Positions 1 to 64,000 of a stretch of 64,000 nt of DNA are shown in pieces. The notes beneath the pieces were generated by a model. That model was not told the DNA's origin, ran no database searches, and saw only the letters and a list, made by a program, of their open reading frames with translations. Each line of letters starts with the position of its first letter. The first letter of the stretch is position 1. The translations under genes and the position numbers were made by a program. The DNA comes from Owenia fusiformis (lineage: Eukaryota > Annelida > Polychaeta > Sabellida > Oweniidae), in the NCBI GenBank assembly GCA_903813345.2, contig CAIIXF020000007.1:22369564-22433563 (forward strand). Direction: 5' to 3'.

Positions 1-2565
1 ACTCTAATTATAAAGATATCTACTTTGAAGTAAGACAGGATTATCAATCATTACTTTATATGGATTCATATCAGCTTATGATGCAATGATCATTTTAAAG
101 GGGTGTGTTTCATTTGTGGTTTAAACCAGTTATCACTGCCAATATCAACACCCACCTAAGCTCTACATTCAAACCTTTATACGTGAACATTTCTCTTTAA
201 TGAATATATGTGATCATTTAAAGGATGTTCCATTAATTTGAATGTTATCAGAGTAACTTCTGTGAATACCTATCAGTTTGAAAACTTCTCGATGTGAATT
301 GTTCTCATTGCAGTATACACGTACTTGAATCAGTTTTAGTTGTGTTCAGTTGAGATAGGTTTTACTGTAGTTTCCTGTGTTGCTACCTGTCTATCTACCT
401 GAATGTGACGAAACACTGAGTGGTACTGCCCCAAAAATAATTGTTGAGAAATATGCAGTAAAACCTGTATATTTAGACACCTGTCTAATCTGAACATCTA
501 TCAATGTGAACACTTTGCCCAGCATCCAAGGAGTTTTCAGATTAGACTGTTTTCAAGCAATTCTAAATTCTCTTTCCTTATGTTAAAGACAGTACTTGCT
601 TTGTCAAACATAATTTCGATGTACTTGACTCAACAAGAGATCTCTCTGAACATAAAGCTCATGGTATGCTCTACTTTATATAAAACTGCAAATTTGTTCA
701 ATTCATGAAGTCACATCTGGACTTGGTCAGGGTTTTCTCTCCTGGGCAAGTCAACGAGGGTTTGATATGATAAATCAAAGCTTGTTGGAGAAGGCGGAAA
801 CCAGGGGTTCATGAAAGAATAATATTTGAAAAATAAAGTTTTACATTAGATTACTTTCATTTCAAACACAATCAAAGGATGATCTGATGAAACGTATACT
901 TGACTCATTAATTGAGAATATATTGAGTACAAATGCATGTACTTTTCAGTATCTGACACACCAAATTGATTGGTAATTTGTAGGTCGGGTTTATTCTTTT
1001 CATAAAATAATGTTTTTTGTTGACTTCTGACTTGTGGTTTCAAATCTCTTAAGCGAAATGCCATTAAAAATATAGCTATATATGTAATTCTTTTTATTGC
1101 ATTGAATGAACTTGAGATTTACTGGAAGAAACGCTTCAGTAAAAATCTAGAAATATTCGTCCAGTGAAGGATATTAAAAAATAGAATTAACTAGTTGCAC
1201 CATAATATGTTGACGTAACAGAAGTTTTATCTGGAACATCTCTAAGCTCAAGGCGGCGATCATATTTGCAGAATGTCGGCTATTTTTACCTCTTACCTAC
1301 ACAACCTCTAGAACTACCTTGGTATATTCAAATGAACCAGGTGAGGAGGGCCTGGCCATGAAATTGATATTCATATTGGTCATATGAAGAAAATGCATGA
1401 AAAGGGATGAAATCAGAAAAGAATAATTATAATGTTATTATGTGCAGTATAAATCTAGATAAGATATGCAAGATTTGCGGTGATATACAATGCAAGAAAA
1501 ATAAGCAATTTTTGGTATTTTTTTTATCATGAACTCACAGGGAAACTTTTCATAAAATTTTGCTCCATGAATATTTTCTAGTTTTATTCTTTTTCACTTT
1601 CCAGAATTTTTGGTATTAATGCACTTTAACCAAAATGCCGAATTACGAAATAAAATATCAGTGAACTGGATGAAGAAGTTGGTTTATATTAGTAGTAGAT
1701 ATAGCTTGAAGGTTAGCGATGCATAACCTTTGCTAATAAACTTGTGTGGTTTTTGACTTGTCCAAATTGTTTCACGTCTGACGTCTTAAGCAGCAATTGG
1801 CACAATTTGCGTACCTGGATTTTCTGGAAATAAGTTCATTCCTCTAGCCACTTTGCCATTTTGACGTATACTGTACTATATTCGAGCTAATATATGATGA
1901 GGAATTTTGCATAAAAATACATGATGATGACATAATGCTAAGTTCATAGTCAGTGTCTTATTCCAAGAAAAGTACAATTCACTTGTCCTTCATTAGTGGT
2001 TTCACAGCTTATGCTATCTCTCACTAGCATTAGCAAGAGAGACTATGGGGTCTGATTTTGGCTCACATTTGTATCAACTCACATGATATACATATTTAGA
2101 AAACATTCACAAAGTTCACATGGGTAATACTTAAAATGATGGTTTAAGTCTGAGAAGAATTATATGCACAAGGGATGATGTAGGTAATGATAATAATTAT
2201 AAAGAAATTGGAGGGAGTTGTGTTTGATAAGTATTAGGAATGTCTTAATTTCTCAGATTTCCTGAGTCATTCTGATACTTAGGCCATCTCTGCCTGGCAA
2301 AAAGTGTACTATGAAACAGTAAAACTCGGAAAAGTAGAAAACCTTTGGAAAACTTTACTCGGGCAGTATTCTATTAACATAGGTGTTCCACTTAACTATA
2401 TATGACTGATAGAAAACTGCTAGGAATGCACATTTCAATGCTGTGTTTTTTTTACCTGATTTGAGCATCAAATCAGAAGTGTATTAGAAGAAATAATTTT
2501 AATATAAACTGCAAATATATTTGATTGATTTGAAAAATTAAATATTTTTATTTTGTGTATTTCAG
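1..2565 (+). other. Intron of the ARHGAP21/23-like gene (5' part outside window)
   Basis: The stretch is AT-rich and I found no convincing exon or long open frame in it. It ends in a pyrimidine-rich acceptor at 2551-2565. The only recognisable element is a short pogo-like fragment at 456-555. The upstream PDZ exons must lie left of the window, because the next exon opens inside the PDZ domain. Confidence 0.6.
456..555. mobile_element. Pogo/Tigger-like MITE fragment
   Basis: It opens CAGTAAAACCTGTATATTTA and contains TCTAATCTGAACATC and TTTTCAGATTAGACTG. The start matches elements at 33964 and 38081. The right end is decayed. Confidence 0.5.
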
Positions 2566-2620
2566 TGATCGCCAGCTTAAGCTGCTAGTAGTGCCTAAAG
2601 ATGAAGACATACTACAGATG
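2566..2620 (+). CDS. ARHGAP exon: end of PDZ domain
   Basis: The acceptor TTTCAG ends at 2565 and the donor GTAAGT begins at 2621. One base completes an incoming codon, then come 18 codons reading [18 protein letters not shown], the last strand of the PDZ domain in this family. It ends in phase 0. Confidence 0.85.
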
Positions 2621-5600
2621 GTAAGTTAGTTTCAATTATTGTGAATTTAATACATCTAAATAATAATCTGCAACAACCCCCCCCCATCTTCTTGATGTGA
2701 GTGAGGGGTTAGGGGTCGGGTCACATGGGCTTGAAGCTAGACTTAATAAACCTATAGTCTGAATATAGACTAAGAAAGCAGACAGTGAGAGCAGACATAT
2801 AAGTAAGGCCAAATTCCATCAATGTTGTCTTGTATTGAGCCATCTACTTTTCTCCAGGAGGGGTGTTTTAGAGGGGGCATGGAGCAAGACAACATAAATG
2901 TACCAGTCTATGTCTATGGCAAAACATGTTAATTACTCTTAGTTTTGCTTTTATCCCACTGTATCCTCCTTGAAGGTTATCGTCAGGCAACATGTACTGT
3001 TTACAAAGATTATAGTTCATAATGTACATATGAAATATAATTATATTTTGATTGATATAAGTAGGAGGAAATGGTTAGGTTGAATTGAGCTACATCTTAG
3101 ATCAACCACCAGTGTTTTGAAGTGTTTTGAATGTAGTGTTGAGATTCTGGGAAATCAAACTAAAAAAGATTTTGGTTCAATTATTAACAGGAGAACAGGG
3201 CTATGAAAAAGTAAAGTAAATGGTAGTATTGTTTTAGATGATGGCTCTAAACAAAATACCAAATGTCATCAAGGAAATTTCAATGATAGCATCAGAATGG
3301 TGAGAAATTACATGCACATATGAGAAAATTGAAAATGACTCATGAACTTCCCTTTTATGTTCAGATTGCCAGAATTGAATACTCGTGAATGAAATGCACC
3401 ACAATCATGTATTAAAAACCAAAATATTGTGGTTAATAATGCAATGGTTAACAAATAAAGTATATTGGAATGATCACCATGGTTTGAATAAACATATGGA
3501 AACACAAAGAAATCAGGTGTTTGATTCCTGTAACGGGAAAAGGATGGAATAATGACGACCTGGGTTTTATGTTAAGATTAGGAACACATGTTAAATATGA
3601 ACAGAAACAGGTCAAGTAGACTGAACCTGCAACACGTTTGATCATATCTTCAAAAAAATTGAAGAAAGGGTATATTTTACTAAGGAAGACAAAGAGAAAG
3701 ATGGAGGAATGATCAAAGATGAAGTTACAGGCATCAAGTCAGCAAATTAAAATGTGACACACGCAAGAAGAGATAAAAGAAAAAAGCAGAAAGTCAAAAA
3801 AGTTCTTCATTTTTACTATTAATGATCTGAGTTTGAATTGCTGAATACTTTGTTCAAATCAGGTGCTGAATATCTTCTCAATAGAAACAGAAGACCTAAA
3901 CATTTGTATGTTTTAGAATTTGATCAGTTAAGGGTGATTAGAAATTATAAAAGTTATCGTATGAAATAGGCTGAAAATTGAAGTTTGAGTAAGTATTGTA
4001 AGTTTTTATATTTTAATAGTGTTGTATGATACCCCAAAAAGTGTATGGGCAGGCAACCTCAACTTGTAGCATTTCCTTGGCCTATACGTCAGACTTGTAG
4101 TTCATTGTATTGATTGTACATGAAGTTAATGTTTATTTTTGTTTCTTTCCAGGCCTATCACACCTCAGCCCACAATCCTAGAGGGGAAAAATATCGTGTC
4201 CATGCCAACGAGATCCCAAACCCACCCCCTTACTCCCGAATGGCCCGAATGCAGAGTGCATCTTATGCTACCTTTCAAGGGAATAACGCATCTAGTTCAG
4301 GCTACCGCGAACTAGATACAAACGCTCGTCCAAGGCCCTATACGTCAGACGCTGCACGAAATAGAAACTCTAGCTCAAGTGGAAGCCTTACTAGTTTAAA
4401 CTCTGCACTAAATCAAAGATCTCCAACCAAAATGGAGCCGTATACTAGGAGCAATTCTGGCTCCAGTGCTCCTTTAAGAACTATTACAAAAAATATTGCA
4501 ATGGCACAACAGCGAGAGTATGAGACACAATATGGAAGTCAGGATAGTTTAACTCGGGGGAGTGATAATTCAAACATGCGAAGGTCAAGAGAGAATCTTA
4601 TGCGACAATCACAGGAAAATTTATTTGATAATGGATCACGGAGTAATGTTCAGCATAGTTCAATGGATACTGTACCCCATATACAAAGATCTAGGGAAAA
4701 TATACGACACTCTAGTGAGAATTTATATCCTGGTATTGGCCCACCAGTGAGTCAGTCTTACGTTTTAACTAAATCTGCTACAAGTGGGGGTTATATGCCA
4801 CCTCCGAATGTTCATAGGACTACTGTAACATTCTCCAGTGCTGACTCTCAAGGTCATTATACCCCTGCCCCAGCAGTTTTTCATCCCGTGCAGTCAACTG
4901 CACCGAGTGGCTACAGCCCGCTGAACTCGTCTGGTCAGTATGTGTCGCAGACGTCAACAGTGTATCCATCGTCATATTCTAGCCAATCAGAGCCTAGGTC
5001 TCCTCCGCTTAAGGATATACGATTTTTACCAGCTTACTCAGATGTCTCTGATACTCCGTCCCCGGGAGAGTTAAACCGGAGTGAAATTCGGTACCTCCCT
5101 GCCCACGGGTCTTCTCGTAGATACCGAAGTCCTGATCCCCAAACACGGTCTACTCCTTCACTATCTTCTGTATCAAAATCCCAAATTGACCCCAACAGGG
5201 CTAATTATCTCACTGTGGGATATAGACATGAAACGAAGCCAACCACAGTAGCACAGTCCAGGGATCTAGGGACCTGCTACCTGAAGCCCCCAGAAGAGGG
5301 GTATGGGGGCTATACACAGTCCCAGGGCAGTGTCCCAAACCTGACTAAATCACAGTCCTTAGGTTTCACTTCCCACTCGACATCAGCCCTCCCTAGCCAT
5401 ACACATAGATCCCCAGAGACAACAATACAAATACAAACCAATGCCAAACGGCGACCTAGGATTGTTTCAGAGCGGAAAAAATTATTTGAGATGGGGCAAA
5501 GTGGGGATAGTTTAGACAGTGGGGATGGAGCTACCCCACCTAATAGTGCACAGATTGATGACTATTATAAGGATGAACTTGAACAAATTGAGATGATGAA

Positions 5601-8600
5601 ACAAGAAGGAAAAGTCAAAAGTGTTGCACTTAGGACAGCCATGTTTGAAAGTAAAAGTCGCGAGACTGCTGATGAATATGAAAGTGACTCATTAAAAAGG
5701 CGTCGTTTAAGTGCCGATATGCGCCGTCAGTTTATGTTAAGTCCAGCAAAACCTTTAACTATACAGGATTATAATAAAGAAGCACCTCATTCTACAGTGG
5801 CCTCGTATTCAACACCTGTGTATTCATCCCCTAGTTATTCATCATCTTTGACCCCTCCATCAGCCTCCAGTCCATATGGAGTATACGCCCATCCTTCTCA
5901 AGCAGTAACTCTCAAATCCTTTCCACAGGGCTCCAAATATGGACCCACAAGTTCATCTGAGGTTTCTATGGTGTTTTCTCCACAGTATTCAGACTCCGAT
6001 TCTATCAGTTCGAGCCGGGGCACTATTACTCCTGATAGAGATTCGATGAGGGATCGTGCCTGGTCAGATGATCAGAGGTTGACCAGACGAGTTGTGGGAG
6101 TCGCCAGGCAGCCATCCTACCTTAATGCCGTATCTGCACCCAAGATAAGATGTGAGTACATACATATGAACATTATTATATCCCTTTCCTTGATACATTA
6201 CAAGCTAGAAATATTGCATGTTGGTCTGATGGCTTGCTAATGTTTGAACCATAACTTTGGACCAACATGAATATTTCTGAGTGAAAATTTATGTACCATT
6301 ATATTTGCTTTGCCTAAGCTTTGGTAGAATAACTTATATCCATGTCCATGTTTAAGTATATACAAATCTCCCCTTGTTGTTTTGTTCTGTAGTGATATGT
6401 ATGTAAATGCTACGCGCTTGTTTTTCTTGTTGTATTCATTCTGATATGTAGGGCCCATTTTTTCTTTTAGTATTGTCAAGCACAGGATTTTTTGAAAAGT
6501 GAACCCCCTTGGAAAAAGCTGGCTACAGACCTGCATATTTTACATTTTTACACAAATAATGCTAAAATTGCTATTTTATGAACATATTTCCAGGGACTTT
6601 GAGATCTATTTAATTGAAAAATAACCTATTAAATGTGAACACCTATCTGTGTATACATACATTCAGCTGCTTGTCACAGTAGTGTTTATATTTCACTTGT
6701 ATTTTCTAGTCATGAATCAAGCCCATATTTTGTTCAACATTCCCATCTTTGACATGAGCTAAAGATATTAATACTGGGAGATGGGGTTAAGGTTTGATTC
6801 AAGACTAATGATTTATAGCTCTTTCAGACTGTGAATGGAAGTAGATCCACACATACGGAGATGAATGATGCCCAGTATCCTAAACCGTGTATAATATGAT
6901 AACCATATTACAGCGATTCTATATTTGTACTGAAGATTGTTGGAGCACTGGAATTAGCCTCTGTGTAATCAGGACATCAAAGTGCTCAATATTTACTGAT
7001 GCAGGAATTAGCCTCTGTGTAATCAGGATATCAAAGTGCTCAATATTTACCGATGCAAGAATTAGCCTATGTGCATGATCAGGAAATCAGCTTGCTCATA
7101 TTGACTATCCAGTCACTTATGTATACAGAACTATATTTGTAGGTTTATTAGTTGTGGAATGTTGATGTGGTTTATCTCTCTATTTATGTCACTCTAAAGC
7201 TTGCTAATAAAAACAATGTGCCAGAGATAACAGAAGGGAATCACACTAAAAGAATGTCTATTTTACCTTGAATGAAATATGTTTTATTTTGATTCTTTTT
7301 GAATATAACTTTGAATGCTAAAACAGTGGGCCCAATTGCCTTTTAAGCTTCTGTGTTTTATGCTTGTTTCTGAATGATACCTGGCTGTAATGAAGGGATT
7401 AGAACTTGAAATCTTGAAGAATGTTGGTCAAATATTGAATTGATTGATAAGGGTATGCCCAGCTGGTAAAGGTGTGAGGAACTGGTTGGTATGGAAGGTC
7501 AAATGGTCAGTTTGGTGAAACCACAGATCAACAATTAAGTTTGTCTAAGAAGTTCATATAATTGAAATTGTTCTTCTGGAATATTGAGATGTTTTTATCA
7601 CTAAATATGCACATATGATATACCCCGAGAAAACATTGAGGGATTTAGGCCTAATGATGATCTAATGAAAGAAATTGAAATCAGTAATCAGTTGGATTTA
7701 TCATTAGATGTTTTATTATATTTAGAACAATATCAAAGAGAGGCGATATATAGGCGATATATATTGAAAGGTGTTTTGCACAATGGCTCGTCATGTCATT
7801 CAACTCTCAAATGGCAATGTGTGTTTGATACAAGATGGCCATAAACTACACATATATGGTAAGTCAAGGTGGAATACATCATATTGAAGTTACATCATAT
7901 GCATAGGGAATAGATATAATATAACATACAACAGAAATTGAGACAAAAATTTGATTTTGCAAATCTTTTTATAGAAGGCATTAAACGAATCCTCAAAACA
8001 AGAGATATTTCGATCAAACCTGCCCTTAGCTTTTCAGTTTGACAAATGCCCTCGATGAGGCTCGATCATATCAACCAATCAGAGAGCACCGTCAAAGCCA
8101 AACTTTTATGTTAACTTCTTTACACATATAAGGAGAGATATTTGTCACTCTAGCATCATCATGGTAAACCATGACACCTCAATTCTTCTCAGCCTTCAAG
8201 ACGCCAGAACATGTTGCTACTGAAACAGAAAGGTATGACAAAGGGCTACGCAAACCATTTATACCATCAGAAGAACATGTACACGAATTATCTAGTTTCA
8301 GTTGCTTCATCGTCAAATAGTCCCATATACACAAGTAGCAATATATTTCAAACTGGAAAACCCAGTCTGGTGATAACTTGTTTAATGAGTTATTGCACAT
8401 TACTTGAAATTGTTGAAAGTATGAACTAAGTAGAACTTGAAATAGCACAGTACTAACAAATCTTCACAAGTACAACGGAGATAAAAAAAACATCTAGTGA
8501 TCATTACAGGTTTGATTAATCATAGCCATTTTGTTTTGATATTTTTGAAATTTTCACCAAGTACTGAATTCTACAGACATTTGTTTTACAATTTTTGGGA

Positions 8601-11600
8601 AGTTTGGGTTTGTCGAAGCAGAGCTCATATTAAATGCAGTAAATGTTCAATGTCTGTTGAGGTCAGATGGAACTTGCTCAAAGACAGCCAGTCAAGAATT
8701 GAAATATTTCGGAATAAAACAAAGAAGATAAGACATTGAAATTGTCCTAGTTGGCTCAGATCAATAGACTGTCTATATAGTTTCTATCCACCCTGCATAT
8801 AGTTAATGCTGTAAGGCTGCTGGCTGACTAGGGGAATAGAAGGCTAGATCAGCTCCAATCAATATTTTACCTGATTGTTTCAGTGTGGGCGTTGTGGCCT
8901 TACATCTCGTTGCAACCAATATATGTGAAATCTCATAGTTGCCATGCTTTGAATGTAAAATAACATAAAAGAGCGAAATTTCCAAGCACTATTATGGAGG
9001 TTCATAAGCATGAAATTCATAATCTTAATTGTGAAAATGCAAAGCCAAGAGAGAAAGAGAGAGAGATAGAGACAACAATAATGAATAAAAGTTACAAATT
9101 GAAGCGTTCTTTCTCATTTATTGCATTGTGGCTGTTCATTCAGCCATCTCCAATATATAAGTTAATAGACATTGATATTCATTAACAAGGACCTATTTAT
9201 TATTGAACTCAATTCTGTCATTGGTCAAGGATTTAGATCTAGGTTAAACTTACAGATTGATCGGATCTATTTTAGGAAATGATAAACAATAGATGAAATC
9301 AATTATTGTCCTGAGATGGCATAATCATCAATGTAATTTGTCCATTTTAGAGATATTTTTCCATAATTGATTGACTTAGTTCTATTTATTAGGTTATTGT
9401 CATTATGAGTGTGTGATTGAATGTTTATGAAGGTTATATATAGAATAGGTTATGTACTGCCACTAGTTGGGAAGGGGAGTTTAGCAGGGTATGAAGCATC
9501 CAAAATAAGCTTAGATATATGATAATACAATACAATGCAATACAATACAATACAATATAATACAATACAATGCAATAAATACAATACAATGCAATATAAT
9601 ATAATACAATGCAATATAATACAGTACAATACAATATAATACAATACATTGCAATGCAATACAATACAGTACAGTATAATACAATACAATACAATGCAAT
9701 AAATACAATGCAATACAATAGAATACAATGCAATACAGTACAATACAATATGATACAATACAATACAATACAATGTACAAGTACGGATGCTTCTAGATGG
9801 GGGCCTTGCAAATATACAAGGAAGAATTTGAAAATATTGGAGAGCCTTCATTTCTGGACTTTCTGTCAAATTTCTGGTGAGTCCGAAGGCATTAGACTTT
9901 GTCATATCACCCCCCCCCCCCCAGTCCTGTCTCTTCCTCTTTTCTTCCCATACTTTCCAGTTCTCCATATAAAATATGGTGAATCTCAAATCATATCAAG
10001 TTGCTAATTTGTAGACTTGACCTCTTGTGAGCATTCTAACCTTTATGAATATTCTAAGTGCTAGCTGGATAGAATTCCCAAACATAATTGCCAATAGCTA
10101 AATTCAGTTTTAGTTTCACCCTTACTTTACCTTATACAGCCAACACATATGCTGTTCGTCCTTGACTTCATGGACATTTTACTTACCATACTAGTTAGTA
10201 TGGACATATAGGATGATATGTACAGTGAAATATAATATACAGTGTGTCCCAAAAAAAAGGAAACCGGCAATAGATTGCTTATTTCTCAAATATGAATAAC
10301 AATAGGAAAATTTCACAGCTAGCATCTGATAGGTTATGATGTCCTTTTTCTTATGATACCAAAGATGTTTATTTTTCTTCACGGATGACTGAGTTCTAAG
10401 AGATTTAAGTGACCATGTCAGAAATTGGTTTGTGCCACTTTTTCTGTCATGAATGGCTGAACAATGAGGGATTAAAATGGCTATGCAAGACATTGTCCTA
10501 TTCGAAATACACATTTCTGAACAAGCATGCATTCAACATAGCAAGTTCATGCAGCTGACCCAAGATCAAAGAGTATTTGCAGTGCTCCTCCTCATCGTCG
10601 GATTATCATTCGGGACAGATTAAGGGCGCTGTTCAACAGAAGAGTGATTGCCTTGAACCACGTTCATCGAGATCCCCAGACCTGACACCCTGCGACTTCT
10701 CCCTTTTTGGGTTATCTCAAGGGTAAAGTCTTCACAACACCACCAAGAGACGTTGATGATCTAAGGGCCAGGATTGTCGCAGCAGTGGAGGATTTAAGGG
10801 GACAGAGAGACATCATCGGGGATGCCGTACGTGCGATGAGATCAAGGGCAGACATTTGCATTGAAAGGAATGGGGGTCATGTTGAAGGACACTGGGGTTA
10901 AAACAACTTTGAATGGACATTGGGATTTAAAAGGGGTGTTCAATATGATATGTGTAATTTTAATTGGAATAAATGAGTAAAAGAGTGATATCCTGATGTT
11001 TGTTGTTACTTATCACTTTGTTATGATGGTGAAATTGACTTGGCTGAAAGTGGTACAAACTCATTTCTGACATGGTCACTTAAATCCCTTATAACTCAGC
11101 CATCCGTGAAGGAAAATAGACAACTTTGGTATCATAAGAAAGAGGACATCATAATCTATCAGATGGTAGCTGTGAAATTTTCTTATCATTATTCATATTT
11201 GAGAAATAAGCAATCTATTGCTGGTTTCCTTTTTTTTGGGACACCCTGTATATATAGCTGTGGTCAAACAAACAAATAAAAAGAAACAAACAAGCAGAAG
11301 AACAATTTCAAATACTGTTAAAAATAAATGTTTTATTATTTGGATAAAATTATTTCATGGATATTTAAAAATGATCTGAATTAAGAAAAATACATTTGCA
11401 ATTTACGTGTACATGTACAATAACATGTACTGTACTATAATATATTCTTATTCGTTTTGATTGGCGAGCTTTAACTTTTGAGTTTTGAGTAGTGATAACA
11501 TTCAACCTTTAACACTCTTGAAATAATAACTTAAGAAATATATCGGTAAGTACACAAATAAAACTCACAACTACGAGATAAACAAAAACTTTTTTAATAA

Positions 11601-14600
11601 AGAACTACGGAATTTGATTTCAACAATGGAATTGGAAGATTAAGATTCATTTTAATCCAGGAAATGGAGGAAAAGCAGGACTGCTACAGGGTCCTTGATA
11701 TGAACGCACATAATAAAGGGATATGGCTGAACCAGTGTTGATAAGTTTTACCACTGTAACGCCTACATATGATAACTATGACATCATTGTGAGAAGTTCT
11801 TCTTGAACGTTTGTGATTGTTTTTGTAATGGTCTTTAACTGTAATGCAATCAATTTTATGAAAGTGACAATCAAGTAATTTACTAAGAAGATTTTGAGTT
11901 AAGCATTTTGCTATAGAGTTGTAGTACTGTATAAAGGCAAATAACTCCCACGCATTCCCATGTAGGTTTACTCTTATTTTGCACTACCACCTCAAAACAA
12001 AAATAATGTTCATTAGCAGAATACTCAGGATTTTTCTATTACAACTACTTGTCCAGAAGTAATTTAACTTTTTTAGAGAACTGCAAACTTTGAAAATACA
12101 TTTGCTACAAAAAAGGTAAATATTGACCTGTTCCTTGGGGTTGCATTTTTGTTCATTCGTTCAAGTTTTAAAGAATGCAGAAATCAACATTACATTCTAT
12201 TCACAATAAAAATGCATTTTTTGATGAAATCATTTAAGGAAGAAGTTTTTGAAACCTAAAATACTGCTTTGATTGATTGAAATCCAGTTATATGTGAATT
12301 CTTTCATTAATTGGTTTCGTTTTGAATGATATCAAAGATAGAAGACCATTTAAAGTCAATCATAAAGACTTGAGTAGAATTGATAATAATTATATCATTG
12401 TTATAACATGTAGGAGTAACATAAGTTATCATTTCAAGAAGTTGATAAACTAAATTGAGATATTTTGAAGTTAATATAAACTATGGTATCATGCCATCAT
12501 TGGTAGTTACAAACTTGAATAATATACACTTGAAACTTGAAAGCTGTGTTGTTGGTTGAAAAATAATAAACTTCAGAATGTTACATAACTTGGATAAACA
12601 TCCGTAATATAAAACAGTCTGTTGGATCTAAGAGACAAATTCAGGATGAAAACACCAGAACTATTAATTATGAGACTTCTAAAAAAGCTAATGTTAAAAC
12701 AGTATTTTTAATATTGAAGTTTTATTGAACTATTAAAACCATCTTGACATGACATGTCATAAAGAAACGGACTGATGGTGCAAAGTTACGGATTTAAAAC
12801 AAGTACCATAATATCATAAAATGTCAAAAATACAGTGCATGGTAACACAGAGAACTTGATTAAAGTAAAAGCACAGAAGTACTTATCCTTTAACACTGTC
12901 ATGGTGTTTTATTGTTAAAGCATGAACAAGTTCAGTAGGATTTGAAAAAGATTTAATCAAGCCTTATGGAATATCTGTAACTAAAGGACAATGGCAATGC
13001 GTATTGTGAGAAATTTCAAAGTAACGGCTAGTGAGGAAGCAGAAGATGTTGATGGTGAAGTTGACGAGGAGGAGAATGATACCAGTGATGAAGATAATGA
13101 TGTTACTGTCTTAGTTAAAGTTGTTTGGGATCAAGGTATATACTATCAATATTCTGTCAATGAACTCCAAGATAAATGTGATTTCAATTTATAGCAGAGA
13201 TCAAAACATCAGCTACAAAATTTGAATAAATTCTACTTTTGGTACAGTATATGATTCGAAATATGTTTTTGAAATAAGAAATTCTTTAGTTTGAGCTAAA
13301 CCTACTTTCAGGATACTAATGGTAAGATGTATATCGAGATCCTGTCCAGATGAATCATATTTAAGTGATCTTTCTTTGGTTTATCAATTTCGACTAGCAC
13401 TTCACAGAGTTGGCATTTAAAATAGTGGGTTAGAGATTTCAGAACCAATTACCCTTTCTAAAATGGTTGGATAAGTTATGAGCTGAAGACTGCAATATCG
13501 CATCATTTGTGGTGGGTCATGAAAACTTAGAACTATGAAGGGGTGGGTCATGACCTGATGTAATAAATCGGCATACACCAGCTTTATTTTAGGTCTGTTT
13601 ATGAATCATCTTCTTGGGTTTTTTAAGGCTTATCTGAAAGACAATTCATTTTATAAATGTTGAAGCAGAGTGTGTTTATTATAAGTAAGTTGACTTTATT
13701 AACATCATGGGTCTAGATTTATATGAGAATAAAACTTTGACAGTATGTTAAAAATGATCTTTTCGGTATTAGAGATTCTAATTGAAGAGAGTAACTGAAG
13801 AAAATCCTTTAAGAATTCAGTGTTGTTTTTGCTCTTGTAGGTAACTGATGACTTCATAGAATACAAGCCTGAAAGATAGATATGGCCTCATACCATTCTC
13901 CCCCATGGCCCATATCATAAGTCCATCTTTCAGCATAATTTTACCTTTGCAGTTGGTAAATGAAAATGCAGAGAAAAGAATTGAGAAAGCAGTGCATTTG
14001 GAGAATTGCCCAAAAAGGGGAAGGTTGAGAAAAGTGAATAAAGAACTACATTAATATATATTATTTTGATTTAATTATAACCATGATGTGTTTTTCAGAT
14101 TTGGAACATAAAACCCCACACTTCATAAAGTCCTGGCCATATCACTTATTCTATTATTCTTATTCTATATTTCATTATTAATATTTTACAAGTGTGCGAT
14201 TATACCAAGAGCCAAACCCCAAGTCCAACAACGCAATTCAAGTCAGAGCTCCATCGATTGCTTGGTTCCATACCAGGTGGGGATGACAAAAACCTTTTGT
14301 CCGTATTCAACTCTATGCTGGAAGGTTGGTTCACCAGGCATATTTTGTACTTTGATGTTTGTACCACAGTTTGTGCTCATACTAATTTCAATTGTTTTAG
14401 ATCAGCCCTTGTACACACACCATGTGTTTGATCAGCCCTCGTACACGATACCTTATTAATATAGATGGTCTTGTGAACCATATAACTATGTATGCAGAAT
14501 CTGTATGCACCACATGTTAAAACACAGTTCTTGTGAACCACATGTACCACATGATATTGTGATAGACACATTTACTAATCAACCCATATTTCTTTCAGCA

Positions 14601-17600
14601 AGTTTAGCTATAGGTTTGACACCACTGTAACTCAATATTGCATGGGATTGTAACACCAGAAAATTCCATGGAACTTGATCTTGAATAGCATGGAATCGTA
14701 GCATGGGAAACCTACAGATCCCGACAACATGCTTTTTTGTGAACATATTATAGGATCAAATTTAGCCATACCAATAGCCATATCAATATCGATATATACA
14801 GATATATATGTATGAATCTTCATGATAATATCAGAGATATGCCTTGATATTTTATGCATATTAGGCACTTTTGCTTTCTTGCACTGTTTAATTATGACAT
14901 CACTGTGTTGAATTGTGCCTCGCTACTGTACATGTATATGTATGTAAGCTCAGCATTCTAGATGAATATCAATCTGGTTGTTTATTTATATTCTGGAGTT
15001 ATTAAGAAATATAAAATGCAATGAATCATGAACAGACAAAACCAGTAAATAATGACACCTATTTGTTATGATGTCATTCTCACTCATTCTCATTCTGGAC
15101 AGAAATAGGTTTACTTATTGCTTATTTTCAAAAACTTTTATTGAAATACAGTTGCCAGAGGAGTAGAATTTCACGAATCTAGCCAATATAGTCTAGTTTC
15201 TTTTTTCACCAATAGGTGTCAGGGTTTATTGGAAAGCTCTATTGTCAGAATTTTGTGAAACCTAATAAGCCCAGATTGTTATAGAAGCACGTTTGTGCAA
15301 TGCGTTGCATCCCATTACATGTATATTCCTGATATGTTTACAGCAGCCCCACCCACCATATCTGAGGCTCCATTTGTGTGGTCTCCAATGGGTGAGAATC
15401 CGGCTTTTACTTTTATATACATCTAATTAATTAACCCTTCCTGATTGGGTATCACTGAATATGTCACCTATAGATGGCGCACCAATATTATGCATGTCTT
15501 ATAATACAATGTAATATTACAGTTATGATAGGAACTAGTCTTATACACTATCTCATGATCATTTGGGCAGTCAGACAACATTTTAATGATTATGTTATAG
15601 ACTAAAATATTCATTTTGTTACTGATGGTTCAACCTATAACCCGCCTGATTGCTTCAAACCATCAACATTTTTATCAGTTGATTATTCAGTTTCATGTTT
15701 CCTATTAGATCTACATAATTGCATTGTCTTCAAATTTATACTGGTGCTCCATCTTTCAGGCTGGTTGCAGTTTCTGGGATATCCTATAACAACTATATAT
15801 ATGTATTACATCATCATGTATTCAGTTCAGATATATAGGGGAAATAAGGAGTTGGGGATAAGGGGCCAGTTTCGAGAAAATATTGCAAATTTTGATTCCT
15901 GTGATTTCTGTTGTCTTTCATCATAGTAATAATGTTGGAGATGATGTAATTTTGAGGATCAACATTCAAAAATTCTTTGAGATAATAGACTCCAGAATTA
16001 TTATCATTAATGATGTAATGCATATATTCAAAATATTGTAATACTAATTGCTGTATGCTTCCGCTAATCTTAATACAGAGCTAAATGGTGGTGGCGGTGG
16101 TTTTAAACTTTTAATAAAAAAAACTCCTTTATTTTCTTTTGAATCCAACTCTGTATTGCAATTTTCTAACCCAGTCATCTTTCTAAACTTGCATTGGGAA
16201 TTGTTTCTCTAGAGTATGTGTTGCATATTCTTCCTCTCTCATCATATCCTTGGTGATATGATTTTTTATATGAAGTCTTTTTATTTGGGTCTATTTACAG
16301 ACCATGTCTTGTGAAGAATAATTCAGAAAATGCAAGTGTTTTTACCAATATATAATAGAAAAATGTGAAAAACATTTGAATGTTCTTGCAACTTTTCTGA
16401 GAACATGCCCCTGGTGAAGGATTTCTTTTCTGTATCTTTCATATTGTCATTCTATAGATTATAAGATTGTGTTTTAAGCCTAATATATTTGATATAAATA
16501 CATCTTCACTGTCTTTTAATTGTCACTAACAAATGGTGTGGAGTTATGCTTTGGTTTGAGTTAATGAAATGTATGAAAAAACTACATTTAAATTACAATA
16601 TAATTTGAGATATTTGTGATGATTGTACATATACATATTTAAAATGAGTCAGAGATATCTTATATTTTACATTTTAGTCATCCATTTGTATTTTGATTTT
16701 ATAGTTCAAAATAATTGAAAAGACAACTGAAAATGAAGTTTTACAGTATTTATCATGTACATATATTCCTCCAAATGACATTATATCATTTGCAGTTTTA
16801 ATCTATAATATAAAAGACAAAACTACACTTGAAATATATATCATATATATAACTATATATCATACAAAGCTTTTTTCAATTCAAAATTATTAAGACAAAT
16901 AAGTAAAATGAATTTCAAATCCAAGGTCCAAGGTTATAATTCTGTAATAGTGAATAATGAGTCAATTGTTTGAGATAAAACTTAAACACAATATAAATAT
17001 GTTAACATGTTTTATATCACATCACTCAGAAACCAATGAATGATCAAATGTAAATTTATTGTTTCCCTTGGATAGTGTTAGAGACCCTTGCAATATTATG
17101 ATTTCCAAAATATTAGTTCACCTTTTTACTAGCTTTGAAATATCTGGTATTGAATTTAATTCTATGGCTATTTAGGACTGAAGATATAACTGAATTCTTG
17201 ATTTTCATAATTTTCTGTCTCAAAAAATCATTATCAGGTTTCAAAATACTTCTTGGTGCCAGGTTCAACATGTCACCTGCTCAAATATGTTTTATGAGTC
17301 AAAGTTTGAACTTATAGATGAACAGTCAATAGTGAAGATATCACAAAATCAAGGACACATAACTTGTGAGGCATTTAAAGCTAAAATTGAGAAGGTATCA
17401 GGCTTTATTGCAAATATAGAAAAAATGAATTAAAAGAAGTAAATTGAAGTTGCTGTTAGAAATCAACTAAAAATGAAACCTAAAAGAAATTTAGTGGAGA
17501 GGTACAGGGGTTATCATCCCTACTACACAATCTATCTTACTTTGCTAAAACATTTGATGTTCAAGAAAGAAGGATGTTATGATCTTCGTAAGTACAAAAC

Positions 17601-20600
17601 AGCAGGTACTTTGTGAAAACTTTGTAATCATGAAACAATGACATGTTTCTTAAATACACTTAAATCTCATTGGATTGAATTCAAATAATTACATTACATT
17701 AACCTTACTTAATAATTATTATTTTGTCGTCAGAAATGTACCGCGTTTTAGAATAATTATTTATTATTTTGTTGTCAAGTGAATAATAATATTAACATTA
17801 AATATAATTTAATATAATTTTAAATAAAAATATATTAACACTTGATTGTAATGTCCTAGAAATTGAATTTTGGTAGATAGAGGATTTGCCCTTTTAAAAA
17901 TATATATATTATCAAAAATATTGACAAGCTAAGCATTTAAATAAACCAAAATGATTATCAAAACAATAACATTGATGACGATCGTTTGTTTAATAACAGT
18001 ACATACTTCCCTCCTGCATCTAGGTCTCAGTACAATGACTTGATTATACTTGTATATATTAGATAAACAAATATAATTATGTGATAATTGATTACAACGT
18101 ATGTATGTTATTGTTTTGTGGTCATCCCATACCTGGACATGAAGCGTCATATAGCCAATCAAAACAAAGATGTTTACGGATATTAGTTCAGCCGTCATTG
18201 AAAATTAATAACAAAGGAAATAGCCATCCCACTTATTATTTTGTTCGGGGACATGAAGTAACCCTCTGTCCATCTTTCGTTAGTGTGTCTTGGTGATGAC
18301 TCAAATACCAGTTGTCTGATTTTATTGAAATTTTAGAGGGTGATGCATTATTGGAATAGGTCCTCTGCTCAAAAATGTCTACTAAATTCAAAATGGCTGC
18401 TTTTTTATTTATTTTTATGAACTTGTAAACATACTCTAACCATACTAATCAAGTAAAGGCAGGTTAAATTTAAAGGCTAGTGCCTGATGGGCGTAGAACC
18501 TTTGTTCTAGAAAATATTTTCAATATCGTCCCCATTTTGTGTAAAAAAGTGTTTCTTCAAAATGTAGGGAAATGTCAAGACAGTTTTTGCCAAAAGGGAA
18601 GACACAATTACTGCCTTGATATTTCCATCTTGATCTGTTCAAAGTAAGATGATTTTCTGTTAAGCTGGTATTCATTATTGTAATTCTGTTGCAGTTATGT
18701 CCAATGAAGACTCCAGTGGAAGCAATGTACTAGCGCCATCCATCACTACAACTGCTCCACCTGGTGGTACGTCCACATCGGTTGTCATGAGGCAGCAGAG
18801 ACCACAGGGTGAGTTTCTGTACCTTTCATCTTATCTCATAAATATAACTGCTTTTCTCCTATTTGAAAAAGTGCAACAATGAATCCAAATATTATAAGTA
18901 ACTAGATAATACTTTTCATGATTTTTATTGTTAATTAAATGAATTTTTTTGTAATTCATTCATTAGAGCATTAAAGTATTTAAGTACCAAGTCCCTTGAT
19001 TCTGGTTAAAAATCGCTTTGTTATTGTTATGTTATAAGGTCCCAGGAGATGATCGCCGGAGGTATAAAAAATTACCCCATAATTATTATATAATAAGTGT
19101 TAAATGTTGTCGTTATGTTCAATAAATTATCTGGACTTCCAGAAGATGATGACATCAAACTGTACAGACGCACATCATATCTTATGGCAACCAAGGATAA
19201 ACCAGCCATGAACTTACCATTGGAAGATGAGAAACCACAATGTCCACCAATAGCTGAACCAGAGCAGGCGTAAGTTTTATTGTTCATCAAATGGTTTATT
19301 GGTTTTTTTATGTCCGAATATTAAGAAAATGTGCAAGTTTATGATTGAAAGGTGATTTGAAAATTGATTTTCTTAAAATTCTAAAATAATTCGAAATTAT
19401 GAGTTCAAGGAGTATTAGGAAAGTAAAATACATGTGACTTAATATTTGGACATTTCATGGGATTGAAGCCAGTGGACAAGGGTAGTCAGATTCAGATTCA
19501 GACTTTTTAATTTTGATTTTTTCATTATTTTCATTATTTCTGGAACACCTTGTATAGTTTATTGTTTTAATAATTTTTTATTACTTAATTGTCAATTGGC
19601 AGTGTCATCTCTTGAAAATAACAGAATTGTGACTTCTGATATTCAGTTCATTTCATGATGCTACAATTGAAAAATAGTGAAAGATAATTGAATGTCATAA
19701 TTCATGCATGAATTATGTTTCTTGAGGAAAAAGCCTCTGCTCATTGATTTATTTGGCACACCCTGTATGTCAAAAATATTTACTTTTAGAATATTTATAT
19801 TTTTATATATCATTTTTTCTGGATTATTTTAAAATCTGACTACCCTCCCATACATGCCCTGGCCTATATTTTTAAAAACCAAGGGCTTGTTTCAAAAAAT
19901 ATTTTCGCAAAATCGGCCCTTGATGTAATGCTAAAATTGTGGCGGGCTAATTAGTTGCTTTTACTTACTTTTTTTAACATTTGTAAGGAAAATTAAGATC
20001 TTGATGCATTTTTTTGCTCAAAATAAAATTTCTATCTTCCTCTTAATGCCTAGGTATTTAATTATAGCTTAATTTAGTTGAAACATCTTGAGAAACTTAG
20101 ACAATTTGTGTGAATCTACTAAAAAATGTAGGCAGTTAAACATAGATACCAAAAAATTAGTCTAGCTACAAGCCCCTGTGACCCCCCCCCCCACTACTTG
20201 ACTACATAGGTATGAAAACTCCTCATACAGGGGGGGTGGATGGGGGGGGGGCACACAAAGGCTTGTAGCTGTACTATGAATAATTAGTCTGCTATAAGCC
20301 CCTGTGACCCCCACTACTTGACTACATGGGTATGAAAACTTCTCACATATTTTTGAGAGATGTGTAGTGGCTTGTAGCTAGGCCACAAAAAAATAATTGC
20401 AAATTGAGAGGGTAATGGGATTTATTATGAGAGGATCAGAGTTCCAACAAAATCTAAGTTTAGTGACCGCTAGTGACTGTATGCATTGTAGGACGGGGCG
20501 AACTATCGTTAAAATTATGATCCGAAGGTACGCCAACCCCGCTTATAGTTTTGCTGTGATTCATGCACATATCCTGCATATTTTGTGTGATTTCAAAACT

Positions 20601-23600
20601 AATACAGCTATAAACCTTTACTTACATGTTTTTTTGAAGAATTTTGAAGTTATACTCATGGACTTTTTGCACACCCAGAGATGAATTGATGCCGGCCATT
20701 TAGCATGGTATTGTTGAATTCTATCCCATATCATTGCTTATGCATATGGTCATTATTTCATTTTGTTCTATTGTGTTATGTAATGCAAGCACCAAAATTA
20801 ATGAATTCATTCAGTGCAACATTTTTATAAAAGTCAAACCAGCCAACGGTATGCATCATCAATACAATCTATTTTCTGTAAATATTGAAGCTTGAAAAAA
20901 TGCTCTCTTTGTATATGTGACATGACGAGTTTGAAATCAAAATGATTCTTTCAATTTCTCCACTCCATGCAGGAGTAATATTTTCAAATTGTAATATTCA
21001 CAGAAAAGAAGGTTCAGTAAAACCTATCTAAGATATATTGACCAACCATAGGTGTTCGGATTGGCAGGTGATTAACATCATCGATTCCCACGTTCTATCA
21101 GACAGGCCTGAAGCTTGATGAAGCAAGATCACTGGGGGGTATCGTGATGCAACAACACCGTGTTGTTGCATCAAGATGGCCAGACTTCCGGTGATAGATT
21201 TTCGTACGATGTTTTGTTTTCCCAATTTACACCCATTTCTAGGACGAGTTGCTCAATAATCATACACATGCAGTTAGCGCATGATCTATATTTTAAAAAA
21301 CTGTCATTGTATAGCATCACCAAGAAGCGATAAATTCGTGGTTTTAATTCCTCACTATTGATGCACCACTCTGTTTCTTATCGATGATGCAACAACACCA
21401 ATGTGCTGATGCAAAAACGCCAATATAATGTATCATTGAACAACAAGAGAAACTGTTTTATGTTCTGTTTACAGGTGTAGGTCGGGACATGAATAAAACG
21501 TGTGAGTCAGTGGTCCATGAACGAAACGTATTTTGTTTGGTTTCTTTGTCTATATCAAAGTTAAAAGGATATACAAGGCAAACTAAATAAAGTACAGAAT
21601 CCCTGGGAGGCAATCTCATTGATATTGTATCTGAAAAATAAAGATTATACATTTACTAAATTAAATGCCCTTGATTTACCGTATGGAAATTGCTTACAAA
21701 TAACTATAATTTTGGAAAGACAGCAGATATCAGTCATTTTGTGTTGTTAGTACCTCGGTTGAAATATTCAATTCTGATTGGTTGACGAGCGGTCAACAAA
21801 ATGTATTGTTAGTACCTCAACTGAAATACTCGATTCTGATTGGGTGATTAGCGGTCAGAATTATGTACTGTTGACCGCTACTAGGTACTGTTGACCGCTT
21901 CTTCTGAAAAAAAGTTTCATGACGTCACAAAAAAAACATGGAAGACGGACATTTTGTAAACGTTGATGAAAATGACTTTACTAGGCGACAAGTATAGCAA
22001 AAATACAAATAGAAACTTAAAATTAACATTAATTCACTAACGAGTACGACGTGATGAGCCAAATACAGAGTTAATCTACTTGCACTGTCTCCAGATTTTC
22101 TAAAAAAAAATATTGCTAACGTGGTTTGGAGAAAAGGTTGTGAAATGAAGCCATGCCGATTGATGATTATCGTTTATATGTGTATTATTAGTTTACTCGG
22201 ACTAACAAAACAATTGAAGACCTCTCCATTCGATCAACCGTCAAAATCATATACCTCGACTGTAAACCTTGAAACTACTGTTGACCTCGACCTTCGGTCT
22301 CTGTCAACAGTAGTTTTTCGGTTTACAGTGTCGGTATACAATTTTGCCGGTTGACCTCTGGGGAGGTCAACCATTGTAAACTGTTGACCCCTATTTTTGA
22401 AAAATTGTTTTTTAATGTTGAAATTTTTTTAATTTTGAAAAAATAAGTTGTGTAAAAAATTATAAGTATTCGACGGTTTGGGGATTTTTTGCTAAAATAT
22501 GATACCTTTACTTATCAAATATGTTCACGTGATATTCGATTATATATTCGTCCAATTATTATATTATCTGGACTAACAGAACAATTGTTAACCTCTCTTT
22601 TCGGTCAACTGGCAAAAGTGTCCTCGACCTCTGGTCTTGATCAACAGTACTTTCAAGGTTTACATTATCGGTATACAATTTTGCCAGTTGACCTTAAGAG
22701 AGGTCTACAATTGTTTATTATATCCTTCAAATTATTATATCCTTCGGACTAACAAACAATTGTTAACCTCTCTATTCGGTCAACTGGCCAAAGTGTATAC
22801 CTCAACAGTAAACCCTGAGAGTACTTTTGACCTCGACCTCCGAACTTTTTAGGATTTCAGTATCGGTATACAATTTTGCCAGTTGACCTCAAGAGAGGTC
22901 TACAATTGTATATTGTATATCCTTTGTTATCCCACCCAAAGTATGATGTCATATATCAAGTTTAGTTGTATACGCTGCTCAGGAGTTTACGCTATCCAGG
23001 AATTGTACATCGTTCTCAAGAGTTGTATATGATGAGTGTTGGTTTAATATGATGGTGTTGGAGTTATACAATGCTATTATATAAAGGTTATTTACGGAGA
23101 GGGATTCAATTTTGGTTTTATTCCGAGAGACAATATGATATTTCCCTTGGCCCGGGATATCTGGGATAACTGTACCCCTGTCAATTTACCTTTTTGGGCC
23201 CTTAATCTTATCACTTTTGCTTACCCTTTTACTCAGTCGGAGCTAGAGAAGGAATCCAAAGAGAGCAATAATTCTACATGTGCAAGATTTCCATTAAACG
23301 TGTAACTAAACGGCTCTCTAATAAAGTCAATTAGACGTTTTTACACGTTGGCTCTCCAAATTGGAGGAACTAAAGAATCATATCAAATTATATCATAGAT
23401 GAAGCAATCATCCCATCAACATAAGCTCACGAATGTCACAGTTAAACTGTTTTAGTTATAATTTGATAAACAGTGGTAACGTACATCTACCTGTACTAGT
23501 TTATCACTGTTCCACAGATGGATGACAGATAATTTCCAATAGCTCATAATGTTAACTGAGAACGAAAGATGTGTGTCCACCATTTTGAATGATACTAACT

Positions 23601-26600
23601 GGAGTCAGGGTCATCAAGCTATGGAACAGTGATGTATGAAAATAGATTGGATTACTAAAGCTTGCCATGTTAAAGGCGATTGAACTATGTTATAGAGCAA
23701 CGTCCAGTACATTATAATATTTAAAAGTATAAATTTTTAAAAATACATATAAAGGATCTTCGCCCGCAGGACGTGTATTTTGAATGCCTTGAGAAGAACG
23801 CAAATATGGGTAATGGGTAACGGTGTTGCAATAGTAGCATTTAAAAATCTGTTCCTCTCGAGATTTATGGTCTTCTGAAATTATACTATTAATTGGTGTT
23901 GCTGCATCATTGCTCAAATCTAGAGGAGTGTTGTTGCATCTTCGGTTTGGTGTTGTTGCATCAATAGTGAGGAACTAAAACCGTGAATTTATTGCTTCTT
24001 GGTGATGGTACATGTATACTAATGACAGTTTCTTTAAATATAGATCGTGCACTAACTGCACGTGTATGGTTATTGTGCAACTCGTCCTAGAAATGGGTTT
24101 AATCGGGGAAACAAAATATCGTACGAAAATCTATCACCGGAAGTCTGGCCATCTTGATGCAACAACACGGTGTTGTTGCATCACGATACTCCCCAGTGAA
24201 GATGGGTGTTCAAGGTTTCATAGATTTTTTACATGGGCGTCCACTGCAGAGTATAGGACCAAAAAGTTATCATATTGAGAGGAGTTCAGATTAAAGAGTG
24301 TGTGGAATTTTGGGATAAACAGGTTCTACTGTATGGTCAACTTTTTAATTATTTACCTGTATTAATGGAGCATTGGTTGTTCTGATTTTCAATTGTGGTG
24401 TATTTTACGAACAGAGTTAAAGGGATTGCAACCTAAAGAAGAGTGATTTATAAATAACAGTTTTATGAACTAAAAGTATTGATATTTTACTAATTAATTG
24501 TGTTTCATTCACTCTTACTTATTTTGTATAAAATTTCTGTTTTTGATATCCACACCCCCCCCTCCCCCTTAGGAATATTAATTCTTTAATTAGATATAGG
24601 AGATAGTTCTCAAATAAATAATTTCCGATATAGATATATTGTGGTAGTTAATATTGTTTTAATTTTATGTAATTGAAATCTTCAATTATAGTTCTGTATT
24701 GTTCTGTATAGTTCTGTTCTGTTCTGTTCTGTTTCTAGCTATATTTTATTACCCAACTGCTTTTAGGCACTACAGTGGCAAATAACCATTTTATTTCAGT
24801 TTAACAGTGTCCCTTGTCTTATGTACCCTGTCTTGTATTATGTTCATTATTTATGAAACCACCATATTGTTATTTTTGGATGTTTCAGGACTACTCCTAC
24901 AAAACAAACTGGAGCAAGTAACATGAAAAAAATCAAGGCATTCTTCGGAGAAAGGGTATGTACTTGCATTTCTGTATTATGCATGCATCAGCATTACAAA
25001 TAGGCAGAGTTGAGAGAAGTCAATGTTAATGTAGTTTATGTTACTGTACCTCTGCTAAGTTGACTTTCACAGGACTTACAACCTGATGTCATGTGCAGGC
25101 ATACTGGTGTCATGTGCAGGTATACTGGTGTCATCTGCAGGCATACTGGTGTCATGTGCAGGTACACTGGTGTCATGTGCAGGTATACTGGTGTAATGTG
25201 CAGGCATACTGGTGTCATGTGCAAGTATATTAGTGTCATGTGCAGGTATACTGGTGTCATGTGCAAGTATATTAGTGTCATGTGCAGGTATACTGGTGTC
25301 ATGTGCAGGTATACTGGTGTAATGTGCAGGCATACTGGTGTCATCTGCAGGCATACTGGTGTCATGTGCAGGTATACTGGTGTCATCTGCAGGCATACTG
25401 GTGTCATGTGCAGGTACACTGGTGTCATGTGCAGGTATACTGGTGTAATGTGCAGGCATACTGGTGTCATGTGCAGGTATACTGGTGTCATCTGCAGGCA
25501 TACTGGTGTCATGTGCAGGTACACTGGTGTCATGTGCAGGTATACTGGTGTAATGTGCAGGCATACTGGTGTCATGTGCAAGTATATTAGTGTCATGTGC
25601 AGGTATACTGGTGTCATGTGCAAGTATATTAGTGTCATGTGCAGGTATACTGGTGTCATGTGCAGGTATACTGGTGTAATGTGCAGGCATACTGGTGTCA
25701 TCTGCAGGCATACTGGTGTCATGTGCAGGTATACTGGTGTCATGTGCAGGTATACTGGTGTCATCTGCAGGCATACTGGTGTCATGTGCAGGTATACTGG
25801 TGTCATGTGCAGGTATACTGGTGTAATGTGCAGGCATACTGGTGTCATGTGCAAGTATATTAGTGTCATGTGCAGGTATACTGGTGTCATGTGCAGGTAT
25901 ACTGGTGTCATGTGCAGGTATACTGATGTCATGTGCAGGCATACTGGTGTCATGTGCAGGCATACTGGTGACATGTGCAGTTATACTGGTGTCATGTGGA
26001 AGCATACTGGTGTCATGTACAAACATACTGATATCATGTGCAAGTATACTAATGCAAGTATCTTATTTCTGAATAAGATTTCTGGTATACCTTTCCTGTA
26101 CTTGATTACCCAACGTATCAAAAAATTGAAACATATGATTACATCCTATGATCACAGGGCTCCAAATTCTAGTAGGGATATTATTTAGACACTCCTGCTA
26201 TTGAGGATGATAATTTTGAAATATGTTAACTTTTATTTCATAGACACCTAGAATTTTGGAAGCAAAGGGAGAGACGAGTCCTACATTGGATGGGGCTGAT
26301 AAAGATGGTGCTTTGAATTGTAAAGTAGCTGTAGCAGACGGAAAACGTGCAAGTGACCGCTCTTGGAAGACATTTTGGGTTGTGCTTCGTGGCCACTTGT
26401 TGTACCTATATAAGGAAAAACGGGAAAAAGATCCGAATTCGGTGAGGTTCTTTAAAATTGTGGACTGTTGTATGATTGTATGTTATCAAAAATGGACATA
26501 CATACATACATACACTGTTCTTTAAAATTGTTTTATTGGAGTTTATTATAGATGTAGGCCTAGCTAATATAATCAAATATTAGGATTATTGCCCATGGAG

Positions 26601-29600
26601 CGTCCTGGTTACAGTTTCTCCAAAAATGGGGCCTTTTTTGAAAATGAATTGCATTTTTAGGCTATTTCTTCATTGTTTAGGCCTAATCTTCATCATTTAG
26701 GCTCAGTCTTTATTTATTGTTTACATGTTTTTCAAATGTGCAATTTCAGGATGTTCCTGCGCTGTATGATGAAGCCCCCATCAATATTGCCTCCAGTATG
26801 ATCGACATTGCCTACGATTACACCAAGCGTAAGAATGTATTTCGGTTGACCACCTACAATGGATCAGAATTCCTGTTTCAAGCAGAAGATCAGGAGAGCA
26901 TGTTGTCATGGATACGAGCAATTCAAACAAACAACAATCCAGATAATGTGAGTTGCATAACAACTGTTGCCATGGTGATATGGTTGGATTCCACAATCAT
27001 ATCTCACAGAATGTTTACACGATTATACAATACTGTTCAAAGCAATACATACACAGTAGAATTCAAAATCTACAATTAACATATACTATGTACTGGTACA
27101 TATAATGAGTTGTGCATGATTAATGCCTAAGCTTTGTTTTCAAGTGCAGCTAGGGTAGTTTTGAACTGTATTGTGTGATTCCCCCTTTATCTCACATGCT
27201 TAAAATAACCAGGAATGTTTTTTTATTTTAGGTTTTCATTTCTCATCCAGTCATTTTCTTTAGTTAGCATGTCTCATGTGCTGTATGCCAGAGTGAAATT
27301 CTGTGCTACTACTTCCAAAAATATTTGATTACTTTGACTTGTATATTTTAAAGGGTCTTGTGCTTTGCGCAAAACTGAATCTATGATCCATGATTTAAAT
27401 GTTGATTTGAAAAGAGGCAATTGAATTTATTTATTTGAGATAAACTGAATATGGCAATATAACACTCCTTAAAAAAGTATAATTTTATTTATTTATTTAT
27501 TTATGTGGTACTTGGTGAAATAAAAGTGTATTTTCAACAGTCAAGACCCTTTAAACCTATGTTTAATACTGTATATATGATACTGTTTGGTGTATTCTGT
27601 GGTAGGTACTAGCATAACCTTGTCAATTGTTGAATCACTTTTTCAAGTAAATCTATATCTTCTTATATTACTTACAAGTGCTTTGCCCTATATACTTTCA
27701 TACTATGTCGGGTCTGTATTTCTCTCTGTATGTCAAAAGTCTTATGTATTATGTAAGTGGAAAAATTTAAATGTTGGATCCCTCAAATGATGTTAATCAC
27801 GAAAAGAATTTGCCTTTAATACTGTAGAGTCCCTTAAACTATTTAAACATCTATGTTTTCTATTGCATATGTTTTTTCCAACAGCTGTGTGGTAAAGTTC
27901 TGTACATGCATTTCTCTAGCTTACTTTTATAAAGAATTATTAAGATCAATAAAACAAATATTTTTACACAAATTTTTGAGAGATGATAAGGGGCCTGGAC
28001 CTTGGCAGCCTTTAATCCCCCTTTACAGGTATCCAGAAGGTATTGGGAAATAATTATACCTGTGCAGTATTCTTCTTTTTGAAGACCCCTTCACATCAGT
28101 ATGATAAATTATGTTCATTAAGACCTCTTCACACCAGCACGATACTTTATGTTGTGATTTTGGTCTGTGTTTGTTCTATATGGCTGGGTTTGCTTTGAAC
28201 AGGGTCCTGACAATGGTCAGCATGATGAGGCAGTAGGCAGCTGGAGCATAGCTAGCATATGGGGCAAATTTAAAAAATCAGTACAGGTAGTTTGTAAATG
28301 TTCTGCAATCTGTCCGTCTAATTGTCAACCGCATGCTAGCTTAGGATTGAGCAACATCGCTATCCTGGTTGCACCTGCATCCAATATTAGACGATAGTTG
28401 CCTCCTGATATTTCATTAGCTCATAACTTGCTGTTTTGTTGCCGTAACAATGTGCTACGCTGGTCTCATTTTGTTGTTTGTTTATCATTGCATAAAAGCT
28501 ATATACATGTTCCAAAAAACAATTATGGTAAACAGAGACCATAGTGGCATTTTATGGCATTATATGTTCTTAGCAATCTTAGATGTCGTGGGAATAGTCT
28601 GTCTAGCTTAAGTAGATGTTTTCTCATTAACGTTTAGAGAGCATTAATAATTTGCAGCATACATTTATATTTGGAAATTCCTTTACATAAATACAGCAAA
28701 GCCGTAGCCAGGAGGGGGTGCATAACCAATAAAAATAGATTTATTAGATAGAAGAAGAAAAGAACTTTAAAATGCTTTTTATTTGAAGCTTCTAGCTCAA
28801 TTTTGAAGGAGGTTACATCATTTTTGTAAAATTCAAAACAAACATTCAATTTTTTGGGGTTTCTTATGCCACGATTGCACCTCCCAGACTGAAAATCGGA
28901 TTTTTTTTGGCGATCCCCCTTACTGAAAGCTGGCTACGCCCCTGTACAGTGTACATTACATACAAGATATACATACATGTATGTTCATTAAAGCATTCAT
29001 ATGATGATTTGAGAAAAATACTTGTACACCATGAAGAAATATCTTAAAATTGTACAGAACTCATCATGCAGAACATTGCCTAACATTTTTGTAAATGATC
29101 TTATGGTTTTAAATAAAACGTAGACATGGGAATAGAAACTCTGCTTGTAATAATGATTTCTATACAGCAATTCTAACAAAAAAATTAATATTGTTATTTT
29201 GATTTGTTTTAGGTGTTCCCTTTGCCCCATGTTTCTTCCATAAGTTAATGCATGATTTTAGCAAAACAGTGCCCAATCCTTGCTTGTTCGAACCTGTATT
29301 GTTTTTGAAATACAAACCTTGACCCCTTTAGATGTGTACAGAGAATATCAAGCCCTAGAATGAGAATATTTTTGGTAGCAGTTTTGCATTGAGTTGCACT
29401 TTCATATTCAGTTTCTTTATTTTATTTTTACATCATTTAGCTACTCATCTCTTCATTCAAAAATCAACCAAAGAAAAAATGTAATTTGCATATCTATATT
29501 TCTAAGTTAAATAAAACAATTATCAGCTTGATTAATATTGACCCAAGAAGGTTTTCAATATGAATTTAAACTATAAACTTTGAAATGTATACATTAATTA

Positions 29601-32600
29601 TCAAAAAATTTGTACTAAAATATGACCCTTAAATTATTAACCCTTTTAGGTCTAAACAAGTGAATATTTTCATATTTTCCAGGAGAAGGGTGGAGTTAAC
29701 ACAGATTTGATAATCCGCAAGACAAATGCTGCAAATGAGAGTTGCCCACCGCCCCATATGCAAACTAAGTCACCACAAGTGTCTCACAAACCTACAAAAA
29801 AGACTCTTTCTACCTTGACCCTCAGGGCCAAGTCCCCTGGGGCTCACTCCCCTGCCCCCAAGCATAAGAAAAATGCCCCAGGTATTATTTGAAGTTCAAT
29901 ATGTATCAATCATCAACATTTTTCATCTTCATTAGCATCAGCTGAGTTTTTTTTAATTTGCCTTGAAGTATAAAGTAAGATATAAAACAAAACAAAACTT
30001 TTTTAAATCATTACCTTACTTAAAAACTGCAATAAGTTTGTGTAAATATGTTTACAATAAGTTTGTGTAAATATGTATACATTAAGTTTGTGTAAATATG
30101 TGCACAACATGTTGGTGTGAATATATGTGTGAATATATGTACAATAAGTTGGTGGAAATTAAGTTGGTGGAAATATGTGTACAATAAGTTGGTGGAAATA
30201 TGTGCTTTATAACTTTCAGACGAGTCTCCAAAAAGTAAGGAAACAAAGACCTGGAAAGGGAAGGTGGTGAAAAGTTTCAAAAGATTTGGTTCAAGTTCAT
30301 CTTCTGCAACTGTCGCAGAAGAGGAAGAGATCCAATACTCTGGCATGTTTGCTGTTCCCTTGGAGTTGTGTACACCTTCTCCTCTGAATGAGGTATATTG
30401 CACATTACTTACAATTCATGTAATGAGGATTTATATGTGTATCAAGCCAATGTAGAAAAATGGTAAATTTCCAATAAATTTTGTGTCAGATTATGTGATT
30501 ACTTGTGATTACTTTAAAAACATCTAAACCATGATAACATAACAGCTTGTCCATAATTATGAAGAAAAAATGACTAATTGTAATTCAATTGTAATTCAAT
30601 AATAACTGAAATAAAATAATTAAAAAAAATGATAACACCTGTAGTTCTATAGTTTTTAGGAATATACATGTACACATAATATTATTGCAGTTCATCCCTA
30701 TTGTTGTTCATATCTGTACAACAATTGTTGAGGCCAAGGGCCTGGAGACTGTGGGAATATACAGAGTACCTGGCAACAAGGCTGCAGTGAACAGTCTGGA
30801 GGAAGAACTAAATAGGGTAAGAACATGTATAATTGAAATGCGATGACTGTTGTTTTTGAAATTAACAGTGTAAAACCGTGTAATTATCAGCAATGACAGA
30901 TCTGTTTAAGTTGATGAGCAATAAAATTATAAATTGACATTTTTGGTCCACCTCTTCAATTAAAACAGATTCTTAGTAGCTCGGACAGAATTGACCAGGA
31001 TACGCTATTTTTGTTTATTTATATTAATTTTATATCTACAATGTAATAAAATCATAATTCTTATATGATATGTGACGTCACAATCGCTAGAACAATTGAT
31101 GTATGTATGACCGCTAAAACTCCTAAATGCAAATAGTTGTGTTTCTTGTCTGTTTATCACATTGGAGTCGTAACAAAGACCTCGATTTTATGATTTATGT
31201 CAAATATATGACCTCAAATTTTGTTCTGGCCATTGCCAAAGACCTCAATCGCTATGTGATTTCGGTCTTTTAACAATGAACAGCAACAATGAACAGAATA
31301 AAAATGTTGGTCATATATCACGCCATAAATCATTAAATCTCGGTATTTATTCCTTAAATATACCCTGCTTTTTGTAAATCTAATATATTATTTTATTATT
31401 TCAGGGTGTAGACCAATTGAACTTGGAGAACGAAAAATGGTTTGATGTAAATGTCATCAGTAGTCTCCTAAAATCTTTCCTCCGCAAACTGCCAGATCCC
31501 CTCATCACAGAAGGTATGTTGTTAATAGCGTGCATTGTTGTGAATAGGGTGCATTGTTGTGAATAGGGTGCATTGTTGAGCTAGATTTTTTCAATGCCAA
31601 ATCTTAAGAATTAATGCAATGTTGATGCAACGCCACTCTGAGGAGAAACCTGCCAATTCTAGAAATGTGGCCTCGATTTCTTCAAGATAACTCAATTGAA
31701 CCTGCTGCCATTTTGTTCCCTTGAAACTTGATGTGGGTGTCCATCATATACACAGTAATCATCCTAACAAATTTTATGCTTTGTGTCCAATGTTTTTTTA
31801 AATCAGAGCACAAATAAGTTGATGGCTTAAGACTTTCACTCTCCAGTCCCATAACCAATAGAAGAGAGTGTTGCATACCAGATACTGTACACCCTGTAAT
31901 TTTTGTGTGCTACTATATTTTGCACTTTTCGCAAGGTTTGAAAAATCACAAAAATGCGAAATATAATTGTGTTGGATATTAGCACAGTAACTATAAATTA
32001 AATCCAAGGCATGTTGGTTATAATAAATTTAATTTAATTTCAGATCTGTATCACTTGATGATTAATGCCAACCGCCTAGTTAAGCCAGAGAAGAGGATGT
32101 TACTATTGAAGAAACTTCTGCACGACCTTCCGGAACATCATTTCGAAACCCTCCAATTCCTTGCTGCTCATTTACATAAAATAGCAGACAATGGAGATTT
32201 AAATAAGGTGCATATTTTGTACTGTATATTGTGTTTAAAATCATTTTATTCAATTACGCAGTAATTATCACATATAGTCACAGTATAGTCCTTCATACAA
32301 ACCTTGAATAGTGATTGGATATGAACGTAACTCGGTTTATACAAGTTTGACAAAATGCTAATGGGTTTTCTGAACTCTACATATATGACAAACTAAAGAC
32401 CAGCTACATTTAGAGTCATTAAGATCAAAACTGTATACATTATTCAATTTCAGTCAAAGGGAGGGAGTTATTACTAATCACTGGTCTACAGGGTTACGAA
32501 AGAGGGTCTGGTATCTGGTGTTAAATCCAATGAATTTCATTATTGTTAATTGAAGTTTGGGAAACAATATGAGAATGTGTGATTTTGTACATTGATAAAT

Positions 32601-35600
32601 ATTTGACTAAGATATGTTTTGTGAATCTGCCAACTATTTCAACATGATATTTCTATATTCAGATGGATTCGCGGAACCTTGCCATTGTATTTGGTCCTAC
32701 AATCATACGAACCAATGATGAAGATGTGTTACTTATGGTTAGAGATATGTCTGATCAGTGTAAGATCATTGAGAGCATCATACAACATGTAAGTAGTCAT
32801 CTTTGCTAAATATACATGTAGAGCCAGAGCGACAGGCTTTACCTCTTGACTACCTGGAGTGACGAGAAATACTCGTCATCTTAGAAATGATTTTGAAACC
32901 CAGAGTGACGAGAAATATGTCACAATTTTTTTCACTAAAATTGCTCTTATTTGAACAGTGTTCAACCAATTTACACAAAAATTGTTTTAAAATGTGTATA
33001 AATGATCAGCTGCCATCTAATTTTACTAAGATGAGCATCTTAAGTTGTAGGTATGTAGTAAAATCTCAAAAGATGGCAAAAATGAAAAACTCTCTGGTTT
33101 CAACTGATTTAAGAGCCTGGGATTCAAGAGGTTAATTATAGAATCTTCATAAATATTCTTGGGCTAAAGGGCATTATTGCACAATGGTTATGAAATTAAG
33201 GCATGATTATTGAACCTTTAGGGCTTATTCTAGGCCCGAAGGCCATTATTGTACAATGGTTGTGTAATTCAGGCCTTATTTTAGCCCTAAGGCCATTATT
33301 GTACAATTGTTGTGTAATTCAGGGCTTCAGGCCTTATTCTAGCCATAAAACTATTATTGTACAATGTTTGTGTAATTCAGGCCTTATTTTAGCCCTCAAG
33401 GGCCCTAAAGGCCATTATTGTTCAATTGTTGTGTAATTCAGGCCTTATTTTAGCCCTAAGACTACAATTGTACAATGGTTGTGTAATTCAGGCCTTATTC
33501 TAGCCCTAAGACCATTATTGTACAATGGTTGAGTAATTCATGCCTGATTACAGTCCCTTCAGGCCTTATTGTAGGATCATAGGGCATAATTTTACAATGG
33601 TTTTGAAATTCAGGCTTTAAAATCAGCTGAAAAGTATCTTTCAGTATCAAAAATATTGATTTGTGACTGTCTTATGATCCTCAATACAAATACTATATAT
33701 GTAAAAATATGTATTTTGTAGAATGAGTGGTTCTTTAGTTCGTGGGATGTGGACAATGAGGTACCAGTTGACCTGGTAGCATCTGATCAACCTACAACTG
33801 ATGCCATAGCAAGGACAACTAGTGAAGAGGGTATGGCAGTTTTTTTCTTCTAAAATGTGTCTTAGTTCAAAATAATTGGAGATAAATGTAAAACTACTAA
33901 CTTGATATTTTAACCCATTATTACCAATTGTGGATTGTGACTTCATTTAACATTATTAAACCACAGTGAAACCTGTATATCTGAACACCGGTGTAATATG
34001 AACACTTCTCAATATGAACACTTCTCAATATAAATACTTCTCAATATGAAAACTTCTCAATATGAACACTTCTCAAAATAAATACTTCTCAATATGAACA
34101 CTTCTCAATATGAACACTTTCTCTTTGTTCCAATTTCCTAATATCCAATTGACTCCATTGTTTGGCAAACCTTGAAATGTGAATAGCTGCTATTCTGAAC
34201 ACTTTTGGCCAGTCCAAGTAGAATTCAGATTAGACAGATTTTAGTTTACATTGATAGTGTTATAAGTTTGTTCTGTTGTGAAAAGGACATATAAGTAAAA
34301 ATCAGTAGTTTGTGTAACATGAATTTATTTGCACTGTATTTTATCAAAACCATTAAAACATTAAAAATGATATTATTTTATTATGTTTTTCAGATCACGA
34401 TGAATCTCAGATTCGAACCAGGGATCTAGTGGCAAACATCATTTCGGCAGCCAATAAGAAGGTCACAGTGAAAGGAAAGAAAGATAGCACTCCGAGTCCA
34501 CCTGAAGAGACTGATGCGGACTGTGGGTTTAATGAACGTAACATAGACTTAGAAGTAAGCAGACGGAAGGACACCATCCAATTAAATGAGGTCAGCAGTT
34601 CAAGTTCCATCTCAGACTCTAAACCTGATGCCTCATCATCTAAGATAGAGATCAATGTAAAATCTTTGAGAGACGCAGCTCCTTCCTCAAGAGGAAGTAG
34701 TGCAGAAAAGGACGCTTTCTCGCACAAAAATACATACATTGATCCTGAAATTCCCTCTATTAATGTAAGGAGTTATTCTCATAGTTCGAGTGAATCACGA
34801 TCATCGTCGGTTGAAAATAATCTTGCCACCGTAAATGAGGAGACAGACCGTGAGCCATCTGGGAAATACTACGTTGCCAAATACCCCGGTATGAGTGATA
34901 AGGATAAATCTAAATCCTCTGAGGAAAATAGTCCAACAAGGGAACGAAACTCTGATGCCATGTACTTGAATAAGACTTATGGCAGTAATCAAATGATGCA
35001 AGATAGACTTCGGATGTTAGATCAAGAAAAAGAAGCTTTGAGGAAAAAGAACGAAGAGAGTAGAATTGAACATGAAAAGCGGGAACGTGAACGCCAAAAA
35101 ATAGAGGATGAACTGCAAAAAACCAAAATGGAACTAGAAAATGAGGAAAATGATATTGATTTGAAGAATTATACGAATAAACTCCGGAATAACTCGGATG
35201 ACGCTTCAGTTAGTTCAGATATTTCTACAACTTCCTCGGCTAATAATCCACTAACATTAAATGTTGGATTTACGACATCAGATTATTCTAGTGCAGCTTC
35301 TCCTACATTGACTGATGTTAAGTCTCCCTTACCTGCCACATCGGATTATTCCACATGTAATTCACTGAGTAGTGTCAGTACTGGGGAGCTAAAATCAGGC
35401 TCTCCTTCCGGCACTTATTTCCAACTTAGTTCAAAGGTCGATCATTCCAATAACAATGTCTTGCAATTAAAAGACTCTGAGTCAAAGCGTGGGAGGAGAT
35501 CACCACGACTTGTATCATCCAGCAGGAGTTGGTCATTCGATAGTACAGACTTTGATACGCAGAAAGTTGTAACGCAAGGCAATACTGCGAGACAACGGAG

Positions 35601-36867
35601 GCGGATGGATACGACAGAATGTAAAAAGGCTCAAGATGATGTAGATACAAACCAAAGTGCCAATAAGTTAATTGTGCCCACGTTGGGTCGTTCAGGGTCG
35701 CTTGATTCACTGCGAGATTTCTATGATCAAAATGACACTAGGAACTCATATACATCGAGTAATTCTGACGATGGCAGTGACTTACTCTCGAGTATAACTG
35801 CTACTTTAGATCTTAAATATAAACTCAATGGAAATAGTGCTAACACCAAGCGATCAAAATCTAGTAGTAATAGTTCTCAAAGTGCAACTAGTAAAGACAC
35901 CACTAAGAAATCATTAGCTAAACATGTGCCAATAACTGAGGAACCTGTCACAAAACAACAGGAAAAACCAACTATATGTGTTTCAAAAGAACCTAAACCT
36001 AAACTATTTCGAGACCCTAGTTTACATAGGCTTAAAAAGTCAGAGACTATTATAGGGATTGCATCTCGGTTTGAACGTCCTAGTGAACAATCGGATATTT
36101 CCCCTTGTAGAAGGGGGTCTGTACCCGTTAATTCTGACTCAAGTACTGTTTATAGGAGAAATCGAGCACGTTCAGAACCTAGGAATTATAACAAGGATAA
36201 AGACAATAAAAGTAAAACGTCTGTCGATAAAAAGTCAAACTGTCTATCTAAAGTTGATAAAACTGAGGCAAATAGACGGGAGAAAGATCTCAAACGTGAC
36301 AGTAGTTCTAGTAGTCATAGTAACCAACACAGTGTTAGCAGTAATCGTAGTGGCAGCTCTAGTGAAACAAAAGACAAACCTTCTCTAAAGACACTTACCA
36401 TAGAAAATACCTACCATAGCACATATACGCCAGTTTTTCCCAGTCCTGTCCATAACAAATCCAAGTCAGCTTCTCCGCAGGTGAAACGTAGAAAAAACAA
36501 GAAGGTTAATCGCAGGCATACTGTTGGGGGAACTAAAGACATTGATCATTTTAAGGCCCTGATGCAGGTGATCCTTCCTTCTAAAGCAGACTTAAAGCTT
36601 ACAGCCTGGGAGCGCCTAAAACCGACGCAAGAATCCCCACTCGAGGAGCACAATTTAAAATCGTGGATTCAGAAAGAGCGACTTAGGACCAGTAATCCTG
36701 ATATGTTCAGACAATTACAACAGTCTCGATCTGGAAGTATCAATGGAGACATTAACTCTAGCAATTCTAAAACCTCACCAAGTAGAAATCGTTATAGCGG
36801 GAGCGCATCTTCCAGTAATAACTGTTCTCCATCATCTAAGGGGAAAATTCTCGAATCCTCTATATGA
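2566..36867 (+). CDS. ARHGAP21/23-like: Rho GTPase-activating protein, ARHGAP21/23 family (5'-partial, 18 exons)
   Basis: The 18 exons join in one frame to give about 2166 residues and a stop at 36865-36867. Order: the last PDZ strand ([13 protein letters not shown]), a Ser/Tyr-rich linker of about 800 residues, a PH domain (about window residues 865-975, motifs [18 protein letters not shown] and [10 protein letters not shown]), a short linker, a RhoGAP domain (about 1115-1315) and a disordered tail of about 850 residues with a charged coiled coil. The arginine finger is in GIYRVPGN (Arg codon 30763-30765), followed by [13 protein letters not shown] and [12 protein letters not shown], the usual RhoGAP core. 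PDZ-PH-RhoGAP order is typical of ARHGAP21/23, which in vertebrates act on Cdc42 and RhoA at Golgi and cell junctions; that role is inferred here. Human ARHGAP21 is about 1957 residues, so this protein is at least as long. The first exons are outside the window. Family assignment is firm; one-to-one orthology with 21 or 23 is not resolved. Confidence 0.93.
2621..4152 (+). other. ARHGAP intron
   Basis: AT-rich, with no open frame or repeat family that I recognise. There is a short C run near 2676-2687. It ends in the acceptor TTTCTTTCCAG at 4142-4152. Confidence 0.6.
4153..6151 (+). CDS. ARHGAP exon: long disordered linker
   Basis: Open from the acceptor at 4152 to the donor GTGAGT at 6152; 666 codons plus one base. 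It starts [12 protein letters not shown], continuing directly from the PDZ exon. The ATG at 4114 lies in the intron and is not the start. The protein is rich in Ser, Tyr, Pro and Arg. It carries four SxEN motifs ([28 protein letters not shown], about 4578-4728) and a duplicated motif, [10 protein letters not shown] and [10 protein letters not shown] (about 5014-5113). A charged, probably helical segment ([18 protein letters not shown]) lies near 5560-5615. The reading frame continues past the donor only to a stop at 6240. Confidence 0.9.
6951..7112. repeat. 54 bp tandem repeat, 3 copies
   Basis: The phrase GAATTAGCCTCTGTGTAATC starts at 6951 and again at 7005, with a diverged copy at 7059. 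The spacing is exactly 54 bp. The third copy has decayed. Confidence 0.8.
9521..9776. repeat. ATACA/ATGCA pentanucleotide microsatellite
   Basis: About 255 bp built from ATACA with scattered ATGCA and ATATA variants and a few four-base slips. It produces several long but meaningless open frames rich in Tyr, Cys, Ile and Leu. Confidence 0.95.
10240..11248. mobile_element. Decayed mariner/IS630-type transposon with 205 bp inverted repeats
   Basis: The left end CAGTGTGTCCCAAAAAAAAG (10240) and right end TTTTTTTTGGGACACCCTG (to 11248) are inverted repeats, extending about 205 bp inward (10240-10445 and 11044-11248) at roughly 90% identity by eye. Both ends abut TA dinucleotides, as expected for Tc1/mariner insertion. 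The inside keeps a remnant of a DDE transposase. The 1009 bp length is too short for an intact autonomous element. Confidence 0.85.
10575..10902 (+). pseudogene. Mariner-type transposase C-terminal remnant
   Basis: Reading across at least two frames gives recognisable pieces: [14 protein letters not shown], then [11 protein letters not shown] around the third acidic residue of the DDE triad, then [22 protein letters not shown] and a C-terminal GGHVEGH. An extra base around 10704 moves the WGYLK motif into another frame. The N-terminal helix-turn-helix and the first catalytic Asp are absent. It cannot encode an active enzyme. Confidence 0.8.
12991..13194 (+). other. Orphan 67-codon open frame, acidic, possible MIB/HERC2-like fragment
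   Basis: The frame encodes a strongly acidic stretch followed by [20 protein letters not shown]. That last part resembles the strand pattern 'V.V.WD.G....Y' of MIB/HERC2 domains. It lies inside an intron on the same strand, has a stop just upstream in frame, and has no clear splice sites joining it to the host gene in phase. It may be a captured gene fragment or chance. Confidence 0.25.
14193..14324 (+). CDS. ARHGAP exon: linker, phase 1/1
   Basis: The acceptor TTTTACAAG ends at 14192 and the donor GTTGGT begins at 14325. The first two bases complete a Leu codon with the T carried from the previous exon. It reads [20 protein letters not shown] and on to FNSMLEG. At 132 nt it can be skipped without changing frame. 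Confidence 0.75.
14325..15343 (+). other. ARHGAP intron
   Basis: AT-rich, no gene seen. A run of GTACCACA/CACATGT-type short repeats lies around 14360-14560. Confidence 0.55.
15344..15391 (+). CDS. ARHGAP 48 nt microexon, phase 1/1
   Basis: The acceptor TTTACAG ends at 15343 and the donor GTGAGA begins at 15392. It encodes [16 protein letters not shown]. The frame joins both neighbours. The acceptor is CAGCAG, so a NAGNAG choice could add or drop one residue. Confidence 0.6.
15392..18694 (+). other. ARHGAP intron
   Basis: AT-rich with no supported gene. It includes TATATA-rich runs (16835-16865, 17895-17910) and TAATTATTATTTTG stretches around 17700-17830. A truncated copy of the GTCTGATTTTATT-type repeat, related to the element at 39425, lies near 18235-18410. 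Confidence 0.55.
18235..18410. repeat. Truncated copy of the 39425-type repeat family
   Basis: The segment reads GACTCAAATACCAGTTGTCT and then a GATTTTATTGAAAT stretch, closely matching the opening of the element at 39425 (AACTCAAATACCGTTTGCCT). It ends near AAAATGGCTGC, the motif repeated in the full elements. Both outer ends are missing. Confidence 0.5.
18695..18808 (+). CDS. ARHGAP exon: linker, phase 1/1
   Basis: The acceptor CTGTTGCAG ends at 18694 and the donor GTGAGT begins at 18809. It reads [16 protein letters not shown] and ends RQQRPQ. It is 114 nt and frame-neutral if skipped. Low-complexity Ser/Thr/Pro composition matches the rest of the linker. Confidence 0.75.
18809..19142 (+). 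other. ARHGAP intron
   Basis: A short AT-rich intron with nothing recognisable in it. Confidence 0.6.
19143..19269 (+). CDS. ARHGAP exon: linker before PH domain
   Basis: The acceptor CTTCCAG ends at 19142 and the donor GTAAGT begins at 19270. It reads [20 protein letters not shown] and ends AEPEQA. It enters in phase 1 and leaves in phase 2, and the single base supplied by the next exon completes Ala. Confidence 0.85.
19479..19846. mobile_element. Small inverted-repeat (MITE-like) element, 368 bp
   Basis: The left end AGGGTAGTCAGATT is the reverse complement of the right end AATCTGACTACCCT. The interior is AT-rich and has no coding capacity. No clear target duplication was seen. Confidence 0.55.
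20158..20275. mobile_element. TAGTCTAGCTACAAGCC MITE, copy 1
   Basis: It opens TAGTCTAGCTACAAGCCC and closes GGCTTGTAGCTGTACTA, which are near inverted repeats. It contains C-rich and G-rich runs that can pair. The family recurs at 20285 and 43320. Confidence 0.65.
20285..20385. mobile_element. TAGTCTAGCTACAAGCC MITE, copy 2
   Basis: It opens TAGTCTGCTATAAGCCCC and closes GGCTTGTAGCTAGGCCA. It is about 10 bp downstream of copy 1 and shares its interior (CCCACTACTTGACTACAT). Confidence 0.6.
21129..21365. repeat. Left inverted arm of the 3.3 kb foldback element
   Basis: The sequence from TCACTGGGGGGTATCGTGAT to CTCACTATTGATGCA is the inverted counterpart of 23957-24199. Only scattered mismatches and short indels separate them. 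Confidence 0.85.
22197..22909. repeat. Three hairpin modules inside the foldback element
   Basis: Copies at about 22197-22380, 22568-22722 and 22745-22909 share GGACTAACA, CAATTG, GACCTCTC, CGGTATACAATTTTGCC and GGTTGACCTC-type phrases. Each copy is itself an imperfect palindrome, with TATACCTCGACTGTAAAC answered by GTTTACAGTGTCGGTATAC. Copies 2 and 3 are closest to each other. Confidence 0.7.
23957..24199. repeat. Right inverted arm of the 3.3 kb foldback element
   Basis: This is the reverse complement of 21129-21365 apart from a few substitutions and small indels. It ends at CCAGTGA. Confidence 0.85.
24684..24735. repeat. GTTCT pentanucleotide microsatellite
   Basis: A run of GTTCT units with GTATT variants, inside the intron and about 150 bp before the next exon. 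Confidence 0.85.
24889..24955 (+). CDS. ARHGAP exon: basic motif before PH domain
   Basis: The acceptor ATGTTTCAG ends at 24888 and the donor GTATGT begins at 24956. It reads [22 protein letters not shown]. The [10 protein letters not shown] part is basic and aromatic and is a conserved lead-in to the PH domain in this family. It leaves in phase 0. Confidence 0.88.
24956..26243 (+). other. ARHGAP intron, mostly minisatellite
   Basis: Three quarters of this intron is the 21 bp minisatellite at 25086-26055. The flanks are unique AT-rich sequence. Long open frames here on both strands come from the repeat alone. Confidence 0.85.
25086..26055. repeat. 21 bp minisatellite, about 46 units, with a 357 bp higher-order period
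   Basis: The unit is about GTGCAGGTATACTGGTGTCAT. Variants include GGCATAC, CTGCAGG, GTGTAAT and GCAAGTATATTAG. The rare GCAAGTATATTAG pair starting at 25221 recurs at 25578, exactly 357 bp (17 units) later, so blocks of units have been duplicated. Because 21 is a multiple of three, the array is open in several frames on both strands. Confidence 0.97.
26244..26441 (+). CDS. ARHGAP exon: PH domain, first half
   Basis: The acceptor TTTCATAG ends at 26243 and the donor GTGAGG begins at 26442; 66 codons in phase 0. It begins [11 protein letters not shown] and ends with the PH strands [20 protein letters not shown]. The Trp-x-x-x-Phe/Tyr-x-Val pattern is typical of a PH first sheet. Confidence 0.93.
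26442..26749 (+). other. ARHGAP intron
   Basis: A short AT-rich intron with a CATA microsatellite run at about 26495-26515. Nothing else was seen. Confidence 0.7.
26750..26947 (+). CDS. ARHGAP exon: PH domain, second half
   Basis: The acceptor AATTTCAG ends at 26749 and the donor GTGAGT begins at 26948; 66 codons in phase 0. It contains [20 protein letters not shown] and the closing PH helix with [10 protein letters not shown]. This matches the second half of the ARHGAP21/23 PH domain, which binds phosphoinositides and Arf1 in vertebrates. Confidence 0.94.
26948..28202 (+). other. ARHGAP intron
   Basis: AT-rich, with an ATTT microsatellite at about 27480-27505. No other exon was supported. 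Confidence 0.6.
28203..28286 (+). CDS. ARHGAP possible 84 nt cassette exon
   Basis: The acceptor TTTGAACAG ends at 28202. The donor GTAGTT at 28287 is weak. The 28 codons read [20 protein letters not shown] and end KFKKSVQ, which looks like a small amphipathic segment. Both borders are phase 0, so the exon can be included or left out with no frame change. I do not know a counterpart in vertebrate ARHGAP21/23. Confidence 0.5.
28287..29682 (+). other. ARHGAP intron with a hAT-like MITE
   Basis: AT-rich. It contains the inverted-repeat element at 28694-28944. No other feature was recognised. Confidence 0.6.
28694..28944. mobile_element. GGGGCGTAGCCAG-type MITE, 251 bp
   Basis: The left end CAGCAAAGCCGTAGCCAGG and the right end CTGGCTACGCCCCTG are inverted repeats. 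CAGGGGCGTAGCCAG ends are common in hAT-like non-autonomous elements of invertebrates. I saw no clean 8 bp target duplication. A partial end of the same kind (CAGGGGCGTACCAAG) lies at about 37401. Confidence 0.6.
29683..29881 (+). CDS. ARHGAP exon: PH-RhoGAP linker
   Basis: The acceptor TATTTTCCAG ends at 29682 and the donor GTATTA begins at 29882. It reads [15 protein letters not shown] and then a Lys/Pro/Ser-rich stretch ending HKKNAP. The NTDLI(I/S)R segment matches the position just after the PH domain in vertebrate members. It leaves in phase 1. Confidence 0.85.
30020..30205. repeat. AT-rich minisatellite abutting an exon
   Basis: Units of about 24-28 bp read ACAATAAGTTTGTGTAAATATG and, further on, AATAAGTTGGTGGAAATATG. 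The array stops about 15 bp before the exon at 30220, so it overlaps the likely branch-point region. Confidence 0.85.
30220..30392 (+). CDS. ARHGAP exon: lead-in to RhoGAP domain
   Basis: The acceptor CTTTCAG ends at 30219 and the donor GTATAT begins at 30393. It includes [18 protein letters not shown] and ends with [16 protein letters not shown], the 'F.V.L..CP' motif that opens RhoGAP domains. It leaves in phase 0. Confidence 0.92.
30393..30690 (+). other. ARHGAP intron
   Basis: AT-rich, nothing recognisable. Confidence 0.7.
30691..30816 (+). CDS. ARHGAP exon: RhoGAP core with arginine finger
   Basis: The acceptor TATTGCAG ends at 30690 and the donor GTAAGA begins at 30817; 42 codons in phase 0. 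It reads [20 protein letters not shown] followed by VGIYRVPGN. The Arg of GIYRVPGN (codon 30763-30765) is the catalytic arginine finger that enters the GTPase active site. Confidence 0.96.
30817..31404 (+). other. ARHGAP intron
   Basis: AT-rich, no feature recognised. Confidence 0.65.
31405..31513 (+). CDS. ARHGAP exon: RhoGAP core
   Basis: The acceptor TATTTCAG ends at 31404 and the donor GTATGT begins at 31514. It contains [20 protein letters not shown], the Lys-Arg helix of RhoGAP that contacts the G protein. It leaves in phase 1. Confidence 0.96.
31514..32043 (+). other. ARHGAP intron
   Basis: It contains three short tandem copies of GGTGCATTGTTGTGAATAG-like sequence at about 31528-31576. 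The rest is AT-rich with nothing recognised. Confidence 0.65.
32044..32207 (+). CDS. ARHGAP exon: RhoGAP core
   Basis: The acceptor AATTTCAG ends at 32043 and the donor GTGCAT begins at 32208. It reads [20 protein letters not shown] and then [20 protein letters not shown], the central RhoGAP helices. It leaves in phase 0. Confidence 0.95.
32208..32662 (+). other. ARHGAP intron
   Basis: AT-rich, no feature recognised. Confidence 0.65.
32663..32788 (+). CDS. ARHGAP exon: RhoGAP core, Asn motif
   Basis: The acceptor ATATTCAG ends at 32662 and the donor GTAAGT begins at 32789; 42 codons in phase 0. It reads [20 protein letters not shown] and ends KIIESIIQH. The N-L-A-x-V-F-G-P motif carries the conserved Asn of RhoGAP domains. 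Confidence 0.96.
32789..33721 (+). other. ARHGAP intron with tandem repeat
   Basis: About half of it is a tandem repeat (33166-33620). The first part is AT-rich with a duplicated GAGTGACGAGAAATA phrase (32857, 32902). Confidence 0.7.
33166..33620. repeat. About 50 bp tandem repeat, some 9 copies
   Basis: Units run roughly GGCCATTATTGTACAATGG, TTGTGTAATTCAGG, CCTTATTTTAGCCCTAA. Unit length varies from about 47 to 65 bp through internal slips. It lies in an intron about 100 bp before the next exon. Confidence 0.9.
33722..33830 (+). CDS. ARHGAP exon: end of RhoGAP domain
   Basis: The acceptor TTTTGTAG ends at 33721 and the donor GTATGG begins at 33831. It begins [19 protein letters not shown]; the (D/N)EWFF motif closes the RhoGAP fold in ARHGAP21/23. 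It leaves in phase 1. Confidence 0.93.
33831..34393 (+). other. ARHGAP intron with pogo-like MITE
   Basis: About half is the MITE at 33964-34246. The remainder is AT-rich. Confidence 0.7.
33964..34246. mobile_element. Pogo/Tigger-like MITE with internal tandem GAACACTTCTCAATAT
   Basis: It opens CAGTGAAACCTGTATATCTG and closes with AATTCAGATTAGACAGATTT, inverted relatives of each other. Inside are about eight copies of a 15-16 bp unit, AATATGAACACTTCTC. The same start sequence occurs at 456 and 38081. Confidence 0.65.
34394..36867 (+). CDS. ARHGAP terminal exon: disordered C-terminal tail
   Basis: The acceptor TTTTTCAG ends at 34393. The incoming G completes Asp, and 824 codons follow to the TGA at 36865. 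The start [20 protein letters not shown] matches the segment after RhoGAP in the family. A charged helix (about 34990-35165, [20 protein letters not shown] and on) predicts a coiled coil. The rest is Ser-rich and disordered. Near the end are [27 protein letters not shown] and [18 protein letters not shown], which resemble the conserved C-terminal motif of vertebrate members. The ATG at 36743 and antisense frames are shadows. Confidence 0.94.
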
Positions 36868-37029
36868 GATATACTTCTTTGTTGAGTTTATTAGAATAGA
36901 ATTGAGTAAAACAATTGTTAGTTCAGTTTTACTAAATACAATGCTCCTTTGCCAACTAATCTATATGTCCTGAAAATGACTTGTCAAACAAATGTATTTA
37001 ATAACTTGTATGGATATATATAATTTCGG

Positions 37030-37092
37030 AAACATTGTGTATCACACATCATTGTGTATCACACATCATTGTGTGTCACACATCATTGTGTA
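37030..37092. repeat. 20 bp tandem repeat, 3 copies, in the ARHGAP 3' UTR
   Basis: The unit CATTGTGTATCACACATCAT is repeated three times with one change. It contains the inverted words TGTGTATCACACA, so it can form small hairpins. Confidence 0.85.
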
Positions 37093-38080
37093 TAATATTA
37101 TTATGACATCATCTTGTTGACCAAGATAATGAATGAAATTAAGAATTCAATTAATAATTATAATATATAACAATTTAGTTTTATTTGAAATTTGGATCCA
37201 TAATAGCTATAAGATGTTTATTTTACTGATACACTGACATAACGAGGTGTATTTGTCATGTAAAATTTTTACATTGTATTGTTTGGATGACAGCAAAATG
37301 TTAAATGTGATGAGATAGCAGAGTTGCAATTGCAAAGAGGGAGAACCAGCCATTTCCCCCCACACCAATTATTTTTCAAAATTTTAGAATCTTGACTAAT
37401 CAGGGGCGTACCAAGAAAACTTTTGCTAGGCTGTTGCCTTGCATGCTCATGCCTGGCAACGTTCATGACTAATTATTTGGCCTCACATTGTTATTGCATT
37501 TTCCTCTAAATTCACTGAGACGATGTTTGTTACTTGTTTTACCATCTGAGTAAAGATGGCGTAACAGATTTGCAAATAATGTGCCCTCTTAAGCTCAACT
37601 TTATCGTCACTCTTCAAATTCGTGATAGTTCTTTGAGCCTTTATCCAATCAAATATTCTGAAAATCAAAACACTACATTTTCTTATATTCATTTCACGTT
37701 TAAACTCCCATAAAGTCTACGAAAGCTAAACCTGTAATAGTTAAAGGGACATGTGACTGAAAAGCTGGAGAAGGTTCAGAGTCATTTACATTTTAACATG
37801 TCTGCTTCTCTCTCTTTAAAGCGCCTTGTAGCCGAATATTACTGTGGAGTTTTGAATTTGGTGACATCTTTTGAGATGTACCACGTGCTTTTAGTAATTA
37901 AAAAGTTCAAAGTTTAATGTGAGTTGTATATTTTAGTTTTTAAGAATGTACATTTTTATATATGTATATAAGGCGCCTGTGATCCCAATAGCTCTACAGG
38001 AATCTACCCTGAGTTGTTATATTGAAAGATAATATGTTTATATTCTGTTAACAGGGTCAGGCATACATATTGTGCAAATA

Positions 38081-38358
38081 CAGTGAAACCTGTAAAGTGG
38101 AACACCTCTACAAGTGGAACACTTTTTAGTCCCAAGACCAATTGACCTCTTGTTAAATGAACCTCTGTAAGTGGAACACCTCCCAAGTGGAACAGTTTTT
38201 AGAGGTACCAAAGGCGTATTGGCAAATCCTGTGCAAGTGGAATGCGTTTGTATGTGGCACTAAAGTGTTCCACTTGGAACAAAGGTTCATTTAATTCAAA
38301 CATTAAGTCAGTGGATCGTGGGACTTGAAGTATTGCACCTCCAGAGGTGATTTTACTG
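38081..38358. mobile_element. Pogo/Tigger-like MITE, 278 bp
   Basis: It opens CAGTGAAACCTGTAAAGTGG and closes GGTGATTTTACTG, with a TA dinucleotide on each side. The interior repeats AAGTGGAACACC. It has no coding capacity. Confidence 0.75.
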
Positions 38359-38693
38359 TACTATTTAACACAAATGCTCTCTGAATAGAAATATTATTAT
38401 AAGGCAATTGTCAGTATATTGTTTAGCCTGGCTGTATCACATGCTTAATGTTCTTCAATGTTTGTGAAATTAATTTAAGGATGAAATGTAGTTTGAGGAA
38501 TTTAATAATGTATTAAATTATTTATATGGAAAGTCACTGTTTATCTATCGGTACATGAATTTAGTGTACATTATTAAGCAGTTTTTCTTAAACTCAGAAG
38601 GTGCATTTTAATAATAATATTCATAGTTTATGGTTTTAAATGAGATGATTGACTGTTCTAGAATTTGAATATTGGATATATCTGAATGTTTGT

Positions 38694-38699
38694 ATTAAA
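38694..38699 (+). promoter_or_regulatory. Possible poly(A) signal (ATTAAA) for the ARHGAP gene
   Basis: ATTAAA lies 1.8 kb after the stop and is followed by a T/G-rich stretch (GAGATTTTTGTATG). Similar hexamers occur nearby, so this is only a candidate. Confidence 0.25.
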
Positions 38700-38762
38700 A
38701 GTTCAAATATTATTGAGATTTTTGTATGATCGCTGGTTTCGTATTGTATAATGATAAGGACA

Positions 38763-38813
38763 AGGGGTGTCCCAGAACTTTAGAGAAAATCTTTTAACTT
38801 CTTGGACACCCCT
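38763..38813. repeat. Short hairpin, AGGGGTGTCC inverted
   Basis: AGGGGTGTCC at 38763 is answered by GGACACCCCT at 38804. The sequence next to it resembles a mariner end, so this may be a tiny remnant. Confidence 0.45.
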
Positions 38814-39424
38814 CATTCAACATTAGTCAAAATACAGGGTGATGTGCATTTTCAGAATGATGGTGTACTGGATAGAAGAGCAGTGATACTTGTTCACTGT
38901 ATAAGACTGGACCAAGTATTTATTTAAATGTTCAAAGGAACATTCAGTACACTTCAAAACTAATCTAAATCACAACACTATGGAGTTATGTAACGCTCAA
39001 TGTATGTCAATTTTTCATTAATTTCGATGTGTACTGTAGTGTTTTATGTAGTCGAGAAATAGCACACATTGACGTGCTTTTAAAACCCAGGTCTTCATAT
39101 AGCTGTTTGCCTGGGAAAATATTGAATGTTTTATATTGAAATAAGGAGTGAAAGTTAGTTGGTATTTAATTGTTTAATTGCAAGTATTAAAAAAAGCAAT
39201 AATTCCAACAAATTTGATGCTGTTTTGTTCATTTTTGTCATTTTGGCACACCTAGAGTAATTATATATGCCACCCACCCATTGGACATTGAACAAATTAT
39301 AAAGAGAACTTTATATACTTAAAGCATGAGGAGCCATTGTCAGTGTCAACCTGTTGTGGTATCCTCTCTCATGTCCTCATCTGACCCTATGTGAGTAATG
39401 AAACTGAGAAACTGTTATTACTTA

Positions 39425-40643
39425 TTATCCCATCGAACAAAGTTCGGAGGGATATAAGGAACGCCTATACACCGTACATCCGTCTGTCTGTCTGGGCAAT
39501 AACTCAAATACCGTTTGCCTGATTTTGTTCATATTTTGTACACATATACCCAATTGGGGTAGAAGTTCTGCTTGAAAACCGATTTTCAAAATTTTTTTAT
39601 TTTTTATGCCAATTTTACAGTAATTTAGGCACTGCATATACAACTGTTATAGCAATATGTTTTAAATGTAAAAAAGTTATATAGGACATTGATTAAGCTA
39701 GAAATGTAAAAACAGAAGAAATACATGGCAGCCATCTTGAAAAATGGCTGCCTTTGCACGTCATTTTACGCTTTTTGCTGTAACTTGAAAAGTAGTGGAG
39801 CGATTTTGTTCATATTTGGTATGTGAATACTTTGGTAGTATTTTTAGGTGTGTTATTTATTTTGGTAGCATTTTTACGTGTGTTATTTAACACTTTTTAC
39901 TATAAGTCAAAAAGTAGTAGAGCGATTTTGTTCATATTTTATATGTGAATACTATAAGCATGGCACACTGTCTTATGACACTTTGGGTAGTAGGTGGCCA
40001 TTTTGAAAAATGGCCACCATTTTTACCATAACTTGAAAAGTAGTGGAGCGATTTTGTTCATATTTGATATGTGAATACTAATGAGCCTTGCACACTGTCT
40101 CATGACACTTTGCGTAGTAGGTGGCCATTTTAAAAATGGCTGTCATTTTTACATTTTTTACTATAACTCGAAAAGTATTGGAGCGATTTTGTTCATATTT
40201 GATATGTGAATACTTTAAGCATGGCACATTGTCTAGTAAAACTTTGGGGAGTAGTTGGCCATTTTGAAAAATGCCCACCATTTTTAAGTGTGTTATTTTA
40301 CATTTCTTATTATAATTCAAAAAGTAATAGAGCGATTTTGTTCATATTTGATATGTGAATCCTTGTAAGAATTGCATCCTGTCTTATGACATTTTGGGTA
40401 GTAGGCGGCCATTTTAAAAAATGGCCAGCATTTACATGTAAATGTGTGTGATTTTTTAAAAATTTTCTTTGTGGCTACTTAAAAGCATATTACTTCTTGT
40501 ACTTCTTGTCTTCATTTTGAAAATGGTGGCCTTTCTTATGGGTGTTATTTTACGATATTTGCTATATATTTTGTTTGTCAGCCATGCCAGCCATTTCTGT
40601 TCGATGGGATTTGCTACGCTTTGGCATTGCCGTTGTTCTGGTT
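39425..40643. mobile_element. Repeat element A1: GATGGGAT ends, tandem palindromic body
   Basis: It opens TTATCCCATCGAACAAAGTT and ends TTCGATGGGATTTGCTACGC followed by GTTGTTCTGGTT, so its ends are inverted. The body has about five units of 125-150 bp with AAAAGTAGTGGAGCGATTTT and palindromes such as GGCCATTTTGAAAAATGGCC. Related copies lie at 46819 and 62319. No coding region was seen. Confidence 0.7.
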
Positions 40644-42046
40644 AACTCTGTCAACCCAGTATCCTGAACCTTGTATAGGATAATCTACATATATATTCAT
40701 GGTCACTAGCGACTACATGTATTTAGAAAGGGCAAGGTATCTCTGAGGGCCATACTTCCCATCAAACTATTGTTATACTTCAAAGGCTACCCTGGTTTTT
40801 GATCAAGTCTTCAATCCCATCCAGCAACAAAAACTACAGAGGTTCTGTGATCATAGCACTTGATTATAAAACAAACGAAGAATATATGCATTCACTCTTA
40901 TATGTATTTATCTAATCTTTAATGAAATAACAAATAAAATGGAAATCTGGTGGCAAACATAGCACAAATATAAACACTTCAATTTTTGATCTTCTACTTT
41001 TGTCTATGTCAGATGAATATAATATATAACATACATTTTTTAAATTTAGAAAATCATCAGTGATTCAAAGAGAAAAACATAATTTTCATTTCAATACAAT
41101 GAAATGAGGTGACCAATGCTTACAAGTATCAGTACAGTATTCTACTATTTTCACTGGATAATGGTTACATTATCACATTGATTCTAAAAAAAGTTTATAT
41201 CCAATGTGTAAGTTACACATCATTATGAAGTAAAAACAGTTATTAGCTTTTTAATGCCGCAATAATTATAAAATAATGGGTTAAATGGGTTCCAATACTT
41301 ATCATCTATATTGTGGATACAATTAACACTTATGCATCAATATCCATCTGATAATGGGTACAATAAAGTATCTAATATAACAGAAAAATATCAAGATCTC
41401 TCTTCAATAATGGATACAACATACCAAATACTCCAATGGATACAATAACATATAAATAGATTCAATATTATATGAATTGCACTCTCATTTGGATAATGGA
41501 TAAAATGTGATCTATTTAACTTTCTTCTCTAAATACACTCTAAGTACACTGTAAATGACAATTATTGTTTTTCTGGAGTGATCATATCAGTGATCTCCCC
41601 AGCATTAAAGCAAGTGGGCGCATCACCCATCTGAGATTTTTTAAAAACATCCTTGTACCCACGTCCCACATGAAAATCCATTTGGACCCACTTGAAAATG
41701 AGAAAAATCATGAAAAATAGGCATATGTTGGCCAATTTTGGTCTGAATTGTGAAATAAGAATTTTACACCCAATTGAGAAAAAATCCTGTGGAGACCACT
41801 GCATATTATTACAAATATATTTAGTATAATTAACCTAAAGTGATTACTCGAGTAAAACAAGGCAAATATAGCGAGATCACTCCAAAATATCTAAACATTT
41901 TAACATTTTGAGCCTCTTTATGTATAGCTACTTTTGTTGGGTTGATCTGTCTTAACACATCCTCATGAGATGAAAAACACGAAATAAGGTCTAAAACAGG
42001 CTTTCAAAAAATATTGATTTGGTTATAGTTATGTACTGCAAATGAT

Positions 42047-43308
42047 TAATCAGCCATCATCAATTGCTTTAAGCATTATACATGTAACATACACCAACAA
42101 CATCTCACATTATATGTTTCAATATATAGAGCTCCATGTACTCTATTAAATATGTTTATGTAAGTATGGCAACTTTAGTGACTATATAGTTGTGAATTGT
42201 TATAGTTTAAGCAATATCAGTGGCTATAAGCGTTATATCATACACCAACGACATCAATCATTATATGTCTCAATATATAGAGCTCTACATACTCTATTAA
42301 AAATATGTTTATGGCAATTTCAATGACTATTTACAGTAGTTGTGAATGGTTATAGTTTAACCAATATCAGTTGCTATAAGTGTAATATCATACACCAACA
42401 ACATCAATCATTATATGTCTCAATATATAGAGCTCTTCATACTCTATTAAAAATATGTTTATGGCAATTTCAATGACTACATAGTTGTGAATGGTTATAG
42501 TTTAAGCAATATCAGTGGCTATAAGCATTATATCATACACCAACAACATCTCTCATTATATCTCTCAATATATAGAGCTCTACATACTCTATTAAAAATA
42601 TGTTTATGGCAATTTCAATGACTATATAGTTGTGAATGGTTATAGTTTAAGCAATATCATATAAGCGTTATATCATACACCAACAACATCAATCATTATA
42701 TGTCTCAATATATAGAGCTCTTCATACTCAATCAAAAATATGTTTATGGCAATTTCAATGACTATATAGTTGTGAATGGTTATAGTTTAAGCAATATCAA
42801 TAAGCGTTATATCATACACCAACAACATCTCTCATTATATCTCTCAATATATAGAGCTCTACATACTCTATTAAAAATATGTTTATGGCAATTTCAATGA
42901 CTATATAGTTGTGAATTGTTATAGTTTAAGCAATATCAGTTGCTATAAGCATTATATCATACACCAACAACATCTCTCATTATATGTCTCAATATATAGA
43001 GCTCTACATACTCTATTAAAAATATGTTTATGGCAATTTCAATGACTATATAGTTGTGAATTGTTATAGTTTAAGCAATATCAGTTGCTATAAGCATTAT
43101 ATCATACACCAACAACATCTCTCATTATATGTCTCAATATATAGAGTTCCACATACTCTATTAAAATGTGTTTATGGCAATTTCAATGACTATATACAGT
43201 AGTTGTGAATGGTTATAGTTTAAGCAATATCAGTGGCTATAAGTGTTATATCATACACCAACAACATCTCCCATTATATGTCTCAATATATAGAGCTACT
43301 GTATTAAA
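42047..43308. repeat. About 145 bp satellite, 9 copies
   Basis: Each unit contains CATACACCAACAACATC, CATTATATGTCTCAATATAT, AGAGCTC and GGTTATAGTTTAAGCAATAT phrases. Copies start about 140-150 bp apart. Units differ by small deletions. It lies downstream of the sacsin-like gene's stop. Confidence 0.95.
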
Positions 43309-43319
43309 AGTAATTTAAT

Positions 43320-43405
43320 TAGTCTAGCTACAAGCCCTTGCACACTGTGTGAGAAGGTGTTTTGTCAAGTAGAGGGGGGTTTGTCAGAGGCTTGTAGCAA
43401 GACTA
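43320..43405. mobile_element. TAGTCTAGCTACAAGCC MITE, copy 3
   Basis: It opens TAGTCTAGCTACAAGCC and closes GGCTTGTAGCAAGACTA, almost perfect inverted repeats of 17 bp. It is 86 bp long. Copies 1 and 2 are at 20158 and 20285. Confidence 0.75.
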
Positions 43406-43720
43406 TAATTTAATATAGTCTATTGCCCTATAATCAATATGCCATAGTTCATGATAATTTCAATAGCTCTATAAACTGTGCATATATCAATGAATGTCAC
43501 TAATGTGTCTCAATATACATAGTTACTACCACTGGCTAGGGTAATAAGAAAATGTTTAGCTTTAAAATATTTTACTTGCATATTTGGCCCATGTACAATG
43601 ACATAATAAAAAATGTTCTGTCATCATGAATTAATATACTTCACTGGTACATTGAGCCTTATTTACAATGTACATGTACATGTGAAATCATTGCAAAACC
43701 AAATTAATGCTAAACACTTT

Positions 43721-43726
43721 TTTATT
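43721..43726 (-). promoter_or_regulatory. Probable poly(A) signal of the sacsin-like gene
   Basis: The + strand TTTATT reads AATAAA on the - strand, 167 bp downstream of the stop codon. It is a sensible distance for a short 3' UTR. Confidence 0.5.
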
Positions 43727-43892
43727 TACCCTATCCTTGGTGTGTTAGTGTCCTTAGAGACACACTGATCATTGCACATGATCGTTCTTCCATGAGTTTT
43801 CACTTAACTCACTGTCTCCATATGTACATGATGTACACCCATGTCTTTTCAAGAACATGTCTTGTTAGTTTGGTTAAACGTGATCACCCAAA

Positions 43893-44078
43893 CTAATGTC
43901 TCTGCATCATATAAGCTTGTGATTTGTCAACTATTTGTCTAGTAAGTGCGATCACTCTGCCGGTGTCTTTGGGCCTATAGTGGTCATGTGGAGTGTGGGG
44001 GTAGGGTACCCTGTTAGGGTAGCGTGGAGTTGTTTGGTTTCCTGCTAGACCTTCTAGTTCTGTAGCATCATCTCTCAA
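43893..44078 (-). CDS. Sacsin-like terminal exon: end of HEPN domain
   Basis: The acceptor (CATACTTTTTAG on the - strand) ends at 44079. It reads LRDDATELEGLAGNQTTPRY and on through PYPHTPHDHYRPKD to SQAYMMQRH and a TAG. The 'YP...PHTP.D.Y...DA/TG..A' pattern is the last part of HEPN domains of sacsin type. Phase 0 joins the exon at 46404. Confidence 0.9.
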   Translation of the reverse strand: MRDDATELEGLAGNQTTPRYPNRVPYPHTPHDHYRPKDTGRVIALTRQIVDKSQAYMMQRH

Positions 44079-47000
44079 CTAAAAAGTATGAATAAGAAGT
44101 TGAGTTCTCAGAGTGGGAATCCAGAGAACTACTGCATAGCCAACACATATTTGCTTGATAGAACAGTACAACACAGTGAGTTTAATCTAGATGTCATTTA
44201 ATTATTCATACTTTAATGGTTAAAGTGCAAGTTTCCTTTATACGTGGGCTCATAAAGTCTTTGATAAAACATTACTCACTGCTACCCACCTAATTAAACA
44301 GACGTATCGTCGGTGTATCATGGCGGAACTTCCTCCGGGACTAGGTTTCGGTAAGATTTTTTTATTTCCCGATTTACACCTACTTATAAGTCACATTGTG
44401 GATAATAATTTGGCTCAAAGTTAAGGAAGATAGTCTAGTTTGAGAATGTGTCGATGGTTTTAGGTTTTATATGTTAACAAAGACACAATTCACGTATTTA
44501 GTCCCTCGCTTTTCTTACACTGACGAACGACCAATATCAGTGTAATATTGGCAATATTTATGCCGATCGTCAGTGTAAGAAAAGCGAGGGACTAAATATG
44601 TGAATTGTGTCTTTGTTAACATATAAAACCTAAAACCATTGACACATTCTCAAACTAGACTCTCTTCCTTAACTTCGAGCCAAATTATTATCCACAACGT
44701 GACTTATAAGTAGGTGTAAATCGGGAAATAAAAAAATCTTACCGAAACCTAGTCCCAGAGGAAATTCCGCCATGATACACCGACGATGCGTCTGTGTAAT
44801 TAGGTGGGTAGCAGTGATTACTGAGGAATTCTAAAACAGACTCATGAACGATCCCTGGAGTCCAAATAACTGTCCTATTTTAACTTTTTAGCTCACATGG
44901 TGAGCTTTTGCAATCACTCACTTGTCCGTCCGTCTGTCTGTCCGTCCGTCCGTCCGTCTGTCCGTCCGTCTGTCTGTCCGTCCGTCTGTCCGTCAACAAT
45001 AGTGGCACGTTTTAAAACCTCTGTCGATAGGATTCCTGTTTTAAGTTATTTCTGTTCAACATCAATTCAGAAAACTCCCCTATGACTCCTGGTTCAAAAG
45101 CTCGCCTATTTTCAAAATGGCCGCCATTTTTGTCTCGCGAAACTTTTGACCCATTTCCTAGCTTTGCAAATAATTTCAAGTGTCCTACATTGTAAAAATC
45201 CATGTCAATGTAAAGAGTAGATGTATGAAATAATTTTGTTACGAAAAATCAGCGAAAAATTATATCCATTTATTTATTTTCAGCCATTTTAGTTAACATT
45301 GATTTGTCCATCTGTCTCGCAAAATCCACTTTTGGACCATTTACCTTAAACCCTCTGTCGATAGGATTCCCATTTTAAGTTAATTTTGTTCAACATCAAT
45401 ACAAAAAACTCTCCTATGACTCTTGGTTCAAAAGCTCGCCTATTTCAAAATGGTTGCCATTCTTGTTTCGCGAAATTCACTTTTTGCCAAGTTCCTAGCT
45501 TTACAAATAATTTCAGCTGTCCTGCATTGTAAAAAGCCATGTCACTGTAAAAGGTAGTTGTATGAAATAATTTTGTTACAAAAAATCGACAAAATATTAT
45601 ATCCGTTTTTTTTATTTTCAGCCATTTTAGTTAACATTGATTTGTCCATCTGTCTCGCGAAATCTTCTTTTGGACCATTTGCTTTAAAGCTGTGTCGATA
45701 GGATTCCAGTTTCAAGTTATTTTTGTTCAACATCAATAGAGTCTACAAAAAACTCCCCTATGACTCCTGGTTCAAAAGCTTGCCTGATTTCAAAATGGTC
45801 GCCATTTTTGTCTCGCGAAATTCAATTTTGGCCTATTTCCTAGCTTTACAAATAATTTCAGGTGTCTTGCATTGCAAAAAGCCATGTCACTGTAAAGAGT
45901 AGTTGTATGAAATAATTTTGTTACAAATTATTGGCAAAAAATTATATCAGTTTTTTTTTCAGCCATTTTAATTGACTGAGAGACAGATGGCTTGAAATAA
46001 TTTTTTTAACAAAAAATCAGCAAAAAATTATATCCGTTTTTTTCTGTTACCATGTGAGCCCAGTACCCACGGTACTAATTTTTATTTCTTTAAAACAGAC
46101 TATATTAGAACAAGATTGATATGGCATCAGCACCCACATTCACACACGCACACCCACCCGCCATCCACATACACACCCGCACACCCACATGCACACCCAC
46201 ATACACACTCGCACACCCACATACACACCCGCACAGCCACATACACACCCGCACAGCCACATACACACCCACATACATACCCATCACCCACATACACACC
46301 CGCACACCCACATACACACCCGCACACCCACATACACACCCGCACACCCATTTGCACAAGATGACAACAATATAGCAGTTTTCCAAAGTGTGGTAAAAAG
46401 TACCTCATTATCACTCAAGCTTCCGGCAATCAGTGGTAAGCTGTGTGTGTTTGTCCAAACATTCCTGGCATCTATGTAGTAATGAGCTGCTTTGAGGGCT
46501 TTCTCTGCTGCCTGAAATATTGTTAAGAACAACTCAGAATTTGGTAAACAATTTGTTAGACTGAACTTGGAATTTCTATATTTGATATTTCAAGGAACCT
46601 ATTTTTAACTGTGACCTTGACCCTAACTATGGAAATTTGAATTAATTCTTTGACAAATTTATTTTTGACACTCGGTACTATTTAGGAAGATCGATACCAT
46701 GGTTAAATTCATGGACATGATTAAATCATTGCAATAATTATGTAAATTCTTCAGATTCATATCAATCATTTTTCAAAATAGCCTGAATGAAGGGTTGAAA
46801 ACACCAAATCAATAACAAACTAGAAAAACAGCAACTCCACGGAGTAGCAAATCCCACCGCCATCTTGAAAACTATTTCTTGAACAGGGCTACTGTGTCCC
46901 TAGGCATAATCATATAAAATTTCAACCAAATCTGTTCACTGGTATTTGAGCTATCAAAGATTACGTTTATTTATGAAAAATTGCCGCCATTTTGAAATTA

Positions 47001-50000
47001 AGTGGCCATCTTGAAAAATTTTTGTGGAACATAGCTACTGTGTTCCTAAGCATCATTATATAAAATTTCCGTTCACTGGTATTTGAGTTATCAAAGATAA
47101 CATATTTTTACAAAAAAATGGCCGCCATTTTGAAATTAAGCGGCCATCTTGAAAATCTCTTTTTGAGCGAAACTCCTTTGTCCCTAGGCATCAGCATATA
47201 AAATTTGAACCAAATCCGTCAACTTGTATTTGAGTTATATTACGTATTTGAGTTGTATTACGAAAAATGATGGCCATTTTGAATTGAGCGGCCATAATGA
47301 AAATTCCTTCTCGAGCAGAGGTCCTACTTTCATAAGGCATAAGCCTATAAAATTTGAACCAAATCCGTCAACCAGTACTGGAGTTATCACCCGGACGGAC
47401 GGACAGACAGATGGACGGACGAACGGACGGACGGCTTTTCTATATCCCCCTCGAACTTCGTTCGGTGGGATAATAATGCAGATTTTGCTTCAAAATTTAA
47501 AATAAAATTTCTATATTATTGATATTGTTTTTTCAGACAAGCAGAGGTATCTGATTTTTGGAGATGTTTTTCCAAATATTGTCTTAACATATATAGTATA
47601 ATTGGGACAAAACATCATAAGTTTTTGAGTTAAATGTAAAAATAAAAGAAGTTATATAATTCTCAATCTTAATATACTTGCTTTAAAAGCATGCAGTATA
47701 ATGTTACCTGGAGGCAAATGTAGCAGATCCATTCCTTAGACTCCACAAGGGCTCCGATTTGTGCAGTGCTGAGGTCATGTTTAGCCTGTTTCAACCACCT
47801 TGCAGCCTCCCCAGGCTGAGGGTTCTTGGCTGCCCTGCGGAATGATCGGGAATATTGGAAGCTATAACAGTATGTTTGTGTGTCTGAAGTAGCTGAGTCA
47901 TTTGAAACCTGGCTGATATATGCTTCCCGTTGAGCAATATGACACTGTGATCTTTTATATAAGTAATCCCTAACTCTCATGAGTGATTGATGGTATGTCG
48001 GGTGATTATCATCTCTCTCATAATTGTAGGTATCATCAACATCCATTCGGTTTTTATCAACCTTTGATAGTCTCATATTTTCATCTAGTATATGTTGCAT
48101 GATCACATTGCAAAATTCTGCCTCTCTATTAGTGTTTTCACTTGATTGCCACATTTCCATTAATCGAGTAACACGACGTATCCTGATATTTTCTTCCAAA
48201 TCCCACATCTCTTCCAGAATTTCAGAGATTTCCTTTTTAACATCATCAACAGTAGGCAAGGGTGTGCCCATAGTTTTATGTTCTCTGATGTCCTCTATTG
48301 AAATGAATGCATATAAGTCAAAATCAGGTTTTTCAATTTTTTCTTCACTACCAATGTCTATCTCATAAATACTGTATGTCCTATTTTCCTCTTTTTGGAC
48401 TTCCCTAAGAATCTTTGCATACTTGTAGACAGGTGGGAGATTTGGATCAAGAGCTATCTGAGCCAAAATGCTATCATCCATATAACCCACATAGATTCCC
48501 GCCATCAAACTGCCTGGTCGTTTTATTAATAAATGGTGATTGTCTATGGGAATATAGCTCCCAAGTTTTGGTAAAAAATTATTCCCCTGTTGCAGTTTGT
48601 TGTACTCTCTTACATTGTCTTCATCTAACATTCTTTCAATAGATTCAGGGGTATCACAGGTAAGCATTCGTAATAATCTGAGGTTTTGTCCATTGAGATT
48701 TTTGTGCCATGTGGAAAGCATGTTGGCCAGTGGATCAAAGGCATCCGTCTTTTCAATGTTTTGTGAATTGATATAGAACCTTGTTCCATTAATTTGATCA
48801 ATATGATATCCTTTCTCTTTTGTTGTGTTTGAAAGAGTTTCATCATTTTCTTTATGTTTTAATACAGTTGTTATCTTTTCAGTGACAATGATCTGTAAGT
48901 CTTCTAACTTTTCCTGTATCAATTCTTCAAGTTGTGCTTTTTTATCTTTGCATTCAATGTCATAGATCAGTCTGAGGACACAAAGTATAAAATGCTCACT
49001 TTGCAAAGTAGCCTTTATTTGCTCAACTTTGGGAATTTCATGAACATGTTCCAAACTCTCCTCCAATAGTACTTCTATCACCATAGATGAGAGCATTCTT
49101 GGTTGAAGGTGCTCTGGCAGTAACTTCAATAACTCTACTTCATTATGCACATGAATGCCAAAACTGTTTGGGGTCAACTCCTCCATGAAAGGCAATTTCT
49201 CAAACACACTCTCATCAAGTCTATCTTTATAATCAGGCCTATCATTGCACACAAGAGAGACAGCATCTTCCAAATGACCTTTTTGAGACATAAGATAAAG
49301 CTTATCTACATCTGTGATGTAAGGTGGTGTTTCTGTTTCTGCCAGGTTTGCAACCATCTTAAAAAACTGTTTTGAAGCATGTTGATAGGCTTTTAAAGCA
49401 TTTGGATCGTTCATGATATCAGTGTTACTACTCCTACTGGTACTGTAGATTTCTTTCATCACCTGGGATAGCTGATACAATGTGACTGTTTTGGTACAGC
49501 CTAGTACATGAAGAATATCTAGAGATCCATTTAGTTCAGGTGGTACTTTGTAGAGATATCCAGGAATTTCCTCTCCAGAAAAAGGTTCAGATAACAGTTG
49601 ACACGGCATGACAAGCTTCTTCCCCTCAGCAACAGTGATGACTTTTGATGATTTAAGTGGATCCAACGTTGATTGGTTAATGATGTTTTCACATTGTTCA
49701 TTCAGATAATTAAAAGTCTTGGTACATATACTGACAACTTTTTTTCTTTCATGATCGTTAAGGTTTCTTACATCAATGTATTTGGATACATTTACCCAGT
49801 TTTTCACTACCTGTGAGACTGAAGGTTGCTTTTGTGAAGATAACTGGCTGTGGAAACTGTCTTTTATCTTGTTCAATTCACTGTTTTGATGTGTTCCCAA
49901 TTGCATGTATGTGCTGTGATGCAGATTTTCAAAAGTGATTCCTGCTACATTAGCATACTGAGGTAACAAATTTCCCACAGTCCATGTCATGTCTGCATGT

Positions 50001-53000
50001 TTATGACTCAGAGAGTCTTTGAAGCAAATATATGGTAGAAATGTTTCCCCCTCACTTGCAGGAAGGCCTACTTGAGGATGTAAGCTTGATAATGTGTTGT
50101 TGACTTTGTGTGGTGCAATGAACTTTATTGTGTTTACCTTACCAAGAATTTTTTCATTTAAGACATTTTCTCTCCGAAATAGATGCCTTAGTAGTACTTG
50201 AGACATTTCCTGTACTTTAGCCCATTTATGAGAGTTTTGATCTTCACATCCACCCTCTGTACATGTTCTATTGGTTTCCATCATTTTGTTGCTATTAATT
50301 GTGGCCATATGTAATAGCTTTGCTTCACTCTCGATTTCCTTCGCAAATTTAACAAAGAGTTCACTGTCTACAAAGGTCTTCAGACCAAATCTACGAAAAA
50401 ATGGCACCCAGTTCTCTTCACAAGGTCTGTGTTTTGAACCACCCTCATTAATTTGTATCTTATAGAATGGATACCATGGCTTAGTAAGGCACTTGGAAGG
50501 TCGCATTTTACTAAAGACCCTATTCTGAGGATCATAGAACTCTGAGACACAAAATAACTGTGTTTCATCATCTGGATCTGCTATGAATTTCAGTGTTCGT
50601 AAACCATCAAGGAGACTATTTCTCTCTTGTTGAAAATATCCAAGTTTTTCCCTTTCATCACAACTTTCAGGGTTTTGAAATCTGACAATACTGGCATCTA
50701 ATCTTGGAAACACAATGTCCTTTATGTACCTAAGGTGCTCTACTCTTTGATCGTGGCTCAACAGGTCAAATTGACCGAAGACAAAAGAGCAGTGGAGCTC
50801 TGTAGAGGTAAATGTTGCAAAGCCAAGCCATTTGTATAAAGTATTGAATATCCTGTTTTCTCTTATAAAGCACCTCCTATTTGCCTTTATATTATCGCTC
50901 AGCCAACAGTCCATTCCAGCTGTAGGTACACCATCTGGAATAACATATACGTCTATGTTAGTTACTGCCACACATTTATTTAGCATTGTGACAAATACTG
51001 GAAGACGTCGTAGTGCAGATTTTGCATGTTGATCGAACTTTATATCAGAAAGATTCATTGCAAAATAGGCTAAAATTGAAGTTGCATCATTGGGTTCAGG
51101 TGTAAAATTGTTCCATATTTTGTCTGCTATGTATGACATCATGTAAAGCATCTTACTAGGATTATACAATGTCGTAACCAGTAACTGGACAAAGGCTCCA
51201 TTATTCCATTTTGGTGACAAGTCTACTGAGTTATAAGGATTTACTCCAGAAACATCCAGACTCAGAATAGGTATCCTTTTTAGGATATTTGTTAGCTCAA
51301 AGTATTGTATTTTCATGTCTGGTCTGAAAATGTGGTCAAATACTGTATTGCTTCTGCTTAGAGGCACCAGGACTTGCACTTCATTTTGGACTTTTCCCAT
51401 GATCCTTTTTGCAATACATGGTATTACAGCCCATTTAGAAAGTGGCTGTAGACAGGTTTCAATACATTTTATCATCCTTTGTACATTGTCATCCATATTG
51501 CCAGCCAAAATCTGTTGTATTTGTTTTGTTGATCTTATAAATGTCCAGAGTTCTTGTATCCATCTTAGCAGTTTCAATTTTTCATTTGTTGGCAACTCAA
51601 CTTCCATTTCTTTGTCAAATAAGTGAATTGATAGCCAAGACCTTGATAGCAACTGGGCTAAGGCCTCAATTGTTAATTCACAGAATACAGACTGATCTTT
51701 GCATTTTTTCAAACTGTGAACAAGGTCCTCATGAATGAACTGTTGTGCCTCTTCTGGAACCAGATCAAGGAATTCAGTGAGAAACTTTTTATCAATTGAG
51801 GAAAAATGGGTGAGGATTCCGTCCTGACGTACACATAAGGGTAGATTCTCCAAATCTACATGTTCATCTTCCAAACAGTATTCTAGTATTCCTTTGACAC
51901 AGCAGATTTTGGAAAATGGTGAAGATTCCAATGAAATTTGTAGTTCACAGAGTGGGTTGTGTAACTTCCATGATTTCAGAAATCTCGAAACAGCAGCTGG
52001 GGATATAGTTTCGATATGGATTTCAGCACTTTCAAAGTTGTTCTTGATAGTTTTAGGCATGTCTAGTACATTCATGCCTAGCATCTTGAGAATATTAGAC
52101 ATGGTTGGAGTTGGTCGTTCTTGTTCCTTTGCCTTTATTCTTCCATCAAAAGTACGCTTTGAAGCCGCAAGCCTCTTTGGGATGTTGTCATAATAAACAT
52201 CATTTTCTCCATTGTTTTGAAGAGACACCCAATCTGTAGTACATTTATCTTGTGAGGTCTTTCTGACAACAGGTAGAAGCTTAGCATCACAATTGGCAAT
52301 TGTTTTATATAATGTGATGCTAAGATATTCCCAATAACTAGGACTGATAGGTGGGGACTGAGGGACTGAAGGAAATAAGTGATAAAACTTCTCAAGATGA
52401 CATATTGTAGTTTCATGGGAATGTGTTTGATTCAGCTTAAGAGCAGCCTTCATATGTTGTATGTGGGATATATAAGCAGGAACAACAATTTCCTTCAATA
52501 CAAGTTGATTCCACAAATGCCTGTACTCTTTGAAATCATCAAACAAATTTCGCCTTGCATCATCTAGTGCAAAATGGCCATTTACATGTACAGGCAGATG
52601 AATTCTTCCAGGTAGTGGTAAGAAACAGAATGCTCTGGACTGTGTCTGTTCTACTTGTTCAGTCCTTCCTGCTACAGCTCCATGTGGTAGAAGTAGAAGT
52701 TTCTTTTTCTGGAAGGCCGATTGAACCTCAGGTAAAATCTCTGTTCCCTTGTTGAAGCCAAATCTTCTTGAGATGTTCCATTTCTCCCTTTTCCCATTGT
52801 TATCAATCAAGATCTTTTCATATGATACTTCTATGAGGGGAATTTTATCAATTGTTATATCCCCTTTTTTCAAAGCTGAACTCAAGTGAGACACCTCTTT
52901 GTTGAAATCATTCAGATTATCTCTATCTTGATCAGACATAGTAGATTGCACCTCATACCGTTTCAACAGTGCACCATTTTTGTTTATTGTCCCAATAGCA

Positions 53001-56000
53001 ATTTTCTCAACTCTGTTTACAAATAGCAAGGCATCAAACATGTCATCTTTGAACTTATCTAGCAATTTTTGTACTTCTTCTATGGTAACCTCTTCATTGC
53101 TTATTGCTGATATTGTGGCATTCTGTTTAGTTCTCAGTGGCAATCTAAACAAGGTTGACTCATTTTCGGAGAAAAGATCATGTTTGTAGCATTCAAAAAC
53201 ATCAGGATATTGCGCCTGTGTTTTTTCATTGGCATTTATTTGTATACCAGCAACCTGACTTTTTTCATGACATACATATTTGAGGTTGGGATCAAATGCA
53301 CACAATGTTGTCTTTACTTCAGAGCCATTAGTAAGGAAGGTTGGTGTATCAGTCAAGTGGTACACAACATTGAATCCAATACCATACTGGCCTGTTTTAT
53401 TTGGGTCATTTCCTTTACTTCCCAGACCCAGGCTCTGTATGCCTCCCATGTCCTTCTCTGTAAATGGTTTGTCGTTAAAAACAAGTAACGCAGGTCCTTG
53501 AAGATGCTTCCAACTTTCCCGAAACACTTTATCAGTGGAATGCTCACGTTCATCCAGGATAAAATGAAGCTCCTTAGCTTCAGCATCATCTGCATTTTGC
53601 AGCATTTCCTTCATTATGCCCTGATCACATGGATATGATTGGATAATGTTCTTTAATCTTTGTGTCAGTTCTTCCTTTTGCCCAAATGGCATGCCTATGT
53701 CTGTACTTATAGAACTAAAATGCTGATCACGTTTTGTTTTGATCCCAAGTCCACGTGGTAACTCATCATGCGCAAACTGCATCTCTTCTATTGTCTCAAT
53801 CCAGGAAATATCATCAAAGCACAACTTTGATGCCAATACAAGTTTGTTGTCTTTTGTTGGTGCATAAAACTCAGTCAGGTTTTCTCCAATTATCTCTTTC
53901 TTCTGACGAGCAAAAAGTTGGTTGACCAAGTTCAGTGATACTTTGACCTGTACTTCATCTAGTTTTCCAGCCATTATCTTATGATGCATCTTTTTCAAAC
54001 CCTGCCTGTAGTCTTCATAGTCAAATGTATCCTTCACATTCAATGCCTTTAGCAGTCTTGGGTACTTGTTCTTGATATTATTGTTGTTCAAGCCATACAG
54101 ATATGGTGTGCAATCAGCATCAAGATGATAAGCTATACAGTGTGGGTGAACAAGGTCTTGACCAATCAAAATGCAATTCAGAGATGATAAAGCCTTGCTT
54201 ATTTTTTCATCAATGGGGTTTTTCAGTTCATCCTCAAGCACCTCATACACAGAAGTACACACATTTTCCTTGATTCTGTCACTGCAATCCCTACAGGAGA
54301 GCAAGACTGTCATTTGATTTAATACCCAGTCAATGGGAATGGTCTTTTTTAGATCAAAAAATACTGATACCGAATCTGGGAAGGAAGAAGAATGACTTTC
54401 ATCTAAGATGAGACTGGCATTGCTTGCACAATACATATGCTTCTCTGCAAATAGATCTTCTGCTGCAGCAAAATTGTTATTACATCTTTTCCATAATACT
54501 GTTGGATAGCCAGGAGGACATGGCTTGATTGGCAAAAATGGAGTTTTCAGAAGTTGTTCTTTCACTTCATTTTGTAGTTTTTGAGTTCTACAATTTCTGT
54601 CTATAGCTATGATACACTCTTTAGAACGTTCTAGAGCACTGCTTTTATTCGTCTGGTCACTGATGCATTGAACACTCTTGGTTCTCTCTAAGATTTGGTC
54701 CCCTGACAATTCAGTATACTTGTGTTTCATTCCTAAATTCTGTAATGGTTTGCATATTTGATCATCTGTGTAGAGTGCAGTTGGAAACACATCATCATCC
54801 TCACAGTACAGTTTGTTCAACTCAGATGATGGATCAATTAGTTCTTCTATCATCTTCAGTTTGCTACTTGGTTGAACTGGAACAGCTGGCACTGTCTTCA
54901 TAAGGTGGATGACATGGTCACTCAAGCTAGCCACATTTCTAAGAGCAAACATCATCAATGGATTCCTATACTTTCCATCTAATCTCTGGATATCTCTAAA
55001 GAAAACATCTTCAAAGAATTTATCCAATGTGTATATGGGTCTATTGAAACTTTTATTTGATTGTAATGTCTCAAGAATCCTTTTTGGTATATCAGTCACT
55101 ACAATGCAATCTGTATGGTGGAGTTTGAGTGTTTGTATTGCTTCATTGTAAGGTGTCTCAGGATTCTGGTAGAAAATTTCTTCCCACTGGCTGTCGATAA
55201 AAACTACATGTTCTATATCAGACCAAGAGGTTCCGTCTGTAAATAGTTCCAAACCTCCATGAAGCAGTCTTGTTAAAAAACTGTTTTGGAACTCAAAATA
55301 CAGACCCGATAGTTCCTTAACACAAGGCCATGCATTATAATACATTGCCAATTGTGTTGGGTCCATGATATCTTTCAGATCACACAATGCAGCAATGTAG
55401 GAACAAACCACAGAGTCTTTCATGAGATATGTGTTCCAGCTTGCTTCCTCATTTGCTTCTCCATTTCTCCTATCACCATCCTTCCACTCAGAAAGTTCTC
55501 TCCGACTGGAAGTGACGGCAAAAGTTCCATTTATGTGAAATGGAAGAGATGGGACCTCAATAGGTAAAGGCATAAAACAAAACATAGTGGCTGACTCTCC
55601 ATCAACTGAAAGTTGATAAGATCCATCACCATCTGCTTTAAGCGATATGGCAACACCTGCAACAGAATTGTGATGTTTCGGTCTCTGTAGTGCAGTGGCA
55701 TATGCATCCCCATCTCCGATATCCCAAACCACTAACCAATGACGTTTACTCTCCCCACTTGGAACTGAAAGCAGCTCAGCACCCAATGAAGAGACCACTT
55801 TTGCTGTCTTGATAATTTCTGATGATTTTGGCTTTTCCTTTGTATGGTCTCCTTTGAGATGCTCATAAGATGCATCCATCATGCTGTTACATCCTGGACT
55901 TCTGATGCAGAGTGATGTCTCCTTTGTAATTTCCAATATATCAAATGGTTTTGGTGGTGTACTTTGTTGATCCTTTGGTATATGCCAAATGCTTATCTTC

Positions 56001-59000
56001 TTCACATGCTGGGTAAAAAGCATTAGCTTGTGTGCGGCATCAAATACTGTTTGTAACAATTTCTTTACTTCGTTTTTGTCATAGCAAATGTTGCTGATCT
56101 TTCCCCGTTGTTGTCGCAAAGGGAATCTAAAGAGAGTTCCATCATATTGATCTTCTCCAACATTGCATCTCAGATCACAGTTAAAAACTCCAGTATATGG
56201 TTTGAACTGGTCTGACAGTTGGGGCAATTTCTTAACCTTTTTTATTGGAATTTTCAAACCTGGTTTTCCACTTATGGCTTTTCCTAGGAATGTTTGATGA
56301 GGGTCGAAAAACACAATGCTATCGCCACTAACAAAGCTCGGGACATCAGTAAGGTTATAAACAGTATTGAAACCAAGACCAAATTTGCCTATCTTGTTGC
56401 CTTGTTCTGCTTTTGTTGCTGCACCAAGTTTCACAATATTTTCAAAATCATCATTAGAGAATGTAGCATTATTGTACACCCACAATGCAGGGCCTTGCTG
56501 ATCTTCCATACCAGGATCTATCAAATACTTCCTTGCATCATAATTATCTCTCTCATCATATATGAAACCAACCTCACTGGCACCAGCATCATCTGCATTC
56601 TGAATAAGTTCTTTAGGGACTGAAAATCCATCACGGTAGTCTGAAAGAATATTTTTAAGTCTTGTTGTAAGGTCTTCACTTTGGCCATAATCTTCTCCAA
56701 ATCCCTCATCATCTCCAAGGAGCTTACTCATCAGGGAAGGGACTTTCAAAATCTTGCATGTGTTCTCTGAGATACCACTATGTACATAACGTTTGGTTAA
56801 TTCCTCATTGGAATCAGCTGTTAGCCATTGAGTTGCACTGTACATGTATGCACACTCACTAATCTTCTTCAGCATCAGGATTGCCTCATCTTCACCTTGA
56901 ACTGGAAGAAGCAAGTCATCTTTCACATCTTGAAGAGTAATTTCCTCAGTCTGTACAGACCTTGCTATTCTGTTGATGATATTGACAGCAATGTTCAAAT
57001 CCCTATCGTAATTTCTTTCTTTGGCATCCATACTTTGCATCTTTTTAAGTGCAGTCACTAGTACTGTACTGATTGGTCCTTCTAATATAGCAGATTCTCT
57101 GATACTAGTCTTGAACTCATCCATCTCACTAGGGAGAGAGTAAATGTAAGGGGATAATGGGAAGGGAAGGTTGGTTATGGTTAGGCTACCCGGTTCTACA
57201 AATCCATTCCCATGCCAGATCCACTTTAATGAGGTGTCTTGGTGTAGCAACATTTGAAGTTGAGTATTTGTTCCCATATGTTGATATACAGATTTGGCCA
57301 ATGTGTTGTATTCTCCCTTATCTCTATCTTTGTAGCACTTTGAAAGGTTCTGCATATGGTGATACACTTTCATTGCTGGGGGTGGCTTATGCCAACCAAA
57401 TGCTTCGCTCACTCTCTTAGATGTCTTACATAGTGGTAAAGAGGACCCAACTATTTTAACATGTTTAATATCCCCCACTTCTCTTGGTTTCCAAAGAGAA
57501 TCATTTGAATAAGATGCTTTCAATGACTTTGGAAATCCATCCATTTGTGTCTCTTCCCTCACAAGCCAAGCAATGTTGGAAAGTTCTTCAACAAGATCGT
57601 GACGTTCAGCAATTAAAATCTCATGATCCTCCTCCAAGTATTTGAGCAAAGCTTTCGATTTTGATATTGCTTTTTCTTGGATGGTAGCTGTTTCTATTTC
57701 TCTTGCGATGTTTACGATGTCTTCATTGGATAAATTCACCTTTAGTCCCAATTCTTTAAGAATGGAAAGGTTTTGTTCTGCAGAGAAATATAACTCTTTT
57801 GGTACATTGTGATCAATCAAATCTGAGAGAACTGGGTCATATAGGGTGTTGATACAGCAAAGGCATCCATGTGCATCTTCTAGGCATTTTACACCATTCA
57901 ATGAATCTTTCAACATATTCCCAGCATGCTCTTGTTTAATGAAACGATAATGGTGGTTGAGTATATATATCATCAGTTTCTTTATCTCCGATTGTGTATA
58001 ACTGCTATTAAGATTTGGAAGGATGTGATCCTGAATGAGGGCTAACTCCTCAAGGGGCAATATGTCTACTAATGATGCCAACTTAGCAGTGACCTTGCTG
58101 TATTTAATCATGCTTGCCTTGACCTGAATTGGAATGGTTTCTTTGCACATGACTGGATTGTTGTCATTTAGACAAACCCATTGACCCAATGTTGTCTTAA
58201 ATATAGGCAGTGACTTGATTAATGATTTCTGTTTGTCATCAATATCAGTTTCACTGAATCTTCCAAGTTCTTCCTGCAGAGCAAGCCTTTCTTCTTCAGA
58301 TGCAGCATGGAAGAGATCTGAGATGTTGTGGTCACCATTTGTTACATGAGGATCTTTGGATACAAGCTTATCTGCTATCACCTGGAGAACACCATCTGGG
58401 CCATACCTATTTATGTAACCATCATTCACCAGAATTTGTTCTATGGAGTCCCAGGGTTTGGAAAGCTTTTCTAATATAATGACACCTATGCTGATCAAGA
58501 ATTTCCTCAAAGACTCCTCTATCTGTGACTTCCCTTCCAAGAGTATCGCTGATCTTTTCTGAAGCTTAACAAGGTTTATGGTGTTGCTGTTACAGCTGCT
58601 GGTCTGATGGAAAAGATGTAGCTTCTCGTAGTTTGCGATGTTCTGTTTGTTCTTCACAATGTATTCAGACACAATGTTACACCAGTCAATCTGCTTCTTT
58701 AGCGACTCTTCCACAATATCAAGTTTCTTCCAGTCTTTTGGCTCTGTCTCCAGGATCAATTGTAGTGCGTCAGAATCTTTCAAGACTCTTAGTTGTGTTG
58801 CACCTAAATAAAATTGACTGTCTAAGAATGGGTAACTGAATGCATAAGAAGTGACATACCCAGATCAAAAGAAATAAGACATAAACAAGAGGACCAACAA
58901 CATATTTAGCCTTGCCCAAGTTGGTCTCTTTTACTTATCTTGATTTCTATTATGACCGCCTTATACCAATGAGAAAGCCACGTACTTAACTGACCTTATG

Positions 59001-62000
59001 TTTATGTCGGTAAATTTGACCTGCAGCGTTAGCTCATTATTATGCACAGTCAAAACAAGTACATTTTTCATGAACAAATCCTCCCCCAAATCTTGATTAG
59101 TTGAAAGCCCATGTTTACACTAATGACTGCTTACATGTACAATGTACATTTAATTACATAATAAATTGAAGACTGAAGAAATACCCGATCATATCATTGA
59201 ATATCAAGTCATAGACAGGTAGTTTGCTTTGTTTATGTGGGTAAACCTGAAAACATTTTTATTTGGTCAATCAGCCTGCAGTCACACATTGTGTCCACGC
59301 GATCTTGCCAATAAATAAGGTTTTGCGATACCCTTGACAGCATAGGAATTATGGAAATCTTGAAACCGCTGAATAACTTATCATAATATCAGCAATGCTG
59401 CATTAGATTGTACAAGGTGGTAATAATTCAAGATCAGGATAAGTAAAAAATACCGACTTGGGCAAGGCAACAACATATTAAATAAATACAATAAATTGAA
59501 AAATGTAGAGAAATGAAAGTGTAAACATTAACACTCTTACTTTAAAGCGTTATGAAAGTCACCAAAAAGTCTTGTAACCTTCATTCTGATTTGATGAGAG
59601 TTCATAACATGGGCAAATCAAAACAAGGATAACATTATTTCTGCATTTGTATATGGTTTATCATAATTAATAAGACTGGTGTTGGAAATGGTGGGAGTTT
59701 CAACCAATACCTACAAGTAGGTAGTTAACAGTTTCACCAAGAGGTGGCTCATTCGGGTCAGAGAGCATGGCGAGTATATTAGAAAGTTCCCTTAACTTAA
59801 ATACTCATCAGTTTTAGAAAAAAAATTGGTCAATTTGAAGCAAGTTGAAAAGGCTTACGAACAACTCATCCCTAGACATCTCATCCCCTAGACAACTCAT
59901 CCCCTGGTCATCTTATCCCCTGGACAACTCATCCCCTGGACATCTCATCCCCTGGACAACTCATCCCCTGGACAACTCATCCCCTGGACAACTCATCCCC
60001 TAGACAACTCATCCCCTGGACAACTCATCCTTCATCACATGAAGCTAAATATTGTAAAGTGTTTCTTGAAAAGAAATACTCAGTAAATACATCTTGGATC
60101 ATTCAAAATATTATTTTTCACGTTATTGACACAAATAAACAGTCAAACGATGCCATTAAAACCCTCATCTCTTATTCTTATATTACATGACTCAATATTT
60201 CCTGACCAAACAAATTCTCTTTGTGCATAACTTTAAACACTAACTTCATTAATGCTGTGAAAAAATAATCTTTGGATTAAAGAATATTTGAGCTATGAAC
60301 AACATATATACTATGACATCAAATGAAATCAATGTTAATATCATATCGAAATTAAAAGTAAATATTTTCAAAACAAATCAGAGATTAATTGGTTGATTAT
60401 CTTTTTGACCAAATCATAGTTTTTTACAATATTCCCCTCCCAGAAAGATTTTGTTTATCACTGGTACTCCACTACATTATGCTGGTTACCGAAACAGATC
60501 GTAACAAAATGTAGGAACCTTAAAGATACGGTCAATTTTTATTTTTAGCTAATTCCGGTGTTGCAGGCAAAATTCCCACAACATTTTTATCACAAACGTT
60601 TGTCGGTATCATATGTTTAAGAAACTGTACATGTTTGCAAACAAATAGTACAGAAGACAACAGAATCGTTGATTTAATATCTCACTATTTAATTGTTACG
60701 TAAACAGAACTGATTAGAAGTGCAGGTCTTAACCGTTTTAGAAGTTCTGTTTACGCAAAGTAACAAAAGCAAGATAGAGAATGTCATGGGAATTCTGCCT
60801 ACAACTCGTGAAATAAGGAAAAAAATGAAATATCTTATATACCTTCGAGGCTTCAACGTTTTGTTACCCAAACAGCTCAACAGTATAATTGAGTGGAGTA
60901 ACAGTGTTCATGTAATATATGTTTTTTGAAACTTAAAGCTGACCATATTCACAACCAAAACATTTAAAAATCATTTGAATATCACATGAATTGGTAATAT
61001 AATTATTAAATTACTCTACTCAAACATGCCAAAGGATTAGTCGTCCAAGGGATGAGTTGTCCAGGGAATGAGTTGTCTAGGGGATGATTTGGACCAGGGG
61101 ATGACTTGTCTAGGGGATGAGTTGTCCAGGGGATGAGTTGTCTACGAGATGAGTTGTCCAGAGATAAGTCGTCTAGGGGATGAGTTTTCTAGGGGATGAG
61201 TGCCATGAGTTGTCTACGGGATGAGTTGTCCAGGGGATGAGTTGTCCAAGGGATGAGTTGTCTAGGGGATGAGTTGTCCAGGGATGAGACGTCTAGGGGA
61301 TGAGTCGTCCGGTTATCGTTGAAAAAATACCTTTTTGACCTTTTTTGAACTTGAGAGGGTCATTGAAGGTCAAATCTAAAATCTAAAATCAGATTTGAAC
61401 TTCTGATAACTTGTAGATGATTGGTCAATTTGAAGCAAGATGAAAAAGACCTTTTTGACCTTGAAAAATTCATTGAAAGTCAAATCTTAAATATGAAGTT
61501 AGATTTGAACTTCTGAAAACATGTGGATGATTTTGAAAAAAAATTGAAGTCAGTCTAAACAGTATTTGTAAAGTTATTGGAAGTTGTATGAATTTGTTAC
61601 AGACACTGATCGCCAACCAACCAACCGCCAACCACAAACCTCCGTCAAAAAAATGGAGACCATAACAATATGTCACCACTTTTTGGTGATGACATAATTA
61701 TTACTGGGCCTCTAGGAAGACCAGTCCTGTACTGATATCAAATCAAATCTGTCCAATACAAGAAAAGATATTTTACTTTTTGTGAATATATTACATGGGG
61801 TCTATTGGGAATCTAACCGAGCTAGAAGTCACATTTAAAAAAACATGGGGAAAAAATTGGTCAATTTGAAGCAAGTTGAAAAAATACCTTTTTGACCATG
61901 AGAAGATCAATGAAGGTTGAATCTCAAATCTTAAGTCAGATTGGAACTTCTGATGACTTGTGGATGATTTTGAAAAAAAATCAATTTGAAGCAAGTTGAA

Positions 62001-64000
62001 AAAATACCTTTTCAACCTTTTTTGACCTTGAAAAGGTCACTGAATGTCAAATCTTAAATATAAAGTCAGATTTGAACTTCTGAAAACTTGTAGATAGTTT
62101 TGAAAAAAACTGAAGTCAGTCTAAACAGTATTTGTTAAGTTGTTGGAAGTTTTAAAAATTTATTACAGACTCCAACCACCAACCGCCACCCGCTGATCGC
62201 CAACCACCAACCACAGTCACAAAAAACGGAGACCATAACAATATGTCACCACTTTTTGGTGGTGACAAAATAATTAATAAATAATCCCAAAAAATGAAGC
62301 GATTTAATGATTGAACTTAACTAGATAATGGCAACTCCGCGGAGTAGCAAATCCCAACGAACAAAATATCAATTACCAAATTCCAATCAATTATACTCAT
62401 TACTTTGGTTAAAATTGAAAAAATTAGATTTTAGAATTGCGAATTACTGCTAAGCAGCCATTTTGAATTTTCTGAGGTACAAATCTGAAAAATAATACCA
62501 TAATTGTGATCTACTCCAAAAATCCTTCAATTTGAGTATAATATAGCCATACTTTGAAGGGATCGAAAAATTATTGCGAAATCGTACATTAGACGGCCAT
62601 TTTGAATTTTACGAGGCTCGAATCAAAAAAAGATACAATATTTGCAATCTACTCTTAATTGCCTTTTATTTGAGTATAATAAAGCTATACTTCAGAAAGA
62701 TCTAAAAATTAGCGAAAATTTCTGTTTTCCTGACCCCCCATACAAGGCCCCTGGGGTTCAGGATGAAAAACACGGAATATATGTGAAATAGATAAATGTT
62801 TTGAATATACTACCAAAATTTCAAACAATAATATTAATTACTTTGGTTTAGAATGAAAAATTTATGATTTTTGCGAAAAAGTCCCGTCATTTTTAAAGCG
62901 GCGGCCATCTTGAAAAAATTTTTTTTTGCGTAAAACTATTTACCAATATACATATTCCACTAAATATGAAGAAAATCCGTCTACTAGTATTTGAGTTATC
63001 TTCCGGACGGACAGACGGACGGACGGACTGACTGACGGACGGACGGAGGGCTTCACTATATCCCTACCGAACTTCGTTCGTTGGGATAATTAATGTATTA
63101 TTGCTACAGATCCTATGGATCATCCACTACAAATATTCTGTCTGTCAAAAACTTCAATATATCTCTGCCATATTGGTGAATTCAAAAAATGCAGTACTCA
63201 CAACTCAAAGACACTTTATGCAGTTTCTCTACTAGTGTTGGTTCCATGCTACCCATATCGAGAAATCGATCTTTGTGGTTTGGGAACATTGCAATAGGGT
63301 ATTCATCTGATGGTAGATATATAGGGAGTACTTGTAGGTTGTTCTCTGTACGATAAGCCTCTGTACACTTAGCGAACGTGGCTTTGGAGTTATCGAGCAG
63401 ATTTAAAAGTTCAAGTCCATCCACACTACAGAAATCATCATCTTGTAGGATGTAACTCAGTATGGAGTGTTTGTCATCATTACAACGTGATTTGTATATT
63501 GCAGGGTCCTGTTTCATTAATCCCCTTATAAGGCTAGGGGTTATGGTGGTCAACTTACATGCCTCAATGACTTTCTGGACATGGTATGGTATTTGAGCAG
63601 CATGACTTCCAGATGATTTTAAGAGATCCCGCAAGACATCTTTTGCTGGTTGTTCATGAAGGTTATCGATGATGCAGACGTTTGGATTGACCCATTCTGC
63701 CTGAGTGTTGGAAAATATTATGTCTTCTTGCAGCAACATTGGACCCAGAGTTTTAGTGACAATCTTCCATTTGTCATGCACCTGAAATAAGTAGTTCATC
63801 GTGATTAGGGGGAAATCAGAAGTTCAACTTGAAGTTTAGTAAGAGGGAATTTGACTAAGGAAAATTTTTCATCCTACTGAAAGATCTTTTTGAAACTCTT
63901 CACATGTTTCTCTTTCCATACTATCAATATGCTCTGGGGTCATACCTGATGGGAAAGACAACTTTCTGCAGTGTGATCATTTGAGCCTTCAATCCATAAA
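43893..64000 (-). CDS. SACS-like: Sacsin-like protein, GHKL-GHKL-(J-like)-HEPN (5'-partial, 5 exons)
   Basis: Exons 64000-63946, 63781-63202, 58803-47708, 46511-46404 and 44078-43893 join in frame to about 4007 residues and a TAG stop. Human sacsin is 4579 residues, so the missing 5' part may hold the first ATPase repeat and any ubiquitin-like domain. Two Hsp90-like modules are visible. The first (about 56700-56230) has KELIQNADDAGASEV and GKFGLGFNTVYNLTD; the second (about 53695-53250) has KEMLQNADDAEAKEL and GQYGIGFNVVYHLTD. Both keep the Glu-Asn-Asp nucleotide-binding residues. Near the C-terminus a segment in the place of the J domain has lost the HPD motif. A HEPN domain ends the protein. 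Sacsin is thought to be a co-chaperone linked to intermediate filaments and mitochondria; the role here is inferred. The giant single exon matches sacsin gene structure. Whether this is the sacsin orthologue or an expanded paralogue is open. Confidence 0.9.
44277..44816. mobile_element. 540 bp near-perfect palindrome (foldback MITE)
   Basis: The arms 44277-44526 and 44567-44816 are both exactly 250 bp, inverted, and differ by roughly 4-5% by eye. They enclose a 40 bp loop that itself holds the short hairpin CCAATATCAGTGTAATATTGG split by one base. Ends are CACTGCTACCCACC and GGTGGGTAGCAGTG. The hexamer ATTACT flanks both sides (44271-44276, 44817-44822), a likely target duplication. It has no coding region. 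Confidence 0.92.
44886..46083. mobile_element. AGCTCACATGG repeat element with (GTCC)n head and about 340 bp tandem body
   Basis: It opens TTTTTAGCTCACATGGTGAG followed by a GTCCGTCC run (44925-44995) and closes near ACCATGTGAGCCCAGTACCC. The body has nearly three copies of a 337-342 bp unit marked by CTCCTATGACTCNTGGTTCA-type sequence (45078, 45412, 45756). Each unit has TTTCAAAATGGCCGCCATTT-like words and TCTCGCGAAA. No open frame was seen. Confidence 0.7.
46131..46352. repeat. CACCCACATACACACCCG minisatellite
   Basis: About 11 units of roughly 20 bp read ACACCCACATACACACCCGC, with CAGCC and CATGC variants. It is purine-poor on the + strand and gives long artefact frames rich in His/Thr or Cys/Val/Gly. 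It stops about 50 bp from the donor of the sacsin-like exon at 46404. Confidence 0.95.
46404..46511 (-). CDS. Sacsin-like exon: HEPN middle helices
   Basis: On the - strand the acceptor AATATTTCAG ends at 46512 and the donor GTACTT begins at 46403. The 36 codons (phase 0 on both sides) read AAEKALKAAHYYIDARNVWT, then NTHSLPLIAGSLSDNE. The NTHSL..L stretch is the usual HEPN second-helix motif. Confidence 0.9.
46512..47707 (-). other. Sacsin-like intron with repeat element
   Basis: Element A2 (46819-47475) takes up about half; the rest is AT-rich with nothing recognised. Confidence 0.75.
46819..47475. mobile_element. Repeat element A2, related to 39425 and 62319
   Basis: One end reads CAGCAACTCCACGGAGTAGC and AAATCCCA, the other CGAACTTCGTTCGGTGGGAT with a GGACGGAC run just inside (47393-47435). 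The body has about three 115-130 bp units with GGCCGCCATTTTGAAATTA and TTTGAACCAAATCCGTCAAC. No coding region was seen. Confidence 0.75.
47708..58803 (-). CDS. Sacsin-like giant exon, 11,096 bp
   Basis: On the - strand the acceptor ATTTTATTTAG ends at 58804 and the donor GTAACA begins at 47707. The frame is open for 3698 codons; two bases complete a Cys codon carried from the previous exon. Rough exon residues: GHKL module 1 at 700-860, GHKL module 2 at 1700-1860, later helical repeats with no motif I could name, the J-like segment at 3530-3590, and the HEPN start (ARWLKQAKHDLSTAQIGALV) at about 3650. The Leu codon near 58783 is not a real start because coding continues upstream. Antisense frames inside are shadows. 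Confidence 0.95.
48070..48244 (-). other. J-domain-like segment lacking the HPD motif
   Basis: The residues DVKKEISEILEEMW, RRVTRLMEMWQSSENTN and FCNVIMQHILDENMRL line up by position with the sacsin J domain helices. Where sacsin has KWHPDKN this protein has MWQSSENTN (QSSENTN at 48128-48148). The HPD tripeptide is needed to stimulate Hsp70 ATPase, so classical J activity is not expected. The alignment is by eye. Confidence 0.6.
53250..53695 (-). other. Second in-window Hsp90-like (GHKL) ATPase module
   Basis: The module begins FGQKEELTQRLKNIIQSYP and has KEMLQNADDAEAKELHF, QGPALLVFNDKPFTEKD and GQYGIGFNVVYHLTDTPTF. The order and spacing match the sacsin SRR (SIRPT) repeat. The key Glu, Asn and Asp are present. 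Confidence 0.9.
56230..56700 (-). other. First in-window Hsp90-like (GHKL) ATPase module
   Basis: The module begins YGQSEDLTTRLKNILSDYRD and has KELIQNADDAGASEVGF, QGPALWVYNNATFSNDD and GKFGLGFNTVYNLTDVPSF. A Lys/Arg-rich region follows (IKKVKKLPQ). All residues expected for ATP binding in this family are present. Confidence 0.92.
58909..59468. mobile_element. 560 bp inverted-repeat element with a 13 bp flanking duplication
   Basis: The left end GCCTTGCCCAAGTTGGTCTC and right end CGACTTGGGCAAGGC are inverted and similar for about 40 bp (through TTTTACTTATC). The flanks AACAACATATTTA (58896-58908) and AACAACATATTAA (59469-59481) match at 12 of 13 bases. No coding region was found. Confidence 0.75.
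59862..60031. repeat. Left minisatellite array, ACAACTCATCCCCTGG
   Basis: About ten 16 bp units with small variants such as CATCTCATCCCCTAG and CATCTTATCCCCTGG. Confidence 0.95.
60459..60906. repeat. Imperfect palindrome inside the foldback-type element
   Basis: CACTGGTACTCCACTACATT on the left is answered by AATTGAGTGGAGTAACAGTG on the right, and GCAGGCAAAATTCCCA by TGGGAATTCTGCCT, all about one centre near 60683. A tighter hairpin, GTTACGTAAACAGAACT and AGTTCTGTTTACGCAAAGTA, lies at 60695-60764. Confidence 0.7.
61037..61310. repeat. Right minisatellite array, inverse orientation
   Basis: About sixteen units of GGGGATGAGTTGTCCA with GTCTAG, GTCGTC and other variants, inverted relative to the array at 59862-60031. 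Confidence 0.95.
61318..61712. repeat. TTGAAGCAAGTTGAAAA / GTCACCACTTTTTGG repeat, copy 1
   Basis: It has AATACCTTTTTGACC, GGTCAATTTGAAGCAAG, AGTCAGTCTAAACAGTATTT and ATAACAATATGTCACCACTT followed by TTTGGTGATGACATAATTA. The first part lies left of the inserted foldback element (59815-59851). Confidence 0.7.
61851..62275. repeat. TTGAAGCAAGTTGAAAA / GTCACCACTTTTTGG repeat, copy 2
   Basis: The same phrases occur in the same order as copy 1, ending GTCACCACTTTTTGGTGGTG and ACAAAATAATTAAT. It has an internal duplication of the TCAATTTGAAGCAAGTTGAA start (61860, 61981). Confidence 0.75.
62319..63092. mobile_element. Repeat element A3, related to 39425 and 46819
   Basis: One end reads GGCAACTCCGCGGAGTAGCA and AATCCCAACGAAC; the other reads CCGAACTTCGTTCGTTGGGA and TAATTAAT with a GGACGGACG run inside (63004-63050). 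The body has CGGCCATTTTGAATTTTACG and TTTGAGTATAATA units. No coding region was seen. Confidence 0.75.
63202..63781 (-). CDS. Sacsin-like exon upstream of the giant exon
   Basis: On the - strand the acceptor CTTATTTCAG ends at 63782 and the donor GTGAGT begins at 63201. It reads VHDKWKIVTKTLGPMLLQED, then ILSYILQDDDFCSVDGLELL and ends LVEKLHKVSLS with one base left over (T), which joins GT from the giant exon as Cys. The text fits the part of a sacsin repeat after its ATPase module. Confidence 0.88.
63782..63945 (-). other. Short sacsin-like intron
   Basis: 164 bp, with GT at its 5' end and AG at its 3' end on the - strand. No feature inside. Confidence 0.5.
63946..64000 (-). CDS. Sacsin-like exon, cut by the window edge
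   Basis: On the - strand the frame reads LWIEGSNDHTAESCLSHQ and ends CAG before GTATGA. It is phase 0 into the next exon. Only 55 bp are visible, so the call rests on frame and donor. Confidence 0.5.

Follow-up and report, generated by a model that had tools for sequence, protein, structure and literature searches.

Two arrays of a 16-bp tandem unit face each other across about 1 kb in the genome of Owenia fusiformis, and this arrangement raises the question of whether they are the two ends of one mobile element and, if so, which enzyme has moved it. The window (the whole analysed stretch of 64,000 nucleotides, G000:C7:22369564-22433563) was read directly and scanned for repeats, and both approaches bore out the preliminary description of a single foldback element of 1,466 bp at positions 59852-61317, with inverted arrays of the 16-bp unit and an exact 8-bp target-site duplication (GTTGAAAA, plus strand) at 59844-59851 and 61318-61325. 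On the plus strand, the left tip GGCTTACGA (59852-59860; a 'CTTA' end, whose commonest form in the family is GGCTTACGG) is followed by the left array (59861-60030; about 10.7 copies of ACAACTCATCCCCTGG with period 16 and 90% matches) and by the middle (60031-61033), in which no transposase could be recognised. The right array, on the minus strand, runs from 61034 to about 61308-61310 and consists of inverted, irregular copies of the ACAACTCATCCCCTGG unit (period 16, about 17.8 copies and 78% matches in the tandem-repeat scan of the window); the right tip, also on the minus strand (61309-61317; GATAACCGG when read inward), is a 'TAAC' end with GGTAACCGG as the commonest family form. The mutual inversion of the arrays is extensive, the 25 longest of 58 inverted pairs having arms of 47-84 nt that are 81-98% complementary. 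Inverted terminal tandem-repeat arrays around a variable middle define the foldback structural class, and this is the organization found here. Elsewhere in the window there is a minisatellite with a 21-bp unit in 46 copies (25083-26050; translation of 240 bases from either end leaves two of the six frames open), and there are two further tandem arrays, whose units measure about 145 bp (42088-43297) and about 345 bp (45015-45958).

The element was also said to have inserted into the repeat that surrounds it, and this proved correct. The rejoined flanks align across the junction to two uninterrupted copies of this host repeat on the plus strand, at 61851-61969 (82.9% over 129 aligned columns) and 61968-62095 (87.9% over 132 aligned columns), with a third, weaker match at 61420-61532; they align across the junction to the host-repeat copies in loci L034, L037 and L042 as well. 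Since the joined flanks match single uninterrupted copies, empty sites exist for the window copy, and the element has been mobile in the past. Of the 51 copies tested, only the window copy, L031 and L033 had a clear empty site within the available sequence.

The window element is a member of a large dispersed family. A genome search with the two-unit array pattern (at most 2 mismatches) returned 1,159 places in the 498-Mb genome versus none for the reversed pattern, and these occurrences are therefore not due to chance. With the middle (60031-61033) as a query, 101 matching stretches were obtained from the 40 scored of 2,257 candidates; among these 40, full-length matches (1-1003) of 81-87% identity were present at at least eight further places, and positions 1-999 were matched with 82% identity at at least two more. 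Two samples of loci were examined, the first comprising 20 loci around matches to the window middle, and the second 20 exact two-unit array loci hand-picked among the matches listed, away from the known middle matches. In both samples the facing arrays terminate in two different tips, GGCTTACGG and GGTAACCGG. A looser tip scan of 41 places (the 40 loci plus the window copy; L001 and L002 were omitted as repeats of L023 and L024) gave unlike tips in 25 of 27 pairs, the two exceptions being L013, a false pairing, and L022, which has two CTTA-type tips. L022 (G000:C413:46370-50286) is peculiar in other respects too: its facing CTTA-type tips are at 685 and 3279, about 66 bp outside them are mutually inverted (619-795 versus 3345-3170, 92%, tips and array edge included), and a TAAC-type tip is present 89 bp further out. 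This copy, on a small contig, arose either by aberrant transposition or as an artefact of the assembly.

The pairing of tips was followed genome-wide by an exact search with either tip (GGCTTACGG or GGTAACCGG) joined to the first 12 bp of the array, which located 82 and 90 places, respectively. Neighbouring exact tips that face each other within 20 kb form 50 pairs, and the tips are unlike in every one of them (28 CTTA/TAAC and 22 TAAC/CTTA). This set omits decayed copies and copies with altered tips (the window copy included), and 72 of the 172 exact tips are left without a partner; any mismatch in the partner would hide the pair. With 3 mismatches allowed, the CTTA end was found at 181 places versus 3 for a control. 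The two ends are not equivalent, since a GGCTTACGG tip faces a GGTAACCGG tip in all 50 pairs; this consistent pairing of unlike tips is a comparatively novel part of the analysis.

Duplications of the target site likewise recur at other copies, as a single-element origin led one to expect, being exact or matching at 7 of 8 positions at 45 of the 50 exact-tip pairs (35 exact 8-bp, 7 exact 9-bp and 3 at 7/8). The remaining five (L029, L032, L044, L047 and L061) have none, and this is evidence against our main reading of a Mutator-type cut-and-paste transposon; one of them, L044, is a transposase-bearing copy. In a control of 2,450 cross-pairings, four reach 8/8 and none reaches 7. All four arise within two couples of copies, L049/L070 and L062/L063, whose listed flanks show identical duplications and adjoining bases; these look like duplicated loci, leaving 48 independent insertions. 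Two pairs of copies that share both the duplication and the adjoining bases, 7.7 and 10.6 kb apart (G000:C9:24150365 and 24158101; G000:C5:25958206 and 25968772), are probably local duplications that include the element. The 27 pairs of the looser scan present a similar distribution: 17 exact 8-bp duplications, 3 at 7/8, exact 9-bp duplications in L017 and L019, and none in L013, L022, L023, L029 and L032, versus 0 of 702 control cross-pairings reaching 8/8 and one reaching 7. Here L023 was scored as lacking a duplication, its right-hand 8 bases (CTTGCAAG) recurring on the left 9 bases further out. Nested insertions were observed as well. In L006 (574-2045), a copy is inserted in the tip of another family copy with a 9-bp duplication. 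The 9.8-kb tip pair of L047, without a clear duplication, contains a frame of 1,235 codons (1921-5625, minus strand) with what we take to be reverse-transcriptase-like residues, probably a retrotransposon inserted into a family copy. The 8- and 9-bp duplications of the family fall within the range of 8-11 bp by which the Mutator superfamily is defined in the available part of PMC6446971.

The second mark of Mutator elements, a transposase with a MULE DDE domain, is likewise present between the family ends, in longer relatives of the kind that the preliminary description, having seen no transposase, supposed the element to depend on. Three long copies with family tips and arrays (L044, L045 and L050/L051) carry both FLYWCH and MULE domains. 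In L044 (4,503 bp; FLYWCH 1.2e-7, MULE 5.5e-7, the latter with 30.4 bits) and L045 (4,208 bp; FLYWCH 1.1e-7, MULE 8.9e-7 and 29.7 bits) the two domains score above the Pfam cut-offs and are split over reading frames. When the genome was searched at the protein level with the MULE part of L045, 27 matches were obtained, including one of 98% identity at C4:4983746-4984312, inside a 17,510-bp tip pair on C4. This 17.5-kb copy (L050/L051, G000:C4:4971100-4988820) has both tips exact, arrays and an exact 8-bp duplication (TCACAGTG), and its frame of 631 codons is uninterrupted (FLYWCH 4.4e-7; MULE 2.4e-6, the score of 28.3 bits being just above the cut-off of 27.6). It also contains a mariner frame (PF01359, 1.9e-23), probably a nested insertion, along with two long arrays of 119-bp and 190-bp tandem units; the mariner frame and the tandem repeats account for part of its size.

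Related transposases are associated with arrays of other 16-bp units. The proteins of L052 and L053 (MULE scores of 41.1 and 36.1 bits) are 46% and 49% identical to that of L051, and the units of their arrays are ACAACTCGGACCCARG and TYAACTCGGACCCTAG, respectively; L081 has the L052-type unit and a transposase frame with FLYWCH. The tips are GGTAACCGG and GGTTTCCGG in L052, GGTTCCTAG and GGTATCTGG in L053, and GGTTTCCGG and GGTAACCAG in L081, and all three copies have exact 8-bp duplications (GTTTGAAA, GTACATAG and GTATATGC, respectively). L082 contains one long array of a fourth unit, TCAACTCRACCCYWAG, close to a transposase fragment that, taken alone, matched no Pfam transposase model; at L080, a further transposase locus, no tandem array was found. 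At the N-terminus, the three related proteins have in common a C-C-C-C-H-C pattern. PHD matches in this region remain below the Pfam cut-off of 24 in L053 (19.2 bits, E 0.0012) and L051 (11.5 bits), and none is listed for L052 in the Pfam scan. NCBIfam models gave no match for L051 or L053 and two weak ones for L052 (IS256 and IS1249 types, far below cut-off). All four array units have in common the period of 16 and the letters AACTC and CCC (AACTC...CCC), which may point to a conserved mode of recognition with diverging specificity. The retention of the 16-bp period by related families while the unit itself changes is another comparatively novel part of these results.

In a unit walk from the tip, CTTA-end arrays have exactly 11 units in 26 of 51 cases and 10-12 units in 39 of 51, and 11 is also the mode at the TAAC end (16 of 51); the walk halts early at irregular units, giving 7 for the window right array versus 17.8 by the repeat scan. 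As judged from the last four letters of the unit, the outermost two units hardly vary at either end (constant in 41-44 of 45 arrays), the first 12 array bases being fixed by the selection of most pairs. The second unit is 15 bp long, the third is mostly constant (33 of 45 and 38 of 45), and the inner units vary by position and by end. Array units are inherited by position. No homogenisation was detected between the two arrays of one element in 45 elements with at least 6 units per side by the walk (L063 and L070 were dropped as duplicates), the left-right similarity of unit variants being 0.413 within versus 0.402 between elements; the value observed is reached by 1,314 of 10,000 permutations. 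A higher-order period of 32 bp is apparent in the 41 CTTA-end arrays (0 of 2,000 shuffles) and weak in the 38 arrays of the TAAC end (35 of 2,000); L052 lacks it (1,272 of 2,000, 2 arrays), in L053 it is not significant (586 of 2,000, 2 arrays), and for L082 it is among the Tandem Repeats Finder results. We do not claim this period because the arrays share descent.

Two readings of the arrays have to be weighed. They may, as a tentative proposal, be cooperative, phase-locked binding platforms that co-evolve with the transposase in at least three MULE lineages and probably a fourth (L082), with unlike tips being required; each lineage would then have its own largely uniform 16-bp unit, in which the non-conserved positions changed throughout the array. 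Alternatively, they are functionless by-products of replication slippage or unequal exchange, and only the tip with the outermost 30-50 bp matters. This we regard as somewhat unlikely, even if several observations speak for it. A 138-bp copy (L071, 41-178) with both exact tips, an exact 8-bp duplication and almost no middle has arrays of only 1 and 6 units by the walk, and L062/L063 have 4 and 6; long arrays may thus be dispensable, unless L071 shrank after insertion. The near-constancy of the two outermost units, and mostly of the third, next to variable inner units also fits this alternative. Its difficulty is with the preferred length of 11 (or 10-12) units at the CTTA end, which shared descent could explain, and with the related families, which retain both the period and the AACTC...CCC letters in spite of having other units.

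Duplications of 8 bp are found in other superfamilies too, the architecture resembles that of Galileo, and two long copies (L043 and L046) have no transposase frame in the open-frame listing; one could therefore think of a family driven by a P-superfamily (Galileo-like) or other non-Mutator transposase. Such an origin is highly improbable in view of the MULE domain, FLYWCH or both in six of seven transposase loci (L044, L045, L051, L052, L053 and L081; the seventh scanned, the L082 fragment, scores for neither), and we rejected it on these domain scans. In the Pfam scan of L051, L052 and L053, no THAP, P-element or hAT domain appeared at E <= 0.5. The likeness to Drosophila FB and Galileo elements put forward initially thus stands as far as the foldback design is concerned (long terminal inverted repeats and tandem repeats in the case of Galileo), but Galileo is only a look-alike, having a P-element transposase according to the available part of PMC3169594. 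By analogy only, the additional transposase-binding sites reported in the tandem repeats of Galileo (cited in the part of PMC4079207 at hand) support a binding function of the arrays described here.

The main result against a simple picture comes from lone arrays. That arrays do not occur independently of each other is borne out by the 20 hand-picked array loci only in part: 11 have two facing arrays and four a single array with an element body in the same stretch (L024, L034, L036 and L040; in L034, 1.4 kb separate array and body, and the body is reversed), but another four have a single array without a recognised body (L025, L026, L030 and L039). The last locus, L037, was left unclassified, the inner side of its array being outside the examined stretch. 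Matches to the residual right-array part of the window 'middle' were treated as array matches in this count and not as body. A family tip terminates the array in L025, L030, L037 and L039, and not in L026. These lone arrays may be element ends whose partner has been lost, has decayed or is further away. The array of L037 (21-578) has 35 units, about three times the usual length. Two unrelated minisatellites facing each other by accident, for which the four loci without a recognised body could be quoted, have practically no probability and are ruled out for the family by its tip pairing and duplications, as tips, middle and duplications recur at dozens of loci and the facing exact-tip pairs are without exception heterotypic.

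The short copies can be connected with the long ones through their middles. Among middles longer than 100 bp, 44 of 50 form one group by single linkage, and 46 of 47 transposase-less middles can be aligned to internal sequence of L044, with a longest piece that is 68.6-88.4% identical and covers at least 250 columns in 38 of the 46. These alignments mostly adjoin the CTTA-end array, and some copies also align over about 110-126 columns near the other end. The exception is L059, which, among the three transposase-bearing copies, aligns only with the 17.5-kb one. Because this interior sequence is common to both kinds, the short elements look like deletion derivatives of transposase-bearing copies. 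The middle of the window element, initially described as unfamiliar, does lack a recognisable transposase but is not foreign, since at its edges it matches internal sequence of the transposase-bearing copies. Two elements with different duplications (L067 and L077) have whole middles that are 99.4% identical, and this likeness suggests recent activity.

Overall, the window element is very probably a non-autonomous cut-and-paste Mutator transposon of foldback architecture. Longer relatives elsewhere in this genome would supply a MULE transposase that recognises its ends, each composed of a 9-bp tip and about 11 units of the 16-bp repeat, brings the unlike left and right ends together as a pair, and inserts the element with a stagger of 8 bp or sometimes 9 bp. 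We infer that the transposase of the long copies moves the short ones and uses the arrays as binding sites, and that the tips differ in their role in synapsis.

Among known systems, the family is similar by description to the sea-urchin foldback element, with its long terminal inverted repeats. The closest counterpart is Tm1 of root-knot nematodes (Mutator/Foldback), whose plan the Owenia family follows, so that the family belongs to an established type of element and does not constitute a new system. As described in the available part of PMC3169594, Tm1 has asymmetric 7-bp tips, as a rule motif A1 on one side and A2 on the opposite side, together with a 3-bp motif and arrays whose unit is 13-15 bp long and which are bordered on the inside by a purine-rich motif D; its duplications are mostly 9 bp long, and its transposase combines FLYWCH with MULE. 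The Owenia family agrees with it in short, asymmetric tips beyond the inverted repeat, as a rule a single kind per end, in a common 3-bp motif (both Owenia tips end in CGG) followed by a variable number of short tandem units, in a FLYWCH plus MULE transposase encoded by a longer copy with family ends next to short non-coding copies, and in duplications of 8-10 bp (45 of 53 in Tm1). It is not Tm1 proper, as its unit is 16 bp instead of 13-15 bp and differs in sequence, its tips are other ones, its duplications are mostly of 8 bp instead of 9 bp, its transposase frame has 631 codons versus a protein of 496 aa from 7 exons, and it has a candidate PHD-like finger (below the Pfam cut-off) in its N-terminal part.

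More partial likenesses link the family to other Mutator-type and foldback elements. Phantom MULEs, by their description in the accessible text of PMC6446971, have FLYWCH in some members, 8-10 bp duplications and TIRs of 18-613 bp, with a minisatellite after the ORF in aphid members, and they resemble the Owenia family in the FLYWCH zinc finger, the duplications, the TIRs and the minisatellite. The transposase of Rehavkus, from the same source, has a PHD finger, and the element has long TIRs, a minisatellite ahead of its 3' TIR and 9-bp duplications; the long TIRs and the minisatellite are points of likeness and the PHD finger may be another (its matches in Owenia are below cut-off), whereas the duplications of the Owenia family are mostly of 8 bp and FLYWCH is absent from the Rehavkus listing in the table text of PMC6446971. 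Tetris of Drosophila virilis (PMC4079207, available part) agrees with our family in its 8-10 bp duplications and in foldback TIRs that include a domain of tandem repeats, but its units are of about 220 bp and no autonomous copy of it was found. In our literature search, no paper combining Mutator-like, foldback and annelid was found, FLYWCH, PHD finger, MULE and transposon came together in PMC6446971 only, and the available part of a study of arthropod MULEs (PMC13359780) contains nothing on foldback ends.

Foldback elements can be known without the enzyme that mobilises them, Tetris being such a case by the portion of PMC4079207 available. As already reported for Tm1 (PMC3169594, in the part at hand), foldback ends go together with a FLYWCH-type Mutator transposase in the present family, which adds another example of this combination. 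With short copies, transposase-bearing copies and related families in one genome, the roles of arrays and tips become directly testable. Should the arrays be binding platforms that co-evolve with the transposase, these families would constitute a natural evolutionary series in which to follow how transposases recognise the ends of their elements.
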